Of a DNA stretch of 62,141 nucleotides, positions 1 to 62,141 are shown piece after piece. Each line of letters opens with the position of its first letter. Position 1 is the stretch's first letter. The stretch is from a virus. The notes beneath the pieces are model-generated. The model searched no databases. It was not told where the DNA came from and saw only the letters and a list, made by a program, of their open reading frames with translations. Position numbers and translations under genes: made by a program. The DNA lies in IMG/VR virus record IMGVR_UViG_3300020057_000042, positions 1 to 62,141 of that record. One strand, given 5' to 3'.

Positions 1-147
1 GTGTTCGGTGGTGACTCTGCTGACCCTGACACCGGGTACGCTTACGGGGGTGACTCGTCGGTCGGGGTCGTGTTCGGTGGTGACTCTGCTGACCCTGACA
101 CCGGGTACGCTTACGGGGGTGACTCGTCGGTCGGGGTCGTGTTCGGT
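1..147 (+). repeat. 69-bp tandem repeats at left window end
   Basis: Two exact 69-bp units (1-69 and 70-138) and a 9-10 base partial third unit. Each unit keeps the reading frame (23 codons). The same unit occurs at 62011-62141, which shows that the window was opened inside a coding tandem array. Confidence 0.95.
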
Positions 148-168
148 GAAGACGGGAGAGCAGGCTGA
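1..168 (+). CDS. Repeat tail-fibre protein, C-terminal end (partial)
   Basis: This frame is open from base 1 and stops with TGA at 166-168, giving 55 codons made of two copies of a 23-residue repeat (GYAYGGDSSVGVVFGGD core) and a short tail ending in GRAG. The same repeat closes the open frame that leaves the window at 62141, so this is the 3' end of the LamG-repeat protein that starts at 60092, joined across the circular junction. The stop overlaps the next ATG (TGATG), as at other junctions of this late operon. The number of repeats between the two halves cannot be known from this assembly. Confidence 0.75.
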   Translation: MFGGDSADPDTGYAYGGDSSVGVVFGGDSADPDTGYAYGGDSSVGVVFGEDGRAG

Positions 169-1331
169 TGGGGGTTTACCAGAACGGGACTTTTGTCAGG
201 ATCACCGAAACCTTCGGTATCGAAACGGTGCCGGGCAACTTCCTGACATTCGTTCCCACTGACCCGACGACTGTCACCTTCTACCTTCGTGACCCTGACA
301 ACGTAGTAGTCACCTACGTCTTTGGCGTTGATGGGGAGATCACGAACCCCTCGGTGGGTGTCTACATTTTCGAGCCGGGAGCAAGCAGTCTCGGCGGCAA
401 CTGGTTTTACCGGGCGGAAGGGGCGGGAGCGGTTGTCGCCACGATCGAAGGTGAGTTCAGGATCCTCCCTTCCTCGGTGCTCGCTCTGGTTGTCAGCGAA
501 CCCGTCAACGGACCCTGTCAGGTCTGGTGCGATCCGCAGGACATCATCGAGTGTTCCATCATCGACGTTGGTTCCGACACAAGCATCCTTGAAGCAGCAG
601 CGGCAGCAGCATCCGAAGTGCTGTTCGAGCTTTCCGGGCGACAGTATTCAGGACGATGCTCGCAAACTGTCAGGCCGTGTTCTGACGGCTGCGGCTGCTG
701 GCCTTCCCTGTTCCCTGGTTTGTCACCCGGTGCCCCTCAGTACCCGGCTGGTTGGGGGCCGTGGGGCTTCTGGCGCGGAGGATGGGGATGGGGAGGCTCT
801 GACTGCGGCTGCTCGTGCCTTTCCCGAGCGCTCCTTCCCGGCTACCCGGTCACCTCGATCACGTCCGTGAAGATCGACGGTGTTGCTCTCGCGACAACCG
901 AATACCGTTTGGACGAATGGCGGTACCTGACACGGATGGCTGACGCAAACGGTGACGCCCAGTATTGGCCCGGATGCCAAAGGCTCGACCTCGACGACAC
1001 CGAGGAAGGAACGTGGTCAGTCACCTATGTGCACGGTGTCGTTCCTCCCGAGATCGGCAAGCAAGCAGCGGCGCAACTCGGAGCAGAGATTTACCAGTCA
1101 TGCATAGGCGGGGCGTGCAAACTCCCTTCAGGAACCGTTCAGGTGACACGGGCAGGGGTGAGCATTCAGAAGGCACCGTTCGTCTCCTGGGGTATGCAGA
1201 GAGGAAACTGGGCGACAGGTCTGCCTCTCGTCGATCTTTTCCTTTCGAGCCGAAACCCTGCGGGGCTGAAGCGAAGGCCCGTTGGCTGGGGTCCGGGGCA
1301 ACCGAAATATGCTCGTAAGGTCGGCGTATGA
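168..1331 (+). CDS. Head-to-tail adaptor with N-terminal Ig-like domain
   Basis: Encodes 387 residues. About residues 1-100 look like the beta-sandwich domain common in phage surface proteins (aromatic and glycine pattern ending in an EGEF motif). The rest matches actinophage head-to-tail adaptors: a helical stretch with many alanines followed by LSGRQYSG, a cysteine-rich tract rich in Trp and Gly, and then a WPGCQRLDLDDT and TWSVTYVHG pattern. The adaptor joins the portal ring to the neck in the virion. The fusion with an Ig-like domain gives an unusually long adaptor; standalone ones are much shorter. ATG overlaps the stop of the fibre gene, and the 3' end overlaps the next gene by 4 bases. 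Adaptor part fairly sure; role of the N-terminal domain inferred. Confidence 0.75.
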   Translation: MGVYQNGTFVRITETFGIETVPGNFLTFVPTDPTTVTFYLRDPDNVVVTYVFGVDGEITNPSVGVYIFEPGASSLGGNWFYRAEGAGAVVATIEGEFRILPSSVLALVVSEPVNGPCQVWCDPQDIIECSIIDVGSDTSILEAAAAAASEVLFELSGRQYSGRCSQTVRPCSDGCGCWPSLFPGLSPGAPQYPAGWGPWGFWRGGWGWGGSDCGCSCLSRALLPGYPVTSITSVKIDGVALATTEYRLDEWRYLTRMADANGDAQYWPGCQRLDLDDTEEGTWSVTYVHGVVPPEIGKQAAAQLGAEIYQSCIGGACKLPSGTVQVTRAGVSIQKAPFVSWGMQRGNWATGLPLVDLFLSSRNPAGLKRRPVGWGPGQPKYARKVGV

Positions 1332-1837
1332 GCGTCGTCGTTTCCACCGTCGAGAGCGTCACCACTCTCGCTCGTGAGGTGCTCGCGGTTGCCGAGGATT
1401 CTCTTGCGCTTACCGCTGGCGGGATTCCCGCTCGCTCCTACATCGCCCCCGATCCAGTCATCATGGATTGCTGCCCCTTCCTCTCGGTTTCGGTCCCGAG
1501 GATCGGTGAGGAAACGACATCTCCTTTCTCGCCTCCGGCCGCGACAGGCCATCGGACGCAGTTCGGCAGAGTCAACCTCGTCTCCTTCAACGTCGTTGCC
1601 GTTCGCTGCGCTCCCGAATCCGACAACGCCGACGACATCGAGTACGTGACTGACCTTGTCTTGCAGGATGGCTGGAGCCTGTGGTGTGGCTTCTATGACG
1701 CGATCAGGGACGGCAGGTTCAAGGACGAATGTCAGAACACCCATTTTGACTCGGGGACGGCAGTGAGGGAGCAGGGCATGTGTGTGGGATGGCTCTTTCG
1801 GTTCCGTACCGAGTTGAACGGCATCCCGCAAGCCTGA
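1328..1837 (+). CDS. Neck / tail-terminator-like protein
   Basis: 169 residues, directly after the adaptor and 4-base overlapped with it. Mixed alpha/beta sequence with a conserved DCCPFLSV segment near residue 47, as in a protein commonly found between adaptor and tape measure in actinophages. A head-tail stopper or tail terminator role is inferred from position only. Confidence 0.55.
   Translation: MSVVVSTVESVTTLAREVLAVAEDSLALTAGGIPARSYIAPDPVIMDCCPFLSVSVPRIGEETTSPFSPPAATGHRTQFGRVNLVSFNVVAVRCAPESDNADDIEYVTDLVLQDGWSLWCGFYDAIRDGRFKDECQNTHFDSGTAVREQGMCVGWLFRFRTELNGIPQA
1411..1424 (+). repeat. Dispersed 14-bp element (imperfect)
   Basis: TACCGCTGGCGGGA, one base off the TACCGC-TG-GCGGTA element; lies inside the neck-protein gene. 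Confidence 0.5.
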
Positions 1838-2169
1838 TGTCTTTCGTGCCGAACGTGGCGGGATTGGAATTCCTGTTCACGAACCCGACAGGCGGCATCG
1901 CTGATGAACTGAGTGCGCAGGGTGATCGGCTCGTTGCTGTCTCACGCGACTACCTGGGAACACAGTGGCCGGGTGGCCCTAGTTCTCCTCCGCAGCCGTT
2001 CCGTCGTTCGGGTGACTTGCAGGCTTCAATCCGTGCCACTGAGCCTCGGGTGGTGGACAGCGTTTTGCAGGTTCAGTTGGTCGCTGATGCTACTCACCGG
2101 GGTTGGGCGTACCCGTTCGTCTTGCGCGAGCGCGGCTTCCAGTTCATAGACCTCGATGTTTTGTCGTAG
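1837..2169 (+). CDS. HK97 gp10-like neck protein
   Basis: 110 residues starting at the ATG that overlaps the previous stop (TGATG). Contains a PFRRSGDLQASI segment and an alternating hydrophobic strand pattern before RGWAYPFVLRERGF, which resembles the HK97 gp10 / neck family (LRxSI ... YAxxLExGG). It would act in head-tail joining. Family assignment is tentative. Confidence 0.5.
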   Translation: MSFVPNVAGLEFLFTNPTGGIADELSAQGDRLVAVSRDYLGTQWPGGPSSPPQPFRRSGDLQASIRATEPRVVDSVLQVQLVADATHRGWAYPFVLRERGFQFIDLDVLS

Positions 2170-2200
2170 CGGTGTCCTGAGTCGCGGTTAGGATTATGGC

Positions 2201-2233
2201 TGCGGGAGGTCGTCGGCGAGGCGGACTCCCGCA
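2201..2233 (+). promoter_or_regulatory. Hairpin upstream of tail chaperone
   Basis: TGCGGGAG (2201-2208) pairs with CTCCCGCA (2226-2233) around a 17-base loop, in the 92-base gap before the chaperone gene. There is no U-tract, so it is more likely an mRNA stability or processing element than a terminator. A good SD (GAAGGAGAG) follows before ATG 2262. Confidence 0.35.
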
Positions 2234-2261
2234 CTAAATCCTCGCCAACCGAAGGAGAGAC

Positions 2262-2687
2262 ATGAGGGATTTTGACAAGGAGCGCACCGAGCGCCACGGG
2301 GAGCGCGAGAGAGCGCTGGGCGACCGAGACATTACCTTCGGCGGCGAAGTTTTCCGCTACGAATCGAACGTCTCCTACGACGTTTTGCGCCGTCTGACAT
2401 CGGATGTTCCGTTGCAGGGTGAGGCGTACATCACCGCGATCGAGAACTCGGTGCTGGATCTGATCGAGGATGAGGGTGACGCGCACAAGCGGTTCCTGAA
2501 GCTGTGCAAACGGAAGAAGGACCCGGTCACGTTCGATGACTTACAGACGCTGTGTACGGCGCTCGTGGAGTTGGCGTTCAGCCGCCCTACGGAAGCGTCC
2601 TTGCCCTCTGGCGATGGACGCGAGACAACTGGAACGACATCGACGGAGCCAACGTCTTCCGAACCGGCCGTGGCATCGGCAGCCTGA
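2262..2687 (+). CDS. Tail assembly chaperone (G-like)
   Basis: 141 residues, immediately upstream of the tape measure and overlapped by a second frame, the usual G / G-T chaperone arrangement. N-terminal half is charged and helical; the C-terminal tail is Ser/Thr/Pro-rich low complexity (TSTEPTSSEP), as expected for a zero-frame tail that is rarely needed. It would coat the tape measure during tail assembly. SD AAGGAGAGAC precedes the ATG. Confidence 0.65.
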   Translation: MRDFDKERTERHGERERALGDRDITFGGEVFRYESNVSYDVLRRLTSDVPLQGEAYITAIENSVLDLIEDEGDAHKRFLKLCKRKKDPVTFDDLQTLCTALVELAFSRPTEASLPSGDGRETTGTTSTEPTSSEPAVASAA

Positions 2688-2896
2688 GTGGCCCGGAACT
2701 CATCAACCTTGTGTATCACTCGTTGGTGCGCAACATGAGTCAGCCTGAGCGGGCGAAACTCGATCTGGACTTGGCTCCTGCCGAGATGCGGGAGAAGACG
2801 ATCGACCAGCAGAACGCTGAGGCGATGAAGCTGTTTACGGGCGGCAAGGAGATGCCGATGCCGCAGCCGCTTGCTCATAAGAGGCGTAAAACGTGA
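2552..2896 (+). CDS. Tail assembly chaperone frameshift extension (T-like)
   Basis: A -1 frame relative to the 2262 gene, open from just after a stop at 2537-2539 to TGA at 2894-2896. Start shown is the first GTG, but it has no SD, so production by -1 ribosomal frameshifting from the upstream gene is likely. The slip must lie between 2540 and 2685. I see no canonical XXXYYYZ heptamer there. The protein has a WRWTRDNWND segment and a helical C-terminal half ending in a basic tail. Its stop overlaps the tape-measure GTG. Confidence 0.5.
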   Translation: MYGARGVGVQPPYGSVLALWRWTRDNWNDIDGANVFRTGRGIGSLSGPELINLVYHSLVRNMSQPERAKLDLDLAPAEMREKTIDQQNAEAMKLFTGGKEMPMPQPLAHKRRKT

Positions 2897-5739
2897 GTGG
2901 GGTAGATGTAGGGACTGCGTTCGTCACGGTCTTGCCAACGCCGGGCGTTTTCCAAGCCGCGCTCATAGCGCAGGTGAATGCGGCGGTCGTGAAAGCGCAA
3001 GCGCAAATCACACCTCTGGTCGTTGGGGCTGCGACAGCCAGCAACGCTCGGACGGGGCAAGCTGCTGCTGCCGCGACAACCCAGACAACCGCTCTTGCCA
3101 ACGCCGCGACCTTGGCTGCTGGTGCAACATCGACGCAGGCTCGTGCTGCTCTTGCCGTCACGAAAGCGTTGGACGCAGAGGCGGTAGCGAACGCACGTCT
3201 TGCCTCGGCCATCGCCGCCGGTACCAATCAGCAGCGCATCCAGACGCTGACGACGCGAGCGGCCATCGCTACCGAGTCCGTTCGGATCTCCCAGTTGCGA
3301 GTGCAGGAGGCAGCCGTTGTCAGTTCGACAGCGAACGCGAACGCGGCACGCGGCGCTCTCGTCGGACTGTCGCGCATCACCCCCGGCGTGGTGCTTGGTC
3401 TTCAGGGAATAGGTGTCGCGGCCATCGTCGCTGGTTTGGCAATCAAGGGAGCGGTCACGTCTGCTGCTGATTTCGAGGAGCAGATCAACACGTTCGCTGC
3501 TGTCACCGGAGCGTCTGCTGATGAGATCAGGAGAGTGCAGCAGGCAGCACAGGATCTCGGTGCGGATCTGAGTCTCCCTGCTACGTCCGCCGGTGATGCT
3601 GCGGTTGCGATGACGGAACTCGCGAAAGCCGGGTTGTCCGTCAACGACACGCTGGATGCTTCACGAGGCGTGTTGCAGTTGGCGACGGCAGCGAACATTG
3701 ACGTTGGCTCGGCAGCCCAGATCGCTGCCACCCAGTTGAACGCCTTCCAACTCGCTGGCGATCAGGCAACTCGGGTTGCCGAACTCCTCGCTGACGCTTC
3801 GATTGCCGCCCAAGGCGAGATCACCGATTTCGCCGCTGGCTTCCAGCAGGTGTCGGCGGTTGCGAATCAGGTGGGGTTGAGCATCGAGAACACGACGGGG
3901 TTGCTGACGCAACTCGGTTTGGCTGGATTGAAGGGCGCTGACGGAGGCACGTCTCTGCGTACCGCCTTGCTTCGCTTGGTGCCGACGACGAAGGAAGCCA
4001 AGTTGTTTCAGGATGCTTTGGGAATCAGCATTGATAAGACGCTGTCGATTGGCGAGCAGATCGTCCCGCTGATCGAGCAGTACCGCACCGCGCTTGCCGA
4101 TTTGACTCCTGTTCAGCAGCAGCAGACACTCACTCAGATTTTCGGTCAGGACGCGATCCGGGCTGCATCCATCATCTTCTCGCAGCAGGAGGGGGAACTT
4201 CGCCGGTTGACCGCTGCGTTTGAGGATCAGAACTCGATCCAGGATCTGACGGAAGCGAAAGCGAAGGGGCTGAAGGGACAGTTCAGGGGACTTCAGTCAC
4301 AGACGGAAACGCTGGGGTTGAAGTTGGGCGATCTGGTTGATGGGCCTTTGACCGAGTTGACGGGCGAACTCGCCAATATCGTCTCTGGAGCCAATGAAGC
4401 TGCCGACGCTATGGCTGCCTTCTTCAGTAAGATCGGCTCGATCGAAGTCCCTGACTTCTTGAGGGAAGATCAGGGAGACACACTAGGTGATTCTCTCGAA
4501 AGGATCGCCAAGCGCGCTGCTTTCTTCCTCCCGAAGACAGGGAAGGAGGTTGTCAATCAGATCAAGAAGGCTCGTGCAACGGTACGTGAGGAAATAGCGC
4601 GGCAGGCTCGCTTGGATGCTCTTGCAGACGGTGGGCAGTTCGGTATCACGACGCTACCTCCCGATCCCGGCCCAGCCCCTAATGCAGTGAGGAATGGTCC
4701 CACTCCTGTCTTGACGGAATCGGCGAAGAGAAGAAGGGCGGCGATCGAGGAAGCTACTCGTGCAAAGGCTGAATCCGACAAAGCCCTGGAGGGAATTCTC
4801 GTTCCATTGAAGTTGCGACAGGCTGTCATCGACGCTCAGATTCGAGGATCACTGCAAGCCGAACTAGTTGCCGACAACAAGATCGTGGCTTTCTTCAAGG
4901 CCAAGCTGTCTCGGCTGAAGAAGGGCACGGAGGCGTTCCTGGTTGTGTCGGGACAGTTGCAGTCGGCGCAGTCCCAGCGTGACGCTGTTTTGGGCGAGAT
5001 CGCCTCTAATGAGGATAGGGCTGCGGCGGAGCAGGAGGCACGGAGGCGGGATGCGGCGGCGGAAGCCACACGCCGTGCCAACGAGGCAATCGAGAACGAG
5101 AGGCAGCGTCAGGCCGCGCAGGAGCAGTTGCGTCAGACGATCCTTGACATCCAACTTCAGAGCAGCGACAACCGAATATCCCGTGCGTCAGGAACGACGA
5201 GGACATCTGACGAAAAGCGCGAGTTCAACATTCGCATCAAGATTCTGGATACCGAGAGGGATCGTTTCGCGGCTATCGCTCGTGCGGCGAAGAAGGGTTC
5301 CCAGAAGGCTCTTGATGCGACCCTGGAGGTGAAGCGGCTGGACGGGCAGATCATCGCGATTCGGACTCAGATCAAGAACCTCGGCAAGAGCACGGGTGGT
5401 GGAGATAGCGGAGGCTTTACGCTCTCCCAGTTGTTTCAGGAGGCAGCCGATCAGTTCAACACATTCGGTTCCAACATCGCGGGTCGCAACGGTGTGCTTT
5501 CCGGCCAGGACGCAAGGGGAGCACTAGGGCAAACCGTGAAAGCGTTGAATCCTACTCTGCCTGTCCTTGACGCGACTCTCTCGGAGAGTGAGAAACAGAC
5601 GGCGTACCTCGCTACGATTGCAGCAATGATTTCTCGTGGGGCTACAACCGTTCCTGCTCCCATCACCGGGAACCGAGGACGCATTGGTTCTCTAACTGCG
5701 ATTGACGCCACTAAGGCGGCGGCGGTCTTCGGTTACTGA
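2893..5739 (+). CDS. Tape measure protein
   Basis: 948 residues, GTG start overlapping the previous stop. The N-terminal 170 residues are Ala/Thr/Val-rich helix. About residues 170-400 fit the TP901 tape-measure family: membrane-like GVAAIVAGLAIKG, then AADFEEQINTFAAVTGAS, LSLPATSAGDAAVAM and LAGLKGADGGTSL. Residues 540-840 are charged coiled coil rich in Ala/Arg/Glu. The protein sets tail length and is delivered at injection; 948 residues would correspond to a tail of roughly 140 nm by the usual 1.5 A per residue rule. Confidence 0.92.
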   Translation: MSGVDVGTAFVTVLPTPGVFQAALIAQVNAAVVKAQAQITPLVVGAATASNARTGQAAAAATTQTTALANAATLAAGATSTQARAALAVTKALDAEAVANARLASAIAAGTNQQRIQTLTTRAAIATESVRISQLRVQEAAVVSSTANANAARGALVGLSRITPGVVLGLQGIGVAAIVAGLAIKGAVTSAADFEEQINTFAAVTGASADEIRRVQQAAQDLGADLSLPATSAGDAAVAMTELAKAGLSVNDTLDASRGVLQLATAANIDVGSAAQIAATQLNAFQLAGDQATRVAELLADASIAAQGEITDFAAGFQQVSAVANQVGLSIENTTGLLTQLGLAGLKGADGGTSLRTALLRLVPTTKEAKLFQDALGISIDKTLSIGEQIVPLIEQYRTALADLTPVQQQQTLTQIFGQDAIRAASIIFSQQEGELRRLTAAFEDQNSIQDLTEAKAKGLKGQFRGLQSQTETLGLKLGDLVDGPLTELTGELANIVSGANEAADAMAAFFSKIGSIEVPDFLREDQGDTLGDSLERIAKRAAFFLPKTGKEVVNQIKKARATVREEIARQARLDALADGGQFGITTLPPDPGPAPNAVRNGPTPVLTESAKRRRAAIEEATRAKAESDKALEGILVPLKLRQAVIDAQIRGSLQAELVADNKIVAFFKAKLSRLKKGTEAFLVVSGQLQSAQSQRDAVLGEIASNEDRAAAEQEARRRDAAAEATRRANEAIENERQRQAAQEQLRQTILDIQLQSSDNRISRASGTTRTSDEKREFNIRIKILDTERDRFAAIARAAKKGSQKALDATLEVKRLDGQIIAIRTQIKNLGKSTGGGDSGGFTLSQLFQEAADQFNTFGSNIAGRNGVLSGQDARGALGQTVKALNPTLPVLDATLSESEKQTAYLATIAAMISRGATTVPAPITGNRGRIGSLTAIDATKAAAVFGY

Positions 5740-6584
5740 TGCCTGCCGTCCCTAAGTGGGCTTCGCCCATCCAGTTCGACGTTACGAACCCGTACAACGG
5801 CACCCTGATCTTGAACGTCCTTTCCGATCGGCTCTACCTTCTTGACCAGGAGAATTGTTCTTTCGACATCACTGTTCGTTCCACAACCGACGATGTTCCG
5901 CAGGCTGACGGGTCGATCCTTCACCATCGTTTCCTCACTGGCACCCAGATGCAGCTTGCAATCCAACTGTGGGAGAGCGCCGACACTGTTGCTTGTGACG
6001 CGCTTCTCGCGGAAATGGTTGGCGACCTCACCGGGGCGTTCCGTAGTCTTCTGAATGCCGGTGATAACGCGGGTAGGTTGACGTGGCAGGTCGACGGAGG
6101 GAACGACCGTATCCTCGACGACATTCGGTTGCTCGCCTATCCGGCATTCACAATGTCGGGTCCGCTCGGGATCGTGACGGTGACAATCGACTCACAGTAT
6201 CCGTATGCGCAGGATTTGACGCAGCAGTTGACGACGATCACTGATGGGAACACGGCGGTTCTCGCGAATACAGGTTCGGCTGACTACTTGCCTGTCTTCC
6301 AGGTTTCCAACTTGTCTGGTTCAACCTTCACGCTGGAGAACGTGACGACCGGGATCGAGTTCAATTACAACGACGCGCTGCCGGGTGGGATAGCGATTAC
6401 AGGTGCCAATTACGCTGAGATCGACACGTTCCGCAACACGATCTTCCTGAACGGAAGTGGTGCGAACCTGAAGGCAGGAGTGGTTCAGTTGTCCTCCGAT
6501 TACTGGGCGCTCGTGGCGGGGAATAACACGGTGGGAATCACGGGCGCTGACGTTGACATTCTCTGGGCACCAGCACACGGATAA
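5739..6584 (+). CDS. Distal tail (Dit-like) minor tail protein
   Basis: 281 residues, first gene after the tape measure and joined by TGATG. The N-terminal half is a beta-rich domain with FDITVRSTTDD and the C-terminal half a second beta domain with FTLENVTTGIEFNYN, the two-domain layout of distal tail proteins. It would form the tail tip ring that attaches the hub. Assignment rests on position and fold pattern. Confidence 0.6.
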   Translation: MPAVPKWASPIQFDVTNPYNGTLILNVLSDRLYLLDQENCSFDITVRSTTDDVPQADGSILHHRFLTGTQMQLAIQLWESADTVACDALLAEMVGDLTGAFRSLLNAGDNAGRLTWQVDGGNDRILDDIRLLAYPAFTMSGPLGIVTVTIDSQYPYAQDLTQQLTTITDGNTAVLANTGSADYLPVFQVSNLSGSTFTLENVTTGIEFNYNDALPGGIAITGANYAEIDTFRNTIFLNGSGANLKAGVVQLSSDYWALVAGNNTVGITGADVDILWAPAHG

Positions 6585-7432
6585 TGTCCAATCAGGCCAA
6601 AGCAAGTTATGCGGGCGGAAGCGTCAACCTCACTTGGGATGCGGTCACTCCCGAGAACGACCTTTATGTGAGTTGCGGGTTCGGTTTGACGGCTTCCGCG
6701 CGGGCGGCGCTTGTCGCGGGAGGAGACGGCAGTCAGGCACTCGACATTACGATTGTGAATGACACATTCGGGTACTCCCAACTCTTCACCCTGCTCCTGT
6801 GGAACGATACGGGAACGATAAAATGGGCCTTCTACTCTGACTTCCTGGGCGGCACGTTCGGTTACATCACGACGAACCACACGGAGGCTGATGTGTTTCA
6901 TCTCGTCGAGATGGCTTCTGTTTTTGGGGTGGGGCTGAAGGTCAGGATTGACGGTGACGACTACGGCACGTTTCTCGCTGACGTCCTTACTCCCAACGCG
7001 GTTCTTGCAAGATGGGGGCCGTACAGTTCCCCGGTTGACGGAGACTATTACCTGGAAGACGTGAAGATCGGGACGACCGCTTACGGCTCCAGCGATCTGT
7101 TCACTTCCACTTTCCCTTCGTTCACGGGTTTCTTCTCGTCTTCGGCTGTCGCTCCCGCCACTCTCACTCTCGTAACGGACGAGTTCGGCGGCGGGGGGGC
7201 GGTGGCAACAGCGGCCACGGACGTGAGTGCCACTCAGGCGACGTTCAACGGGACAGTGAACCCTGGGGGAGTGGCTACGACTGCTTACTTCGAGTACGGA
7301 CGTACCGTTGCCTACGGAGCAGCAACGACTCCCGTGAGTGTAGGGTCGGGTGTTGTCGCCGTTCCGGTAAGCGCGGTCGTGGGAGGACTCGTACCTTCGC
7401 AGGAATATCACTATCGGGTAGTGTCGTCCTGA
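6584..7432 (+). CDS. Minor tail protein with fibronectin-like C-terminus
   Basis: 282 residues, start overlapping the previous stop (TAATG). Residues 1-190 resemble a concanavalin/LamG-like beta-sandwich. Residues 200-282 (ATDVSATQATFNGTVNPGG ... AYFEYG) fit a fibronectin type III-like domain found in phage tail proteins that touch the host surface. Position between Dit and hub supports a tail-tip role. Confidence 0.6.
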   Translation: MSNQAKASYAGGSVNLTWDAVTPENDLYVSCGFGLTASARAALVAGGDGSQALDITIVNDTFGYSQLFTLLLWNDTGTIKWAFYSDFLGGTFGYITTNHTEADVFHLVEMASVFGVGLKVRIDGDDYGTFLADVLTPNAVLARWGPYSSPVDGDYYLEDVKIGTTAYGSSDLFTSTFPSFTGFFSSSAVAPATLTLVTDEFGGGGAVATAATDVSATQATFNGTVNPGGVATTAYFEYGRTVAYGAATTPVSVGSGVVAVPVSAVVGGLVPSQEYHYRVVSS

Positions 7433-8706
7433 TGCCCGTCTCTGGCGACATCCAGTTCGCAACTGATTCTGTAGGTTCGTTCAACTCTCCTCTGTGGCGC
7501 TACTTCCTCGCTTCCCTGGACGGGGAGGGAATTACGGATCTATCAAAGCTCGCATCCGACCGTTTTGTCGAGGTGACGTTGAACGCTCCTTTGACGGTCG
7601 AGGGAACAGCGCCTTCGGACAACTCGCAGGTGTGGCTTCCGTCGGTTACGGAAGGCGACCCATATCTCGCCGAGGGGACACGCTTGCTGTGGGCGTTCCG
7701 GCGGGAGTTCAACACGCCCCCCTATTACGTTGTCCGTGGCGCGACGTTATGCCAGATGATCGAGGACACGGCGGCGCAGGACGATGCTCGCACTCGCTTC
7801 ATTGGGTATGACCCGTGGAGATACCTGATGTCGCGCCCCGTGTGCAATGCAGACGGAGTGCTCCCAGGTGTGAACGGTCTTTCGTTTTCCGCCACGCAGG
7901 CGTCCGTCGTAATCGGCACCTTGCTCGCAAATACGATTATCAACCACGGTCATTCCTACGTCGATGCCGGGGCAACATACGTCGGTACGGGATTCTACAC
8001 GGGCACTCTGGAGACGGGTGCGGGGATGGTCATTGACATCAATTTCCAGCAGGGAACGACGGTGGGACAGGCGTGGCAGCAGGTCACTAATCTCAATGTT
8101 TGCGACATCGTCCTCGAACCCATTTACGATCCGTTGAACCGCCCCAACTACCTTGTGCAGTTGAACGTCCACGCGCAGGCCGGAGTGATCCGAGATGAAC
8201 AAATCTTTGCCTGGAACATGCCGGGTCGTTCACTTGTCGGACTTTCACGCGTACTAGACGGAACGTCGAGGGCAAACAAGGTGAAGTTCTTTGCCGGTCA
8301 GGGAGGGAAGTACGCGACCGATCGCGCTGACCCTCCCGAGACGGACGCAATTTCGGTGGCGAAGTACGGCGAGTATTGGGCGCAGCAGTTCTTCCCTGGG
8401 CAGATCATCCCCGAGGCCGTCCTCAGTCTCGCTCAACGCCAACTTGCGATCCGCAAGGATGGGAGGGAGACGGTGACGTTCAAGCCCGCTCCCGAGCGCA
8501 GCCCGCGCCCGTGGCAGGACTACCAACTTGGTGATCGCGTTCCCGTTTGGGCTTCGCAGGAGGCGTTTCGACAACTGCTGGGTGCCACTGTTTTAGGCAC
8601 GATGGAAGAGACTCAGTACCAGCGGATCTACGGTTGGCGCACCAACATTTCGGATGATGCTTTAGAGACGATTGATCCTATCCTCACCTCACCACAAGGA
8701 TTCTGA
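7432..8706 (+). CDS. Tail hub-like minor tail protein
   Basis: 424 residues. Carries the pattern of tail-hub / Tal-type proteins: an N-terminal beta-barrel region with GTRLLWAFRREFNTPPYYVVRG, a central region with TVGQAWQQVTNLNVCDIVLEP, and a C-terminal strand-rich end (YQLGDRVPVWAS). Start overlaps the previous stop. It probably forms the baseplate hub that opens at DNA injection. Confidence 0.65.
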   Translation: MPVSGDIQFATDSVGSFNSPLWRYFLASLDGEGITDLSKLASDRFVEVTLNAPLTVEGTAPSDNSQVWLPSVTEGDPYLAEGTRLLWAFRREFNTPPYYVVRGATLCQMIEDTAAQDDARTRFIGYDPWRYLMSRPVCNADGVLPGVNGLSFSATQASVVIGTLLANTIINHGHSYVDAGATYVGTGFYTGTLETGAGMVIDINFQQGTTVGQAWQQVTNLNVCDIVLEPIYDPLNRPNYLVQLNVHAQAGVIRDEQIFAWNMPGRSLVGLSRVLDGTSRANKVKFFAGQGGKYATDRADPPETDAISVAKYGEYWAQQFFPGQIIPEAVLSLAQRQLAIRKDGRETVTFKPAPERSPRPWQDYQLGDRVPVWASQEAFRQLLGATVLGTMEETQYQRIYGWRTNISDDALETIDPILTSPQGF

Positions 8707-9341
8707 TGAGCAGTATTCCGTATCGTTCCAGTGTTCCGCAGGCCCTCGGTGAGAACCGCGACCGAATCAAGATCCTCGAAGCCGTGCCGGGAGGAACGAG
8801 CGAACCTTCTTACGCCTATGGGTTCAGTTATGAGACTCCCGTCACTGTTGCTGCTGGTGGCTCTGTTAGGTTGGGAATCAACAACTTCTGGACGAACGCG
8901 CTCGACACCGTGTTCTCGACGGGCGCGGCAACCTCACCAAATAACAATGTCACGGGCGACCTTTACCTCCATTTCGCTGCGGCTGGTTTGTTCGTCGTAT
9001 ATGCCGATGTGTTCTGGGATGACGCAACCTATTCGCGCACGACGTGGGTGGACACGACGTGCGTGCAGTTCAACCAGCAGGAGTTGAACTCGGGTGGCGA
9101 GTTCAACGACAAGGAAGCGGGGAACAGCGATCCGTTGCAGGACCGGATGGCGCTCTATAACCTTGTTGACCAATACACGCTGACGAACAGTCCGACGTAC
9201 TACCATCGGGCGTCGACGCTCGTCTTCAACGAAGATGTTGTTGACCGGGATGTGCTCTATTCGACACTCGCTGCGGTCTACTGGCCGATGACGAACAATA
9301 TGCAGAACACCCCTGACACGGATCTTGTTTACGAGTCGTAG
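8706..9341 (+). CDS. Minor tail protein, jelly-roll-like
   Basis: 211 residues. After a short helical leader (ENRDRIKILEA) the sequence is beta-rich with alternating Thr/Val strands (LYLHFAAAGLFVVYADVFW), resembling the C1q/TNF-like jelly roll seen in trimeric tail-tip proteins. Follows the hub by TGATG overlap. Receptor-binding role is possible but unproven. Confidence 0.5.
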   Translation: MSSIPYRSSVPQALGENRDRIKILEAVPGGTSEPSYAYGFSYETPVTVAAGGSVRLGINNFWTNALDTVFSTGAATSPNNNVTGDLYLHFAAAGLFVVYADVFWDDATYSRTTWVDTTCVQFNQQELNSGGEFNDKEAGNSDPLQDRMALYNLVDQYTLTNSPTYYHRASTLVFNEDVVDRDVLYSTLAAVYWPMTNNMQNTPDTDLVYES

Positions 9342-9349
9342 GAGGACGA

Positions 9350-9556
9350 ATGTTCTTTGCAGCGGTAGAGCTAGTTGATGGTGAAGTTCATCTCTTCAAG
9401 GGACTTCGTGGTTTCCGCAAAGACGCTCTTTGTGGTGTCGTCATAAACGCTGTCGAGGTCGACCCGAGGCCCGGTAAGGCACCGAAGTTGGAGCCGACGT
9501 GCAGGGCGTGCATTGAGGCGGCGACCGCTTCTTCAGGGATACTTGCCTTGTGTTGA
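9350..9556 (+). CDS. Small protein with CxxC motif
   Basis: 68 residues with SD GGAGGAC before ATG. C-terminal CRAC motif (residues 50-53) and a further cysteine at residue 26 and at the last residue. Lies between tail and lysis genes. Function unknown. Confidence 0.6.
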   Translation: MFFAAVELVDGEVHLFKGLRGFRKDALCGVVINAVEVDPRPGKAPKLEPTCRACIEAATASSGILALC

Positions 9557-10314
9557 CTTCTGCCCAGTTTCCGTTTTCAGGTCCATACTCCGTTGGAGGT
9601 CTGGGCAATCATCGAGGACCGACAGCTCTCGCGCTGAAGCGAGCAATGAAGCGTGCCGGGATTGGGTTCACGGACACGAGCATGGATCAACTGGACGACC
9701 GCTTCAACTTGAAGCTGGAGAAAGCCCTGGACGCCTGGGATCCTGGTGCCAATGGCTACGGGCGCGAACGGTGGATTCAGATACGCAGCCTCAAGATCGC
9801 GAACGGACAGTACGCCCTCGATGCTTTCTCCCGCAAGCTCGTGGTCGATGAGATGTACGTTCCACCTCCAATCGTTCCAGCCTTGGGGCCGATCTCCCGA
9901 GGAGGACGAAGCATCCTTCAGCAGGATCTCACTCATGCCACGGACGGAATCCCTTTGTTCCCGGCTTTCGACGACGCTTTTTACGAAGGAGCCTCCGTCA
10001 TTGCCCCCGAAGACCTGAAAGTCACAAAGCAGTCTTCTTCTCGTCCGGGTGATGCGTTCTACGGTCAGGGTGTCTCGAAGATCCGGTACTGGTTCGGGCA
10101 TCTCAGGTACGCCCCGGCAACGGGAAGGTACTTCGCGAAGGGCACGGTGATGGGATATGTTGGGGCAAACAACATCGGGGGAGGGCCACATTGTCATTGC
10201 GGCATTAACGTCGAACTCCTTTGGGGATCAGGTCGGCAACTCGCGCACCATACGGACTACAGTCATGGCGCGGTGCTTGTCGGAGCGCAGTTGAAGGCGC
10301 ACGCCCAGTTATGA
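9550..10314 (+). CDS. Endolysin, M23-like peptidase
   Basis: 254 residues from GTG 9550 (TTG 9553, overlapping the previous stop, is the alternative). Residues 1-90 resemble the N-terminal peptidoglycan-binding region of phage lysins (GLGNHRGPTALALKRAM). The rest keeps an M23 metallopeptidase outline: HATDG (zinc ligands His and Asp), YWFGHL, and GGGPHCHCGI with the HxH zinc pair. It would cleave peptidoglycan cross-bridges at lysis. Holin-like genes follow directly. The M23 call rests on these short motifs; HATDG is a shortened form of the usual HxxxD. Confidence 0.7.
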   Translation: MLTSAQFPFSGPYSVGGLGNHRGPTALALKRAMKRAGIGFTDTSMDQLDDRFNLKLEKALDAWDPGANGYGRERWIQIRSLKIANGQYALDAFSRKLVVDEMYVPPPIVPALGPISRGGRSILQQDLTHATDGIPLFPAFDDAFYEGASVIAPEDLKVTKQSSSRPGDAFYGQGVSKIRYWFGHLRYAPATGRYFAKGTVMGYVGANNIGGGPHCHCGINVELLWGSGRQLAHHTDYSHGAVLVGAQLKAHAQL

Positions 10315-10334
10315 ATGCGTCTCGGGTCGTATGA

Positions 10335-10562
10335 GTGCCGTCAAACCGACAGAGGGAGAAGAGATGGGCGTGGTGGGGGCAGATCCGCGACGTGGCGGCA
10401 GCGATCGCGGGCTTCGTCTTGTTAGGGACGGAGACATTCCGGGGAACATACAACCTGACGGCAATGGTGTTCGCGATGGTGTGTCTGGGGATCGTGAGTT
10501 CCGGGGTGCTGTCGAGGTGGTTGGTAGGCCGGTGGGACGACAGCAAGGACGAGAAGCCGTGA
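10335..10562 (+). CDS. Holin-like membrane protein
   Basis: 75 residues from GTG 10335. Two hydrophobic segments (about residues 18-33 and 40-60: FVLLG and LTAMVFAMVCLGIV) followed by a charged C-terminus (WDDSKDEKP), typical of small class II holins. Directly after the endolysin. Confidence 0.6.
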   Translation: MPSNRQREKRWAWWGQIRDVAAAIAGFVLLGTETFRGTYNLTAMVFAMVCLGIVSSGVLSRWLVGRWDDSKDEKP

Positions 10563-10669
10563 TAACGGATCGGCAACAGAGGATTCACTGGATGATGCTG
10601 CATCTCGCGGACCTGCTTGTGATCTTTCTGCTCGTCGGGATCATCTTCTGGATCGGGGGTGTTTTGTGA
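10559..10669 (+). CDS. Tiny membrane protein in lysis cassette
   Basis: 36 residues starting at a GTG that overlaps the holin stop (GTGA) and ending in a 4-base overlap with the next gene. One transmembrane segment (LADLLVIFLLVGIIFWIGG) after a short basic N-terminus. Could be a holin partner or antiholin; this is inference from position. Confidence 0.5.
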   Translation: MITDRQQRIHWMMLHLADLLVIFLLVGIIFWIGGVL

Positions 10670-11181
10670 GCGAACGAGACAGGGAGCAGGCAGAAGCAGG
10701 CAGGGTCGTGGCTGAGGGCGAGCGCGAAAATGGCGAAACCCGCAGGCAGGACGCGAGGCACAAGATGTACCGGCGAGTCTCGACTCTCGTCGCGCTGCCG
10801 ATCGCGTTCATCGTTCTGGTTCCTTTGGCTGTGGGGATCTACTTCGTAAACAACCGGGCGGTGGATGCGGAGCGGAGCGCGAGGATCGTCGCTGCAACTG
10901 CCTCTCGGGTGATTCAGGAGCGAGCGTATGGGGCGCAGTTGAAATCGTGTGGGCGCGGCAACGTTCTCCGCCGACAAATGGGCGTCAACAACAGGGTGCT
11001 CCTCGATGTCGTCCTCACTGCTGCTGCCGCCTCGATGGAGAAATACAAGCAGTACCTTGCTTCCGGCGACACCGCCCAGGCGGACATCAACCTGGAGGCG
11101 TCCAAGGCGTATACGCAGTCCGCGAAAGCGCTGAAGAAGATCCCGCCCGTCGACTGTCTCTCAGTGATCCCCAAACCGTAG
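10666..11181 (+). CDS. Membrane-anchored lysis-cassette protein
   Basis: 171 residues: a charged N-terminal 35 residues, one transmembrane segment (about 40-62), then an outer domain predicted helical with two cysteines (SCGRG and VDCLS). Location between holin-like genes suggests a role in lysis, such as a spanin-like or regulatory function. No family recognised. Confidence 0.6.
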   Translation: MSERDREQAEAGRVVAEGERENGETRRQDARHKMYRRVSTLVALPIAFIVLVPLAVGIYFVNNRAVDAERSARIVAATASRVIQERAYGAQLKSCGRGNVLRRQMGVNNRVLLDVVLTAAAASMEKYKQYLASGDTAQADINLEASKAYTQSAKALKKIPPVDCLSVIPKP

Positions 11182-11191
11182 GAAGGAAGCA

Positions 11192-11278
11192 ATGGTTCTA
11201 GCAGACGCATACGTAGGAGGGGGGCTGCTGTTCCTGATCCTCCTCGTCATCGTGATCGTTCTACTGGTACGGAGGTAA
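11192..11278 (+). CDS. 28-residue membrane peptide
   Basis: ATG 11192 preceded by AGGAAGGAAG. Encodes 28 residues, almost all a transmembrane helix (GGGLLFLILLVIVIVLLVRR end). It lies between two membrane-protein genes and is closed by TAA 3 bases before the next ATG. Confidence 0.55.
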   Translation: MVLADAYVGGGLLFLILLVIVIVLLVRR

Positions 11279-11281
11279 GAC

Positions 11282-11623
11282 ATGGGAGTTCTGAAAGCAC
11301 TTACAGCTATTGCTGTCTCGGGGATCGGTGCGCTCGTCCTCGCGCTCGGCACCGTTTCGAGCGGCAACATCGGTGACTTGTCCGGCCAAGCCTGGTTGGT
11401 CGCAGCACTCGCGGTTCTCGGCTCGGGCGGCATGGTCTGGCTCGTCGAGAACACCACGGCAGCCCCCGTCGCGAAAGCCGTGCTCGCGATCCTCACCGCA
11501 GGCATAGCCTCTCTCGTCGTAGCACTCGACGACGGCATCGTGTCGCAAACCGAGTTTCTGACCGCCGCCTCCGTTGCGATCATCGCATCCGGCTTCGTGT
11601 ACCAGGCACCGAAGGAACCTTGA
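11282..11623 (+). CDS. Holin-like protein, multiple membrane segments
   Basis: 113 residues, SD GGAGG. Three to four hydrophobic segments (starting near residues 6, 37, 63 and 92), small-residue rich, ending in a charged tail. Resembles actinophage holins placed last in the lysis cassette. Followed by a strong terminator, so it ends the rightward late transcript. Confidence 0.6.
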   Translation: MGVLKALTAIAVSGIGALVLALGTVSSGNIGDLSGQAWLVAALAVLGSGGMVWLVENTTAAPVAKAVLAILTAGIASLVVALDDGIVSQTEFLTAASVAIIASGFVYQAPKEP

Positions 11624-11647
11624 AAGATCGCCGGACCTCCGGCGTAA

Positions 11648-11688
11648 GAGGCACCCGCCATTTCCCCTCGGCGGGTGCCTCACTTTTT
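11648..11688 (+). terminator. Rho-independent terminator, end of late operon
   Basis: Perfect 12-bp stem GAGGCACCCGCC / GGCGGGTGCCTC (11648-11659 and 11670-11681), 10-base loop, then ACTTTTTT. It separates the convergent arms: rightward late genes end at 11623 and leftward genes end at 11689. Confidence 0.9.
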
Positions 11689-12366
11689 TCAGTAGCGAAC
11701 CGCGTTGCCCAGTCCGAATCGGGCACTCATCCAGTAAGCGTTCTTGCGGCCCCAGCAGTCGCTACACGCTGCATAGCCGTGGTAGTCGAAGGTGGATGAG
11801 GCAGAAGGCCAGCGTCCGCTCAGAAATGCTCCCATGAAATCGTAGACTTCGGCCCACGATTGGAAGTTCGGCACCCTCCAGCCTGCTCCACACGAGGACA
11901 GACCGAAGGCGTTGAAGCGGTTGGAGGAACATGCTGCTGCTCCGAACGATGATTCCGTTCCAGCGATGGCAGCGATGAACGCAGGATGGATGCCGTGCCT
12001 ACGTCCTGCTGCTTCTAGCTCCCTTCCCGTGCTCGCCATCGGTGTTCCTGAGAGGCCACGGTTCAGGAGGGCGATCATCTCGCTGTGAGCGTGGAGGGCA
12101 ACGAGGCATTGGGCTTGCCGCTTCGTCCACGTCTTCAGCACCCACTTGCGGTAACGGTGAGACTTGGGGAGTGCCCACGGCGTCACTGACGAGCGCGTGC
12201 GGGCCACGGAACGCTGATCCTGGCACTTCCATAGCCCCTTCTGGGTTTCGGCTATGAGGGCCGTCAGCGTGGGCTTGGCCGCTCGGGAGGTTTGGACGAC
12301 AGACAGGGCGAGAACGACGGTGAACGTAACGACGATGGTGAGTGCAATGGTTCGGGATGACCTCAC
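11689..12366 (-). CDS. Secreted lysozyme / transglycosylase-like protein
   Basis: 225 residues from GTG 12366, chosen because TTAGGAG lies 8 bases upstream. Residues 6-30 form a signal peptide or anchor ending near SRAA. The C-terminal domain has the SLT-lysozyme signature GTESSFG (catalytic Glu near residue 138) followed by FNAFGL and a helical region with paired cysteines. It would be exported and cut glycan strands. It is the last gene of the leftward arm, far from the late lysis cassette, so it may act on the wall early (for example superinfection control) rather than in lysis. Confidence 0.7.
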   Translation of the reverse strand: MRSSRTIALTIVVTFTVVLALSVVQTSRAAKPTLTALIAETQKGLWKCQDQRSVARTRSSVTPWALPKSHRYRKWVLKTWTKRQAQCLVALHAHSEMIALLNRGLSGTPMASTGRELEAAGRRHGIHPAFIAAIAGTESSFGAAACSSNRFNAFGLSSCGAGWRVPNFQSWAEVYDFMGAFLSGRWPSASSTFDYHGYAACSDCWGRKNAYWMSARFGLGNAVRY

Positions 12367-12458
12367 GGTCGCTCCTAACGCTTGCTGACAGGCCGACATC
12401 CCCACGCTCAAAGCTGGTGGGGAGTCTGGTTGTTCTGTTGGATGAAAGGCTACCGCGT

Positions 12459-12677
12459 TTAGCGGTCGCCGTCTACCTTTTCGGAGTCGCTGGTCGAGCC
12501 ACCACACCGGGGGCATCTCGCCACCAGTCTCTGTGTGTCGGTTCGTTTGGTGCGTACCGGCAGCACGGCTGGCCCCTGTTCTTCCGCGAACGCTTCCATC
12601 ACGATACGTCGTTGGCGGTACAGGTCGCCGAGTTGCTGGTCGATTTCGGCGATACGGGCGCGGTAGTCGATACTCAA
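12459..12677 (-). CDS. Small helical protein with CPRCGG end
   Basis: 72 residues from TTG 12677, which overlaps the preceding stop (ATTGA). Residues 5-30 form a helix (RARIAEIDQQLGDLYRQRR); the C-terminus has a single CPRCGG knuckle. Function unknown; might bind zinc as a dimer. Confidence 0.5.
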   Translation of the reverse strand: MSIDYRARIAEIDQQLGDLYRQRRIVMEAFAEEQGPAVLPVRTKRTDTQRLVARCPRCGGSTSDSEKVDGDR

Positions 12678-12859
12678 TTCTGTCCTTTGGGCAGCGCCGC
12701 TGTCACATGATCGGTGACTTCGCGGCAACGGTAGAACATCCACTGTTCGTTCGAGGGGATGGCCTTGTAGTCCCAGCGGTCCATGATCGCACCACACTCG
12801 CAGACGGCGGTGCCTTCGACCATCCGGGGAATTACAGGCTGAGGCGGCGTTTCAGCCAT
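12674..12859 (-). CDS. Small protein with cysteine pair
   Basis: 61 residues, ATG 12859. Contains CECG near residue 19 and a single Cys in FYRCREV near residue 45, a possible zinc-binding fold with DRWDYKAIP. Overlaps the HNH gene end by 28 bases. Function unknown. Confidence 0.55.
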   Translation of the reverse strand: MAETPPQPVIPRMVEGTAVCECGAIMDRWDYKAIPSNEQWMFYRCREVTDHVTAALPKGQN

Positions 12860-13191
12860 TCCGCTCCCACGTCTTCGCCCATTGACTTCTTGATGTGCGC
12901 GATGATGTCGGGCCGATGCGCTGCGATGTGCTGGCCGAGCAGTTTGCGCACGTCCTTGTTCTCGGCGTGGATCATCAGATGGCAGTCGGAGCACAACATG
13001 ACGAGGTTCTCCGGCACGTCCGAACCTCCTTGCGAGCGGAAGCGAACGTGGTGGAGTTCGACGTTCCGGCTGCCGCAGATGACGCACAAGCCGCCTTTTG
13101 CGTGCAACGACTTCATCGTCCCTTTGTCCTTCTTCGCCTTCGGGTTCTTGAAGTCGGGTTCGTATGTTCTCTTACCGCCAGCGGTACTCAT
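12832..13191 (-). CDS. HNH endonuclease
   Basis: 119 residues from ATG 13191, SD AAAGGTG. Classic HNH fold: CVICG (residue ~33), VELHHVRFRSQGGSD with the HH pair, NLVMLCSDCH and MIH. Free-standing HNH nucleases next to terminase support packaging in some phages, but this copy is among early modification genes, so homing or DNA processing is as likely. Start codon overlaps the Mom-like gene stop (ATGA). Confidence 0.88.
   Translation of the reverse strand: MSTAGGKRTYEPDFKNPKAKKDKGTMKSLHAKGGLCVICGSRNVELHHVRFRSQGGSDVPENLVMLCSDCHLMIHAENKDVRKLLGQHIAAHRPDIIAHIKKSMGEDVGAEWLKRRLSL
13173..13186 (-). repeat. Dispersed 14-bp element
   Basis: Exact TACCGC-TG-GCGGTA on the minus strand, within the first codons of the HNH gene and at the end of the Mom-like gene. 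Confidence 0.6.
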
Positions 13192-13799
13192 CGCAACACC
13201 TTTACGAACTTGTGCTTTGCGAACTTTCCAATCATCTCTGCTCCAAGGTCGATCATCTGGGCGTGGGTTCTCGTTTTCGTTGAGAGTCGAGCGGTGAGAA
13301 CACCGTTCTTGACGTAAGTGGGAGTTGCCACGGTCAAACCACGGTACTCCCAGCCGCAGGCTTTGTAGATTGCCCCTGTGTGCCCCTGCCACTCATCCGC
13401 GTAAGTCACAAGCACATCCCACCTTCCGTCTCTGGCGATTCTCTTGACGCTCTGGGAGAGCAAGAATGAAGCTCCGTTTGTCGGGACTTCAGGCTCAATG
13501 ACAAGTCGCGAAAGAGCGAGCACCCTCCTCCATTCTCCATCGGTGCTTGCCTTAGCCGCCCGATTGGTCGGTGGCATCCACATGGCGCACCCTGATATGT
13601 AGAGCGGGAAGTCCTCGTTGCGAAATAGTCCATGCCGGAAGACAGCAGTATGGGATGATCCTCGTGAGTAATGGAGGCGAGCAACAATCTCTTTTGCTTG
13701 ATGCATAGTGACATCATCAACCATCCACTCCGACTTCCTTAGCCCGTTTTGGGGCTTGTGCCTCACGTCAAGATCCTGTCTACGGTTCCGTCTCGCCAT
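13188..13799 (-). CDS. Mom-like DNA modification protein
   Basis: 203 residues as shown; ATG 13724 (178 residues) is an alternative start with a better-placed GGAG. Matches the phage Mu Mom family (GNAT-like adenine carbamoylmethylation): LHYSRGSSH near residue 42, FRHGLF, GCAMWMPP, LSRLVIEPEVPTN, SFLLSQS, LVTYADEWQGHTGAIYKACGW. In Mu, Mom converts adenines to N6-carbamoylmethyl-adenine and protects DNA from many restriction enzymes. Neighbours are nucleases. No Com-like translational activator was seen. Confidence 0.8.
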   Translation of the reverse strand: MARRNRRQDLDVRHKPQNGLRKSEWMVDDVTMHQAKEIVARLHYSRGSSHTAVFRHGLFRNEDFPLYISGCAMWMPPTNRAAKASTDGEWRRVLALSRLVIEPEVPTNGASFLLSQSVKRIARDGRWDVLVTYADEWQGHTGAIYKACGWEYRGLTVATPTYVKNGVLTARLSTKTRTHAQMIDLGAEMIGKFAKHKFVKVLR

Positions 13800-14089
13800 T
13801 CCTTCGGACGGATGACGTGATATTCGATCCCGGCTCGCAGGAGCGCATCACCCCACTTCACTTGATCGGGTCTGAGTGAGTCGCTGTCTCCCTTGATCTC
13901 AAAGGCAACGGCTCGCTCACGCAGAAGGAACACATCTACCCACCCCTTCGCATCTCCGGCGAGCGGTGTGCGCCACCCCTGTTTCGTCTCGACGGAAGGG
14001 AAGTGGAGGCACAACCATCCTTGCCTTTGCGCCTGCTGTATCAGCGCCTTCTGCAACTGCTTGCCGTTGAGCCTAAGAGGGGAAGCCAT
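13763..14089 (-). CDS. VRR-NUC domain nuclease
   Basis: 108 residues from ATG 14089; ATG 14107 is possible. Shows the VRR-NUC outline: LHFPSVETKQGWRTPLAG, then KGWVDVFLL (catalytic Asp), VAFEIKGD (catalytic ExK), LRPDQVKWGDAL and a VIRPKEW end. These small PD-(D/E)XK-type nucleases process branched DNA or act as nickases in phages. Overlaps genes on both sides. Confidence 0.8.
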   Translation of the reverse strand: MASPLRLNGKQLQKALIQQAQRQGWLCLHFPSVETKQGWRTPLAGDAKGWVDVFLLRERAVAFEIKGDSDSLRPDQVKWGDALLRAGIEYHVIRPKEWRDGTVDRILT

Positions 14090-14327
14090 GAGACGTGAGC
14101 CACGCATTCCTTTTGCGCAGGTAGAGGTGACGGAAGCGTTCGGAGCAGACATGGGCGAGACGGTCGTTCGCCACGTCCTCCGCTCCTTTGAGTTTCACGT
14201 CGAGCGCCCACGAGATTTTCGTCATCGTGATCCCCACTCGAAGCCAGAAGTCAACGAAATCTTCTCCCTCTTGGGGTTGCACATGCAGCCACCAGGGGGC
14301 ACGAGGCTTGGGCATAACAGAGTTCAT
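14073..14327 (-). CDS. Hypothetical protein, 84 residues
   Basis: Starts ATG 14327 overlapping the stop of the upstream gene (ATGA). Trp-rich and basic (PWWLHVQPQEGEDFVDFWLRV). No family recognised. Lies between a DNA-binding protein and a nuclease in a tight operon. Confidence 0.6.
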   Translation of the reverse strand: MNSVMPKPRAPWWLHVQPQEGEDFVDFWLRVGITMTKISWALDVKLKGAEDVANDRLAHVCSERFRHLYLRKRNAWLTSHGFPS

Positions 14328-14902
14328 TCGGTTTCTCCTATCGCGTGTTGAAGTCGCATGAACGAGTCACGGGATACCAGGAAGTCTTGCCCATACTCTT
14401 TGGCTCCTTGCACGAGAGCGCGGGCGACTGCGGCTAGATCGTCGGATGCGACGGGGGGCAGCACGGAAGGCCCGTGCATTTCGTCTCGCAACTGCTGTCG
14501 CGTCCAGTTGTTCTTCTCCACGAGCTTCAGCCACTTGTCCTGCTGCTTGGGTTCCAGGGCAGCCACTTCGGCGTGGACGTGGAACGGCACGGCTTCGCGT
14601 CGAACGCTGGGAGGCACACGGTTGCAGACGCTTTCGAGGTTCGAGACGGTGGAGTCGGCCAGTCCGGTTGCTTCGGCCAACTGCGCATACGCTTCCCCGT
14701 GCTCTCGTTTCGCGTACAGAAGCAGATCCCCGATCAGGAACGAGGTGGTGCGTTTCAACCCTCCGAACATCGCTGCCAGAGACTCGCACTTGTCGTAGGA
14801 GACGCCTTCGGGGAGAGTCAGGGAGACGGGTGTGATCGCACCGGCTGTCTCCAGATCAAGCCAGAGTTTTGCTCCCTGCTGACGACGCTCGACGGCACTC
14901 AC
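14324..14902 (-). CDS. ParB/KorB-like DNA-binding protein
   Basis: 192 residues. The core (residues 35-145) resembles the helix-turn-helix region of ParB/KorB-type proteins: FLIGDLLLYAKREHGE, YAQLAEATGLADSTVSNLE (helix-turn-helix), then VPFHVHAEVAALEPKQQDKWL and TRQQLRDEM. The N-terminal ParB nuclease-like domain is absent. It could bind a repeated operator; the dispersed TACCGC-TG-GCGGTA element is one candidate, which is speculation. Confidence 0.5.
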   Translation of the reverse strand: MSAVERRQQGAKLWLDLETAGAITPVSLTLPEGVSYDKCESLAAMFGGLKRTTSFLIGDLLLYAKREHGEAYAQLAEATGLADSTVSNLESVCNRVPPSVRREAVPFHVHAEVAALEPKQQDKWLKLVEKNNWTRQQLRDEMHGPSVLPPVASDDLAAVARALVQGAKEYGQDFLVSRDSFMRLQHAIGETE

Positions 14903-14975
14903 CGAGCCACCACGCTACGAAGCGCACGCAGATGAGCGCAGTCACCACGAGCGAGGCAGGTGCAGCGCCATTGCT

Positions 14976-15179
14976 TCACCTGGATGTCGTACCCTCGGGT
15001 TCATTTCGCATCGAAAATGCAACCTTGAGGCTGAGTGTGTCACCTGCATACAGCTGATAGACGGTTCCATCCGGATCCTTTATCACGACAACGGACCTGC
15101 CTAACCACGACCGCTTGATCCGGATAATTTCGAGGTCAACACCCTCGATACAGATTTTTACGTTCTTATATAACGCCAT
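14976..15179 (-). CDS. Small hypothetical protein
   Basis: 67 residues, strong SD AGAGGAGAG. Beta-rich with VVVIKDPDGTVYQLYAGD. No family recognised. Confidence 0.6.
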   Translation of the reverse strand: MALYKNVKICIEGVDLEIIRIKRSWLGRSVVVIKDPDGTVYQLYAGDTLSLKVAFSMRNEPEGTTSR

Positions 15180-15197
15180 AGTGACTCTCCTCTAATT

Positions 15198-15240
15198 AGG
15201 AACGACGTGCCGGGAGTCTCTGCTGCCTTCCGTATCCCTG
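15198..15240 (-). repeat. Duplicated fragment of the neighbouring 15506 gene
   Basis: Bases 15198-15234 match 15605-15641 with a single change near the middle. In the second site they encode the RKAAETPGTSFL segment of the 15506 gene; here they sit in a gap between genes. This looks like a decayed partial duplication. Confidence 0.7.
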
Positions 15241-15270
15241 CTGACGACGCTCGATGACGCTCGATGACGC

Positions 15271-15501
15271 TCACCTGACGACCAACATTCTCAACGCTGT
15301 CAGGTGCGAACACTGTCCTTTGCGTTCCTCGCATTGGCAGCGCCACTGCTTTTTGGCGACATCCCAGCCGAGGTAATAAACACCTTCGGTCCCCCGACAT
15401 TGGGCTACCACAAGTCCTCCGTGCTGGTCGACACGTTCGATCGTGAGTCGGCCTTCCCGTAGGTAGCGGAAGGCTTTCTCCTGAACAGACTCACGAGGCA
15501 C
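15271..15501 (-). CDS. SWIM-type zinc-finger protein
   Basis: 76 residues from GTG 15501. The C-terminal WRCQCEERKGQCSHLTAL shows CxC followed by CxH, the SWIM zinc-finger pattern (nucleic-acid or protein binding). The N-terminal helix AFRYLREGRLTIERVD precedes a beta hairpin. Small SWIM proteins occur in phage early regions with unknown role. Confidence 0.6.
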   Translation of the reverse strand: MPRESVQEKAFRYLREGRLTIERVDQHGGLVVAQCRGTEGVYYLGWDVAKKQWRCQCEERKGQCSHLTALRMLVVR

Positions 15502-15505
15502 GAGG

Positions 15506-15871
15506 CTATGACAGGACGACAGTCTTAACGGTTTTGACCGAGACAGTTACGGGCGAGAACGAGCGTGTCGGGATGGCGACGAGCGTCACTGATCCTTCGG
15601 GATCGAGGAACGACGTGCCGGGAGTCTCCGCTGCCTTCCGTACTGCCTGCTGTGCGGAGGTGGCCTCGACGTTCGCGACGAACTCGTACCAGTCCGCCCT
15701 CTCCTCTTCCTGCGAGGGGACGCGGCGCAGCACGACGTACTCGCGATCGTTGTCCTTCGCCTCCGGTGCGGGAGGGTTGGCCGAGGTTGTCTGCCAGGGC
15801 TGGATTGTCTCCGGGTTCCCTGACAGTGGGCGTCCGATCGGTGCTTCCGTCACTTCGGGTGCAACAGTCAT
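15506..15871 (-). CDS. Hypothetical protein with proline-rich linker
   Basis: 121 residues, ATG overlapping the stop of the RHH gene. The N-terminal half is Pro/Thr-rich and disordered; the second half (YVVLRRVPSQ ... WYEFVANVEATSAQQAVRKA) looks like a small alpha/beta domain found in other phage proteins of unknown function. Part of its 3' half is duplicated at 15198. Confidence 0.65.
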   Translation of the reverse strand: MTVAPEVTEAPIGRPLSGNPETIQPWQTTSANPPAPEAKDNDREYVVLRRVPSQEEERADWYEFVANVEATSAQQAVRKAAETPGTSFLDPEGSVTLVAIPTRSFSPVTVSVKTVKTVVLS

Positions 15872-16263
15872 ACTGCCTTCTTCCTCGGGCGTCTCCCGAT
15901 TGGTTGTGGTTCGATCTGAAAGTTCAGAGCGATCTTCTCCAAGACAACTCCACGGAGGGTGCCGCCTCTCCTTGCTGCGTCGGCGGTGATCGCCCGGTGG
16001 AGTTTTGCTCCACCCCTGACGAGCAGCGTCGAAGGATCAGCCGTCCTGTACCGAGGTGCCCCCTCGTGTCCGCGCAGCCCGTTGACCGGCTCGACGTACT
16101 TGACCTTGAATGCTGTCGCGAGGATCTGGACGGCCACCTTGTTGATCGAGCAGTCACGAGCCTTCGCCTCACTGACGAGTGCCTTCCTAATCTCGGAGGG
16201 CACGTCGGTGACGAGAAGGTCTTTGCGGGCGCTCTTGGTTTTGTGGTTGGGATCTCTTGCCAT
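15868..16263 (-). CDS. Ribbon-helix-helix regulator, two RHH-like units
   Basis: 131 residues. First unit: KDLLVTDVPSEIRKALVSEA then RDCSINKVAVQIL (strand-helix-helix). A second helical pair (KLHRAITADAARRGGTLRGVVL) may be another RHH half, so one chain could mimic a dimer. ATG has no SD and lies 8 bases after a TATAAC -10 box, suggesting a leaderless mRNA from the promoter at 16272-16301. Confidence 0.6.
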   Translation of the reverse strand: MARDPNHKTKSARKDLLVTDVPSEIRKALVSEAKARDCSINKVAVQILATAFKVKYVEPVNGLRGHEGAPRYRTADPSTLLVRGGAKLHRAITADAARRGGTLRGVVLEKIALNFQIEPQPIGRRPRKKAV

Positions 16264-16271
16264 GAAGTCTA

Positions 16272-16301
16272 GTTATATCACCGTTAGGGCACGGGACGCA
16301 A
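16272..16301 (-). promoter_or_regulatory. Sigma-70-like promoter, ACGGTGATATAA type
   Basis: On the minus strand: TTGCGT (16301-16296), 18-base spacer, TATAAC (16277-16272), reading into the RHH gene at 16263. The ACGGTGATATAA block is shared with the promoters at 25606 and 37745. It overlaps the 3' end of the upstream gene. Confidence 0.55.
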
Positions 16302-16464
16302 GTGCGCGTAGCTGTTCCTCGACATCGTCTAGCAAGCGATCTCTCTGAACGCGATCATCGTTCCTGATCGCTTTCCCCATTGCCCTAAATTCGCGCAACA
16401 GGATCTCGTCCCGCTCGACTTGCGAGGTCGCGGCCTCCAGTTTGTCCAGCCACATCTGGCTCAT
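16273..16464 (-). CDS. Small helical protein
   Basis: 63 residues, nearly all helical and charged (LEAATSQVERDEILLREF). Starts at ATG 16464, overlapping the previous stop. Function unknown. Confidence 0.6.
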   Translation of the reverse strand: MSQMWLDKLEAATSQVERDEILLREFRAMGKAIRNDDRVQRDRLLDDVEEQLRALASRALTVI

Positions 16465-16664
16465 CGTTTTCCTCTCTTCGGCGGTAACGGAAACAGCGTC
16501 TCGTCTTGTATTCGCAAAGCACGTTGCGCTTTCGTCTCCTCGACCTGCTTGCCGGGATAGTCGTATTTGTAGGTGCAGTCTCCGCAATGCCACCTGCCTT
16601 CGATCACGGTGCGTGCACCGCTGATCGGCTTCTTGCACGCCGCGCAGACAACCTTGTCACTCAT
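16461..16664 (-). CDS. Zinc-knuckle protein
   Basis: 67 residues with CAACKKPI and WHCGDCTYKYD, a four-cysteine zinc-binding arrangement similar to half a LIM domain. ATG overlaps the upstream stop. Function unknown. Confidence 0.65.
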   Translation of the reverse strand: MSDKVVCAACKKPISGARTVIEGRWHCGDCTYKYDYPGKQVEETKAQRALRIQDETLFPLPPKRGKR

Positions 16665-17110
16665 ACGCTGATCGCCTGGAACACCTGATCGATCGACAGC
16701 GATGCCCCTTCCTCCATGTAGCGTTTCTGATCTTCCGCAGGCATCACGTCCTGGGACATGGCGAACACATCCTGTTGCGGCCAGATGCGGAAGTCCCCGT
16801 AGCGGGCGCGAGACAAACACCATCCTTTCACCCAATCTGGACAGCGAGTCGTTTTCGGCAGTTCGCGGCGTTGCATCGGCTCGTCTGTCTCCGACAGCCG
16901 ACGTTCGATTTTGATGAACTCCAGAAGCTCGGCAACCGAAGGGCGATAGCGTAGTTCCTTCTGTGCTCGCAAAACAGCGTCCGTTGCCTGTTGGGCGTCA
17001 CAACCTTCGATAGCACGAGCATACGAGTCAAGCTGCGCTGCATCCCAGTCTTTACCGGGCCATGCGGCACAGACCATCGCGACAATCGTGATCGAGTCAT
17101 CTCGGGTCAT
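16661..17110 (-). CDS. Possible replisome organiser / helicase-loader-like protein
   Basis: 149 residues. The N-terminal 75 residues (AAWPGKDWDAAQLDSYARAIEG, then QQATDAVLRAQKELRYRPSVAELLEFIK) have the spacing of the helical domain in phage G39P/gp59-type helicase loaders: a helix with Trp, a helix of V/A-A-L repeats, and a P-S-x-A-E motif. The rest is unassigned. If right, it would recruit the host helicase. Tentative. Confidence 0.4.
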   Translation of the reverse strand: MTRDDSITIVAMVCAAWPGKDWDAAQLDSYARAIEGCDAQQATDAVLRAQKELRYRPSVAELLEFIKIERRLSETDEPMQRRELPKTTRCPDWVKGWCLSRARYGDFRIWPQQDVFAMSQDVMPAEDQKRYMEEGASLSIDQVFQAISV

Positions 17111-17496
17111 CAGTGAGGCCACGCATATCCATCGAAGGAGGGGATCGGAAGCATCTCCCCTTTTCGCTGCCAGTGATTCTTGATCCCGACGATGACACGA
17201 CCAAACGTGAGTGAGTGATAGAGAGGGTCTTCCTCCCAATGATCTTCAAGGTCTTGTCGGACTCCGTGAAAGACGAACCCGCCACAAACCTCGGTGAGCC
17301 ATCCTCGGGCGGCAATGCAGTGGGCGCACGTCTTGCACGACCACCAGTCTCCATCCGTCTTGCCGTCGAAGCGCTCGTATGTTTCACCGACCGCAATCTC
17401 CCGCCTGCACTCATCGCATGTGTGGGTCATCTTCGCTCTGCGTTTTTTCGATGAGTAGACGGATGGGAACTCGTCACACTGGTCAATCATGCACAT
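17110..17496 (-). CDS. Cysteine-rich zinc-binding protein
   Basis: 128 residues. A six-cysteine region (CDECRREIAVGETYERFDG ... WWSCKTCAHC) is typical of a phage small zinc-binding family often found in early operons. The C-terminus is aromatic and acidic (EDHWEEDPLYHS). Role unknown. Confidence 0.7.
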   Translation of the reverse strand: MCMIDQCDEFPSVYSSKKRRAKMTHTCDECRREIAVGETYERFDGKTDGDWWSCKTCAHCIAARGWLTEVCGGFVFHGVRQDLEDHWEEDPLYHSLTFGRVIVGIKNHWQRKGEMLPIPSFDGYAWPH

Positions 17497-17783
17497 CACT
17501 CCACCATCCTTAGTTTGGCGATCTCCGCTTGCTGTGGACTCATCTGCGGTCCCTGCTTCTGACTGACGCTGAACCACTTCGGAATACTCATCACCGAAGG
17601 ATTGTCGAAACGCTGGAGGACGTAAGCGCATGTCTTCTCCACTTCCTCGGGTGTTGCTCCTGCCTCCATCAACTCACGAACCACCTTTCCGAACATACTC
17701 CGTTCTGTTTTCGTGCGTGGCTCACCGAAGGATGCTGCGAGGAGATCCCAGGCGTCGTCTGCTGGTGTTCTATTTCTGGGCAC
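17496..17783 (-). CDS. Hypothetical helical protein
   Basis: 95 residues. Contains [30 protein letters not shown] and a C-terminal SIPKWFSV motif, a pattern seen in phage proteins near replication loaders. Function unknown. Confidence 0.6.
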
Positions 17784-18258
17784 GGAGCCTCCGACTTCTC
17801 GCCCGTTTTGCTTCTCGGTGTTTGGCTTTGCGCTCCTCCGATTTGTCGCACGTCAGACATTTTCGGCGATTTGCGCCAGGGGCGATGTAAGTGTTTTCCG
17901 GCGTGTATTCATGCCCGTGAATGCAGTGGGTTTTGCGGGCGTTGATGGCTGCAAAACCAGTACCTCTAAGTAAGTTCTCCCTCCCTGTTACTGGCTCTAG
18001 GTGATCTGGGTTTACGCAACCTCGGTTTCGACATAGATGATCGAGTTGCAATCCATCAGGTATTTCCCCTACCGCCGCCTCGTAGATGTAGCGATGGGCA
18101 ACCCAACTCCTACCATCAATCCAGAAAGTGGCATACCCACCTATGTTTATGTGCGAAGTCCATTCCCAGCACTGTTTGCCCTTTTGCACTTTCACCATAA
18201 ACCTTGCCATGATTTCCGGCGTGAAATGTTCTGGCTTGTGCTTCCAGTAGGGTTTCAT
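17770..18258 (-). CDS. HNH homing endonuclease-like protein
   Basis: 162 residues. N-terminal [17 protein letters not shown] and VAHRYIYE (strand before the HNH), catalytic [22 protein letters not shown], then a treble-clef [13 protein letters not shown] and CLTC finger. It is paralogous to the nuclease at 23306-23803, sharing HGHE(Y/F)TPENT. Such free-standing HNH genes are usually selfish elements. Confidence 0.85.
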
Positions 18259-18491
18259 AGGCCGTACTCGAAAAGCCTGTGCAGCCTGAACGGATCGTCC
18301 TCACACGCACACGGGTTCGGCTGCTTGTTGCCGAAGTGCTTGATCGGTGACACCTTCCACCTGATACCGGGCAGCCCGATCGGTTCGGTTTGGTCGAGGT
18401 AGGTTGCGACGGCTTGGGGCATCATCACGGAGGGGCAGCAGACACCTACCTTGCCGTTGTGTCGGGCGTAGACGTGAACGAGGGGCGTCAT
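18255..18491 (-). CDS. Hypothetical protein, 78 residues
   Basis: ATG 18491 overlaps the methyltransferase stop. Starts [21 protein letters not shown] and ends in [18 protein letters not shown]; this compact Cys-containing protein is found downstream of DNA methyltransferases in other phages only by impression. Function unknown. Confidence 0.6.
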
Positions 18492-19720
18492 TTTTCGTAC
18501 CCGACAGTCCAGTGGTCGATGCGGGAGCGTGCGATCTGCATGTATTCGTCCTCTCGTTCGATTCCGATGAAGTCGAATCCTCCGAGTGTGGCGGCGATCC
18601 CGGTCGTTCCAGATCCGAGGAACGGGTCGAGGATCGTTCCTCCCGGTGGAGTCACGAGACGGCACAACCATTGCATCAGAGCAACTGGCTTCACGGTCGG
18701 ATGCGTGTTTTTGCTGGGGCCATCAGAGGCGAATAGCGACATGTCGTCGAGTCCTCGGTGGCGTTCGTTACTTGACGTTTTGGCGCAGTAGAAGAAGCGT
18801 GATGGGCCACCGCGATCGTCGTATTCTGCGCCAGTTGCCGTCAGCCCCCATCCTTCCCCACTGGTTCCCGAACGTGGCTTGCCCGACTTACTTACGGACT
18901 CTCCTGATTCGGCATCGAGGATGGCTGCTGCTTCCTCGTCAAGCAGGACATTCGCAGGCCAACGGCCAAGCGGGTTGTTCTCCGCCGCATCAGGACGTAC
19001 TTCGGCGCTTCGCTTATTGCTGCTGTAGTGGAGACTCTTGCCGCCTCCCGGCCCGTTCGGATACGAGTATGTGTCGTCTGTCGAGATCCGCGTCGCGTCG
19101 ATGTTGAGTGCCCCAGTGCCGTGCGCCATCACGTTCGCCGCGACCGTGCCCACGAGAGGCTTACGGGCCAACACGATCGGCTCGTAGGCGGGTTTGAGGG
19201 CCGTCCCGAATCCTTTCCACTGAAGGGCGGCATCCGTAGCGGGAGCGGTGACAGTAGGAACGAACTCGCGCCCGTTGTCCTTGATCCACGATCCTGTCTG
19301 TTTCTGATCCGCCCCAGGGATCATTCGTTTTACTGCCGCCCCGGTCCCGACTATCCTCCGTTCCGCACCTGCCGCCTTGTCAATCGCCTTCGACACGTCC
19401 AGGCTTTTAGGGAATCCGCTCCCGTACATCCACGCGAGCGTGTCACGGACCTCAAACCCCGCGTCCTCTAGTCCGCAAACGAGGCGATGGTAGGTGCGGG
19501 TGCCTCCGAACGCGAGCAGATGCCCTCCGGGCTTCAGGACGCGCAGAACCTCCACTCCCCACTGACGACACCACTCTTGGAAGTCAGCCGGGGTAGCGTG
19601 TTTGTCCCATTCTTTCCCCATGAACTCCAACCCGTAGGGCGGGTCAGTTACGCCCGAGTCGATGGAGCAGTCGGGAAGATCCCGCATCGCCTCCATGCAG
19701 TCCCCGAGGACGAGTCTCAT
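18488..19720 (-). CDS. DNA methyltransferase, beta class (DPPY)
   Basis: 410 residues. Catalytic motif IV TDPPYGLEF (about residues 25-34) comes first and the SAM-binding motif I FLGSGTTGIAA is near the C-terminus, the order of beta-class amino-methyltransferases. DPPY favours N6-adenine. LKPGGHLLAFGG (motif VI region) and the long variable centre (about 120-330) with target recognition are typical of phage enzymes. No cognate restriction enzyme adjoins it, so it likely protects phage DNA or modifies regulation. Confidence 0.88.
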   Translation of the reverse strand: MRLVLGDCMEAMRDLPDCSIDSGVTDPPYGLEFMGKEWDKHATPADFQEWCRQWGVEVLRVLKPGGHLLAFGGTRTYHRLVCGLEDAGFEVRDTLAWMYGSGFPKSLDVSKAIDKAAGAERRIVGTGAAVKRMIPGADQKQTGSWIKDNGREFVPTVTAPATDAALQWKGFGTALKPAYEPIVLARKPLVGTVAANVMAHGTGALNIDATRISTDDTYSYPNGPGGGKSLHYSSNKRSAEVRPDAAENNPLGRWPANVLLDEEAAAILDAESGESVSKSGKPRSGTSGEGWGLTATGAEYDDRGGPSRFFYCAKTSSNERHRGLDDMSLFASDGPSKNTHPTVKPVALMQWLCRLVTPPGGTILDPFLGSGTTGIAATLGGFDFIGIEREDEYMQIARSRIDHWTVGYEK

Positions 19721-19923
19721 ACCGGCATCCTCTTTCTCTTAGCCAGTTCGGATTCGATGCCTTCCACGTCCACGGTCAGTGATGTGCCGAAGTATTCTCG
19801 GGCGCAGCGTGACTTGCAGAACGCATCCGCTGGCGCATAACGTGATGCTGTCGGCGGGATCGGGTTGCCACACACAACGCACATGCGATCCTTGCGCGGG
19901 AGGGGTTCACTGATCGTCGTCAT
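19717..19923 (-). CDS. Small zinc-ribbon protein
   Basis: 68 residues: CVVCGNPIPPTASRYAPADAFCKSRCAREYFG, a four-cysteine zinc site often seen next to phage methyltransferases and HNH genes. ATG overlaps the upstream gene end by 17 bases. Confidence 0.65.
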   Translation of the reverse strand: MTTISEPLPRKDRMCVVCGNPIPPTASRYAPADAFCKSRCAREYFGTSLTVDVEGIESELAKRKRMPV

Positions 19924-20122
19924 CTACTTCTCCGATGTGAATGATGCTCGCGAACGAATCCCTGCGTGTCAGGACCTCGAACTGCCGTAGTGTCAAAGCA
20001 CCAGCGAGGAAACGGGGGATACCGGCGTCGAGCAGTGCTTTGCGGAACTCGGCCAGCACCTCCGCTACCTGCCGGAAGCCATGCACCATCACCTGTTTGT
20101 CGTCACGGTCGAAGTTGCTCAT
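19907..20122 (-). CDS. Hypothetical protein, 71 residues
   Basis: ATG 20122 (MSNFDRDDKQVM). Mostly helical with acidic end EVDDDDQ. The MSNFD start resembles the MTxDFD cap of the modular family. Function unknown. Confidence 0.6.
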   Translation of the reverse strand: MSNFDRDDKQVMVHGFRQVAEVLAEFRKALLDAGIPRFLAGALTLRQFEVLTRRDSFASIIHIGEVDDDDQ

Positions 20123-20559
20123 TCTTCCTCTTTCGTGTCGGGGGAAGCGACGGCAAGAAGCTCGTCTACATGCTTTCTGTCTTCCTTCTTGCGGCCCTCC
20201 GCCATCCAAAGGAGATCACGTCTGATACCGGGATGAGAGATTGCCCCTTCCAGTTCGGCCACCCGCTCTTCCGCAGCCTCGGCACGGGCAACGATCTCCT
20301 CCACTCCTTCGGCTACCTGATACTTCCACTCGTCCCGCTCCCGTTCAGCTCGCTCGGCACGGGCCTTGTAGTCATCGCGCACCCGTTGCGTTCCGATCAA
20401 AGCGTTCCGTGTGGCGACAAGAGACTGCTCCGCTTCCTTCGCGATGGCGACCAGGAAGTTGAGGGACGCGAAACCGTTGTTGACCACATCGGGCGTGAGT
20501 TCCATCACGTCGATGGCGTCCCGCACCGTGTCGGCCAGGGCGTCGAGATCGGTGTTCAT
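20119..20559 (-). CDS. Modular coiled-coil protein, DIDALADTV family
   Basis: 146 residues. The N-terminal block (DLDALADTVR ... LVAIAKEAEQSL, ATRNAL, GTQRVRDDYK) is nearly the same as in the plus-strand gene at 39671. A coiled coil (AERAERERDEW) follows and the C-terminus is SPDTKEEE, a variant of the recurring DPKEGT tail. Preceded by GGAGG. Function unknown; the family spans both transcription arms. Confidence 0.75.
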   Translation of the reverse strand: MNTDLDALADTVRDAIDVMELTPDVVNNGFASLNFLVAIAKEAEQSLVATRNALIGTQRVRDDYKARAERAERERDEWKYQVAEGVEEIVARAEAAEERVAELEGAISHPGIRRDLLWMAEGRKKEDRKHVDELLAVASPDTKEEE

Positions 20560-20690
20560 GCTCCTCCCTTCCGCTTATTGCGGTTTGACGGTGGAAACAG
20601 ATCCGACCACATCATCCACAGCACCAAGCCGAAGAAGATGAGGATTACAGCCATCAAGACGAATATCGTTCCTGTCAGCACTTCTCTCAC
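20556..20690 (-). CDS. Small membrane protein, 44 residues
   Basis: GTG 20690 overlaps the stop of the 10-codon mini-gene. One long hydrophobic helix (VLTGTIFVLMAVILIFFGLV) and a basic C-terminus. The stop overlaps the next ATG. Function unknown. Confidence 0.55.
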   Translation of the reverse strand: MREVLTGTIFVLMAVILIFFGLVLWMMWSDLFPPSNRNKRKGGA

Positions 20691-20719
20691 GTTCCCTCCT
20701 TCGGGTCAAAGTCGGTCAT
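20687..20719 (-). CDS. Mini-ORF MTDFDPKEGT (cap-plus-tail remnant)
   Basis: Ten codons, ATG 20719 overlapping the stop of the upstream gene and stop overlapping the next GTG. It joins the MTxDFD cap of the modular coiled-coil family directly to its DPKEGT tail, whose DNA holds the SD (GAAGGAGG) for the next gene. Probably an internal-deletion remnant kept for translational coupling. Confidence 0.5.
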   Translation of the reverse strand: MTDFDPKEGT

Positions 20720-20868
20720 GGCCCGAACACCAAATCTGTGCCCTTGATGATCGCCCAAATGAACGCCCCGATAATCGAGCCGAAGACGACCAATGGAAAC
20801 CACAGAGGGAAGCACGCGATAAGCCCTGCTTTCTCCCATCCGGTCAGTTTGTGCCATCGCCCGCTCAT
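20716..20868 (-). CDS. Small membrane protein, 50 residues
   Basis: ATG 20868 with SD GGAGG in the tail of the preceding gene. A WHKLTGWEKAGLI start and two hydrophobic stretches (CFPLWFPLVVFGSIIGAFIW). Similar in outline to the MTWWEKALLAYLAF peptide at 38633. Function unknown. Confidence 0.55.
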   Translation of the reverse strand: MSGRWHKLTGWEKAGLIACFPLWFPLVVFGSIIGAFIWAIIKGTDLVFGP

Positions 20869-21086
20869 GTTCCCTCCTTCGGGTCGTGGGGAGGAAGAAT
20901 GTCTACGACTGTGATCTCAAAACGTGCGCCAGAGCGGTGAGTCATGGTGCGATGATGCTGGTCGAGAGTGATGCCCTCCGGCCCTTCCTCACACTGAGAG
21001 GTCGAGATAGCGGACGCTCCTGTGATTCCGTATCGTTCTCCGAATGGTGCGGCGGTCATCTCGGCAAGTAGCTCCCTAGCGTCCAT
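20865..21086 (-). CDS. Small protein with DPKEGT tail
   Basis: 73 residues, ATG 21086. No domain recognised; ends PPHDPKEGT, the recurrent tail encoding the SD of the next gene. Function unknown. Confidence 0.6.
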   Translation of the reverse strand: MDARELLAEMTAAPFGERYGITGASAISTSQCEEGPEGITLDQHHRTMTHRSGARFEITVVDILPPHDPKEGT

Positions 21087-21309
21087 CTGTTTCCTCCTTC
21101 GGGTCGTGGGAAGCGAGGGCAGCGGCTATCCTTCTGTGTTCCCGATCTAGCGTCTCTTCCAGTTCGGCCAGCAACTCCTCCACACGGTCGAGAGCAGCCT
21201 GGGCGTAGCAGTGACACCCTTCATCTGCCAGCGTGGTGCAGTTCGGATGGTGCCCCTGTGGGTGGTAGCCGCGCTGCAACGACTCCCGGATCGTTTCGAT
21301 GTCGCTCAT
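21076..21309 (-). CDS. Modular helical protein with DPKEET tail
   Basis: 77 residues from ATG 21309. N-terminal MSDIETIRESLQRGY is related to the MTxDFDTIR cap. Contains CTTLADEGCHCY and a helix (ALDRVEELLAELEETLDREH), ending ASHDPKEETDGR. Function unknown. Confidence 0.65.
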   Translation of the reverse strand: MSDIETIRESLQRGYHPQGHHPNCTTLADEGCHCYAQAALDRVEELLAELEETLDREHRRIAAALASHDPKEETDGR

Positions 21310-21509
21310 GTTCCCTCCTTCGGGTCGTGGGAATCGAGGGCAGCGCGAGCGGCTTCCTCGGCACCTCTGGCTAGTTGCTCGCCGTCCTCGCCGCCGTAGT
21401 GTTTCTCGCAACGGCCTACAAACGGGACACCCTTCGCGGAGATCCGCAGGATGGTGTCTCCCTTGCTCGGGTGGCGCTCGCAACCGGGGAAGGAACAGGC
21501 CATGCTCAC
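21306..21509 (-). CDS. Zinc-finger-like small protein with DPKEGT tail
   Basis: 67 residues from GTG 21509 (overlapping the previous stop); ATG 21503 is the alternative. CSFPGCERHPSKGDTIL and RCEKHY suggest a C-C-H-C-H zinc site. Ends ALDSHDPKEGT. Confidence 0.6.
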   Translation of the reverse strand: MSMACSFPGCERHPSKGDTILRISAKGVPFVGRCEKHYGGEDGEQLARGAEEAARAALDSHDPKEGT

Positions 21510-21715
21510 GGTGAACGCTCTATGAGTGCGGCTGCTTTCTCGCACCAGTCGAACCATGACCATCCTTCGATTCGCGGGAGCAGTGATTCACCAACGTACT
21601 CTCGTGTCAGTCGGAATGCTTCGATCCCCTCGGCCAGCGCCGCTTCCAATGCGGCCACCCGTGCCTCCTCAGCCCTCTGCTCTTCCATCGTGCAGTGCCA
21701 CAGTTCGTTGCTCAT
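21506..21715 (-). CDS. Small helical protein
   Basis: 69 residues. MSNELWHCTMEEQRAEEARVAALEAAL coiled-coil start and a Trp-rich end (GWSWFDWCEKAAALI). ATG overlaps the upstream stop. Function unknown. Confidence 0.6.
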   Translation of the reverse strand: MSNELWHCTMEEQRAEEARVAALEAALAEGIEAFRLTREYVGESLLPRIEGWSWFDWCEKAAALIERSP

Positions 21716-21921
21716 GTTGCCTCCTTGGAATCGTATTTGACGCGCAGTTCGTGGAGCGTCCAGCGATCACCGGCCCATGTGACTTTGGCGTGTGTGACTC
21801 GGCAGCGAACCCCGTCCACGAGGACATGTTCGCCTCGTCGCGGCGGGGCCAACGGGAAGAACTTGAACGTGTCCTGCTTCTCCACGTCGACTAGAGTGCC
21901 ACGCTTGAAGGCTCGTCTCAT
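21712..21921 (-). CDS. Small beta-rich protein
   Basis: 69 residues, basic N-terminus and beta strands (EHVLVDGVRCRVTHAKVTW), ending KYDSKEAT, a degenerate form of the DPKEGT tail. Function unknown. Confidence 0.6.
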   Translation of the reverse strand: MRRAFKRGTLVDVEKQDTFKFFPLAPPRRGEHVLVDGVRCRVTHAKVTWAGDRWTLHELRVKYDSKEAT

Positions 21922-22130
21922 TCTTCCTCCCGAAGTTCAGATGGTCGTACCCCAAGCGTTTCAGGAAGCATGGCCGAGGGCACGTCGAACTCCTCACACA
22001 ACCTCCTGATGTACGTGCGGACGGACTCGCGGGAGATGTCCATTTCCTCGGCCATCTCCCGCTGTGTGAAGCCGTCAGCCAGGAAGCTCACCACCCTCCA
22101 CTCCTGCGGTTCCAGGTTGTAGAGAGTCAT
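21918..22130 (-). CDS. LuxR-type helix-turn-helix regulator
   Basis: 70 residues from ATG 22130. The sequence EPQEWRVVSFLADGFTQREMAEEMDISRESVRTYIRRL is a GerE/LuxR-type DNA-binding domain (leading hydrophobic helix, then recognition helix SRESVRTYI). With no receiver domain it is a minimal DNA-binding regulator of early genes. Confidence 0.7.
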   Translation of the reverse strand: MTLYNLEPQEWRVVSFLADGFTQREMAEEMDISRESVRTYIRRLCEEFDVPSAMLPETLGVRPSELREEE

Positions 22131-22807
22131 GCTGCGCGCCTCGTTCCGGTGGTGGGACGAGGAAACCCTGCCGTCTCGATCGCGTTTGACCACGATCCGA
22201 AGTAGTAACGAACGCTAGATGATGATGGGTTCTCGTCTCCGACGTTCTTCCAGTCTGGCGTCACTGGTGGTCGTCCGTGGTAGATCGTCCACGCGACGAT
22301 CGCGCCGATGATCTTCTCGCGTGACCACTCTTGCCGATCGCCGTAAACGCCCGCCTTGGGACGATGGAATCCTGCTGCTTCGATAGCGTCGGCCCACTTC
22401 GGGAACGCCGCCTGCGGTCCGTACACAGACATCGCGCAAGGGTAGGGACCGTGAGGGTCCGAAAGCATCCATTCCCTCGAAGCAGGTGGTCTGCCATTAA
22501 GGCGTGCCCACTTCTGTATTGCCCCGATGACTGCCTCCTGCGTCCATATCTTCGTGTGGTGTCTCGTGCAGGCATCACATCGCTTCGGCGCGTTGTAGCC
22601 CGACGATCCGTCCGTCTTCGCTCCGCAGTCGACGCACGTTCCCCGATACCGTTCCCGACGGGTCTTCTGCTTCGACCCGTCGGGATCGTTGATGATTGCG
22701 TAGACCGTTTTCACCGAGCAGCCCATCAACTCGGCGATCCGTTTCCCGCTGCACCCGTATAGATCGCGGAGCATGATGATGTGCTCGTACTTCTCGGCGC
22801 GGGTCAT
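22127..22807 (-). CDS. Helix-turn-helix protein with homing-endonuclease-associated repeats
   Basis: 226 residues. Residues 1-45 hold a helix-turn-helix (RIAELMGCSVKTVYAII). Then a CVDCG ... CDACTRHH zinc finger, followed by two copies (about 85-140 and 155-215) of a repeat with W at start, KWARLNGRPP or VAWTIYHGRPP, and AIEAAGFHRP or AIETAGFPRP. This matches the repeat attached to HNH homing nucleases. No HNH catalytic core is seen, so it may be a DNA-binding remnant or regulator. Confidence 0.7.
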   Translation of the reverse strand: MTRAEKYEHIIMLRDLYGCSGKRIAELMGCSVKTVYAIINDPDGSKQKTRRERYRGTCVDCGAKTDGSSGYNAPKRCDACTRHHTKIWTQEAVIGAIQKWARLNGRPPASREWMLSDPHGPYPCAMSVYGPQAAFPKWADAIEAAGFHRPKAGVYGDRQEWSREKIIGAIVAWTIYHGRPPVTPDWKNVGDENPSSSSVRYYFGSWSNAIETAGFPRPTTGTRRAA

Positions 22808-22808
22808 C

Positions 22809-23309
22809 CTAGAACGGAATGTCGTTGTCGTCGTACTCGTATCCCGCTGTCGCAGGCGCGGGAGGCTGCTGGTACTCGGTCACGATGTCCGGCTCGGCCT
22901 CGGGCGCAGGAACTTGCTCTGAGCGGCCGTCAGCCCACGCGAACGAGCCTCCACTCTCCCGATCCACCTTCACCACGTAGTCGTGGTAGGCGATCCCCCT
23001 GGAGCCTGTGCGCTCCCCCTTGTAGGCAACCCCGACTCGCTCACCCGGTACGGGACGTGCGGCGTGCATCTGGTTGGCGAGGACGGTGGACTGGCAGTGG
23101 ATAGCAACGTCACCCACGCCCTCCACGTTCAGGATCAGCACGTCATACTCGCCGTCCTGGTTGAAGTTCTCGCGGGTGAAGTGGTCGACGGCGATCCCGA
23201 TGACCACCTGTTCGTTGTAGGACGGGTTCTCGTACTTCGCTGCTTTCTCCGCCTGAGGAATCCACGGCATAGAAGAGCCTCCCTGGAGTCGATCTTCGAG
23301 TGAACTCAT
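22809..23309 (-). CDS. Single-stranded DNA-binding-like protein
   Basis: 166 residues. The central part fits an OB-fold (YDVLILNVEGVGDVAIHCQSTVL), followed by a Pro/Glu-rich linker and the acidic tip DDNDIPF, the SSB C-terminal peptide used to recruit host replication and repair proteins. SD GGAG before ATG. It is the only clear replication gene in the arm. Confidence 0.6.
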   Translation of the reverse strand: MSSLEDRLQGGSSMPWIPQAEKAAKYENPSYNEQVVIGIAVDHFTRENFNQDGEYDVLILNVEGVGDVAIHCQSTVLANQMHAARPVPGERVGVAYKGERTGSRGIAYHDYVVKVDRESGGSFAWADGRSEQVPAPEAEPDIVTEYQQPPAPATAGYEYDDNDIPF

Positions 23310-23803
23310 GTTGTCTCCTTCGCTTTGAGTGTGATCTTCTTCTTCTCGTACTCAGACACGCCGCTCCAATTCCTATGTCTGAGGATGGGGATTGGTCGTT
23401 CCTTCCGACATGTCAGGCAGACTCTCGCCCTCCTGCCATTGGTCTTGACTTTGATCCCGGTGTTCTCGGGCGTGAATTCGTGCCCGTGGATGCAGTGCGT
23501 TCTGGCAGCGTTCTCAGTGACAGGACTGATGCCCCTCAACTTGTTCTCAGTGGGGGTGACGGCCTCTAGGTGGAACGGATTGACGCACTTCTTGTTACGA
23601 CACAGATGGTCGATGCAATGCCCCTCGGGAACCGGGCCAAACGAGGTCACATAGGCGTACTGGTGGGCACCAATGTTGGTTCCTTGGAACCAAAACACTC
23701 CGTAGCCCGTCCAGTGAATTGCCGCTTGCCATTCCCAGCACTCGTGCTCGCTTGGAATGTCGACCTTGAGCCAGAACCGCTCTTGTGGGGACAACTTCAT
23801 CAT
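23306..23803 (-). CDS. HNH homing endonuclease-like protein
   Basis: 165 residues from ATG 23803. CWEWQAAIHWTGYGVFWFQ, GAHQYAYVTSFG, catalytic HCIDHLCRNKKCVNPFHLEAVTP, then CIHGHEFTPENT and a CLTC finger. Closely paralogous to the nuclease at 17770-18258; the two probably derive from one invading gene. Confidence 0.85.
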   Translation of the reverse strand: MMKLSPQERFWLKVDIPSEHECWEWQAAIHWTGYGVFWFQGTNIGAHQYAYVTSFGPVPEGHCIDHLCRNKKCVNPFHLEAVTPTENKLRGISPVTENAARTHCIHGHEFTPENTGIKVKTNGRRARVCLTCRKERPIPILRHRNWSGVSEYEKKKITLKAKETT

Positions 23804-24093
23804 AGTTCTTGCTTGTCCAACTCCCTTTGTAGTGTGATCCGCTTCGGCCAGTCCTCCGGCCCGTAAGCGTCGAGATCGTCCTCGGAAATTCGGACGGCCT
23901 GAACACAAGTGCGTGCGTTATCTGCCTCCCTCCTCCACGCCCCGATCGTCTCGTCGGCGTGCTTGGCGAGGTCGAGCGCGAGATGGTGAATGTTGAACGT
24001 GAACTCGTCTCCGTCTTCGGTTGTGACGTTGAGCGTGAACATGCCTTCGTCTGTGTCGAAGACGACAGCGTCGGCGCGTGCGTAATGCCTCAT
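23800..24093 (-). CDS. Hypothetical protein, 97 residues
   Basis: ATG 24093. Beta-rich first half (ADAVVFDTDEGMFTLNVTTEDGDEF) then a helix with WRREADNART. The start overlaps the previous stop. Function unknown. Confidence 0.65.
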   Translation of the reverse strand: MRHYARADAVVFDTDEGMFTLNVTTEDGDEFTFNIHHLALDLAKHADETIGAWRREADNARTCVQAVRISEDDLDAYGPEDWPKRITLQRELDKQEL

Positions 24094-24470
24094 GTTGTTG
24101 CCGCCAACAGGGATGGGGCGCACTCCCACTCCACGATCTCGCGCTCGTGCTCCGCGATCACCTGCTCGGGGACGTGCTCGGTGCCGACCACGATCCTTTT
24201 ACAGACATCCTCGCGGGGCGCGATGACCGAGAACTTGTGGGGACCGAAATTCTTGGTCACGTAGAAGTAGATGCTGTCGCCGTTCTTGTTTGCCGTCCCC
24301 ATGATCCGGGCAGCTTCGGACAACTTCTTCACCGCCGTTATGTCGCCGTCGTCGTACTCGAACTTCATCGCGTGAGCAACGCTCTGCAAAGGGATGAGGT
24401 CGGGGTGAATCTCGAACCATGCGGCCATGCTGTACAGGCCGTCGATGTAGTCGCGCTGTATGTCGTTCAT
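24090..24470 (-). CDS. Hypothetical protein, 126 residues
   Basis: Contains YIDGLYSMAAWFEIHPDLIP and a C-terminal beta/alpha part with KFSVIAPREDVCKRIVVG. The same outline occurs in other actinophage early regions. Function unknown. Confidence 0.65.
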   Translation of the reverse strand: MNDIQRDYIDGLYSMAAWFEIHPDLIPLQSVAHAMKFEYDDGDITAVKKLSEAARIMGTANKNGDSIYFYVTKNFGPHKFSVIAPREDVCKRIVVGTEHVPEQVIAEHEREIVEWECAPSLLAATT

Positions 24471-24703
24471 GCTGCCTCTCCTTCGTAGTTGCAGTTCTCC
24501 AGGCAGTCAAGTGCTGCCACGGTGTCCGTTCCATGAGGGCCGCGTCCGTGCTCGCACGTCCAGCGTCCCTCGATGTCTTGCATCACCCACGCGCCGAGAC
24601 AGTTGACTTGCACTCCCGGCATCTCCGAATCCATGAGGTCGTAGGCGTCGGGGTCGTCGAAGTTGAAGACGGGGTCGTCAGCGAACGCAGCGGGGTCCAT
24701 CAT
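24467..24703 (-). CDS. Acidic small protein
   Basis: 78 residues from ATG 24703, SD GAAGGAG. Very acidic start (DDPVFNFDDPDAYDLMDSE) and later four cysteines (VNCLGAW, WTCEHG, LDCLENC). The acidic charge could mimic DNA; untested. Confidence 0.6.
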   Translation of the reverse strand: MMDPAAFADDPVFNFDDPDAYDLMDSEMPGVQVNCLGAWVMQDIEGRWTCEHGRGPHGTDTVAALDCLENCNYEGEAA

Positions 24704-24906
24704 GTTCTCCTTCCCAATGGTGAAGCAGGCCACGGATTCACGATCCACTCTCTCGTGTCGAGCGTCAAAACTCCGACCATGTCATTGCAAGTGATTTGCC
24801 TTTCCTCGGTGAGGGTGCGCAGGGTGAAGCCGAGCGCGTCGTCGTCGCACGATGCCACCTGATATGGCTCGTCGTCACGCAGGACGTAGATGGCAAGGCT
24901 GCTCAT
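24700..24906 (-). CDS. Hypothetical protein, 68 residues
   Basis: ATG 24906. AIYVLRDDEPYQVASCDDDALGF start; beta-rich. Overlaps genes on both sides. Function unknown. Confidence 0.55.
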   Translation of the reverse strand: MSSLAIYVLRDDEPYQVASCDDDALGFTLRTLTEERQITCNDMVGVLTLDTREWIVNPWPASPLGRRT

Positions 24907-25025
24907 CGCTCGTTCTCCAGCAGCCACGGCATAAACCTTCTCGCCCACGCCTGATGGGCACCGGCCATCGTGATGATGGCCGGTGGAACACCGTTGACGT
25001 AGGGCATACCGCTGGCGGTAATCAC
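24903..25025 (-). CDS. 40-residue peptide
   Basis: GTG 25025 overlaps the upstream stop (GTGA). Contains VNGVPPAIITMAGAHQAWARRF. The first codons cover a dispersed 14-bp element. Function unknown. Confidence 0.45.
   Translation of the reverse strand: MITASGMPYVNGVPPAIITMAGAHQAWARRFMPWLLENER
25007..25020 (+). repeat. Dispersed 14-bp element
   Basis: Exact TACCGC-TG-GCGGTA in the start region of the 40-residue peptide gene. Confidence 0.6.
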
Positions 25026-25174
25026 GCCGACTCCTTGATGATGAAGTTGATGGCGGCGATGGCGGCGAAGGCCGCAAGGGCGAAGAGCCAAGCAGCCCTA
25101 CTATCGATGCCGACGATGACAAGCCCCCCAAACAACGTTCCCTGCATTATCACCGCAGTAAGAAGAGCTTGCAT
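25022..25174 (-). CDS. Small membrane protein, 50 residues
   Basis: ATG 25174. Two hydrophobic segments (LLTAVIMQGTLFGGLVIVG and WLFALAAFAAIAAINFII) and a short KESA end. Function unknown. Confidence 0.55.
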   Translation of the reverse strand: MQALLTAVIMQGTLFGGLVIVGIDSRAAWLFALAAFAAIAAINFIIKESA

Positions 25175-25365
25175 TAGGTCACTTCCTTGGTGGTGACGAT
25201 GACGGCGTACTGGGCCGAGTGGCCGAAGTTGAGCGACAGGTAGAGATTCGCTTCTCCTGGCTTGTCGAAGTGCGCGGCATCTCGTTCTTTGTCGCACCAC
25301 TCACCGCGCTCTCCCGCGTACAACACTTCTCCGCTCGGTAGGTCAAAGCGCAAGACCACGCTCAT
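25174..25365 (-). CDS. Small beta-rich protein
   Basis: 63 residues, ATG 25365. VVLRFDLPSGEVLYAGERGEWC and a C-terminal YAVIVTTKEVT. Function unknown. The stop overlaps the next ATG as TAATG. Confidence 0.6.
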   Translation of the reverse strand: MSVVLRFDLPSGEVLYAGERGEWCDKERDAAHFDKPGEANLYLSLNFGHSAQYAVIVTTKEVT

Positions 25366-25565
25366 CACTCCACCTCCATCCCTACGATGTGTGCGACTGT
25401 CTCGGGATGGGAGGCAACGTACAAGCGTGCCTCTAGGTCTGTCATCTCGTCGGGGGTCAGTGACTCCTCGGAGCTGAACATCATGCGGGATTCCATTGTG
25501 TTTGAGAACCACGTGCTTCGCCACAACGCTCGCACCTGTCGCTCCGTCAATCTCATGCTGTTCAT
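25365..25565 (-). CDS. Small helical protein
   Basis: 66 residues from ATG 25565 with SD AGAAGGAGA. First gene after the promoter at 25606-25634. Helical (RLTERQVRALWRSTWF, then LTPDEMTDLEARLYVAS). Function unknown. Confidence 0.65.
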   Translation of the reverse strand: MNSMRLTERQVRALWRSTWFSNTMESRMMFSSEESLTPDEMTDLEARLYVASHPETVAHIVGMEVE

Positions 25566-25605
25566 GCTCGTGTCTCCTTCTCTTAGGGGACTAACCTGTA
25601 CGTTA

Positions 25606-25634
25606 CTTATATCACCGTCAGTCGGACGTTGCAA
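25606..25634 (-). promoter_or_regulatory. Sigma-70-like promoter, ACGGTGATATAA type
   Basis: Minus strand: TTGCAA (25634-25629), 17-base spacer, TATAAG (25611-25606), carrying the ACGGTGATATAAG block shared with the 16272 and 37722 promoters. It starts a transcript for 25565 and downstream genes. Confidence 0.7.
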
Positions 25635-25689
25635 CCTCTAAAACTCAGATGGGTGTGGCATAAGTAATCCCGTCAAAGCCCCAGGGTCC

Positions 25690-26166
25690 TCAGCAGGCAG
25701 CCTCGCCACCCGCACGGATCCGCTCACCCTCCGCACGACTCACGCCGTAGCCGATGACGGACACGATCTCGGTGGGGCGGATCAGGAGCGCGCCGTCTGC
25801 GGCGTCGATGTCGGCCTCGTCGCACTCGACCCCCCGCATCTGGACGATCACGTGATCGTCCATCGTCGCGTGCCGGTCGACCATGTACGCGACCAGATCG
25901 GCGACAGTGCGGCAGCAGGAGACGCCGTCCTGAGAGCTGATCGTCGTGTAGCCGGATCCGTCGCAGTCGTCGCAGTCGATGGTGTCGAGGTCGTCGCCTG
26001 CGTATAGGGTGCCGTGGCCGGAGCAAGTTGCGCATGTGATCTCGACCCATCCTGCCCATACGGTGCTGTGCTGGTGGGCTGCGTCGAGGAGGCGCTCGTG
26101 GTCGAGGTCGCTGCGCTCGATCCGGTAGTACGTCTGGAAGTCAGCGAGGTCGGCCATCTTACGCAT
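25690..26166 (-). CDS. Protein with DnaJ-like zinc module
   Basis: 158 residues, ATG 26166 with AGGAGG 8 bases upstream. CATCSGHGTLY ... DCDDCDGSGYT is a CxxCxGxG pair, as in the DnaJ cysteine-rich domain and the zinc modules of RNA/DNA-binding phage proteins. The rest is mixed alpha/beta. Function unknown. Confidence 0.65.
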   Translation of the reverse strand: MRKMADLADFQTYYRIERSDLDHERLLDAAHQHSTVWAGWVEITCATCSGHGTLYAGDDLDTIDCDDCDGSGYTTISSQDGVSCCRTVADLVAYMVDRHATMDDHVIVQMRGVECDEADIDAADGALLIRPTEIVSVIGYGVSRAEGERIRAGGEAAC

Positions 26167-26449
26167 CGTGTGCCTCCTCATTGTGGGTGACTGTCGTGTC
26201 GTGCATGGTGATGCCCGCTGCCTGCATGTGCTCGCGGGTGGCTTCGTATTCGTCCTGCTGTTGCTCGGCGAGGCGCTCGGGAGAGAGAGTCATTCCCTCG
26301 ATCCACGGCATCCTCGCGGTCAGTGTCATCTCGTTCTCGGCTGTCTTCGTGAAGAGAAGGCCGGAGCGTGGGATGCCCCATACACCGCCGACACGAATCA
26401 TCTCGACCATGTTGCGACACCATGCCAGATGATCGGGGTCGAAGGACAT
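26159..26449 (-). CDS. Hypothetical protein, 96 residues
   Basis: ATG 26449. Starts SFDPDHLAWCRNMVEMIRVGGVW; later helix rich in Glu/Gln. Function unknown. Confidence 0.6.
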   Translation of the reverse strand: MSFDPDHLAWCRNMVEMIRVGGVWGIPRSGLLFTKTAENEMTLTARMPWIEGMTLSPERLAEQQQDEYEATREHMQAAGITMHDTTVTHNEEAHDA

Positions 26450-26709
26450 TATTCCTCGATCCTCTCGACCGCGATCCACCGGCCAAGATCATGCATCTTG
26501 TCGTGGTCGTGGATCATCGCGGCGGAGTAGTTACCTGAGGACGCATAGCCATAGTCGACCGTGTAGTTACTGTCGGGGCCCTCTGCATACTCCGCGCATC
26601 GCTCATCCAAGTAGGCAACCGCGTCGGAGTAGTCATCAAATATCGGCGGATCGTCTTCGTCAGGCAAGTAGCCAGGGGTATTCTCAATTACGGTCCATTG
26701 CTCGATCAT
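26449..26709 (-). CDS. Acidic hypothetical protein
   Basis: 86 residues from ATG 26709 (SD AGAGAGGAAT); ATG 26733 is possible. Contains DEDDPPIFDDYSDAVAYLDER, a pattern of small phage proteins that add a trailing helix. Function unknown. Confidence 0.6.
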   Translation of the reverse strand: MIEQWTVIENTPGYLPDEDDPPIFDDYSDAVAYLDERCAEYAEGPDSNYTVDYGYASSGNYSAAMIHDHDKMHDLGRWIAVERIEE

Positions 26710-26713
26710 CGTA

Positions 26714-26917
26714 TTATTCCTCTCTGTAGCCATCAAACCATGACCCATGCTCTTCCCAGTGCAGTATTGCCTCTTCGCTGGTGGCGGTGCTGCTGGAAGT
26801 CTCCGCGTCGCTGCAATGCTCTTGTGCTTCTTGCAGCGTCAATCCCGTCGCGATCGTTACTCGATCGATCGAGGAGTCTTCGTAGAATCGAATCACGCTA
26901 TAGGTCGACTCGTCCAT
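26714..26917 (-). CDS. Conserved small phage protein (SSSTA / DGY type)
   Basis: 67 residues with SD GGAAGGAG. TGLTLQEAQEHCSDAETSSSTA and a W-x(n)-WFDGY end are features of a small protein widespread in actinophages and of unknown function. Confidence 0.7.
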   Translation of the reverse strand: MDESTYSVIRFYEDSSIDRVTIATGLTLQEAQEHCSDAETSSSTATSEEAILHWEEHGSWFDGYREE

Positions 26918-27017
26918 CAGTCACTCCTTCCGTCGGCAGTGCATCCACGTCAAGAAAGACGCCGCTCTGCACCTGCGCCCCGTCGTCGGCTGTGCTGCAC
27001 TCGCTCACGAACTGCAT
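26898..27017 (-). CDS. 39-residue acidic peptide
   Basis: ATG 27017 with SD GGAGAAC. Encodes QFVSECSTADDGAQ and VFLDVDALPTEG; its last codons hold the SD of the next gene and overlap it by 20 bases. Function unknown. Confidence 0.5.
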   Translation of the reverse strand: MQFVSECSTADDGAQVQSGVFLDVDALPTEGVTDGRVDL

Positions 27018-27044
27018 GGTGTTCTCCTTCGCGGTGGTGGTGTT

Positions 27045-27236
27045 CTAGCTAGCCACATCTATCGGCTCGCCCCCGAAGTCCTCTTCGCCCGCGAGCCATG
27101 CCTCGGCCCGATCTGGCCATGCCTCCGCAAGCGCGTCGGCACCCTGGATGCCTTGCGTGATCCAGTGGCCGGTAACGCTGGAGATGATGTCGTAGTTTGC
27201 CTCCGCGTCGAGCTGAGAAAATCGGGCCGCGATCAC
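27045..27236 (-). CDS. Hypothetical protein, 63 residues
   Basis: GTG 27236 overlaps the upstream stop. Helical and acidic, with AWPDRAEAWLAGEEDFGG. Function unknown. Confidence 0.55.
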   Translation of the reverse strand: MIAARFSQLDAEANYDIISSVTGHWITQGIQGADALAEAWPDRAEAWLAGEEDFGGEPIDVAS

Positions 27237-27511
27237 GAGAGGATCATCTCGACGTAGTCGGGATTGTCGCTGATCCACTCTTGTGCCTGCTGGATCGTCA
27301 AACCTTCCAGCATCTTGAACCCATCGCACGCCGAAATGATCCTCCGACGCTTGCCGCCGTGCTTGTTGACGACAACGGGAATCGGGTAGAAGATCCAGCG
27401 TGAACCCTTGTAGTTGACGTTCTCCCAGACTTCCGCAACCGAGTCGCAGTCGTAGTCGGTGATGTGGTCATTGCCATCGGGCGAGAACTGGACTGACGTG
27501 AAAGCGCTCAT
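27233..27511 (-). CDS. Hypothetical protein, 92 residues
   Basis: SD GAGGAGG. First gene after the promoter at 27550-27578. Contains EVWENVNYKGSRWIFYPI and LTIQQAQEWISDNPDYVEM, the latter similar to the LTLQEAQEH element of the 26714 protein. Function unknown. Confidence 0.65.
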   Translation of the reverse strand: MSAFTSVQFSPDGNDHITDYDCDSVAEVWENVNYKGSRWIFYPIPVVVNKHGGKRRRIISACDGFKMLEGLTIQQAQEWISDNPDYVEMILS

Positions 27512-27549
27512 TCTGCTTGCCTCCTCTTGTCGGGTGACTATCTAAAGGG

Positions 27550-27578
27550 AACATATCACGTTCGTGCGTACATGTCAA
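27550..27578 (-). promoter_or_regulatory. Strong sigma-70 promoter with half operator
   Basis: Minus strand: perfect TTGACA (27578-27573), 17-base spacer, TATGTT (27555-27550). The spacer holds TTCGTGCGTAC on the plus strand, half of the palindrome found at 36235 and 31968. It begins the transcript of the conventional early genes below the compositional island. Confidence 0.75.
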
Positions 27579-28073
27579 GCCTAAAAATTGGGACCGAACC
27601 GGCCTAAGTGACTCTAAAAATTCAGGTGGCAGGTCGACAAGCAGATCGGGAATACCTCTCCCGGGCTTGCTTGCACATGCAACTATCGACCTGATTGGCC
27701 ATAAACGTCCATTCTAAGCCGTTTCCGCCGATTCGCGCGGTACGATTCGTGCGCCGTCCCGTGCGCCGTCCCGTGCGCGCTGCTACCGCGTCCCGTGCGC
27801 GCGCGAGTCTCTTCCACGCCGATACCCTCGCAGGGTCCAGCGTGCGCGAAGGATGCGTTACAGCGCGCCGCGCGTCCCGTTTCGAGGGATAGCGGCGCGC
27901 CACTGTTACCGCGCGCGGTACAGCGCGCGGCTGTAGCGCCGTAGCGTCCCGTGGCGCGCGTGCGAGCTACAGCCGGTACAGCGTGCGCCGACGGTCCAGC
28001 GTGCGCGGGGACGGCGCTACAGGGATGCGGGCGCGCTGTAAGCGGCCTGCCGCGCGGCGTGCGAGGGTACGGC

Positions 28074-28147
28074 GCGCCATCTAGCGCGCACGGGACGATA
28101 TCCGAGGGATCCGTAGCCTGGACGGCGCGCCGCGCGCTAGATGGCGC
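28074..28147. repeat. 16-bp inverted repeat
   Basis: GCGCCATCTAGCGCGC (28074-28089) is the exact reverse complement of 28132-28147, with a 42-base loop. It contains CTAG, a word rare in the rest of the genome. Confidence 0.7.
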
Positions 28148-28201
28148 TAGACGTGCCTGTAGCGCGCCGATAGCGGCGCGCTGTACAGATATGGCGGTAT
28201 C

Positions 28202-28253
28202 CCGTTCCATTCTGACAGCCCGTCCATAGATGGCGGCTGTCACAATGGAACGG
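28202..28253. repeat. Long hairpin (18-bp stem with one mismatch)
   Basis: CCGTTCCATT (28202-28211) and TGACAGCC (28213-28220) pair with GGCTGTCA (28235-28242) and AATGGAACGG (28244-28253); only C28212/C28243 mismatches. The 14-base loop can add a CCAT/ATGG pairing. There is no U-tract. A structured RNA, protein-binding site or origin element is possible. Confidence 0.75.
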
Positions 28254-28314
28254 CCACCTAGCGCTAACTAGGCGGCCGCTCGCGTGCGAGTGTTACAGGG
28301 ATCGGCAGTCTATG

Positions 28315-28512
28315 TCAGTCGACCCCCCCCCGCACGTTCCACGCTGCCGGTACAGCGAATTTGGCAGTAGAGCCCGCAGCGCCGCGCGTGGCGGTATCGT
28401 CCGCTACCGGGCAGGCGCCGACGTTGTAGCACTCCCCGTCAGGCATGTTCGGGTCCTCGCACGCCGCGCAGTAGGTGACAACGGCGGGCGCGATGGTGAG
28501 TGTTTCGAGCAT
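28315..28512 (-). CDS. Small cysteine-containing protein
   Basis: 65 residues, ATG 28512 with a clear SD (GAAGGAGAA). CAACEDPNMPDGECYNVGACPV may bind zinc; the C-terminus is Ala/Thr-rich. Last gene of the GCGC-rich island. Function unknown. Confidence 0.6.
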   Translation of the reverse strand: MLETLTIAPAVVTYCAACEDPNMPDGECYNVGACPVADDTATRGAAGSTAKFAVPAAWNVRGGVD

Positions 28513-28535
28513 GATTGATTCTCCTTCTCTTCCTG

Positions 28536-30830
28536 CTATTGCCCGGAAACGGTCCGGGTCACCGTTCGGCGCGTGCGCCGATTCTGACGCGGTACCGTGT
28601 TCCGTACCGCTAAATACCATCTACCGGCTGTAAGCACTATCGGCCGATGATCGGGACCTCCAGCGCGTCCCGTTTCCAGGTCTACAGCGTGGCGCACGGT
28701 GCCACGAACATAAACGGCCGATCCTACGCGCGCCACTTCCGTAGCGGTATGGGCTGTACCGTAGACAGCTAGATGCGTGCGAACCTTCTCCCGGTCCGCC
28801 CGTGCGCGCGCCGTATCCTGGACCGTTTCCGGCCGATACTTCCGGCGAGACTCGTCTAGCGCACGCGACCATAGCGCGCTAGCTGTATTCCCATACCGCG
28901 CGCGGTAATCGTCCCGTGCATGAGCGTTACAGGTATGGCCGTAGTTGTCGACGGAACCGCGTGCACCGATGCGTTCGAGTGATTCGCGCGCTATTTTCAC
29001 CGCGCGCGCCACGCTAGCGCGCCGATTCCGCGCGCTAGCAGTATTCGTGCAATAACTACCGCCGTTACCGCGCGGCATCCTTCCGAACACTGCTAGGCGC
29101 AGGGATGCGCGCGCTAGCGCTACTTCCCGCTCGTGGCGATCCCGTATCGTTGTCCAGCGAGCACGCGCGCCGTGCGCCGTAACGGGATGCGGCGGTACCG
29201 CTTGCATAGGCTTTACTTGTGTCGTGCGCTTCAATTCGTCCCGTTCCCTGCGCTGTATCTCCTCGAACGTATAGCGGGTCCGATTACAGGCTGTACCGCG
29301 CAGTCTTTCAATGGGGAAGTCTGCCGGTATCGGCGGGCAAGGGATGCCGATAGCGGCGCTACATCCCTCGCACGCCGTTAGCGCCGTAGCGCCGTAGCGC
29401 GCTATCTCGTCCGCATGGCGCGCCCGGAGCTCATCCCATAGCGCCCGATTAGCGGCGCGCGTTTCGGCACGCTGTACCGTGCGCGTTTCGGCACGTAGCG
29501 CCATCGGCCGGAAAGTATCGCGCCACAAGCGGCGCGCGTGCGCCGTTTCCCGTTTCCGTAGCGCCGTTTCCCGTTCCCGTGATATCGGCGCGCGGTAGGT
29601 GACTTCCCCTGCACGCGGTACAGCGCCACTGGACCACTGAGTGAAGCGGCCGAACGTAGCGCCACGTTCCACTAGATCATCGCGGTCCAGCGCCGTATCA
29701 ATCAAGAATATGTCACCTTGTCGGCGCACTTCTTTACCTGCGAGTAGCGCGGCATGAACGGCGCGCGGTGCGAGAGAATCAATAGCGCCGTCAACAGTCC
29801 GCGCACCCGTGCGCGGTACCTCACATAGAAAGTACAGTGGCGCGGGCTCGTGATAGTCAAATGAGGATAGATAGCGTGCGCGCCGACGGTAGACGATAAT
29901 CGCATCTAGTGCGTTTCCACAATGCACGCACTGCGCCGACGGTCCGGCTACATGCCTATCGGTGTCTGATGGCGCACACCAAGTGGAACGATCACCAGAT
30001 ACTGTCAGTGTGACGGTATCGCGCGCCGTATTCCGTTCAGACTCGAACGGTAGCGCCGTGCGCCGTTCCGTTACCTCCCGCTCGGCAGTGAAAAGCGCGT
30101 CACCTAGCCTATGTCGTGTTTCGGTCCAGCGATAGATTCCGTCGGCATCGGGGAGAGTATCGCGCTGTACCGTTTCGGTCCAGCGATACATACCGTCCGC
30201 ATCAGGGATAATCGGCATATGCCCCTTACCATTACCCTCACTCGCGGTACGCTCACGCCACAACCATCGGTCCGATGCAGGCACCCCGTTTCGCTCATTA
30301 CCGCCGATGTAGCGTGATTCTAGAACATCGTCTAACGGGTCCAGCGTGCGCGAGAATCGCGGTACCTGCGCGCCGTATGTCCTGCGCCATCGCGGCAGCT
30401 CGCCTAGCGTGCGCCGTTCCACCGTTTCCTCAAACGTGATATCGGGTCGCACGTGCAGGGGCCGGATAGAGTCTAAGAGCATCCCCGCGCCGTCTAGCGC
30501 GCTAAACGGTAAGACAAGCGCATCTAGTCCGGTTGCCAGGATAGCGGCGCGCGTGATTGACTGATGCTCCGGCGTGCGCGTGCGAGAGCCGCCCCACCTA
30601 TCACCGTTTATCACGAACAGTGGCGGCCGCCTAGTATCGTCGTTCACCCGATACGTGCGAGGGATGAAATGGAAGAGCGGAAAGTGTCGGCCGTAGCTGT
30701 AAGCGGTACGGCGCGCTACGTCACCCTCAACGCGACCGTTAGCGTATTCGCGCACGGGTCCCGCGGTACCGGACACAAGTGCAGCGATGGTATCCCGTAT
30801 CGTGCGTTCGTCTAGGTCTATGACGCGCAT
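28536..30830 (-). CDS. Orphan 764-residue arginine-rich protein
   Basis: ATG 30830 with SD GGGAGTGA; start overlaps the upstream stop (TAATG). Very rich in Arg, Thr and Ala. Visible features: CVHCG near residue 320, CEGCSAAIGIPCPP near residue 515 (possible zinc sites), a tandem PDADG(M/I)YRWTET repeat near residue 215, long charged helices (ETALRKRETAHARRLWRDTF), and a basic C-terminal tail. No catalytic motif was recognised. The codon and word use is unlike flanking genes. The unbroken length and good SD make it a real gene; its size rules out a typical phage small ORF. Function unknown. Confidence 0.7.
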   Translation of the reverse strand: MRVIDLDERTIRDTIAALVSGTAGPVREYANGRVEGDVARRTAYSYGRHFPLFHFIPRTYRVNDDTRRPPLFVINGDRWGGSRTRTPEHQSITRAAILATGLDALVLPFSALDGAGMLLDSIRPLHVRPDITFEETVERRTLGELPRWRRTYGAQVPRFSRTLDPLDDVLESRYIGGNERNGVPASDRWLWRERTASEGNGKGHMPIIPDADGMYRWTETVQRDTLPDADGIYRWTETRHRLGDALFTAEREVTERRTALPFESERNTARDTVTLTVSGDRSTWCAPSDTDRHVAGPSAQCVHCGNALDAIIVYRRRARYLSSFDYHEPAPLYFLCEVPRTGARTVDGAIDSLAPRAVHAALLAGKEVRRQGDIFLIDTALDRDDLVERGATFGRFTQWSSGAVPRAGEVTYRAPISRERETALRKRETAHARRLWRDTFRPMALRAETRTVQRAETRAANRALWDELRARHADEIARYGATALTACEGCSAAIGIPCPPIPADFPIERLRGTACNRTRYTFEEIQRRERDELKRTTQVKPMQAVPPHPVTAHGARARWTTIRDRHEREVALARASLRLAVFGRMPRGNGGSYCTNTASARNRRASVARAVKIARESLERIGARGSVDNYGHTCNAHARDDYRARYGNTASALWSRALDESRRKYRPETVQDTARARADREKVRTHLAVYGTAHTATEVARVGSAVYVRGTVRHAVDLETGRAGGPDHRPIVLTAGRWYLAVRNTVPRQNRRTRRTVTRTVSGQ

Positions 30831-31051
30831 TATGAATCACTCCCTGTGATAAACGGTAGGGCGATAGGTTCCGGCCGATTACTACCCTGGCGGGTTATAT
30901 CCCGTGCGCCGATATAGACGAGTGAGAATCCTGTAGCAGTAGCTTCTATCTCCCATACTGCGCTCGGAGGTAGGTTTCCACCTAGCAGCGCGGGGATAAC
31001 GACGGTATGAGTCCCGTGCTTATCGCTGGCGCGCCTAGATGTCGTTTTCAT
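30830..31051 (-). CDS. Hypothetical protein in the island
   Basis: 73 residues, SD GGGGAGTGA. Starts with basic residues, then strands (HTVVIPALLGGNLPPSAVWEI). Its SD context is the same as that of the 764-residue gene. Function unknown. Confidence 0.6.
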   Translation of the reverse strand: MKTTSRRASDKHGTHTVVIPALLGGNLPPSAVWEIEATATGFSLVYIGARDITRQGSNRPEPIALPFITGSDS

Positions 31052-31218
31052 CGTGAATCACTCCCCGACTGTCGACTGACCTGCGCGTTGCAACCATCTA
31101 GGGTGAGGGTAAGCCAATAGGCGCGCGCCTCTTCAATCGTGGCGAAACGCTTAGAAACGAGATACGCACCTAGCTCCTCTTCCCATACGTCAACGGTAAA
31201 CGGGAACACTTCACTCAT
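31048..31218 (-). CDS. Small protein, 56 residues
   Basis: ATG 31218 overlapping the upstream stop; the last codons carry the SD of the next gene. VFPFTVDVWEEELGAYLVSK then FATIEEARAYWLTLT. Function unknown. Confidence 0.55.
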   Translation of the reverse strand: MSEVFPFTVDVWEEELGAYLVSKRFATIEEARAYWLTLTLDGCNAQVSRQSGSDSR

Positions 31219-31304
31219 CGGATCATCACCCCTAGTCCAGCTAGAAGGATAAGAGGTACGCCTGCTACCGCTATCAGGATTACCAGATAATCGGTGACAG
31301 TCAT
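31215..31304 (-). CDS. 29-residue membrane peptide
   Basis: ATG 31304 overlaps the previous stop. Single hydrophobic helix (YLVILIAVAGVPLILLAGLG) and a basic end. Function unknown. Confidence 0.5.
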   Translation of the reverse strand: MTVTDYLVILIAVAGVPLILLAGLGVMIR

Positions 31305-31615
31305 ACCTTTACCGAGTAGCCTGCACGAACACTATGGTCGCATGACCCATACAGAGTGAAGGAATCGCAGGTCCCATCCTCCGAGCATCCCTCATAAGCC
31401 ACGAGCGCTGCGCGCGCATTCTTGCGCCGCGCTAGCAGGGATAGCCGGTACGTATCGGCCGCCGTGCGCCTAGCAGCGATACAGATAGCTGCACGGTACG
31501 CATCGTCCCATGCTTGCCGATCCGCGGCCGTCCAGGTGAGACGAGACAACGCTACAGGGGACAACGCTCGGCCCGTCCCTCGCTCCGTCGCTGCGCCCTT
31601 ACTCTTACCAGTCAT
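31301..31615 (-). CDS. Basic hypothetical protein
   Basis: 104 residues. Helical Ala/Arg-rich body (ADRQAWDDAYRAAICIAARRTAADTYRLS) and a C-terminal CSEDGTCDSFTLYGSCDH segment that may bind metal. Function unknown. Confidence 0.6.
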   Translation of the reverse strand: MTGKSKGAATERGTGRALSPVALSRLTWTAADRQAWDDAYRAAICIAARRTAADTYRLSLLARRKNARAALVAYEGCSEDGTCDSFTLYGSCDHSVRAGYSVKV

Positions 31616-31818
31616 GCTGTAACCTCTCCTTCTTCCGCTATGTCATGGCAAACATGTGCAGCCAGGGCGATGTCAATCCCCGGATCATCGTCGTCTAGGT
31701 GGCGCATCGTCCGCAAGTCAAACAAGAGCGCGGACGCTTTGCGCAGGATATCCCTCTCGCCCCGAGACAGAACGACTGACGCAAGATCCCGGTCACCCAT
31801 GTAGTAGTTCATTTCCAC
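31612..31818 (-). CDS. First gene of the leftward arm
   Basis: 68 residues from GTG 31818 (AGGAG 7 bases upstream); ATG 31812 also possible. MGDRDLASVVLSRGERDILRKAS and an acidic helical end (HVCHDIAEEGEV). It lies about 140 bases below the divergent promoter, so it is probably expressed first. Function unknown. Confidence 0.55.
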   Translation of the reverse strand: MEMNYYMGDRDLASVVLSRGERDILRKASALLFDLRTMRHLDDDDPGIDIALAAHVCHDIAEEGEVTA

Positions 31819-31955
31819 GGGGTATCTCCTCATATCGGGGGACAAAGCACTTACAGGGAAGGAGTACCTTTACACTTTCGGGCTGGCGCACGTGCCTACC
31901 CTAATCGAGACTCCGGCTACGCTCACTAGCCGATTTTCCCTGCAAGTCGTGCCCG

Positions 31956-31983
31956 AGTATACATAAACGTGCGCACGATACAA
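31956..31983 (-). promoter_or_regulatory. Leftward early promoter with palindromic operator
   Basis: Minus strand: TTGTAT (31983-31978), 16-base spacer, TATACT (31961-31956). The spacer holds the palindrome CGTGCGCACG (31968-31977), also found in the promoter of the RHH gene at 36264. It would drive the leftward arm from 31818. Confidence 0.7.
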
Positions 31984-32449
31984 GGGTGAAGGGTGAAACC
32001 TAGACTAAAGGCTAGGTTCCCAGTGAACGTGAAGAAGAGAAGGGAACGTGAGAGAGAAGAGAAGGGAGAAGGAGAACGAAGGGAACAGGGGAGCAGGGGA
32101 ACGAGAAAGGCAAGCGAGGGAAGAAGAGAACGTACCCCGCCCCGCTCCCATCTTCCCTCGTTCCCTTGCCTGAGCTTCCAGCATCCTCCGAACCATCTAA
32201 CGGGAACCGGCCGCAGACACCTGGAAACGGCTAATACAAGCCGTTTCCAGGGGATGGCTCCTACCGGAGAGGCCCCCCATCCCCGGGGGAGCGCACGTCT
32301 CCTCTCTGATTGGTTTTGTTGCCTGGGTTTTTTGTTTTGGGGAGGTGCTTTTGGGGGGTTGTGGTTGGTGCAGGGTTGTCGCCACGATTCGGGCGGTTGT
32401 ATGACAGGGGTGTGTGCTGTTGTCGGCGTTTGTCTGCTATTGTCTGACA
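31984..32449. other. Divergent intergenic region, candidate origin
   Basis: About 465 bp with no convincing gene. A purine tract (about 32030-32135) whose 3' part is nearly complementary to 32153-32172, a 12-bp hairpin at 32221-32250, a second hairpin (GGGGATGG at 32250-32257 with CCATCCCC at 32277-32284), and a G/T-rich tract at 32310-32370. Being the point from which both arms diverge, it is the best candidate for a replication origin or a control RNA. Confidence 0.5.
32221..32250. repeat. 12-bp perfect hairpin
   Basis: CTGGAAACGGCT (32221-32232) pairs with AGCCGTTTCCAG (32239-32250) around the loop AATACA. It lies in the divergent region, directly before a second G/C-rich hairpin. Confidence 0.85.
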
Positions 32450-32731
32450 ATGTCTGACAGGGCTAGGTTGTCTGCGAGGGTTGATGCGGAGGTGATGCTT
32501 CGTGTTGTGGAGCGGGCAAAACGGGAGGGGCGGACTGTGTCGAACATGATTGAGCGGTTGCTGTTGTTGTCGTTGAACGGAGGTGGCGGGAAGCCGTCTT
32601 CCAGTGGGACGGGAGCAGGTTCGAGTCCTGCGTCTGGCTCGCCGCCTCCGTTGAGCGACAATCCTTTTCCTCGGTCTGGTGTGTTGCAACCGGCCGCTCG
32701 TGAGTTCAAGCCTGATCCGAAGAAGGGATAG
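32450..32731 (+). CDS. Ribbon-helix-helix regulator, first gene of rightward arm
   Basis: 93 residues. The N-terminal 45 residues (ARLSARVDAEVMLRVVERA then REGRTVSNMIERLLLLSL) are a RHH DNA-binding domain; the rest is Gly/Ser/Pro-rich and disordered. ATG follows a TATTGT box by 6 bases and has no SD, suggesting a leaderless mRNA. Probably controls the divergent promoters. Confidence 0.7.
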   Translation: MSDRARLSARVDAEVMLRVVERAKREGRTVSNMIERLLLLSLNGGGGKPSSSGTGAGSSPASGSPPPLSDNPFPRSGVLQPAAREFKPDPKKG

Positions 32732-32749
32732 TGGTGTACGATCTCGGGC

Positions 32750-33328
32750 GTGACTGCGGAGTCGAAAGGATCGTTGTGGTTGCACGATCGGAAGACGTGC
32801 GACTGTGTGCGTTGCAAGGGGTTTCAGGTGGGTAACAAGCTGTCTCCTGGTGCGACTCCCAAGCATGGGGCTTTGCAGTCGCCGCTGATGTTGGCTCCTG
32901 ATGCGGAGAAGATCGCGTTGACGGTGAGGCCGTTGATGCCGGTGAAGTCGCCTGCTTTCGAGGGGACGCTTCAGGCGTACTGCATTCTCTTGGCTCGGTT
33001 GCAGCGGGCCCACAAGGCGTTGGAGGACGAGCAGGTTTTGCGGGATCAGGCTTTGGAGGACGATTCGGAGCGGGAACCGAAGCTCGGGTATCTGGCGGAG
33101 GAGATGCGCAGGTGGATGGCGTCGGCGTTGAAGCACGCAACGGCTTTGGGGTTGACGCCTGCGTCGGCTGCTTCGATTCTCAGGGACACGACAGGAGGGC
33201 ATCCTGAAACGCATCGTCCCTGGTCGCAGGAGGAACTGGGGCAGTTGTCGACGGCGAAGTTGCGGGAACTGAGGGACGCGATGAACAGGGCTTTGATTCC
33301 CGACGACTTCATTGACATGGAGGACTAG
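32750..33328 (+). CDS. Terminase small subunit (P27-like)
   Basis: 192 residues from GTG 32750. Helical core FEGTLQAYCILLARLQRAHKAL and a later ATALGLTPASAASI resemble P27-family small terminases, where LGLTPxxR is a hallmark. N-terminal CDCVRCKGF may bind zinc. The protein would recognise the packaging site and load the large subunit encoded at 34289. Confidence 0.6.
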   Translation: MTAESKGSLWLHDRKTCDCVRCKGFQVGNKLSPGATPKHGALQSPLMLAPDAEKIALTVRPLMPVKSPAFEGTLQAYCILLARLQRAHKALEDEQVLRDQALEDDSEREPKLGYLAEEMRRWMASALKHATALGLTPASAASILRDTTGGHPETHRPWSQEELGQLSTAKLRELRDAMNRALIPDDFIDMED

Positions 33329-33577
33329 GTGAGGGGGAGCGGACGAAGCCGAATGAGGTGGCCCTGGTCGTGCCAACACGTATGGGTGACAGGAACCATG
33401 AGCGGAGGCGAGCGCGTCAAAATCTGCTCTCTTTGCGACCGAGCCAAATACATCTGTGAGTTTCACCCGTATGGACCCCGGAATGGCCCCGTCATCTTGA
33501 CTGCACGCTGTAGTTGCCCGAGATCAACCCCAACGTTCGCGGCGGATGATCCCCAAATGGATATGGAGGAGGTGTGA
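33329..33577 (+). CDS. Small cysteine-rich protein
   Basis: 82 residues, GTG 33329 with GGAGG 5 bases upstream. WSCQHVW and ICSLCDRAKYICEF suggest a zinc site. Located between terminase subunits. Function unknown. Confidence 0.6.
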   Translation: MRGSGRSRMRWPWSCQHVWVTGTMSGGERVKICSLCDRAKYICEFHPYGPRNGPVILTARCSCPRSTPTFAADDPQMDMEEV

Positions 33578-33693
33578 TGAGAGAGGGGCGTAAGGTTATG
33601 GTGCGCGGGGAGATCCCGCGACGGCGTAGTCAGTTGCCCATGAAACAACCGCGCCCCTCTCTGATCGCACTGACTGCCAGCGGGAACGCATGA
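33577..33693 (+). CDS. 38-residue basic peptide
   Basis: ATG 33577 overlaps the previous stop (TGATG). Strongly basic (EIPRRRSQLPMKQPRPS). The stop overlaps the next ATG. Function unknown. Confidence 0.45.
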   Translation: MREGRKVMVRGEIPRRRSQLPMKQPRPSLIALTASGNA

Positions 33694-33926
33694 ATGCGCA
33701 GTCTCAGTTGCGCTCTCGCGGCGACCGCATGAGCGTTACTCGTGACCGCGAGATCCGCGTCACGTTTCGCAGTGATGATGAGACAGCGGAACGGATTCAG
33801 GACTACATGGAGATCGCTGTTACCGCCCTCACTATGCCGACGAGGGAAACGGCGAGCGCACTGTTCTCCATTGGGGCGGAGGCCGTCGTCAATGCTGCCC
33901 GACGCGAACCCGAGGACGCGGTATGA
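33690..33926 (+). CDS. Ribbon-helix-helix-like protein
   Basis: 78 residues from ATG 33690; ATG 33729 gives 65. DREIRVTFRSDDETAERIQDYMEIA followed by a helix (ETASALFSIGAEAVVNAA) is a RHH-type strand-helix-helix. May regulate terminase-region transcription. Confidence 0.55.
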   Translation: MNAQSQLRSRGDRMSVTRDREIRVTFRSDDETAERIQDYMEIAVTALTMPTRETASALFSIGAEAVVNAARREPEDAV

Positions 33927-34093
33927 GAGTCAGCACCGATCCGTCTTGCATCCCTGACAGAACTGCGCCTGCGATCACCGTTCATGCGTTGAAGGAGAAC
34001 AAGCGTCCGATCGGGTTCGCTCCCTGGCCCGAGCCTGCGAAGCCGAAGAGAGCGCGGAAGAAGAAAGCGCCACCGAAGGACGCAGGCGTGTGA
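33923..34093 (+). CDS. 56-residue basic peptide
   Basis: ATG 33923 overlaps the upstream stop. Ends in a Lys/Pro/Ala-rich tail (KPKRARKKKAPPKDAG), probably DNA-binding by charge. Function unknown. Confidence 0.5.
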   Translation: MRVSTDPSCIPDRTAPAITVHALKENKRPIGFAPWPEPAKPKRARKKKAPPKDAGV

Positions 34094-34299
34094 GCACTTG
34101 CGAATGTGACATCTGCGACTTCTGCATCCACTACGCCTTCAACGGCTTGGATGGCAACAACAGCATCTATACGGGCGACGGCCGGTGTCTGCACCCCGAG
34201 CATCCTGGCCCGCGAGATCCTAGCGACGGCTGTCCCGACTTCGAGTGTTCCATCTGCCCAATTCTCGATCAAACCGTCGAGGTCATCCGTGAGGACTGA
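34090..34299 (+). CDS. Cysteine-rich small protein
   Basis: 69 residues from GTG 34090 (GTGA overlap). Seven cysteines (CECDICDFCIHYAF, RCLHPEHPG, GCPDFECSIC), a zinc-binding pattern common just upstream of actinophage terminases. Function unknown. Confidence 0.65.
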   Translation: MSTCECDICDFCIHYAFNGLDGNNSIYTGDGRCLHPEHPGPRDPSDGCPDFECSICPILDQTVEVIRED

Positions 34300-35902
34300 C
34301 TCTCCGTTCGGTACGCCGGAGACGAAAGAACAGATCGAGGAGACATTGGCTTCGATCGAAGCGGTGCTGGAGAAGAAGGAGCGCGAAGACCGGATCTTCG
34401 AGGAGTCCCATGCGTTGAGCATGGACTTCAAGGCGTTCATCTTGGAAGCATGGAAGGAGTTGGAGCCGCTCAACCTGTTTATGGACAACTGGCACATCGA
34501 CGCTATCGTCGAGCATCTGACGCAAGTGTCGATGAACAACATCAAGCGCCTCCAAATCTGGGTGCCTCCAGGCTCGGCAAAATCCAGTCTCGTCTCGGTG
34601 CTCTGGCCCGCTTGGGAGTGGACACACGATCCTGCGCTTCGCTACTGGACCGGCTCGTATGACATTCGCCTCAGCCAGCAGTTTGCGGCTGCTTCACGGA
34701 ACCTGATGCTGTCCGACTGGTATCAGGAACGGTGGGGGCTGATGTTCAAGCTGATGAAGAAGCATGAGGCGTGGATCACAAACGACCAGGGCGGACACCG
34801 GCTCGCCACCTCACCCGAGTCGTCAGGCACAGGCGTGCACGGCCACAGGATCCTCCTGGACGACGCCCTCAACGCCCTCGACGCCTCGGCCACCACACGG
34901 GCGATCTTGGACCGCACGAACACATGGTATTCGGAGTCGCTCGCCACCCGAGGTCTTCCAGGGTATGCGGAAGTCATCATCATGCAGCGCCTCCACGAAA
35001 GCGACGTTGCCGCCCACGCCCTGTCTTTTGCTGACAACTGGGAGGTGCTGTGCTTGCCCGAAGTCTACGAGAAGAAGCATCCGTTCGCCTGGAAAGGCGA
35101 CCCCAGGAAAGAAGGCGAGTTGATGTGGCCCGAGAGGCGTGACGTGGCCGAACACAAAACGCTCGTGCGCAAACTCGGGAAGAGCAAAGCAGCAGGCCAG
35201 TTGCAGCAACGACCTGCCGCACGCGAAGGAACGATCATCCCCAGGTCGGACTGGCGCTTCTTCCCTCCTGCTTTTTTGGATGCAGCAGAAGGCGGTGACG
35301 TGTCGAAGCTGCCCAGGTTTCGTTCCATCGTCATCTCCTGGGACACGACTTTCAAGGACAAGTCAACTTCCGACTATGTGGCCGGAGGAGTGTGGGGGAT
35401 CAACGGCGCAGACAGATACCTGCTCCGAGTGTTCCACCAGCGTGCCTCTCTGTCAGTGACGAAGCGAGCGATGATCGAGATGCGGCAGTGGTGTGCGAAG
35501 CGCTGGCCGACGATCCCCACACGCATCCTGATCGAGAAGTCAGCGAACGGAGTCGAGATCATCAACCAGTTGAAACGCGAGATCCCCGGTGTGATCCCCT
35601 ATGTCGCATCGAACGACAAGATCACGCGAGCGGAAGCGTGCGAACCCGACTTCAACAGCCACAACGTCTTCGTCCCCGGCGTCCAGAGAGCCGACATGAC
35701 TGACTACGACTCCCAAGGCACCCCCGCCTGGGTGCAGGAACTGATCGAACAATGCAGTTCGTTCCCCCTTGCCCCCCACGACGATCTCGTGGACATGGTC
35801 ACGATGGCCCTCAACTACGCGAGGACGAAAAGCCATTCGGGAATGCGAACGTCGTCCGCTTTGCGTGGTATAAGCCGCCCCGTCATCCCAATCCGTCGAT
35901 AG
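34289..35902 (+). CDS. Terminase large subunit
   Basis: 537 residues from GTG 34289. Walker A PPGSAKSS (residues 93-100), adenine-binding/arginine region before it, Walker B ILLDD (188-192), and a nuclease domain with SWDTTFKD (Asp near 352), LIEKSANG (Glu near 416) and HDDLVDM (Asp near 499). It drives ATP-dependent packaging and cuts the DNA. Overlaps the preceding gene by 11 bases. Confidence 0.93.
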   Translation: MRTDSPFGTPETKEQIEETLASIEAVLEKKEREDRIFEESHALSMDFKAFILEAWKELEPLNLFMDNWHIDAIVEHLTQVSMNNIKRLQIWVPPGSAKSSLVSVLWPAWEWTHDPALRYWTGSYDIRLSQQFAAASRNLMLSDWYQERWGLMFKLMKKHEAWITNDQGGHRLATSPESSGTGVHGHRILLDDALNALDASATTRAILDRTNTWYSESLATRGLPGYAEVIIMQRLHESDVAAHALSFADNWEVLCLPEVYEKKHPFAWKGDPRKEGELMWPERRDVAEHKTLVRKLGKSKAAGQLQQRPAAREGTIIPRSDWRFFPPAFLDAAEGGDVSKLPRFRSIVISWDTTFKDKSTSDYVAGGVWGINGADRYLLRVFHQRASLSVTKRAMIEMRQWCAKRWPTIPTRILIEKSANGVEIINQLKREIPGVIPYVASNDKITRAEACEPDFNSHNVFVPGVQRADMTDYDSQGTPAWVQELIEQCSSFPLAPHDDLVDMVTMALNYARTKSHSGMRTSSALRGISRPVIPIRR

Positions 35903-35924
35903 CCCCTATAGAGAAGGACAGGAT

Positions 35925-36224
35925 TTGGCGATCACGAAGGCGCGCTCCCTGCATCGCGACGACATCCGCTGCGACAAGTGCGGCAACGTCCGAACCGTTG
36001 ACACCCGACAAGCACGACGGTGGCGGGAAGGGCACATCGCAGGGACATGCATCACCTGCCGGGGCGGTTCGGCAACGAGAGTCTGCAAGGACGGCCACCT
36101 TGCCTTCTGGCTCACCGCCTACGGAGTGAAAGTGCCTCGGGGCAAAGCACGGGAGATCATTACCGCTGGCGGTACACCCCCCGAACTCGTCCAACTGGCA
36201 AAAGACGTATGGGGCGACGACTGA
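35925..36224 (+). CDS. Zinc-ribbon small protein
   Basis: 99 residues from TTG 35925 (GGACAGGAT upstream). Two CxxC pairs (CDKCGN, CITCRG) form a zinc ribbon, with a C-terminal alpha helix. The 14-bp dispersed element lies near its 3' end. Function unknown. Confidence 0.6.
   Translation: MAITKARSLHRDDIRCDKCGNVRTVDTRQARRWREGHIAGTCITCRGGSATRVCKDGHLAFWLTAYGVKVPRGKAREIITAGGTPPELVQLAKDVWGDD
36161..36174 (+). repeat. Dispersed 14-bp element
   Basis: Exact TACCGC-TG-GCGGTA near the end of the zinc-ribbon gene, upstream of the RHH promoter. Confidence 0.6.
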
Positions 36225-36228
36225 CCAT

Positions 36229-36263
36229 TTGACATTCGTGCGCACGAAATGTAAGGTGCGCAC
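36229..36263 (+). promoter_or_regulatory. Promoter and double operator of the small RHH gene
   Basis: TTGACA (36229-36234), 17-base spacer, TAAGGT (36252-36257), ATG six bases later with no SD. The spacer is occupied by the perfect palindrome TTCGTGCGCACGAA (36235-36248), and GTGCGCAC recurs at 36256-36263, 18 bp further on. This is the layout of an autoregulated repressor promoter. Confidence 0.75.
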
Positions 36264-36401
36264 ATGGCAAAGAAAGAGTCAACCGTCAACGTCCGTGCCT
36301 CCCTTGAAGAGAAGGCACTGTGGAAGCAGCACGCCCCCTACGGGCAGTTGTCCCGGTGGATACGCAGGCTGATCGACGCCGAGATCGCGAGACAGAAGTG
36401 A
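36264..36401 (+). CDS. Arc-like ribbon-helix-helix repressor candidate
   Basis: 45 residues: KESTVNVRASLEEKALWK then QLSRWIRRLIDAEI, the size and order of a minimal RHH DNA-binding protein (strand, helix, helix). ATG 36264 lies six bases after the -10 box. The operators overlapping its promoter also occur in the leftward early promoter at 31956, so it may repress both. The stop overlaps the next GTG. Confidence 0.6.
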   Translation: MAKKESTVNVRASLEEKALWKQHAPYGQLSRWIRRLIDAEIARQK

Positions 36402-37087
36402 TCTCCATACTCATTCCCGTGCTTGCGCGCCCACAGAACGCCAAGCCTGTCGTCGACTCGATCCGGGCGCACACCACCGTCGAACACGAGATCATTTTCA
36501 TCTGCTCACGAGGAGACGTAGCGCAGATCAATGCGTGCTACGACACAGCCGCTTCCATCGTGGTGACGACATGGGAGGCAGGTCCGGGTGACGCAGCGAA
36601 GAAATGGAACCTCGGCTTCGCCCACAGCAAAGGAGAGTTTGTCTTCTGCGCCGCCGACGATGTCGAGTTCACCCCCGGATGGGACACCGAAGCGTTGAGG
36701 GTGGCCGAGAGCACAGGCGCGTCAGTAATAGGGACGAACGATGACGCCAACCCCCTCGTCAAGAGAGGGAAGCACTCGACGCACACGATGGTCAGACGCT
36801 CCTATGTCGAGGAACACGGCTTGACGTGGGACAACATTCCCGGCCTGATCTACTGCGAGGAGTACGACCACCAGAGCATCGACCAGGAACTCGTTCACCT
36901 AGCTAGAGAGCGAGGCATCTGGGCGTTCGCTCGCAACTCGGTGGTGAAGCACAATCACCCGTTTTACAACAAGGCGGTACGCCGCGATTCAACGTACGAC
37001 AAAGCCCTCGCGCACGGCCACGAAGACCTAATGCTGTTCAGGGAGAGGCTTCGTACTCTCTCACCCTCTTCGCGACGGCCTCGGTAG
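36398..37087 (+). CDS. Glycosyltransferase, GT-A type
   Basis: 229 residues from GTG 36398. ISILIPVLARPQNAKPVVDSIR N-terminus and FVFCAADDVEFTPGWDTEAL (acidic DDV metal site) are typical of nucleotide-sugar GT-A folds. The 3' end overlaps a convergent HNH gene. It is the first member of the sugar enzyme set of this genome and lies about 5 kb before the others. Confidence 0.7.
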   Translation: MISILIPVLARPQNAKPVVDSIRAHTTVEHEIIFICSRGDVAQINACYDTAASIVVTTWEAGPGDAAKKWNLGFAHSKGEFVFCAADDVEFTPGWDTEALRVAESTGASVIGTNDDANPLVKRGKHSTHTMVRRSYVEEHGLTWDNIPGLIYCEEYDHQSIDQELVHLARERGIWAFARNSVVKHNHPFYNKAVRRDSTYDKALAHGHEDLMLFRERLRTLSPSSRRPR

Positions 37088-37702
37088 ACCTTCGGGCATC
37101 GGAACAGACTTCCAATGTCTACCGTTCAGAATGCGACCCATGGCACCGTCTGTGATCCCAAACCGATTGGCAACCTCGCGGATGCTGATGTCGGTAGAAG
37201 CATACAAGGCGCGGGCTGCAACGACCCCCTCAACGGTCATTTTCGATTTAGGGTTGTCTTCGCCGTATCTGGGTTTGTTCCGACCCAACTTCCAGGCTCG
37301 ACTAGCGTTGGCGGCGTGTGTATCGGCGTAGAGATGGGCCGGGTTCACGCACGGCGGGTTGTCGCAGGAATGGCAGACTTCTTTGCCATCGGGAACGGGG
37401 CCGTGGTTAATGACGAAGCAGTACCTATGCGCCCCCACGAGGCGATTGCTTCCGCTTTGTCGCTTCGTCCCATCCCAGAAAACCCCATATCCATCTTGGT
37501 TGATGCGACCTGTATAGAGCCAACAAGCATCGTCATCTCCCCTGTCTACTCGCGCCCAGAATCTTTCTGGAACAGTGAGGCCGTAAAGACGAGAACCTGG
37601 ATTGTGGGGATCGCCCAATCTCTTCCACCGCTGATTGTGCAAGCGGCAATACTTGTTGGCATAAAACGGTTTCTCGCAGCCCTCGATAGAACACTTTTTC
37701 AT
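37061..37702 (-). CDS. HNH homing endonuclease with helix-turn-helix
   Basis: 213 residues, ATG 37702, opposed to its neighbours. CSIEGCEKPFYANKYCRLH zinc finger, CWLYTGRINQDGYGVFW, VCHSCDNPPCVNPAHLYADTH (catalytic HNH), then a C-terminal helix-turn-helix (ISIREVANRFGITDGAMGRILN). A TATACT box ends 6 bases before the ATG. Its 3' end overlaps the glycosyltransferase gene by 27 bases. A selfish insert is likely. Confidence 0.85.
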   Translation of the reverse strand: MKKCSIEGCEKPFYANKYCRLHNQRWKRLGDPHNPGSRLYGLTVPERFWARVDRGDDDACWLYTGRINQDGYGVFWDGTKRQSGSNRLVGAHRYCFVINHGPVPDGKEVCHSCDNPPCVNPAHLYADTHAANASRAWKLGRNKPRYGEDNPKSKMTVEGVVAARALYASTDISIREVANRFGITDGAMGRILNGRHWKSVPMPEGLPRPSRRG

Positions 37703-37721
37703 CAGTTTAGTATACTTGAAG

Positions 37722-37750
37722 TTGACGAAAACGCGGAACGGTGATATAAG
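37722..37750 (+). promoter_or_regulatory. Sigma-70 promoter, ACGGTGATATAA type
   Basis: TTGACG (37722-37727), 17-base spacer, TATAAG (37745-37750), with ACGGTGATATAAGT as in the minus-strand promoters at 16272 and 25606. It drives the modular coiled-coil operon beginning at 37798. Confidence 0.75.
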
Positions 37751-37797
37751 TTGTCCAACCGAAGACAATGGAACGCCTCACTAAGGAGTGGAGCACG

Positions 37798-38163
37798 ATG
37801 ACCGATCTACCGCTGACCTCCCCCGACATCGACGCCCTTGCCGACAAAGTGCGGCGCGCATGGGTTCAAGCACCCCTGTTCAGTGGCCTCTGTGTGCAGA
37901 AACTATTCAAGAGCTACGTCAACGAGGCCGAGCCTGCCCTCGATGACCTGGTCGCCATCGCGAAGGACGCGGCGGAGCGTGCCGAGCGAGCAGAACGCGA
38001 GCGGGACGCGGTGCATGTACGTCTTTGCGAGGAACGTGGCCGCGTGGCAGCGCCCCAACCCGAAGCGGTACGCAACTGGCACACAGACGGCGAGTACCAC
38101 GCGAGGTACGAAAGAACACGCCGCGCTGCCCTCGCTTCCCACGACACGAAGGAGGGAACATGA
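37798..38163 (+). CDS. Modular coiled-coil protein, DIDALADKV family
   Basis: 121 residues, ATG 37798 with AAGGAGTGGAG. SPDIDALADKVRRAW and DDLVAIAKDA are shared with genes at 39671 and 20119. A coiled coil (AERAERAERERDAV) follows, and the tail is SHDTKEGT, which contains the SD of the next gene. Function unknown. Confidence 0.7.
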   Translation: MTDLPLTSPDIDALADKVRRAWVQAPLFSGLCVQKLFKSYVNEAEPALDDLVAIAKDAAERAERAERERDAVHVRLCEERGRVAAPQPEAVRNWHTDGEYHARYERTRRAALASHDTKEGT

Positions 38164-38636
38164 CCTCCGACTTCGACACGATCCGGAACGGACTGCGCGC
38201 AGACTGGAGGGCAGAGAGCGCCCTCAACCGTGTTGAGTCGGCAGCCGAACAAGCCGAGAAGGCGCTGGAGCATCTAACCGACAACCGGAGCAGCCTTGAC
38301 CGTGCGTACGGGTTCAAGGAGGAGGTTGAGCGGTTGAGAAGGCATGTGTCGGAAGCAGAGCATCTAGCGGCGGATCAAAGCCAGAGCGCGGACGAGTGGC
38401 AGGAGCGTGCTGAGCGAGCAGAACGCCGCAACTCCTGGTTGGCTATGGAAGCGCGGGTGGCCGAACTAAAGGGAAGAGGGAGCGACAGGCGCATCGTTCG
38501 GATCAAGGCCGCGGAAGCACGGGTGGCCGCGCTGGAGATGGTGCATGGTCGTTGGTGCGCTGATTACCCGCACCTGATGACGGCATACGACAAGGCTGTC
38601 CTCCCCTCCTGCTCCCCGAAGGAGAGCGCAGCATGA
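38160..38636 (+). CDS. Modular coiled-coil protein, DFDTIR family
   Basis: 158 residues from ATG 38160. MTSDFDTIRNGLRADW cap, NRVESAAEQAEKAL, SADEWQERAERAERRN and RVAELKGRG; paralogous to 40778. The end (CSPKESAA) is another variant of the SD-bearing tail. Function unknown. Confidence 0.7.
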   Translation: MTSDFDTIRNGLRADWRAESALNRVESAAEQAEKALEHLTDNRSSLDRAYGFKEEVERLRRHVSEAEHLAADQSQSADEWQERAERAERRNSWLAMEARVAELKGRGSDRRIVRIKAAEARVAALEMVHGRWCADYPHLMTAYDKAVLPSCSPKESAA

Positions 38637-38740
38637 CCTGGTGGGAGAAAGCCCTGCTCGCGTATTTGGCGTTCGTCGCCCTGACGATCGGATGGTTACT
38701 GCACGCAACGCGAACCGCACCCGAAAGGAATGATTGGTGA
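38633..38740 (+). CDS. 35-residue membrane peptide
   Basis: ATG 38633 overlaps the upstream stop. WWEKALLAYLAFVALTIGWLL is one membrane helix. Similar in design to the WEKAGLI membrane protein at 20716 in the other arm. Function unknown. Confidence 0.5.
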   Translation: MTWWEKALLAYLAFVALTIGWLLHATRTAPERNDW

Positions 38741-39057
38741 TGGCTGCTCCAACCGCACTACCGCAAAGGCCGACAACGGGAACAACCGAAGACCGTCCGG
38801 CGTTCGTGGTCGGCGATGTTCCACTGCCACCTCCACCTCCACCACCACCTCCTGCGGATCCGTGCGTCGACGTTAGGGCGAACCTGGCTGCAACCCAGGG
38901 TGCGCTGCTCGACGCAACAGACCGGATTGAGGAGGCCCGCGTGTTGTGTCGAGACCAGATCGTACGGTGGCGAGCGGAGAAGCCGCCGAGGTCGTGGGCT
39001 TGGATCAAGAAGCAGCCTGCCAGTGAAGCGTTCTACGGGCCGCTGGAGGGATCGTGA
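38740..39057 (+). CDS. Protein with nine-proline tract
   Basis: 105 residues from ATG 38740. A run of nine prolines (about residues 30-38) splits a short N-terminal part from a helical cysteine-containing domain (PCVDVRANLAATQGALLDA). Proline runs slow ribosomes unless EF-P assists. Function unknown. Confidence 0.6.
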   Translation: MAAPTALPQRPTTGTTEDRPAFVVGDVPLPPPPPPPPPADPCVDVRANLAATQGALLDATDRIEEARVLCRDQIVRWRAEKPPRSWAWIKKQPASEAFYGPLEGS

Positions 39058-39674
39058 CGAGCGACCGCGACGACGTGCATGTTCGTGCTGCTGCGATTCT
39101 GGCGGACAAATACGCTGATCCGTGGTTGAAGCTCGCCCGCTATGAAGAGTTGACGGATGACCTGTTGGATCGTCTCGATGAGGCAGTGAATTACCTTCGC
39201 CGTGTGGTGCAGGCCGACCGTGATGACACGAAGATGGGCTACCCGATTCCCGGTGACTCGTGTCTTGCGGCGTGTATCGGCTTGGAGGTGATGCGCTTCC
39301 TCGACGACGTCGGAGCGTTGACGGATGGGGTGGGTACCGATGGTAAGCGCACTGTCGGGGTGATGGCGGGGTCTAATGAGGCCGCGTCTTTGCCGGAGGC
39401 CGGAAGGTCGCCCACTCCATCCGTGAGCGCCCCCGACATCGACGTCGTGGCCGACAAGATCCTGGCCGACATGGTGCGGGAAGGGTTCACTCGCGTTGAG
39501 GCCGACGCTCGGTTGTTCGCTCTTGCCCCGTCGATGACCGCACTCCTCCTGATCGAGGCGCGGGAACTGATCCAGGAACTTCACGACAATCTGGTTCACC
39601 CCCATCCGTTCGACTGTGAATCGTGCGATCTCCTTTCTCGCATTGACGGGCTAACCGACAGGAGGAACGGATGA
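39054..39674 (+). CDS. Modular protein with DIDVVADKI segment
   Basis: 206 residues from GTG 39054 (GTGA overlap). An N-terminal helical domain, a Ser/Pro/Ala linker, then SAPDIDVVADKILADMV, the DIDALAD-like block placed internally, and a CESC pair near the end. Suggests domain shuffling within the family. Confidence 0.65.
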   Translation: MTSDRDDVHVRAAAILADKYADPWLKLARYEELTDDLLDRLDEAVNYLRRVVQADRDDTKMGYPIPGDSCLAACIGLEVMRFLDDVGALTDGVGTDGKRTVGVMAGSNEAASLPEAGRSPTPSVSAPDIDVVADKILADMVREGFTRVEADARLFALAPSMTALLLIEARELIQELHDNLVHPHPFDCESCDLLSRIDGLTDRRNG

Positions 39675-40207
39675 CCGCCGACATCGACGCCCTGGCCGAC
39701 ACAGTGCGGGCCTGCTTCACTCGCGCACAGTCGCTCGGGCCTACCGACATGAGCGACGGCCATCGCTCTCTTTCCGACCTGGTTGCCATCGCGAAGGAAG
39801 CGGAGCAATCCCTTCTCGCCACACGGAACGCCCTGAGCGGAACGCAACGGGTGCGCGATGACTACAAGTCCCGTGCCAAGGCCGCAGAACGCTTAGTAGT
39901 GCGCCTGCAAGTCGATGTGGAGACATTCAAACAGGTGGCTCATTTTCACGCAGATAAAGCCAATCGAGCGGAACGAGAGCATGACGAACAGCGAGCCTCG
40001 AAGGTACTTGCCCACCAGCAACTCGATCTCACCGAGGCACGGGTGGCCGAACTGGAAGGGGCGCTGGCAGGACTGCTCCCGTGGGCAGGCCGTCAGACAT
40101 TCGAGACTGATGCCTGCTGGGTCATCGCTCGCGATACCCTCGCTGCCCCCGACACCACGGACTGCCGTCACGTCGATAACGGCCCGAGCTGGTGGTGGCG
40201 CTTATGA
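39671..40207 (+). CDS. Modular coiled-coil protein, DIDALADTV family
   Basis: 178 residues. DIDALADTVRACF, LVAIAKEAEQSL, ATRNALSGTQRVRDDYK are nearly the same as in the minus-strand gene at 20119. A coiled coil follows, then RVAELEGAL. A Trp-Gly-rich end lacks the DPKEGT tail. Function unknown. Confidence 0.75.
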   Translation: MTADIDALADTVRACFTRAQSLGPTDMSDGHRSLSDLVAIAKEAEQSLLATRNALSGTQRVRDDYKSRAKAAERLVVRLQVDVETFKQVAHFHADKANRAEREHDEQRASKVLAHQQLDLTEARVAELEGALAGLLPWAGRQTFETDACWVIARDTLAAPDTTDCRHVDNGPSWWWRL

Positions 40208-40647
40208 CCTCCGACTTTGACAACTCGATCCTCAACGAGGTACTCGCCGAGAGAGAACGTCAAGACAAGAAGTGGGGCGGCGTCCCCGGTATTGATCGTC
40301 TTGACGACCACACCTATGCGGCCGTGCTTGGCGAGGAGTTCGGCGAGGTCTGTCAGGCTTGGTTACAGCGCGATGTCAAGGAGTTGCGCCTTGAGTTGAT
40401 TCAGGTTGCCGCCGTTGCTGTCGCTTGGATTGAGGAGATTGACAACGGAGGGGCAATGCAGCGGGCTCTGTTCCGGCAGCCCCTCGCTTCCCCCGACCCG
40501 GAGTTACCGCTCGACCTTGAGCGTGTGCTGCGTGACCCGTCGATCATCGTGCCGCAAGACCAAGCGGTGTTCGAGGCCGTCGCACGGTGGAAGAACGCAC
40601 CGAGCGACACCGCATCCGCTTCCCCCGACCCGAAGGAGGGAACATGA
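40204..40647 (+). CDS. MazG-like nucleotide pyrophosphohydrolase
   Basis: 147 residues from ATG 40204. EVLAERERQDKKWGG, AVLGEEFGEVCQAWLQ (metal-binding EEF..E) and ELRLELIQVAAVAVAWIE follow the MazG-like all-alpha NTP pyrophosphatase pattern. Such enzymes alter nucleotide or (p)ppGpp pools in infected cells. It begins with the MTSDFD cap and ends SPDPKEGT, so the cassette ends were added to an enzyme core. Confidence 0.75.
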   Translation: MTSDFDNSILNEVLAERERQDKKWGGVPGIDRLDDHTYAAVLGEEFGEVCQAWLQRDVKELRLELIQVAAVAVAWIEEIDNGGAMQRALFRQPLASPDPELPLDLERVLRDPSIIVPQDQAVFEAVARWKNAPSDTASASPDPKEGT

Positions 40648-40781
40648 GCGCCGGTTGGAGGCAGCGAATCCGTGAATGGTTGTGTCGCCAATACGGACAC
40701 AGGCCCACAGAGGATGCCAACGCCACGTACTGCCGACGCTGCCTGGTTCTGATCGGCCCGAAGCAAAAGGACACAGCATGA
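40644..40781 (+). CDS. Small zinc-binding protein, 45 residues
   Basis: ATG 40644 with SD GAAGGAGG in the preceding tail. RIREWLCRQYGHRPTEDAN and YCRRCLVL suggest a C-H-C-C zinc site. Function unknown. Confidence 0.6.
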   Translation: MSAGWRQRIREWLCRQYGHRPTEDANATYCRRCLVLIGPKQKDTA

Positions 40782-41509
40782 CCGCTGACTTCGACACGAT
40801 CCGGGCGGCGCTGGCCGACTACGACGCACCCGGAACAGTCGGCCAAACCTCCGTCATGGCCGCTCTCGCCCGTGTTGAGGCAGCAGCCGAACAAGCCGAG
40901 AAGGAAGCGGAGAAGATCCTTCCCGCTGACGAGGTGTGCGCGTGCCTGGACGAAACAGGCGGGCGACAGGTTCGGATCTACGAGCGGTGCGAACGCTGTC
41001 ATGCTCTGATGGAATCGGATTTGGCCGAACAGCTTGCGGAGCAGTCCGAGAGCGCGGACGAGTGGCGCGAACAATGGGAGCGAGCGAAGCAGCGTGCCGA
41101 ACAAGCAGAGAGCGCCGCGAAGGATGCGCAGATGAAGGAGCGGGCGCTGACGGATTACTTCGCGGACGCATCCCGACGAGCGGACGAGTGGCAGGAGCGT
41201 GCCGAACAAGCAGAGCGGGAGCGGGACGAACTGATCCGCAACGGTCTGACCGACCTGACCGAAACAGCCCGCCAGCTAGAGCGATCAGAAGCATGGGCGG
41301 CCGAACTTGAGGCGGACAACCGGGCGATGCAGCAGGAAGCTGACGAGATGGAAGCACGGGTGGAACAAGCCGAGAAGGCTCTGTGCGAAATCGTGATGGC
41401 AGAACCGTTGGAAGTGGACGGCCGGACGATGTGGCCTTCGTTCTCGGGCGAGTTGCAGAACAAAGCTTTCGTCGCCCTCTCGCTGTTGCGCGGCAAGGAC
41501 ACGGGATGA
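40778..41509 (+). CDS. Modular coiled-coil protein, DFDTIR family
   Basis: 243 residues. MTADFDTIRAALADYD cap, CACLDE and CERCHALM zinc-like pair, then over 120 residues of coiled coil built from near-repeats (SADEWREQWERAKQRAEQAE, ADEWQERAEQAERERDEL). Paralogue of 38160. Function unknown; possibly a scaffold or DNA mimic. Confidence 0.7.
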   Translation: MTADFDTIRAALADYDAPGTVGQTSVMAALARVEAAAEQAEKEAEKILPADEVCACLDETGGRQVRIYERCERCHALMESDLAEQLAEQSESADEWREQWERAKQRAEQAESAAKDAQMKERALTDYFADASRRADEWQERAEQAERERDELIRNGLTDLTETARQLERSEAWAAELEADNRAMQQEADEMEARVEQAEKALCEIVMAEPLEVDGRTMWPSFSGELQNKAFVALSLLRGKDTG

Positions 41510-41634
41510 GCGCCAACGATGCTTTCTGGGCAATCGTCTGTACCTCTTACTCGCTTGGCGAGTATGACGAGATGATCTCTCGTTGCAAATCGTGGATCGC
41601 GAGGCTAGAGGTTCCCGCTGGCGGTAACGGATGA
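41506..41634 (+). CDS. 42-residue peptide
   Basis: ATG 41506 overlaps the upstream stop. AFWAIVCTSYSLGEYDEMI; the last codons lie in a dispersed 14-bp element. Function unknown. Confidence 0.5.
   Translation: MSANDAFWAIVCTSYSLGEYDEMISRCKSWIARLEVPAGGNG
41613..41626 (+). repeat. Dispersed 14-bp element (imperfect)
   Basis: TCCCGCTGGCGGTA, one base off, just before the deacetylase ATG at 41631. Confidence 0.5.
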
Positions 41635-42152
41635 CCGTCGTTCTGTTTGAGCCGCACCATGACGATGCTGTCCTTTTCGCGACATACACGTTGCTAAAGG
41701 AGAAGCCTTTGGTCGTCACGGTGATGGGAGCATCTGCTGACGAACGTCCTATGGAGTCACGTCAGGCGATGCTATGTCTTGGTGTTGCGTTTGAGCACTG
41801 GCCTCACCCTGAAGTCTCCCCTGACTTTCGGGAGATCAAGTATGACATGGGGGAGTTGCGGGATGCGGTGGGAGTGACCCGAGTTCTTGCGCCAGCGATT
41901 GAGGACGGGGGCCACGAACAACATTCTCGGGTGGGGCGACTAGCCGCAGAAGTTTTCGGTGCAGACCGTGTTACCCACTACCTCACCTACCGTCGTGGCA
42001 ATATGCGAAGCCAGTCAGACAATGAGGTGGTACCCCAACCTGGGTGGATGGCATCGAAAATGGAAGCCATGTCCTGTTACTCGTCACAGATAGAACGTGA
42101 GAACACTCGCGCGTGGTTCACTTCTGACTGGAGTCGTGAATGGCTCCAGTGA
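41631..42152 (+). CDS. LmbE/PIG-L-type deacetylase
   Basis: 173 residues. PHHDDAVLF (metal-binding HHDD) near residue 8 and GGHEQHSRVGRL near residue 92 (second metal ligand) match the LmbE/GlcNAc-PI deacetylase fold, which removes N-acetyl groups from sugars. With the acetyltransferase and glycosyltransferases that follow, it forms a sugar-processing cassette. Confidence 0.75.
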   Translation: MTVVLFEPHHDDAVLFATYTLLKEKPLVVTVMGASADERPMESRQAMLCLGVAFEHWPHPEVSPDFREIKYDMGELRDAVGVTRVLAPAIEDGGHEQHSRVGRLAAEVFGADRVTHYLTYRRGNMRSQSDNEVVPQPGWMASKMEAMSCYSSQIERENTRAWFTSDWSREWLQ

Positions 42153-42226
42153 TCTCGGCCACCTACTTCTACGCTTCACTTTGGTTGTTCTGGCGTGCCT
42201 GCAAGAAAGGGAGGTTCACGGTATGA
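42140..42226 (+). CDS. 28-residue membrane peptide
   Basis: ATG 42140 overlaps the deacetylase end. VISATYFYASLWLFW is a short membrane helix followed by basic residues (RACKKGR). The stop overlaps the next ATG (ATGA). Function unknown. Confidence 0.4.
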   Translation: MAPVISATYFYASLWLFWRACKKGRFTV

Positions 42227-42885
42227 GCGGCAAGATACTGGATTTCGATTCCGAGTTCTTCGGGATCAAAGTAGGACGGCATGATGGGCCACCGGGTGTC
42301 GCGTATGAGTGGGCGCTCTCCAACGAGATCGAGTGTCTTTACACGCTGCTGCCGATCTCGATGATTGCACAAGCGTACGAGGCGACAGCGCTGGGGTTCC
42401 GACTCGTGGACGTGCGGGTTGAGTTCTCCGCTCGCACTAAAGAGGAGCAGCGGAAGGTGCGCATGGCAACGAGAGGCGACGACGACGCTCTCGCCCTGAT
42501 CGCCCGTTCGTCGTTCAAGCGCACCCGCTTCTACAACGACCGCAAGTTCCCGCCCATGCGCGTCGACGACCTGTACGAGAACTGGGTCCGCGAGCATTGC
42601 GAGACAGGGAGAGTCCTGGTGACCACTGACGAGAACGACAGGCCGGTTGGCTTCGCCACTTTCAAGGACGGGTACGTCAGCCTGATCGCCGTCTCCGAAG
42701 AGCACCGTTATCTGGGTCACGGGGAGGCGCTGATGAAGGGGGCGCTCGACCTCGGCTGGCAGGACGGGTTGCAGGAGATACGGATTGTCACTCAGGGAGG
42801 GAACATCGGTGCGCAAAGAACCTTTCAGAAGGTCGGCTTCCGTTCCGTCCAAACCGACCTCTGGCTGCATTGGCGAAAACCGTGA
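42223..42885 (+). CDS. Sugar N-acetyltransferase-like (GNAT)
   Basis: 220 residues from ATG 42223. FDSEFFGIKVGR at the start is the signature of the WecD/RffC-type amino-sugar N-acetyltransferases; the C-terminal GNAT part has VSLIAVSEEHRYLGHGEALM (acetyl-CoA loop) and TFQKVGF. It probably acetylates an amino sugar linked to a nucleotide or glycan. Confidence 0.7.
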   Translation: MSGKILDFDSEFFGIKVGRHDGPPGVAYEWALSNEIECLYTLLPISMIAQAYEATALGFRLVDVRVEFSARTKEEQRKVRMATRGDDDALALIARSSFKRTRFYNDRKFPPMRVDDLYENWVREHCETGRVLVTTDENDRPVGFATFKDGYVSLIAVSEEHRYLGHGEALMKGALDLGWQDGLQEIRIVTQGGNIGAQRTFQKVGFRSVQTDLWLHWRKP

Positions 42886-43517
42886 GCCGGAAGCTGATGG
42901 TCTGCCCATACTTCGGCGAGTTCCCCGAATGGTGGGACCGTTATCAGGAGCAGATCCCGATGGAAGGATACGACTTCTTCGTCGACACCGATCTCGCGGG
43001 TTTCAAGCAGCGGGTTGGTGACATCCTCGGGATCGAATGTCCGGCCACGGAAGGCTCGTCCAAGATCCACGATTACCGGGCCGTCCTTGGGGTCTTGTAC
43101 GCCGACGAGATCGCACCCTACGACTGGTGGGGCCACACTGATTTCGACTGCGTGTATGGGCGCTTGGATCACTTCGTCACCGACGAGGTTCTGGCCGACT
43201 GCGATGTCTTCTCGGACTGCGCCTACGACTATCTGGCGGGGCCGTTCACGCTCTACCGAGTTGGCTCCGACGCGCACTGGATGTTCCGACATCATCCTGG
43301 GTGGAAGTCAATCCTCGAAGACGAGACGGTGCTCGGATGGGTGGAAACGTCGTTCACCGAGATCGCGAAGCATACGGTTAGGGTGAAGATTCAGGATCAT
43401 CACGCTTTTCAACAGCCCGAACTGCTCTGGAAGGACGGAAAACGACTGATGCACGGTCATCGGGAGATCAGTTACTTCCACTTCAACCGATCGAAAGTAT
43501 GGCCTCTCGATGGCTGA
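42882..43517 (+). CDS. Glycosyltransferase, DUF6625-like
   Basis: 211 residues from GTG 42882 (GTGA overlap). KLMVCPYFGEFPEWW start, KIHDYRAVLGVLYADEIAPYDWWGHTDFD with the D-x-D metal site, and YLAGPFTLYRV match glycosyltransferases found in capsule and exopolysaccharide loci. Transfers a sugar from a nucleotide donor. Confidence 0.65.
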   Translation: MSRKLMVCPYFGEFPEWWDRYQEQIPMEGYDFFVDTDLAGFKQRVGDILGIECPATEGSSKIHDYRAVLGVLYADEIAPYDWWGHTDFDCVYGRLDHFVTDEVLADCDVFSDCAYDYLAGPFTLYRVGSDAHWMFRHHPGWKSILEDETVLGWVETSFTEIAKHTVRVKIQDHHAFQQPELLWKDGKRLMHGHREISYFHFNRSKVWPLDG

Positions 43518-43659
43518 CTGCCGGAGCGGGAAGATCACGTTTGTGTCTAGGATCGAGGCGCAACGCAACGCGAGCAACAGACGCCTCAAAGGGAGGCTCT
43601 ATCCTTATTGCTGCCATATGTGCGGCAAATGGCACCTGTCGAGCAGGGCGAAAGCATGA
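43510..43659 (+). CDS. 49-residue zinc-knuckle protein
   Basis: ATG 43510. KITFVSRIEAQRNASNRR and YCCHMCGKWHLS, a small actinophage protein with a zinc knuckle. Function unknown. Confidence 0.6.
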   Translation: MADCRSGKITFVSRIEAQRNASNRRLKGRLYPYCCHMCGKWHLSSRAKA

Positions 43660-43862
43660 TCTGCCCCAAGTGCGACCGCTGGTATGACCCCGGTGAAGAA
43701 CCCGATCCCTGCCTCGGAATGCTCGAAGGAGTGCTAGGTGCCTGCTGCGGCCACGGCAACGACAAGGTGGCGTACGTGACGTTCGCGAACGGTGTGGTGC
43801 TACGTCCTTTCCATCTAGAGCGTGACTGTCGCGTGTTCCGCCCGTCGAGGAAGCCATGCTGA
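43656..43862 (+). CDS. Small zinc-binding phage protein
   Basis: 68 residues from ATG 43656. CPKCDRWYDPG, PCLGMLEGVLGACCGHG and AYVTFANGVVLRP, a common actinophage protein with two cysteine pairs. Function unknown. Confidence 0.65.
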   Translation: MICPKCDRWYDPGEEPDPCLGMLEGVLGACCGHGNDKVAYVTFANGVVLRPFHLERDCRVFRPSRKPC

Positions 43863-44371
43863 CCGTCATCGACATCGGCTGTGCGAAGTACGGAGGGGAC
43901 GAGTCGATCCCGTATCTGATCGAGGAGTTCTCACCTGATCTGCTTTGGGGTTTCGATCCGAACGCCAAGGACGAACAGTACGAGTTGAACGGCTGCAAGG
44001 TGACGGTGGAGAAGAAAGTGGTGTGGACCTACAGCGGCGTGATTGGCTTCAACATCGCCGCTACGAGCGGGAGAGTCGATGAGAAAGGACACGTCCGGTT
44101 CCCGTGCTTGGACATCCTCGGACTCGTAAACAGGGCGGCGGGGAACGGAGAGGTGATCGTCAAGATGGATGCCGAAGGAGCCGAGTATGAGATCCTTCCG
44201 CATCTTCGCGACAACCGAACTGATCGGCTTCTGCGCCTCCTCTGGGTTGAGCCTCACTGCCGCTCCTGCGGTAACGGGGGAGGCCATCGCGAGGGGTGCC
44301 AGGGAACCTACAACGAGTACGTCGAACTGGAGGCTTCAATGCGCTGCGAAATGCACAGGTGGAACCGATGA
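43856..44371 (+). CDS. FkbM-type methyltransferase
   Basis: 171 residues. VIDIGCAKYGG (SAM-binding glycine motif), GFDPNAKD, VVWTYSGVIGF and VKMDAEGAEYEIL are the FkbM methyltransferase signature. FkbM enzymes O-methylate sugars. It sits between glycosyltransferases, so it likely methylates the same glycan. Confidence 0.8.
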   Translation: MLTVIDIGCAKYGGDESIPYLIEEFSPDLLWGFDPNAKDEQYELNGCKVTVEKKVVWTYSGVIGFNIAATSGRVDEKGHVRFPCLDILGLVNRAAGNGEVIVKMDAEGAEYEILPHLRDNRTDRLLRLLWVEPHCRSCGNGGGHREGCQGTYNEYVELEASMRCEMHRWNR

Positions 44372-45045
44372 ACGTCTCAGCCTGCCTCGTCACACGCGGT
44401 GACCTAGACATGCAGCCGGTGATCGACTCTCTGCCTCCATCGTGGGAGATTGTGATCTGGGACAACTCCGGCAAGATCCTTATGAGGCCCGGTTCTGACG
44501 ACGGAGATCCTCGCGCAATGCAACGTCTGTGGGGAGTGACTGTGGCAGACCTTTCCGTCTACGGGCGCTACGCCGCCATCGAGTACGCCTCCCACGACCT
44601 GATCTGGGTTTCCGACGACGATGTGATCGTAAGTGACCCACAGGCGATCGTGGACGAGTGGCTTTACCGATGGGGTTACGGCGGTGATCTGGGAGACTCC
44701 CTGTGGGGGATGACCGCGAACATGCCGCAGGAGTTTCGCCACGACGGCTACACCGATTCGTGCCTCGTCGGCTTCGGATCGTGCTTCCACCGGGACGCGC
44801 CAAAGCGAGCGTTCGAGAAGTTCTTCGGAACGGGGAGGAATGGCCAGCACTACACTCGCGATCACGCGCACTTCAACAGGTGCGCTGACGTGGTCTTCAC
44901 GACCCTCACTCCGCGTGTCCTTGTGGACATCCCGAAGACGGATCGCGAGATGGCGTCTGACAGCAATCGCATGTGGAGGCAACCCGGACATCTGGACGAA
45001 AGGACACGGATGCTCAACCTCGTTCGACAGGTACGAGATGCCTGA
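44368..45045 (+). CDS. Glycosyltransferase-like protein
   Basis: 225 residues from ATG 44368. NVSACLVTRGDLDMQPVI, IVIWDNSG, DLSVYGRYAAIEYA, then IWVSDDDVIVSDPQAI with a DDDV metal site; GT-A fold as in phage-encoded glycosyltransferases. Start overlaps the methyltransferase stop. Confidence 0.7.
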   Translation: MNVSACLVTRGDLDMQPVIDSLPPSWEIVIWDNSGKILMRPGSDDGDPRAMQRLWGVTVADLSVYGRYAAIEYASHDLIWVSDDDVIVSDPQAIVDEWLYRWGYGGDLGDSLWGMTANMPQEFRHDGYTDSCLVGFGSCFHRDAPKRAFEKFFGTGRNGQHYTRDHAHFNRCADVVFTTLTPRVLVDIPKTDREMASDSNRMWRQPGHLDERTRMLNLVRQVRDA

Positions 45046-45736
45046 AGTCGAGATCCTTTACCTTGCCTGGAACCGTCTGGACTACACGAGCCTGACGTGG
45101 TACGAGATGATGCGCCACACCGACTGGGATCTGGTTACGAACGTCACCGTCTACGACGACGGCTCGCAGGACGGAACCCTGGAGTTCCTCCGAGAGCATC
45201 TTTCAGATTGCCCCGTTCACACCGAGTTGCGGGTCAGCAACCTTCGCAGCCCTCCGGCGATAATGAATCACTTTCTTGCGACCGAGCGGGCACCGTTGTT
45301 CGTGAAGCTCGACAACGACATCGCCGTCCCTTCCGGCTGGCTGAACCGCCTTCACGAAGTGATGGTCGCCCATCCCGACATTGACTTGCTCGGCATGGAG
45401 GCAGGACAAACGGTGGTGCCGGAAGGGAAGCCTTCCTACGGCATTCAGGAAGCGTCTCACATCGGTGGGGTGGGGATGATGCGGACACGGGTGCTTCAGA
45501 ATCTTCCCGAGATCCCCTACCGTGGTCGCTTCGGATTTACCGAACACCAAGATCGTCACCAACTGAAGGGAGCCTGGATCACTCCTGATCTTCTGGTGCC
45601 CCAGTTGGACAGGATTCCCGACGAGCCTTGGAAGTCACTTGGTGTGGACTACGTGAGTCGGGGCTGGCAGAGAGACTGGCCTTTGTACAGGTCCGCGAGC
45701 AGCCCGTACTGGGATTGGATCAAGGAGACACTGTGA
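45038..45736 (+). CDS. Glycosyltransferase, GT2-like
   Basis: 232 residues from ATG 45038. VEILYLAWNRLDYTSLTW, VTVYDDGSQDGTLEF, and LFVKLDNDIAVPSGWL (DND metal site). Family 2-type inverting transferase. Overlaps its neighbours by 4-8 bases. Confidence 0.75.
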   Translation: MPEVEILYLAWNRLDYTSLTWYEMMRHTDWDLVTNVTVYDDGSQDGTLEFLREHLSDCPVHTELRVSNLRSPPAIMNHFLATERAPLFVKLDNDIAVPSGWLNRLHEVMVAHPDIDLLGMEAGQTVVPEGKPSYGIQEASHIGGVGMMRTRVLQNLPEIPYRGRFGFTEHQDRHQLKGAWITPDLLVPQLDRIPDEPWKSLGVDYVSRGWQRDWPLYRSASSPYWDWIKETL

Positions 45737-46482
45737 AGTTGACCGCGATGATGTTGACCAGAAACGAAGCCTCGCGCTATCTGAAGTGGACGATCCCTTC
45801 CCTCCTGTCGTTTTGCGATGAGGTCAGGGTCATTGACGACGACTCCGTGGACGGCACCCACAACATCCTTCGTGACTACGGCTGCATCGTGAAGCGCAAT
45901 GATCGCCCCATGTTTTTCGAGCACGAAGGAAGAGCAAGGAACGCTTTGCTCGACTTCGCCCTTGAAGGCAAGCCGGACTTTCTGTTTGCTGTGGACGCCG
46001 ACGAAATCGTTGCTGATGGGGATGCGATCAGGGACGCCCTGCTCTCGCGCACCTCCGCTTCCGGTGTGTGGAACCTGACGATGGAAGAAGTCTGGAAGGC
46101 CGACGAACGGTTCCTGTACGAGCGAGTGGACGGCCAGTGGGGATCACGGAAGTGCCCGGTGCTGTTCGAGGTTCCCGCCAGGATTCCGTCCAACTGGCGG
46201 ATCGCTGACCGGGCTTTGGCGTGTGGGAGGGAGCCGATGCCGGTGGCGAAAGCGGGTGTGCGTCGTGCTCCCGTCGTCACGTCCCTGTTTCATCTCGGGT
46301 GGGCAAACGAGTCGGAGCGCGAGACGAGATACGACCGCTACGTCAAGCATGACGGAGGGGCGTTCCACGCGAGCGCCCATCTGAACTCGATCATGTTCGG
46401 TGACGAACTCGTCAAACTCGCTCCGCGTGAGTGGCCGAAAGGACTGGATCGCGAAGGGCTACTGGAGAGGATCAACCAATGA
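45733..46482 (+). CDS. Glycosyltransferase, GT2-like
   Basis: 249 residues from GTG 45733. AMMLTRNEASRYLKWTIPS, VRVIDDDSVDGTHNIL, EGRARNALLDFAL and FLFAVDADEIV (DAD metal site) are clear GT2 motifs; the C-terminus has the LFHLGWANESERETRYDRY pattern of phage glycosyltransferases. Last enzyme of the cassette. Confidence 0.8.
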   Translation: MKLTAMMLTRNEASRYLKWTIPSLLSFCDEVRVIDDDSVDGTHNILRDYGCIVKRNDRPMFFEHEGRARNALLDFALEGKPDFLFAVDADEIVADGDAIRDALLSRTSASGVWNLTMEEVWKADERFLYERVDGQWGSRKCPVLFEVPARIPSNWRIADRALACGREPMPVAKAGVRRAPVVTSLFHLGWANESERETRYDRYVKHDGGAFHASAHLNSIMFGDELVKLAPREWPKGLDREGLLERINQ

Positions 46483-46694
46483 CCTTGTTTCCGTATCGCA
46501 CTTCCCACATGTTCCTCCTTGGCCTGATCCTGATTGACCTTCCCATCATCCTCGCCGTCGCGGTGATCGGCTGGCAGCACGGCTACGTCAACACCTACGA
46601 GAGCATCATGGATTGGCGCACGAGCCATCCCTGGTCGTTCATCCCTTCGCTTGCCCTCCTTGTCGTTCTTGTGCGAAGATGGAGGAGAGCATGA
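46479..46694 (+). CDS. Small membrane protein, 71 residues
   Basis: ATG 46479 overlaps the previous stop. Two hydrophobic segments (FLLGLILIDLPIILAVAVIG and FIPSLALLVVLV) and a basic end (RRWRRA). Function unknown; could anchor the sugar enzymes. Confidence 0.55.
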   Translation: MTLFPYRTSHMFLLGLILIDLPIILAVAVIGWQHGYVNTYESIMDWRTSHPWSFIPSLALLVVLVRRWRRA

Positions 46695-47017
46695 GAGTCC
46701 CTGACTGGTATGCACTTCTCCTTTTGGCGTTCGCCGCGTTTCGCGTTTACCGGCTGATCGCCGAAGACACGATCCTCGACCGTCCTCGCGCTTGGATTCT
46801 AGGGTTGAGTGGCTGGCAGGAAGGGAAGCCAACCCCGAAAGGCTACCGCGCAAAGTGGGGGGAGTTCATCACCTGCGGCTGGTGCATGGGCGCTCACGTC
46901 TCGTTGGTCTTCTGGATCGGCTACCAGATATGGCCGCACGGAACACTCGTTTTCGCGGCACCGTGGGCAATCTCGTTGATCGTTGGGATCATCACTCACG
47001 CGCTGAACGATAAGTAG
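46691..47017 (+). CDS. DUF1360-like membrane protein
   Basis: 108 residues from ATG 46691 (overlap). FRVYRLIAEDTILDRPRAWIL then CGWCMGAHVSLVFWIGY is the DUF1360 pattern (D, P, R and a CxxCxGxW/H membrane helix). Frequently found next to portal genes in actinophages. Function unknown. Confidence 0.7.
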   Translation: MRVPDWYALLLLAFAAFRVYRLIAEDTILDRPRAWILGLSGWQEGKPTPKGYRAKWGEFITCGWCMGAHVSLVFWIGYQIWPHGTLVFAAPWAISLIVGIITHALNDK

Positions 47018-47070
47018 TGTCCTCATCAGGCGTTACTCTCTGAGCGACATATCCTTTCGCGAAGGAGTAG

Positions 47071-47163
47071 ATGATGGACGCACAGAACGTGATTTGGGGC
47101 TGCGGTTGCAAGAAAGTGAAGGTTCCACCGGCTGAACCGCCGCCCGCCCAGCCCGGTAGCTGA
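47071..47163 (+). CDS. 30-residue CGC peptide
   Basis: ATG 47071 with SD GAAGGAG. Contains WGCGCKKVKVPPAEPPPAQ; a short cysteine-containing, proline-rich peptide before the portal, also seen in other actinophages. Function unknown. Confidence 0.5.
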   Translation: MMDAQNVIWGCGCKKVKVPPAEPPPAQPGS

Positions 47164-47165
47164 TC

Positions 47166-48929
47166 TTGCAACTACCTTCCAATCGTCGGCGTCCTTCGTT
47201 GACGGCGTCCGCTGCGCGCCCTTTGACGGCTGCGGCTACGCAGATCACGCGCTCGATCGCGAACCAGCAGTATGTCCTTCGGCTCGCGGCACCGTGGCAA
47301 ATCCGGGCGCTGTATTACGCGACCGCGATCCCCGAACTGAAATACGCTTCCAACTTCTACGCTCGGATGCTTCAGAAGATCCGCATTTACCCGGCGATCC
47401 TGCAAGACGACGGGAACCTGAAGCCGATCGAAGAGGGCTTGCCTTTGGAGTTGCTGAACCGGATTCAGGATCCGAGTGGAGGCAGAACGCAGATCCTGAC
47501 GATGTACGGCCAGTTGAAGTTCATCACCGGGGAATGCTATTTGTTCGGACGCAACATCGGGGGCAACGAAAAGTGGTCTGTGGTTTGGCGAGAGGAACTG
47601 CGTTTCGACGAGGCAGGCAAGGTCACGCATGTGATCGCCCCTCAGATCCCGATGGACGTGTTCCGCCTGTCAGACAACCATTACGAGGAGTTGCCTACAG
47701 GCTCGGCGGTTGCATACAAGATGTGGACTTCGTCGCCGAGGTTCTCGGGTTGGCCTACCTCTCCGATGGAAGGCGTGATGGAGATGGCCGAAGAACTGCT
47801 CGTGCTCTCCCAGTCGGTTCACGCGACAGCCACGTCAAGGCTCGTCAAGTCGAAACTGCTGTTTTTGCCTTCGGAGATGGAGCCTGCGCCGCTCGACACA
47901 AACGGCGACGAAGACCCTGCTTCCAGCCCGTACTTGCAGGATCTGACGCAGCACATCGAGAACGCGATCGACAACCCTGGGATCGCAGGATCATTGGCTC
48001 CGTTCATCACGTTCATGGACGGCGACCTGATCGCGTTGATCCGTGACATCAGTTTGCATGACCCGACGACCGACTATCTGGAGAAGGATTTGCGCAAGGA
48101 ATGCATCGAGCGCATCTCCTACGGTTTGGATTTGCCGCCCGAGGTGATCGAAGGAATGTCCGGCTCGAACCACTGGGGTTCGTGGATGATTACCGAGGAC
48201 ATGTGGCGCTCCCATGGAGCACCGATCGCGGAGCAGTTCTGCGACGACATCGGGGAGGCGTATTTGCGCCCAGCGTTGCGAGACGCGGGATACGACGACT
48301 GGAGAGAAGTTGTTGTTGCCTTCGACGCTTCCGCTGTGGTTGTCAACCCCGATCGTTCCAAGGATGCGGATGCGGCGATGGACCGAGGCGAGTTGTCGGG
48401 GTTTGGCTACCGGAAGATGAAGAACATCCCCGATGAGTGGGCACCCTCGGATGAGGAACGGCGGATGTATCTGGCGATGAAAGTCAAGAACAGCACGGGC
48501 GGCGAGATCGCGTCGGACACGGGTGAGAAGCCTCCTGGTGAACCCGGTGACGTGTCGGAAGGCAACAACATGCCTGCCTCGGCGTTCCAGGGTGCTGCTG
48601 AACTGGCGCTGCATCGTTGTCGAGAGCTTGCCGGATCGAGGATCAGGTCGAGGCGCAAATCGTGTCCTGGCTGTCTCGATGAGGTGCAGCACATTGAGAA
48701 CGGCCTCGTCGCCTCAGCACTCGGAGTGGAAGGACTCATTCCCCTCGGAGCACCTGATCCGCTGGAACTCGTTGCCGGTGGAGCGGACTCTTTCAAGTCG
48801 CTTCTGATGGGATGGGGGAATAACGAGTCGTCGGCTGCGGCGGTCGCGAAGATGCTGGAGATGCACGCCGCCCGCACCCTGTTCCATGACAAGCCCCCGA
48901 AGATCCCTGCGAGCCTGGAGATCGTGTGA
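47166..48929 (+). CDS. Portal protein
   Basis: 587 residues from TTG 47166; TTG 47199 is a possible start. Central region with LKYASNFYARMLQKIRIYPA, YLFGRNIGG, YGLDLPPEVIEGMSGSNHWGSW and the helical FCDDIGEAYLRPALRDAG resembles siphophage portals of the SPP1/HK97-like lineage. Forms the dodecameric ring at the packaging vertex. C-terminal 120 residues carry CPGCL. Confidence 0.88.
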   Translation: MQLPSNRRRPSLTASAARPLTAAATQITRSIANQQYVLRLAAPWQIRALYYATAIPELKYASNFYARMLQKIRIYPAILQDDGNLKPIEEGLPLELLNRIQDPSGGRTQILTMYGQLKFITGECYLFGRNIGGNEKWSVVWREELRFDEAGKVTHVIAPQIPMDVFRLSDNHYEELPTGSAVAYKMWTSSPRFSGWPTSPMEGVMEMAEELLVLSQSVHATATSRLVKSKLLFLPSEMEPAPLDTNGDEDPASSPYLQDLTQHIENAIDNPGIAGSLAPFITFMDGDLIALIRDISLHDPTTDYLEKDLRKECIERISYGLDLPPEVIEGMSGSNHWGSWMITEDMWRSHGAPIAEQFCDDIGEAYLRPALRDAGYDDWREVVVAFDASAVVVNPDRSKDADAAMDRGELSGFGYRKMKNIPDEWAPSDEERRMYLAMKVKNSTGGEIASDTGEKPPGEPGDVSEGNNMPASAFQGAAELALHRCRELAGSRIRSRRKSCPGCLDEVQHIENGLVASALGVEGLIPLGAPDPLELVAGGADSFKSLLMGWGNNESSAAAVAKMLEMHAARTLFHDKPPKIPASLEIV

Positions 48930-51592
48930 GCATCGAGGAGTTCAACCGGCTCGTCGAGCAAGCCTACGAGGCTGCGTTCTCGTTCGAGGTGCAGTTGATC
49001 GAGGTGTACGAACGCGCCTACGCACGGCAGGGGGACCTTGCCATCCATCTGTTTGAGCAGGAAACGGGGATGGCCGCTGCTCGGATTGCGGAAAGAGCCT
49101 CGTTGCGCCTGAAGGCAGACGCATGGACACCTCCGGTCATCCAGACTCTGACGAACGGGATGAGCGAGCAGGAAGTCGACGAGGCCAACCGGGTGCGTGA
49201 CGAAGCCGCAGCCGCGATCATGGCGGTGTTCCTGACGCTCGGGATCACAGGTTTCGCGATCGACTTCATGGAGTCCATTTCCCTGCGAGCGCAAGTGAAC
49301 TTCGAGCAGGAGCTTCTGCGGAACCTACGCAAGATCGTGGCTGACTCGTTCGCGGCAGGCAAGACAGCTGAGGAAACGGCAGTGGCGATCCGCGAGACGT
49401 TTACGAACGTCACTCGCGTCTCATCCGAGATGCTTGCGCAAACAGAGTTGACGGCTCTCGTGAACGAGCGCTCGGTGGTCGCTGCTCAGAAAGCGTTTCC
49501 CGACGGCGTCTCGAAAACGTGGTTGAGTGTCGGTGACAACCGGGTGCGAGCAGCCCACGCAGCAGCAGTAGGGCAGACCGTTCCGATTGACCAGCCTTTC
49601 TCGGTGGGCGGGGCGAGCCTCATGTACCCCGGCGATCCCACTGGGCCACTCCGGCTTGTCGCTCGTTGCAGATGTAGGCTTTCGTACACTGATGAGCCAA
49701 CTACTATCACAGCAGCAGCGCGTCCCGACGTGAGCGAACTGGCGATGATCGCTGTCTACCCGACACCAGATGAGCAGGATGCGATCTCTACCTCTGGCGG
49801 GAATCCTGCCGAGACGATGCACTGCACGATGGTTTTTCTCGGCGAGGTAGCGAACATTGATCTTGCGGCGGCAGGACGAGCGGTGGCGCGAGTGGCGAGG
49901 AACACCGAAGCGATGAGCGGCAAGGTCGGAGGCGTCGGAATGTTCGCCGAGGGGCCGGATGGTTTCCCGTCTCTCGCGATCCCGAATGTCTCTGGACTCT
50001 CGATGCTGCGCGTTCGACTCGTCGATGCCTTGGCGGCAGAAGGTGTTGATTTACCTTCCGAGCACGACTGGGTCCCCCACATGACGATCGCCTACCAAGC
50101 AGATGCTTCCCTACCCGACCTTGCGGTGATCGGTTCGCCGCTCACCTTTGATTCTGTGTCGCTTGTTGTTGCCGACGAACGCACTGACTACACGCTCGGA
50201 ACGCTAGTCGCGTCCGCGCAGGAGGATACCCTGATGAGCATGATTCAGAACGATACAGCGCCCCAAGAGACTTCCTACCTGCGTCTCGGGGACAGCCTCC
50301 AGCCAATCCCATACAACACTGCTACCAACACGAATTTCGCGACCATCACGATCTCGACTGACACGACGAACGAGGATGCACGGATGGGAGTGGCTGACGG
50401 AGCGCCGTGGCGTGCCCTGCTCGCCGTCGAAGGCGTCGTGACTGAAGACGGCAGGATGCTCGCCGAGGGATCGTTGACGTGGCGTGACCTTCCTCTCTCG
50501 CTGATGGCTTTGGACTTCACGGGGCCGGGAGGGCATGAGGGCGCGAGAGTCGCAGGGAGGATCGACAACATTTGGCGGGACGGCAGCGAGGTGTGGGGCG
50601 AAGGTGTGTTCAACACCGACGAGTTCGGGGCGCACATCGAAGAACTTGTCGCGAACCAGTCTTTGCGGGGCAACTCGATCGACCCGGCTGTGCTCGCCTA
50701 CGAATACCGCCATCGTGAGACGGGAATGGTTGTCGAGGGCGACGACCTGATGGAAGCGATGATGAACGACCATCCTCTCGTCACCGTTTTCCTGGAGGCG
50801 ATCATCATGGCTTCCACTGTCTGTAGCACCCCTGCGATCGGTGAGGCGACGATCATGCTCGCTTCCGGTGTGATGCGCACCGTCTGGTTCGAGGAGCAGA
50901 ACCGCGAAGTGATGACGGCTTCAGCAGCGGGGATGGTTCCGCTGCATCCTCCCTCTTCATGGTTCGCTGATCCGAGGCTGAAAGAGCCGACAGCCTTGAC
51001 GATCACGCCGGAAGGCAAGGTGTTCGGCCACGCGGCCCTCTGGAACTCCTGTCACATCGGGGAGCCATCGGGACCGGGCGTGTGTGTGCCGCCTCCTCGT
51101 TCGGGAATGAACTACGAGATTTTCCATCATGGCGCATGTCAGACCGAGGAAGGACACGACGTGGTGGTGGGCCAGTTGACGCTCGGCACCCTTCATGCGG
51201 GTTCCGATCTTGGCTGGAAGGCGACGATGGAGCACTACGAGCATTCGGGCCTTGCCTTCGCCGACGTTCACGCTTATGAAGACCGCTTTGGGATCGTCGT
51301 CGCCGGTGCTCTCAGGCCGGACGTTCCTGCGGAGAAGGTCAGGGAAGCGAAAGCGGGGGCGCTGAGCGGCGACTGGCGGCAGGTGATCGGACGCGGCCTG
51401 GAGTTCCTGGCGGCGCTTGTCGTCAACGTGCCGGGGTTCCCGATCCCGCGTCCTTCCGCTCACATCGTCGCGTCCGCCTCGGGTGAGGAAGAGATCGTGT
51501 CGCTTGTGGCTGCGGGGATGGTGGAGCCGTGCGACTGCGAGGAACAGATGAGTGACCGCGAGTTCCTCCGCAAGATCCGTGCTCTCACCTAA
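48926..51592 (+). CDS. MuF - 2H phosphoesterase - capsid maturation protease fusion
   Basis: 888 residues, GTG start overlapping the portal stop (GTGA). Residues ~1-255: MuF/SPP1 gp7 head protein, with TWLSVGDNRVRAAH and YPGDP before a CRCRLSY end (199-254). Residues ~265-430: a 2H phosphoesterase with HCTMVFLG (His299-Thr301) and HMTIAY (His385-Thr387), 86 residues apart. Residues ~490-888: capsid maturation protease of the actinophage type (EGVVTEDGRMLAEGSLTWRD, LRGNSID with the Ser, later SGDWR). The first and last parts are often fused in actinophages; the inserted enzyme is unusual. The whole protein enters the capsid, so the enzyme could be delivered into the host. Confidence 0.85.
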   Translation: MSIEEFNRLVEQAYEAAFSFEVQLIEVYERAYARQGDLAIHLFEQETGMAAARIAERASLRLKADAWTPPVIQTLTNGMSEQEVDEANRVRDEAAAAIMAVFLTLGITGFAIDFMESISLRAQVNFEQELLRNLRKIVADSFAAGKTAEETAVAIRETFTNVTRVSSEMLAQTELTALVNERSVVAAQKAFPDGVSKTWLSVGDNRVRAAHAAAVGQTVPIDQPFSVGGASLMYPGDPTGPLRLVARCRCRLSYTDEPTTITAAARPDVSELAMIAVYPTPDEQDAISTSGGNPAETMHCTMVFLGEVANIDLAAAGRAVARVARNTEAMSGKVGGVGMFAEGPDGFPSLAIPNVSGLSMLRVRLVDALAAEGVDLPSEHDWVPHMTIAYQADASLPDLAVIGSPLTFDSVSLVVADERTDYTLGTLVASAQEDTLMSMIQNDTAPQETSYLRLGDSLQPIPYNTATNTNFATITISTDTTNEDARMGVADGAPWRALLAVEGVVTEDGRMLAEGSLTWRDLPLSLMALDFTGPGGHEGARVAGRIDNIWRDGSEVWGEGVFNTDEFGAHIEELVANQSLRGNSIDPAVLAYEYRHRETGMVVEGDDLMEAMMNDHPLVTVFLEAIIMASTVCSTPAIGEATIMLASGVMRTVWFEEQNREVMTASAAGMVPLHPPSSWFADPRLKEPTALTITPEGKVFGHAALWNSCHIGEPSGPGVCVPPPRSGMNYEIFHHGACQTEEGHDVVVGQLTLGTLHAGSDLGWKATMEHYEHSGLAFADVHAYEDRFGIVVAGALRPDVPAEKVREAKAGALSGDWRQVIGRGLEFLAALVVNVPGFPIPRPSAHIVASASGEEEIVSLVAAGMVEPCDCEEQMSDREFLRKIRALT

Positions 51593-52250
51593 AGTCGTTT
51601 ACCGCATCCAGTCGCACCCTTCCCGCAGGCTGCTGCGTGAACGCCTGCTTGCAGGACTCCCAGAATGCAACGTGCAGGTTGTGGAGCACGAATCCGATCC
51701 CCCTTCGCCCTGGGCTGGTTACAAGGCGTGTCTCCAGTCTCTCGCTGACGAAGACTTCACGCACGCGGTCGTGATCCAAGACGACGGAATCGTCTGCAAC
51801 AATTTCCCGCTGGCGGTAAGCCGAGTCATCGAAGCGGTGCCCGACAATCCCGTCTGCCTGTTCCTGCCGATGGTGTCAGCGACGAAACGACAGGCGATGC
51901 TCGCAGGCAAAGCAGGACACCATTTCGTCGAGCTTCTCCCTCGCGGCTTCATGCCTGTCGTCGGTGTCATCTGGCCGAAGAAGCAGGCGCTCGACTTCCT
52001 CTCCTGGTCAGCCACCTCCCCGGCTCTCGTGCGAAGAAACGGCGAACGAATAGAGCACCGCTCTGACGACGCGATGGCACACCTGTTTGCCAAAGTCACT
52101 CGCGTCAAGGTGTTCGCGACAATCCCGTCCCTCGTTCAGCATCCCGACGACGCCCCCTCCACCATCTCTCGCAAACCCGGAGGACGCACAGCCCTTTTCT
52201 GGCATGGAGATAACTGGGATCCGTTGACTGTTGACTGGGTTTCCCCATAG
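51552..52250 (+). CDS. Glycosyltransferase-like protein
   Basis: 232 residues from GTG 51552 (GAGGA 8 bases upstream); GTG 51579 is an alternative. VVYRIQSHPSR, then PSPWAGYKACLQSL and THAVVIQDDGIVCNNF (QDD acidic pair) look like a GT-A fold of the type found in phage virion-glycosylating enzymes. It lies between protease and capsid genes, which suggests the capsid or tail is a target. Confidence 0.55.
   Translation: MTASSSARSVLSPKVVYRIQSHPSRRLLRERLLAGLPECNVQVVEHESDPPSPWAGYKACLQSLADEDFTHAVVIQDDGIVCNNFPLAVSRVIEAVPDNPVCLFLPMVSATKRQAMLAGKAGHHFVELLPRGFMPVVGVIWPKKQALDFLSWSATSPALVRRNGERIEHRSDDAMAHLFAKVTRVKVFATIPSLVQHPDDAPSTISRKPGGRTALFWHGDNWDPLTVDWVSP
51805..51818 (+). repeat. Dispersed 14-bp element (imperfect)
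   Basis: TCCCGCTGGCGGTA, one base off, inside the glycosyltransferase-like gene at 51552. Confidence 0.45.
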
Positions 52251-52495
52251 CATCCACCCCCCTTCTTCGGGATGGATAGATCACGAGATATTCCACTGAG
52301 TCCAGAGTTTTGAGGGTAGCGCCCCTTCTACGCATGAGGCTTCGGGTTGCCCAACCTAGTCATCGTGACGCAACGTTCGCGCTCGATCTGCCACAAGGCC
52401 ACCCGCTTGTATCTATTCCCAGAATGTCGGATGCCTGCCCGAAGCCGTACCAGTCAGTCCGGCTCTCTCAGAGGTTTTCGTGGAGGCCGTCCTGA

Positions 52496-52738
52496 TTAGC
52501 CTCGCGGTCCTCGTATGGTGCGGGGCTTTCCGTTGATGTAGGCGACGAACGGAAACTTGGTGTTTTCTGGCGCGACGGTTTTGCTTTGCAGCGCTTCTTC
52601 CTTCGGCTCGTCGCTGCCGGGTTTGCCCACGTCCTTGTAGTGGTAGCGCGTCTTTTTTGAGCGACGTGGGTTTATTGCTCCGGCCGGGAGGACGGTGACG
52701 GTGAATACCTTTCCGCCCCTGATCTCTGTGTGTTCCAA
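52496..52738 (-). CDS. Antisense-oriented small basic protein
   Basis: 80 residues from TTG 52738 (GGAGG upstream); a longer form from ATG 52888 has no SD. KVFTVTVLPAGAINPRRSKK, RYHYKDVGKPG and a C-terminal PFVAYINGKPRTIRG. It is the only non-HNH minus-strand gene inside the late structural region. Function unknown. Confidence 0.5.
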   Translation of the reverse strand: MEHTEIRGGKVFTVTVLPAGAINPRRSKKTRYHYKDVGKPGSDEPKEEALQSKTVAPENTKFPFVAYINGKPRTIRGPRG

Positions 52739-52935
52739 GTGCTCCTCCCACAACGGTTGAACATCACGCTGCGGTGGTACACTCACAACGTGGCTGGCGT
52801 CACGAAAGTAGCACAGCGAAGGGTCTGACGGCAAATCGGTTCTTCGTTCTAGGAAGCGGCTCCCGGATGGGGGCCGTTTCTGTGCCATAATCCGCTTATG
52901 ACGTTCCTCGCTCTGAGGCTAGAACAAACTAGCTA

Positions 52936-52959
52936 GGGTGGCACTCAATGGTGCCGCCC
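52936..52959 (+). promoter_or_regulatory. Hairpin just upstream of an SD
   Basis: GGGTGGCAC (52936-52944) pairs with GTGCCGCCC (52951-52959; one G-U), then AAAGGAG follows directly. This could modulate translation of the 52974 gene or stabilise the 5' end of its mRNA. Confidence 0.45.
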
Positions 52960-52973
52960 GAAAGGAGTGACCC

Positions 52974-53267
52974 ATGAGAAGGTGGCACAAGGAACACGGC
53001 CTGATGTTGAGGCGATGGAAGCAGGAGATGGATTTGCACGGCTACGACTGGCGCAACCCTCCCAAGTTGAGCTGCGTCTCAAACGAGCAGGGAGTCGGGG
53101 GAACTTGTCATTGCGCGGCTGGAATCGGCTCGATGCGTAAGCGCACTCCACTTGACTGTGGGAAGCCCAGGTGTGGTACCTGCCACGGGGAGAAGTTCTA
53201 TGCTCCAAAGCGACGTGGGGAAAAAAGGCGAGAGGCAATTCGGTTTGATGTCGCAGCGGAGGGGTAG
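52974..53267 (+). CDS. Small cysteine-rich protein
   Basis: 97 residues, SD AAAGGAGTGA. CVSNEQGVGGTCHCAAGIG and CGKPRCGTCHGEKF suggest two zinc sites; the start is rich in Trp, Lys and Arg. Found before the capsid gene. Function unknown. Confidence 0.6.
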   Translation: MRRWHKEHGLMLRRWKQEMDLHGYDWRNPPKLSCVSNEQGVGGTCHCAAGIGSMRKRTPLDCGKPRCGTCHGEKFYAPKRRGEKRREAIRFDVAAEG

Positions 53268-53297
53268 AATCCAAGTACCCCAAGGCAAGGAGGCAGG

Positions 53298-53489
53298 ATG
53301 GCGAAAGCCAAGGTCGGTGACATCGTGAAAGCAGATTTCGGTCAGGGCGTCGAGTACGGTCTGCTCGTCAAGGACGGCGACGACAAGGACACCGTTGTTC
53401 CGCTCGGCAAGGGCGAGGCCCTTGCGTACCGTGAGCCAGCGGACTACGACGCGGCCGGATCGGGCCTCACCTGGCACAACGCCAAGTAG
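53298..53489 (+). CDS. Small acidic protein
   Basis: 63 residues, SD AAGGAGG. VGDIVKADFGQGVEYGLLVKDGDDKDTVVPL, an SH3-like small beta barrel by pattern. Followed by a terminator. Function unknown. Confidence 0.65.
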   Translation: MAKAKVGDIVKADFGQGVEYGLLVKDGDDKDTVVPLGKGEALAYREPADYDAAGSGLTWHNAK

Positions 53490-53492
53490 GCG

Positions 53493-53506
53493 TACCGCCA
53501 GCGGTA
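53493..53506 (-). repeat. Dispersed 14-bp element
   Basis: Exact TACCGC-TG-GCGGTA on the minus strand, in the gap between the small acidic gene and the terminator before the capsid promoter. Confidence 0.6.
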
Positions 53507-53508
53507 AC

Positions 53509-53538
53509 AAAAGGGCCGGGAGCGATCTCGGCCCTTTC
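53509..53538 (+). terminator. Rho-independent terminator before capsid gene
   Basis: AAAGGGCCG (about 53510-53518) pairs with CGGCCCTTT (53529-53537) followed by CTGT; a 10-base loop. It separates the preceding small genes from the promoter of the capsid operon. Confidence 0.7.
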
Positions 53539-53552
53539 TGTGCCCGAACCTA

Positions 53553-53580
53553 TTGACACGTCCTCAACGGCAGGTACTCT
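53553..53580 (+). promoter_or_regulatory. Capsid-operon promoter
   Basis: Perfect TTGACA (53553-53558), 16-base spacer, TACTCT (53575-53580). About 100 bases upstream of the capsid ATG, after a terminator, so it probably gives the capsid gene extra transcription. Confidence 0.7.
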
Positions 53581-53680
53581 GCTTTCAGTAGTCGCGGTCA
53601 GCATGACGCGCGGGTATTAGCCGGGTCAGCATGACCTTCGGCGAGACATGAAACATCCCACGTCTCACTGAAGGAGCATC

Positions 53681-55351
53681 ATGGACACCTTGTTTCCCGC
53701 AGTACCCGAGGATCTCGCCTCCCTTTCCGACGAGGATCTCACTTCCCTCATCGACGAGCACGTCGCCGGTCGCCTGATGATCCGCGAGCAGAACGCCGAA
53801 TTCCTCGGCGACCTGAACGCACTCCAGATCGTCGAGCAGGCCCGCGTCGGCAAGACGCAGCACGAAGCTCTTCTCGCCTACAAGGAGACGCTCGTCGAAG
53901 CCGAGCAGAACTTCGAGGCCGAGATCGCTGCCCTCACCGAGATCGAGGCAGTCGTCGAGGAGCCGGTTGCAGAACTGGCCGCAGACATCGAAGAGGACGA
54001 CGCCCCTGTTGACGGTGACGGTGACGCAGCCGTTGTCGTCGAGGAAGAGGTTGTTGTCGCTTCCGCCCCTGTCCTTCGTCGTCCTCCGGCCCCGAGCCGC
54101 GAGCGCGTCGGCGTCACAGCGGAAGTCGAGACGGGTGCTGTTCTCACGGCAGCCGCGAACCTCGAAGGCGTCCAGGCCGGACAGCCGCTCGATCCCTCCC
54201 ATCTCGCAAAGATCCTGCTTCAGACATCGAAGCGTCTCGGCAAGCCGTCACACGCTGACGGCGGACGCGAGGAGCGCTACCTCCTCGCATCAGCCCAGTA
54301 CCGTTTCCCCGCCGAGAGGATCCTGACGGGCGACATCGAGTCGAACGCCCAGAAGATCCGTTCGCTCCGCAACTCGGAAGGCAACTCCCTCGTCGCTTCC
54401 GGTGGGCTGTGTGCTCCCCTGACACCGCTCTACACGATCCCGCAGTTCGCAACGAACGCCCGCCCCGTCAGGGATGCGCTCGTCAGCTTCCAGGCGGATC
54501 GCGGCGGAGTCAACGTCCCGGTTCCCACAACCCTCGCTTCGGCAGCGGATGCGATCACGGTCATCAGCGAGGCCGACGACGCTCTCGGTGGCACGTTCGC
54601 CACCAAGTCGTGTCTCGATCAGACGTGCCTCTCGTTCGTCGAGACGGCAGTGACGATCATCAGCCACTGCCGCGAGTACGGCAACCTGAACGCAAGGGCG
54701 TGGCCGGAGTCGATCGCCTTCGAGAACGAACTGACGATGGCCGAGCACGCCAGAGTCGCAGAGGGCTTCCTGCTCGACCGGATCAAGACCCTCTCGATCA
54801 ACGTCACGACTGCGAACACCTACTCGACGACCAACGACCTGATCTACGCGATCACACGGGCCGTCTCGGGAATCAGGTATCGGCTTCGCACGTCGCCGGA
54901 CTTCCGCTTCCGGGCGCTCCTGCCGGTCTGGATCGCCGACATGATGGTCAGTGACATCTCGGCAACCCAGTTCGACAGGTTCGTCTCACGCGAGCGCGTC
55001 AGAGGCATTCTGCGTGAAGCAGGAGTGGAGCCGTCGTTCTACCTGGACACGCCGTCCACGGGAACCACGCAGGGCTTCGCCGACGAAGCAGCCGGTGCCC
55101 TCGATGACTTCCCCGACGAAGTGCAGTGGGCGCTCTTCCCCGAAGGCGCGTTCATCCACGTCGACGGCGGTAGTCTGGATCTTGGGCTTGTTCGTGATAG
55201 TACCCTCAATAGTACCAATGACTTCCAGTTCTTTGGTGAAACTTTTGAGAACGTGGCGCGTCTTGCGCCCGCCCAGGCAGCACTCTGGGTCACTTCCACC
55301 GTGTGCCCGAGCGGCGAGTTCCCGTCCCTGACGACGGCGCTTTCCTGCTAG
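53681..55351 (+). CDS. Major capsid protein with N-terminal scaffold domain
   Basis: 556 residues, SD GAAGGAG. Residues 1-165 are acidic and helical with an acidic Val-rich tract (DGDGDAAVVVEEEVVVAS), as in HK97-like delta/scaffold domains that the protease encoded at 48926 would remove. Residues 165-556 have the HK97-fold pattern (RPVRDALVSFQADRGGV, then RTSPDFRFRALLPVWIADMM). Cysteine-bearing end. Confidence 0.85.
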   Translation: MDTLFPAVPEDLASLSDEDLTSLIDEHVAGRLMIREQNAEFLGDLNALQIVEQARVGKTQHEALLAYKETLVEAEQNFEAEIAALTEIEAVVEEPVAELAADIEEDDAPVDGDGDAAVVVEEEVVVASAPVLRRPPAPSRERVGVTAEVETGAVLTAAANLEGVQAGQPLDPSHLAKILLQTSKRLGKPSHADGGREERYLLASAQYRFPAERILTGDIESNAQKIRSLRNSEGNSLVASGGLCAPLTPLYTIPQFATNARPVRDALVSFQADRGGVNVPVPTTLASAADAITVISEADDALGGTFATKSCLDQTCLSFVETAVTIISHCREYGNLNARAWPESIAFENELTMAEHARVAEGFLLDRIKTLSINVTTANTYSTTNDLIYAITRAVSGIRYRLRTSPDFRFRALLPVWIADMMVSDISATQFDRFVSRERVRGILREAGVEPSFYLDTPSTGTTQGFADEAAGALDDFPDEVQWALFPEGAFIHVDGGSLDLGLVRDSTLNSTNDFQFFGETFENVARLAPAQAALWVTSTVCPSGEFPSLTTALSC

Positions 55352-55362
55352 GCGAATAACCG

Positions 55363-55408
55363 AAAGGAGGCTGTGAGATGACAAACCAATTGGCTCACAG
55401 CCTCCTTT
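55363..55408. terminator. Bidirectional hairpin terminator after capsid gene
   Basis: Perfect 15-bp stem AAAGGAGGCTGTGAG / CTCACAGCCTCCTTT (55363-55377 and 55394-55408). The rightward capsid gene ends at 55351 and the leftward HNH gene ends at 55411, so it can end both transcripts. The left arm contains a GGAGG that a hairpin would sequester. Confidence 0.75.
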
Positions 55409-55410
55409 CA

Positions 55411-55926
55411 TCACTCCCCGAGAGGAACCCTCTTCAACCTCGTGACATGCGTCTTACTCACACCGAACCGCTTGGCAATTGCCCTATGAGTTCCCTCCGC
55501 AAGTTGGATCGCGAGGCGAACGTCATTGGGGATCTTCCGATGAAGTTTCGGATGCTCTGTGGAGGCGATCAACTGCAAATGGTCAAGTCTGATACACGAC
55601 TTGTTGTTGCAAAGATGGTGGAGATGGGTTCCTTCAGGTTGGGGGCCGTGGGCCTTTTTCCAGCGGAGGCGCATGATCCTTCCACTGAATTCCTTAGCAC
55701 CAAGACCTACGGCATACCCGCGATCAATTTTTCCAGTCCACAACCAACAGGTCGTGGCGTATCCCGCGTCGATAACGACGTAACCATCTCGGTAAGGGCG
55801 GTCATTGTGACCTTTCGCGTAGTTCGCAAAGTCACCCTTGCGTTGGCCTCGTTCGGCTCGCGTGTGACTAACGATTCTCGTCTGCTGGCCGCATCCGCAG
55901 TGACATTTTCCAGTAGGGTTATTCAT
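55411..55926 (-). CDS. HNH homing endonuclease behind capsid gene
   Basis: 171 residues from ATG 55926 (SD AAGGAGG). CHCGCGQQTRI zinc start, CWLWTGKIDRGYAV, HLHHLCNNKSCIRLDHLQLIAS (HNH core) and a C-terminal helix-turn-helix (THRAIAKRFGVSKTHVTRLK). Inserted opposite to the late operon in the capsid-to-tail interval. A selfish element. Confidence 0.85.
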   Translation of the reverse strand: MNNPTGKCHCGCGQQTRIVSHTRAERGQRKGDFANYAKGHNDRPYRDGYVVIDAGYATTCWLWTGKIDRGYAVGLGAKEFSGRIMRLRWKKAHGPQPEGTHLHHLCNNKSCIRLDHLQLIASTEHPKLHRKIPNDVRLAIQLAEGTHRAIAKRFGVSKTHVTRLKRVPLGE

Positions 55927-56012
55927 GGGACGGCCTCCTTGCGCGAGGTGACCCTTGGGGGTCGAAGCGTTCAGGCGCTTCGACCTCATCATATCGCAGC
56001 GGGGGTGATCTA

Positions 56013-56894
56013 ATGCCACAGGTTTCCGTGGGGCCACCTTTCCCGGCAGACGGCCCGATCCCGCAAGCACCCCCTCACAGCCTCCTCTCGATCCCCGGCG
56101 CGGTTCTCCCTTCCACCGATGACGAGCATTGGCTTGTCGGTGTGGAAGTGTGGCCGTATCCGCCCGACCTTTCCGACACCTTCGATCCGTGTGCGGTGGG
56201 AACGCTTCGCACCAAAAGCGAAGGCGAAGGATGGAACCTTCCGATCTTCGGCCCGTTCACCGCGTACCTGCCGATCACCTGCTCCACGATCTCGGCTGCC
56301 AAAGACGGGTTCGCAGAGAGAGCGCGGCTTGCCTTCAGAGCGAGGGAACAGTACGCGGTGTCATACGAGCTTTCCCACGGTCTTGCGCAGCCGTTGAATC
56401 CGTTCCTTGCCGATGGCAACGTGAGGATCTTGGCTGGCGGTGCTGCCGTTACTCCCGATGTTGGCTTGGCGTATCTGGAGGACGCGATCGGCGCTACCGG
56501 ACAGGCGGGTTTGATCCACGCAACCAACGGCGTTGCCTCCTCGTGGAACGGCTCCTCGGGAGGCTACGGGGTTGAGGACGTTGGCGGTGTGCTTTACACA
56601 ACGGCGAACCGCACTCCCGTCGCTGTCTCCGGTGGCTATGTGGGCGCAACCCCGAGGTATGGTTCGTCTGTTGCTGCCGGACAAGCGTGGGTGTATGCGA
56701 CGAGCATGGTGCAGATCCGCCGCCAATCGGACGTGCAGATCATCGCTCCCACGATCAAGGAGTCAACGGATCGTGCCAACAACATCGTGACGTTCCGCGC
56801 CGAGCGCGGCTACGTCGTCACTTTTGACGCTCCTGCGTCGAACACGGACCTCCGGCCACTGCAAGTCGCAGTGAAGGTGGACTGGTCGCCGTGA
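56013..56894 (+). CDS. Virion structural protein after capsid
   Basis: 293 residues, ATG 56013. Beta-rich with WLVGVEVWPYPPDLSD, CSTISAAKDGFAERARLAF, VGATPRYGSSVAAGQAWVY, FRAERGYVVTFD. Its place before the tail tube gene suggests a head or neck component. No family recognised. Confidence 0.6.
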   Translation: MPQVSVGPPFPADGPIPQAPPHSLLSIPGAVLPSTDDEHWLVGVEVWPYPPDLSDTFDPCAVGTLRTKSEGEGWNLPIFGPFTAYLPITCSTISAAKDGFAERARLAFRAREQYAVSYELSHGLAQPLNPFLADGNVRILAGGAAVTPDVGLAYLEDAIGATGQAGLIHATNGVASSWNGSSGGYGVEDVGGVLYTTANRTPVAVSGGYVGATPRYGSSVAAGQAWVYATSMVQIRRQSDVQIIAPTIKESTDRANNIVTFRAERGYVVTFDAPASNTDLRPLQVAVKVDWSP

Positions 56895-56932
56895 ACATGA
56901 ACACTCACAACTCCCGAGGGAGGTAGGAAAAC

Positions 56933-57637
56933 ATGGCACAGCGAACAGTCCCGTGCGGCATCTCCCTGGGGGTTTGTCGCCTTCGCCTGACGCTGCTCGA
57001 CACAACGGGTTGCGTGGCTTCCGAAGCCGACAACTCGTATGTTCTCGCGGACCTCGTCTCCGTCCAGGTGACACCGAACATCGAAACCGGAACCGACACC
57101 ACCCTGATCGGTGGCTGCGGCTGCAAGATCGCTTCGTACAAGGCTCCTGACACCGTCAAGAGGTACGACCTGACGTTGTCGACGCCGATCAAGTCGGCTG
57201 CCCTGGAAGCGATCCTGTTGACGGGCAACAACCCGGCGAACATCCTTTACGACGACTCGACCTCCCCTGTGCCTGTCGGGTTTTCGTTCCCGACTGCTCT
57301 CGGCTGCGATGAGGAGCAGCAGCCCGTCGCGATCGAGTTCTGGACGAAGAACTGGGTGGACGACGCTCAGGATTCCGCGCTCCCGTGGATTCACTGGGTG
57401 TTCCCGCAGTCTCTGTGGTCACCGGGTCAGCAGACCGTCAACAACGACTTCTCGCAGCCTGACTTCACGGGCTTCTCGCGCACCAATGCATGTTGGGGCG
57501 ACGGGCCATATGGTGACGGACCGGAGGCGATCTACGGAGCGTCGTCGTTCGACATCTCGACAGGAGGCTGGTTCTACAGCCCCGACGATCCCCCGACCGC
57601 CTCGTGCGATTATTCCACAGTGGCACCGAGTTCGTAA
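56933..57637 (+). CDS. Major tail tube protein (probable)
   Basis: 234 residues, SD GGGAGG. VSVQVTPNIETGTDTTLIGG then YKAPDTVKRYDLTLSTP is the strand pattern of actinophage tail tube proteins; PVAIEFWTKNWVD follows. Cysteine-rich (CGCK and others). Forms the tail tube in many copies. Followed by a hairpin at 57693. Confidence 0.65.
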   Translation: MAQRTVPCGISLGVCRLRLTLLDTTGCVASEADNSYVLADLVSVQVTPNIETGTDTTLIGGCGCKIASYKAPDTVKRYDLTLSTPIKSAALEAILLTGNNPANILYDDSTSPVPVGFSFPTALGCDEEQQPVAIEFWTKNWVDDAQDSALPWIHWVFPQSLWSPGQQTVNNDFSQPDFTGFSRTNACWGDGPYGDGPEAIYGASSFDISTGGWFYSPDDPPTASCDYSTVAPSS

Positions 57638-57692
57638 GGAACGGCCCGTAACCGATGACGGCGTTCTCCAACCACAAGGATCTAGTGTATGG

Positions 57693-57715
57693 GGCTGGTG
57701 CGGTTAGCACCAGCC
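57693..57715 (+). terminator. Hairpin after tail tube gene
   Basis: GGCTGGTGC (57693-57701) pairs with GCACCAGCC (57707-57715) with a 5-base loop; no U-tract, so it may slow polymerase or protect mRNA ends rather than terminate fully. Confidence 0.5.
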
Positions 57716-57748
57716 TCCCTACCAATCCAATGACAAGGGAGTGACACG

Positions 57749-58141
57749 ATGACAACTGGAATTGCAGCAGCGTCAGCGAACGCGATCCTCGATGCGTATT
57801 GCCGTTCGGTGGCGTACGTCGATCCGGTTGCGTTTTTCGTGAAGTTGCATTTGGGTGATCCGGGTGCGGCTGGTGCGTCGAATGCTGCGTTGGAGACGAC
57901 TCGGAAGGCTGTGACGTTTTCGGCTGCGGCGTCGGGTGCGATCACTAATTCGGCGGCACTCACGTGGACGGCCGTGTCGACAACCGAGACGTTCTCTCAT
58001 CTGTCGTTTTGGGATGCGGTGACTGTCGGCACGTTCCTCGGTTCGGATGATCTGAATGTGGCGCGGGCGATGACGGCGGGTGACACGTTCGAGATCGCGA
58101 TCGGCGACATTGACATCACTTTGGGTACTTTGGCGGCATGA
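57749..58141 (+). CDS. Tail fibre-associated protein
   Basis: 130 residues, SD GGGAGTGA. ILDAYCRSVAYVDPVAFFVKLHLGDPGAAG and ETTRKAVTF are features of a widespread actinophage virion protein next to tail fibre genes. Overlaps the next gene by 4 bases. Confidence 0.65.
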   Translation: MTTGIAAASANAILDAYCRSVAYVDPVAFFVKLHLGDPGAAGASNAALETTRKAVTFSAAASGAITNSAALTWTAVSTTETFSHLSFWDAVTVGTFLGSDDLNVARAMTAGDTFEIAIGDIDITLGTLAA

Positions 58142-58545
58142 GCAGAGTCACGTACGGTGGCGGCGGAGACAATTCCGGCTACTGCGTCGCCCAATATTTC
58201 TTCGATGCTGTTGGGCTTGCGGTCGACACTCCGTTTTTCGTAGCCGACCGAACGTATGTGGTGGCGTCGATCCAGTTGCGCCTCGAGGTGGCAGGCAGTG
58301 CCGGCGGTGCTGTCACCTGCCAAATCAGGAAGGCGCCGTCGGGCACCGCGATTGCGTCAGGCACGTTGTTGCATTCGGGCACCGGGAACCTGAAAGGGAC
58401 GGCCGCGACGAACCAGACGCTGACGTTGTCTACGGTCGATTCCGACGTGAACATCCCGTCCGGCACCTGCATCGGTTTCGACCTCACGGGCGTTTCGACC
58501 GCAGCCAAAGGTTGCGTCACCGTCCTCCTCATACCGAAAGGCTAA
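58138..58545 (+). CDS. Structural beta-rich protein
   Basis: 135 residues. RVTYGGGGDNSGYCVAQYFFDAVG and beta strands ending in CVTVLLIPKG; jelly-roll-like. Part of the tail fibre gene group. Function in host binding possible. Confidence 0.55.
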   Translation: MSRVTYGGGGDNSGYCVAQYFFDAVGLAVDTPFFVADRTYVVASIQLRLEVAGSAGGAVTCQIRKAPSGTAIASGTLLHSGTGNLKGTAATNQTLTLSTVDSDVNIPSGTCIGFDLTGVSTAAKGCVTVLLIPKG

Positions 58546-58548
58546 GGC

Positions 58549-59115
58549 ATGCCAGGCCAACCCACGTTCATGCAGGTGATTTACGCGGGAGGGGTTGCCG
58601 ACGGTACCGCTGTGACGGCGGCGGCTGAGACGGCGCTCGTTCCTGACTACACGCTGCCGGCGGGAATCATGCGGCCCGGCGACCGTTTGAAGTACGTGTT
58701 GTTTGGGCGTATGTCGACGGTCATCACGACGCCGGGGACGTGGACGTGGCAGCTTCGTTGGGGCGGTGTGGGCGGCACATCTTTGGCGAGTTCGGGCGCG
58801 ATCGTTCCGGACCCGACGGCCGCTTCCACGAACGTCGCGTGGCGAGTCGAGTTCAACATGGTGATCCGCACAATCGGTTTGACGGGTACCGCGATAACGT
58901 GGGGGCAACTGTGGCATAACGACATCGACGACGGCGCTGCCGTAGTCGCGAACGTCACGGCAGCGTTGAACAACCAGATGGCTGTGTTCCCGAACGCAGC
59001 CGCGGCCGTGACGATCGACACGACGACCTCGAAAGCTCTTACGCCGACGATCACGCCGTCGGTCGCTACAGGCTCGATCACATGTCACGACTGGTACCTC
59101 GAGTCGAAGGTTTGA
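58549..59115 (+). CDS. Beta-rich virion protein
   Basis: 188 residues. PGDRLKYVLFGRMSTVITTPGTWTWQ and WRVEFNMVIRTIGL form a beta sandwich like the receptor-binding C-terminal domains of tail fibres. Function inferred from place. Confidence 0.55.
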   Translation: MPGQPTFMQVIYAGGVADGTAVTAAAETALVPDYTLPAGIMRPGDRLKYVLFGRMSTVITTPGTWTWQLRWGGVGGTSLASSGAIVPDPTAASTNVAWRVEFNMVIRTIGLTGTAITWGQLWHNDIDDGAAVVANVTAALNNQMAVFPNAAAAVTIDTTTSKALTPTITPSVATGSITCHDWYLESKV

Positions 59116-59120
59116 CCCGG

Positions 59121-60095
59121 ATGACAGACCGGGAGCTCGCACAGCAGGCGTGGCGTGAATTCCAAATGGCGGATAGGCCCTGGAGCCAGGTCGCTAACTA
59201 CCCGCCTGCTCGGCTAGCGAGGACTCGTTGGGGGAAAGGGAAGAAGCTGCTCGACATGGTCGGCAGCGTGCCTTCCCCGACGGCGTCGTTCGGGTCGCGT
59301 CCCCAGGTGGCTGCGTTCCGCTCCTACTACGCCGGAGACTTCTCGATTGACAACAAAACTATTGTGGGTTCCAACAGCGAGTGGAACGGAGCCGAGTCAG
59401 GCCGTGGCCTGGAGATCAGCGGCAGCAGCCGCACCGTTATCTCGAACTGCGATTTCGTTGGTGTTCCCGGCAGCATCGGCACCGGCATTTACATGGACGA
59501 CTGTTCGGGAACCCTGCTGATCCAGAACTGTCGTTTCTTCAACGTTGGTTGGAACGCTCTCCAAATCAACCATTCGACATTCACGGGCGGGCGGATCCAG
59601 AACATTAAGGTGAAAGGCGGACGCAACGAGGACATCATCAACCTGTTCGGTGGCAGCGGCGGAGTCAGCGCAGCCGACCCGCTGATCATCGAGGACTTCT
59701 TTTTGGAGGGTGATCCGGCCAAGTGTCGCATTAGCGGCTCGGGTCTGATGTTCGAGGCGGCTCAGCATGTAATTGCCCGCAATTTCACGATGTTGAATCC
59801 GGGGCAAGTTGGTTTCGGTGTTCACCCTGGAACGAACATTCGGGTGATGGACGGCACGATTTATTCGCAGGCGTACAAGCTTGCGGCGGCAGGAGATACG
59901 GGCGCTGATCTGGGTGATCCGGCGATCACCGCTGGATCGCTGACGGAGGTTGCGCGTGTCAAGTCGAAATGGTTTGCCATCAACGGAAGCGAAAACCCGG
60001 TGTGGGTTGCAGGCAACGCAAACAACATTACTGGATGGGACACGAACAACTGGAGCGCAAGCATTGACCCGGCGGCTTTGGCGGTCGTCTTGTGA
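59121..60095 (+). CDS. Tail fibre with parallel beta-helix
   Basis: 324 residues from ATG 59121; ATG 59082 adds 13. After a helical N-terminus (RELAQQAWREFQM) comes a right-handed beta-helix pattern (ISNCDFVGVPG, LLIQNCRFFNVGWNALQIN, HVIARNFTMLNPGQVGFGV), the pectate-lyase-like fold of tailspikes. It may bind or degrade a host polysaccharide. Overlaps the next GTG by 4 bases. Confidence 0.7.
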   Translation: MTDRELAQQAWREFQMADRPWSQVANYPPARLARTRWGKGKKLLDMVGSVPSPTASFGSRPQVAAFRSYYAGDFSIDNKTIVGSNSEWNGAESGRGLEISGSSRTVISNCDFVGVPGSIGTGIYMDDCSGTLLIQNCRFFNVGWNALQINHSTFTGGRIQNIKVKGGRNEDIINLFGGSGGVSAADPLIIEDFFLEGDPAKCRISGSGLMFEAAQHVIARNFTMLNPGQVGFGVHPGTNIRVMDGTIYSQAYKLAAAGDTGADLGDPAITAGSLTEVARVKSKWFAINGSENPVWVAGNANNITGWDTNNWSASIDPAALAVVL

Positions 60096-62141
60096 CGTAC
60101 GTTTCGGAGGTTTTGGCGGACACGCCAATCCTGTTTTATCAGTGCGCTGATGCGTCGGGGGCGCTTGTCGATTCCTCCGGTAACGGCATCGATGCTGCCG
60201 TCCAGGATGGTGTTGCTGGTTACCAGTTGGCTGGCGCCACACCGTCCGTTTCACCGAATTACGGTGTTTGGATTGACGAAGATCCGACGACGTTCGCGGC
60301 CCCGAACAACGCGGTTTTCAACACCACTCCTGACGTGATGTCGTATGAGGTGTGGCTTAGGCGGCGGCGCTCAGGTGCTTTCGAGGAGTGCATTTGCACG
60401 ATCTCGAACGACGGCGGGTTTTTCTCGATCAATAACGACAAGATCCAGCTGTCGAAATCGAATGTCGGGATGGTTGCACTGTCGACCGCGACGATCACCG
60501 ACACACTCTGGCATCACATCGCCGCCACGAAGGACGGGTCGACTCTCAAACTTTACCTCGATGGTGTTGATGTGACCGACACCACCGGCAGCCAGACGTT
60601 CACGACCACGACTAACACTTTCCAGATCGGTGGGCAGGGAGGGTATTACCTCAACGCTGATCTATCGATGCTGGCGTTTTACGATCAGGCTCTTTCGGCG
60701 GCGCGGGTGTTGGCGCACTACAACGCGGCCGCCATCGACTTGTTCTACTATCCTCCCGCGCTCCCGCCGTTCCGCACCGGCCCGTATGGCCGATACCCGG
60801 TGGTACCGAGGTTCCTTACAGCTTTCAGCGGCTACGAAGCTACGACCGTATATGGGTCGTCGTCGATGGATCTGTCGGTCGGATACGCGACAGCCGGGTA
60901 CGCGACGAAGACGGGCGCGACCGCAACCGACCTCACTATCGGGTTCACGACGGCGGGGTTCGCGAAGAAGACGGGTTCGGTCACACAGCCGCTCACGATG
61001 GCGTTCGCGACTGCCGGATTCGCAACTAAAACGGGGAGCGTCACCCGACCACTGACCGTCGGCTTCACCACCGCAGGCTACGCCACGAAAACGGGCAGCG
61101 CGACCTTCCCACTGACGCTCGCCTACAGCACCACCGCCGCAGCGAAACTCCTCGGCTCGATCAGTTTCCCACTCGCGCTCTCACAAACAACCGTCGGGAC
61201 GCGCAAAGCACTCGGCGGCACAACCATGTCACTCCTGTTCGCCGCCACCACCGTCGGACGAGTCGGAGCGTTCGCAACATCGTCAACCGCGCTCACCATC
61301 GCCTACACAAGCGCAGGGTTTGCAACAAAGAAGACCTCAACGGCATTCCCGATAACGATCGCCTACACGACAGCGGGGGCAGCCAAGAAGTTCGGTGCCG
61401 CCACGCTACCGCTGTCGATCACCTACACCACGGCCGGATACGCGATCAAGACCGGGGCACTCAGTCTGCCGCTCACCGTCGCGTTCACAACAGCCGGATA
61501 CGCGAAGAAAACGTCGACCCTGACGTTCCCGATCTCCGCCACCTTCACGGCAGCAGGCTACGCCCTCAAATACGGCGTGACCACCTACCCGCTCACAATC
61601 GGCTACACAACCGCCGGCGCGATCTCAGGAACCACAAAGTACGGGTCAGCCACATCCAACCTCACCATCAGCTACACGACAGCCGGGTTCGCCACAAAGA
61701 CCTCGTCCGCCACGCTCCCACTCACAATCTCGACCAGCACCGCCGGATACGCAACCAAAACGGGGAGCGTCACCCGACCGCTCAACTTCACGTACACCAC
61801 AGCCGGAATCAGGAAGCGGCTTGGCTCCGTCAGCTTCCCGCTCACGATCGCATACACGGCAGCAGGCCACGCAACCAAAACGTCGAGCAGCACCTTCCCG
61901 CTCACGACCAACTACACGACGAACGGCGAAAAAACAACAACCACCTCATACGGATCCGCGACTGTAGGACTGTCGATCGTCTACGGCACCAACGGATACA
62001 CCATCAAGACCGGGTACGCTTACGGGGGTGACTCGTCGGTCGGGGTCGTGTTCGGTGGTGACTCTGCTGACCCTGACACCGGGTACGCTTACGGGGGTGA
62101 CTCGTCGGTCGGGGTCGTGTTCGGTGGTGACTATGCTGACC
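60092..62141 (+). CDS. LamG-like tail protein with about 19 repeats (partial)
   Basis: Open from GTG 60092 to the window end (683 codons) and finishing at base 168 after the join. Residues ~1-215: LamG/concanavalin domain (ILFYQCADASGALVDSSGNG, WHHIAATKDGSTLKLYLDG, LAFYDQALSAARV). From about residue 250: about 19 imperfect 20-residue repeats with consensus PLTIxYTTAGYATKTGS, then the exact 23-residue GYAYGGDSSVGVVFGGD repeats. A fibrous stalk carrying a sugar-binding head is likely. Confidence 0.75.
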   Translation, partial: MTYVSEVLADTPILFYQCADASGALVDSSGNGIDAAVQDGVAGYQLAGATPSVSPNYGVWIDEDPTTFAAPNNAVFNTTPDVMSYEVWLRRRRSGAFEECICTISNDGGFFSINNDKIQLSKSNVGMVALSTATITDTLWHHIAATKDGSTLKLYLDGVDVTDTTGSQTFTTTTNTFQIGGQGGYYLNADLSMLAFYDQALSAARVLAHYNAAAIDLFYYPPALPPFRTGPYGRYPVVPRFLTAFSGYEATTVYGSSSMDLSVGYATAGYATKTGATATDLTIGFTTAGFAKKTGSVTQPLTMAFATAGFATKTGSVTRPLTVGFTTAGYATKTGSATFPLTLAYSTTAAAKLLGSISFPLALSQTTVGTRKALGGTTMSLLFAATTVGRVGAFATSSTALTIAYTSAGFATKKTSTAFPITIAYTTAGAAKKFGAATLPLSITYTTAGYAIKTGALSLPLTVAFTTAGYAKKTSTLTFPISATFTAAGYALKYGVTTYPLTIGYTTAGAISGTTKYGSATSNLTISYTTAGFATKTSSATLPLTISTSTAGYATKTGSVTRPLNFTYTTAGIRKRLGSVSFPLTIAYTAAGHATKTSSSTFPLTTNYTTNGEKTTTTSYGSATVGLSIVYGTNGYTIKTGYAYGGDSSVGVVFGGDSADPDTGYAYGGDSSVGVVFGGDYAD
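62011..62141 (+). repeat. 69-bp tandem repeats at right window end
   Basis: A 37-base partial unit, one full unit (62048-62116) and a 25-base partial, matching bases 1-25 except one change (TAT for TCT at 62132-62134). The window ends therefore overlap inside the array; the true copy number is unresolved. Confidence 0.9.

Follow-up and report, generated by a model that had tools for sequence, protein, structure and literature searches.

A virus genome of 62,141 bases (an IMG/VR record classed as linear, hereafter called the window) carries between its portal gene and its major capsid protein (MCP) gene a gene for one long chain, in which a MuF head domain, a 2H phosphoesterase domain with a conserved active site and a capsid protease region follow each other (Table 1). 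The 2H domain is bracketed by copies of a short motif that is enriched in the linkers of head proteins and putatively represents the cut site of the head protease. We consider it about an even chance (probability roughly 0.5) that the product is a head polyprotein releasing a packaged 2H enzyme, which would be delivered to the next host as a counter-defence; packaging, cutting, injection and substrate are the predicted parts of this reading.

Table 1. Features of the head gene region of the window (positions in the window; residues count from the start of the polyprotein).
Feature	Position	Strand	Remarks
Portal protein	47166..48929	+	TTG start as listed; phrog_776, 5.9e-78
Putative portal motifs LTASA, LTAAA, LVASA	47199-47213, 47223-47237, 48705-48719	+	Motif positions
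MuF-2H-capsid protease polyprotein	48926..51592	+	888 aa, GTG start
MuF domain, residues 134-252	49325..49681	+	PF04233 (Phage_Mu_F), E 7.9e-7, 30.3 bits (cut-off 29.6)
Putative motif ITAAA, residue 261, MuF/2H border	49706..49720	+	Motif position
2H phosphoesterase domain as modelled, residues 262-430	49709..50215	+	PF13563, AlphaFold2, fold searches
First catalytic motif HCT (His299, Thr301)	49820..49828	+	In HCTMVFLG; conserved in homologues
Second catalytic motif HMT (His385, Thr387)	50078..50086	+	In HMTIAY; conserved in homologues
Putative motif LVASA, residue 427, 2H/protease border	50204..50218	+	Motif position
Prohead-protease-like domain, residues 487-660	50384..50905	+	phrog_21470; candidate catalytic His537, Ser584
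Putative motif MTASA, residue 663, between the two protease-region domains	50912..50926	+	ITASA in L014
C-terminal protease-associated domain, residues 677-852	50954..51481	+	Invariant SGDWR; phrog_18402 (head maturation protease), 1.8e-56; alignment A2
Two putative motifs in the C-terminal tail, IVASA (847) and LVAAG (860)	51464..51517	+	Motif positions
Major capsid protein (MCP)	53681..55351	+	phrog_777, 1e-58
Putative MCP motifs	54053-54067, 54143-54157, 54389-54403 (SLVASGGLCAP)	+	Motif positions

Domains and active site of the polyprotein

The GTG start of the gene overlaps the stop codon of the portal gene and is aligned with the starts of the corresponding genes in the contigs L014 and L103. 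The initial annotation had described one chain with a MuF domain, two HxT motifs whose histidines lie 86 residues apart, and a protease; the Pfam and PHROGs matches and the motif positions agree with this description. Glycosyltransferase-like genes are located within or beside the head genes (51552-52250, 36320-37087 and 45628-46482), the first of them overlapping the end of the polyprotein gene. An N6/N4 DNA methylase gene (PF01555) was found at 18488-19720 on the minus strand. A megablast search with positions 40001-62141 detected no near phage.

In the whole protein, PF13563 (2_5_RNA_ligase2) matches residues 295-395 at E 9.7e-11, above the cut-off, and in a profile search the 2H domain matched PF13563 at 7e-12 and LigT at 3.8e-6. 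The equivalog family for RNA 2',3'-cyclic phosphodiesterases, TIGR02258, was matched at E 1.5e-7 with 31.5 bits, below its cut-off of 65.7. An AlphaFold2 model of the domain, built from 12 sequences, reached a pLDDT of 92.4 and a pTM of 0.87. Its closest solved structures are Thermus thermophilus TT0787 (Z 17.1), the Deinococcus radiodurans CPDase (16.7) and Escherichia coli LigT (about 15), followed by Usb1 (13.6), AKAP18 (13.4), the rotavirus VP3 phosphodiesterase (12.9) and MHV ns2 (12.3). Acb1 (10.9) and the poxvirus cGAMP phosphodiesterase (9.9) are weaker matches. A sequence search of the PDB with the 2H domain gave weak matches alone (best E 0.35). The domain thus combines two HxT/S motifs with a 2H fold, as is characteristic of the 2H superfamily, and judging from the fold match H299 and H385 should face one cleft.

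H299, T301 and H385 are invariant in 81 of 81 non-redundant homologues, 74 of which have T or S at the position of T387, the first HxT motif having been required by the search pattern in part of this set and the second lying outside the pattern; some homologues have C or A instead of the last Thr. The catalytic residues are invariant despite only about 20-50% identity among the 2H domains. This is the pattern expected of an active enzyme under selection, and activity is predicted from it. An HxT pair spaced 60-110 residues arises in 7.6% of shuffles of the polyprotein. The pair alone therefore proves little, and the case for the 2H domain is made by its profile match, its fold and its conservation among homologues; chance as the origin of the pair was set aside on the profile and fold evidence. 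Taken with the conserved tetrad, PF13563, the pLDDT and the Z scores of 15-17 to LigT and CPDase bear out the earlier proposal that residues ~260-435 form a 2H phosphoesterase.

Residues 489-868 are matched by PHROGs families that comprise head maturation proteases and related proteins. In the alignment columns of 20 relatives H537, S584 and D586 are invariant, the first two being candidate catalytic residues. Pfam S78 itself gave no match to the protease region of the window, proheadase_HK97 matched weakly at the equivalent place in phage MellowYellow (E 0.12), and in hhalign the C-terminal domain aligned with HK97 gp4 over a short stretch at a probability of 2%.

Relatives and behaviour of the 2H domain as a cassette

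A scan of viral contigs with the whole polyprotein as single query found no relative. Relatives were retrieved with the alignments A2 and A5, the first 2H alignment being too divergent as a query. The Arthrobacter phages Tank, Wilde and MellowYellow share the order of MuF, 2H, protease and C-terminal domain as well as both HxT motifs, with 30-34% identity; in their records the gene is named capsid maturation protease (in some relatives MuF fusion, in Tank also portal protein), while the 2H domain is unnamed. The MuF-2H-protease order with both motifs was also detected in the IMG/VR contigs L032, L092/L096, L097, L161, L167, L168/L171, L172 and L173, and in the Streptomyces genomes L179, L183, L191 and L205. 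In the latter, where the loci are probably prophages of cultured strains, the portal gene adjoins and in most of them the MCP gene, too.

Other relatives carry the 2H domain before MuF, before or behind the protease region, or as a stand-alone protein. In Gordonia phages (Zitch, Stultus and relatives), whose genes are annotated as 'RNA ligase' or head maturation protease, 2H likewise lies in the protease-region gene beside portal and MCP, but behind the C-terminal protease domain and with MuF as a separate gene. Among 56 proteins retrieved by 2H, Pfam recognised MuF in 14, portal families in 13 + 2 + 2, an XkdF-type protease in 5, an S78 protease in 5, capsid families in a few and an ADP-ribosyltransferase (ART) exoenzyme in 2, families that may overlap within one protein. 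Fusions of 2H with head proteins are thus recurrent, and two of them include an ART exoenzyme domain as well, which is a point for delivery.

The two ART-containing chains (L050:1968-4112 and L112:2182-4092) combine 2H, the exoenzyme (PF03496) and MuF, that is two candidate injected enzymes per head protein. In the 2H-MuF gene of L067/L068 and L099/L100 the MuF domain is apparently split by an intein (PF14890).

The nearest whole-protein relative, L014, has a protease region 59% identical to that of the window and no 2H domain. The nearest 2H domain (56% identity) is encoded in L095 (4538-6570) by a gene of its own, which follows immediately on the protease gene and overlaps its last base (5989); this arrangement represents a split version of the fusion. 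Since 2H is absent from L014 and a separate gene in L095, it behaves as a cassette, and its position outside the MuF chain in L095 indicates that the fusion is not needed for 2H function. In the 2H tree the MuF-2H-protease label needs six changes, at least four of them forced by starred branches. The best 2H matches in bacterial genomes come from actinobacteria; most others resemble ordinary cellular LigT-type genes, which the tree separates from the phage set by a branch of weak support (57).

Alternatively, 2H might act in the producing cell during head assembly, for instance on trapped RNA or nucleotides, or might be a structural insert, in either case without injection. Most of the fusion partners recognised for it serve in head assembly, and many relatives lack a clear cut site to free it. 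Against such a role, the catalytic residues are retained, the domain occurs twice in one chain with an ART exoenzyme domain, and close relatives with the same head genes do without 2H, which is therefore dispensable for assembly. We regard this explanation as quite improbable.

A candidate cut motif in head proteins

The motif that we propose is S-[LI]-[VT]-A-[AS]-[AG], read in the linkers as [ILVMF][VTI]A[AS][AGS]. Besides its copies in the polyprotein, it occurs at both ends of the portal protein of the window. The copy at the MuF/2H border is also present in MellowYellow, Wilde and L103; in L014, which lacks 2H at this site, it aligns with the one motif there, LTASA. At the 2H/protease border MellowYellow carries SLTAAG.

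In the head proteins of seven phages 68 motifs were observed compared to 5.1 expected from shuffling, whereas their terminase, tail and other proteins contained 11 (12.5 expected); for BruhMoment, Megan and others the motif was counted in annotated genes. As the pattern had been drawn from the window and the seven phages, it was tested on held-out contigs. The 73 proteins from contigs unused in defining the pattern contained 178 motifs (16.5 expected), 168 outside domains (7.9 expected) and 10 inside (7.5 expected), counts which overstate the evidence because related proteins are non-independent; the contrast between linkers and domains holds regardless of kinship among the proteins. Held-out portals showed 19 motifs (3.0 expected), mostly close to the N-terminus, and held-out MCPs 28 (2.9 expected); in MCPs the motif marks delta regions. 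Behind the C-terminal domain of the relatives 95 motifs were found where 2.2 were expected, and the linkers upstream of this last domain, its conserved trailing copies excluded, still contained 63 (4.9 expected). In loci with this protease, 2H is flanked by 9 motifs upstream (0.95 expected) and 10 downstream (0.57 expected), with none inside (1.5 expected).

These statistics suggest that the motif is the cut site of the head protease. In the mycobacteriophages Omega and LittleE the capsid delta domain is cut, and the mature LittleE MCP has the N-terminus DLDRNNGTGGYAVP (PMC3706429). The sequence SLVAAGGWCAP is found near the cut position of both capsid proteins (PMC3706429); the MCP copy SLVASGGLCAP of the window lies near the same position, as placed by eye without an alignment. 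Searches with the MCP yielded nothing by which the cut site could be checked.

The motif might also be a short docking or scaffold-binding peptide common to head proteins. The cut-site reading is based on sequence statistics, and several copies keep a conserved place beyond the C-terminal domain, where a cut would have little effect. A docking peptide fits less well with copies that separate unrelated domains or are found in the MCP delta region and at portal N-termini, or with the sequence near the LittleE and Omega capsid cut position, and we think it unlikely.

The initial annotation had further suggested that the protease frees a 2H enzyme packaged in the head. An intact 2H domain, a protease region in the same chain and putative sites on both sides speak for this, but strict motifs occur on both sides of 2H in only 4 of 34 loci. 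Release by cutting is therefore uncertain in many relatives, while the sites are well placed for it in the window and in MellowYellow.

Proposed delivery and possible substrates of the 2H enzyme

As the intact 2H domain is bracketed by apparent protease cut sites, it is probably packed in the particle and delivered with the DNA. According to our preferred reading, that of a packaged and released enzyme, the MuF part would take the chain inside the procapsid, close to the portal, as suggested by the MuF family, and the prohead-protease part would cut portal, capsid and polyprotein linkers at the proposed motif. Cutting would free a catalytically intact 2H phosphoesterase of about 166 residues (17 kDa) inside the head. 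The enzyme would then accompany the DNA out of the head and, once in the new host, immediately attack 2',3'-cyclic, 2'-5' or 3'-5' phosphodiester bonds, most probably to weaken a defence; nucleotide signals or the RNA ends left by defence RNases would be fitting targets. The internal proteins of T4 provide a precedent. Like Alt, they are head proteins that undergo processing by the head protease and are injected; one of them, IPI, inhibits a restriction enzyme (PMC9026906). Unlike the polyprotein, IPI and Alt are encoded by separate genes, have N-terminal targeting peptides and are unrelated in sequence.

Regarding the substrate, one possibility is an RNA-end enzyme, i.e. a LigT/ThpR-type 2',3'-cyclic phosphodiesterase or a Usb1-like RNase, which would process ends after defence RNases have cut tRNA or mRNA. 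The best profile and fold matches, PF13563, TIGR02258 and LigT, belong to RNA 2',3'-cyclic phosphodiesterases, and an RNase role was offered by Iyer et al. 2017 (PMC5512222). The LigT/ThpR enzymes resemble the window domain in fold (Z 15-17) and HxT motifs but are cellular and mostly stand-alone. The TIGR02258 score is below the cut-off, and the scan of a subset of the window ORFs revealed neither an RNA ligase nor a kinase. In this specific form the proposal appears somewhat unlikely.

The other possibility is that the delivered 2H enzyme specifically cleaves the cyclic nucleotides of CBASS or Thoeris before the alarm is raised, similar to Acb1, the phage anti-CBASS nuclease known as a counter-defence (PMC9117128). 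The initial annotation had drawn this parallel, of which the shared fold and HxT/HxT tetrad stand (Z 10.9). Kinship by sequence is not supported: the Acb1 family PF23474 gave no match to the window domain even at E<=10, although two relatives retrieved by 2H match it weakly (best 1.7e-4), and the LigT and CPDase structures are nearer. Acb1 is also a stand-alone protein with 69 residues between its histidines (H44, H113) compared to 86 in the window domain. Our analyses do not tell CBASS or Thoeris signals from RNA 2',3'-cyclic phosphate ends as substrate, and we consider a specific Acb1-like action rather unlikely. The fold favours RNA ends and the published idea favours signals; we give both kinds of substrate about equal weight.

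That idea was published by Iyer et al. 2017, who described 2H domains fused to MuF or portal proteins and suggested that they act as RNases or degrade defence nucleotides (PMC5512222); the Iyer 2022 survey again predicted that such proteins are packaged and injected to counter SMODS, cyclic-nucleotide and CRISPR signalling (PMC9503650). A packaged, injected 2H enzyme on MuF or portal proteins which degrades defence nucleotides is thus an already published prediction. With MuF (PF04233) and an effector-type enzyme (PF13563) in one chain, the window protein is of the MuF-fused polyvalent type and resembles those proteins, for which packaging, injection and the degradation of defence nucleotides or RNA have been predicted. 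It differs from them in that its chain includes the capsid protease and candidate cut sites bracket its 2H domain. Iyer et al. reported that polyvalent proteins carry assemblin-like peptidases C-terminally, with processing as their probable purpose, and a fusion of MuF and capsid protease has been described in Microbacterium cluster EG phages (PMC7302621). In a literature search, outside which most subscription journals lie, we found no published description of a MuF-2H-protease chain with bracketing cut sites or of the motif S-[LI]-[VT]-A-[AS]-[AG]. This motif, enriched in head proteins and bracketing 2H, is what is new here.

More broadly, and as a tentative and rather doubtful proposal, a large group of actinobacterial phages might possess a head polyprotein with interchangeable cassettes, in which enzymes such as 2H or ART are inserted next to MuF and the capsid protease or between the two, have a shared cut sequence on their flanks and are freed in the head for immediate delivery as counter-defence. 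If this holds true, such phages would bring a ready-made enzyme against defences that act within minutes, before phage genes are read, and the proposed cut sequence would allow cargo enzymes to be spotted between cut sites in many phage genomes.
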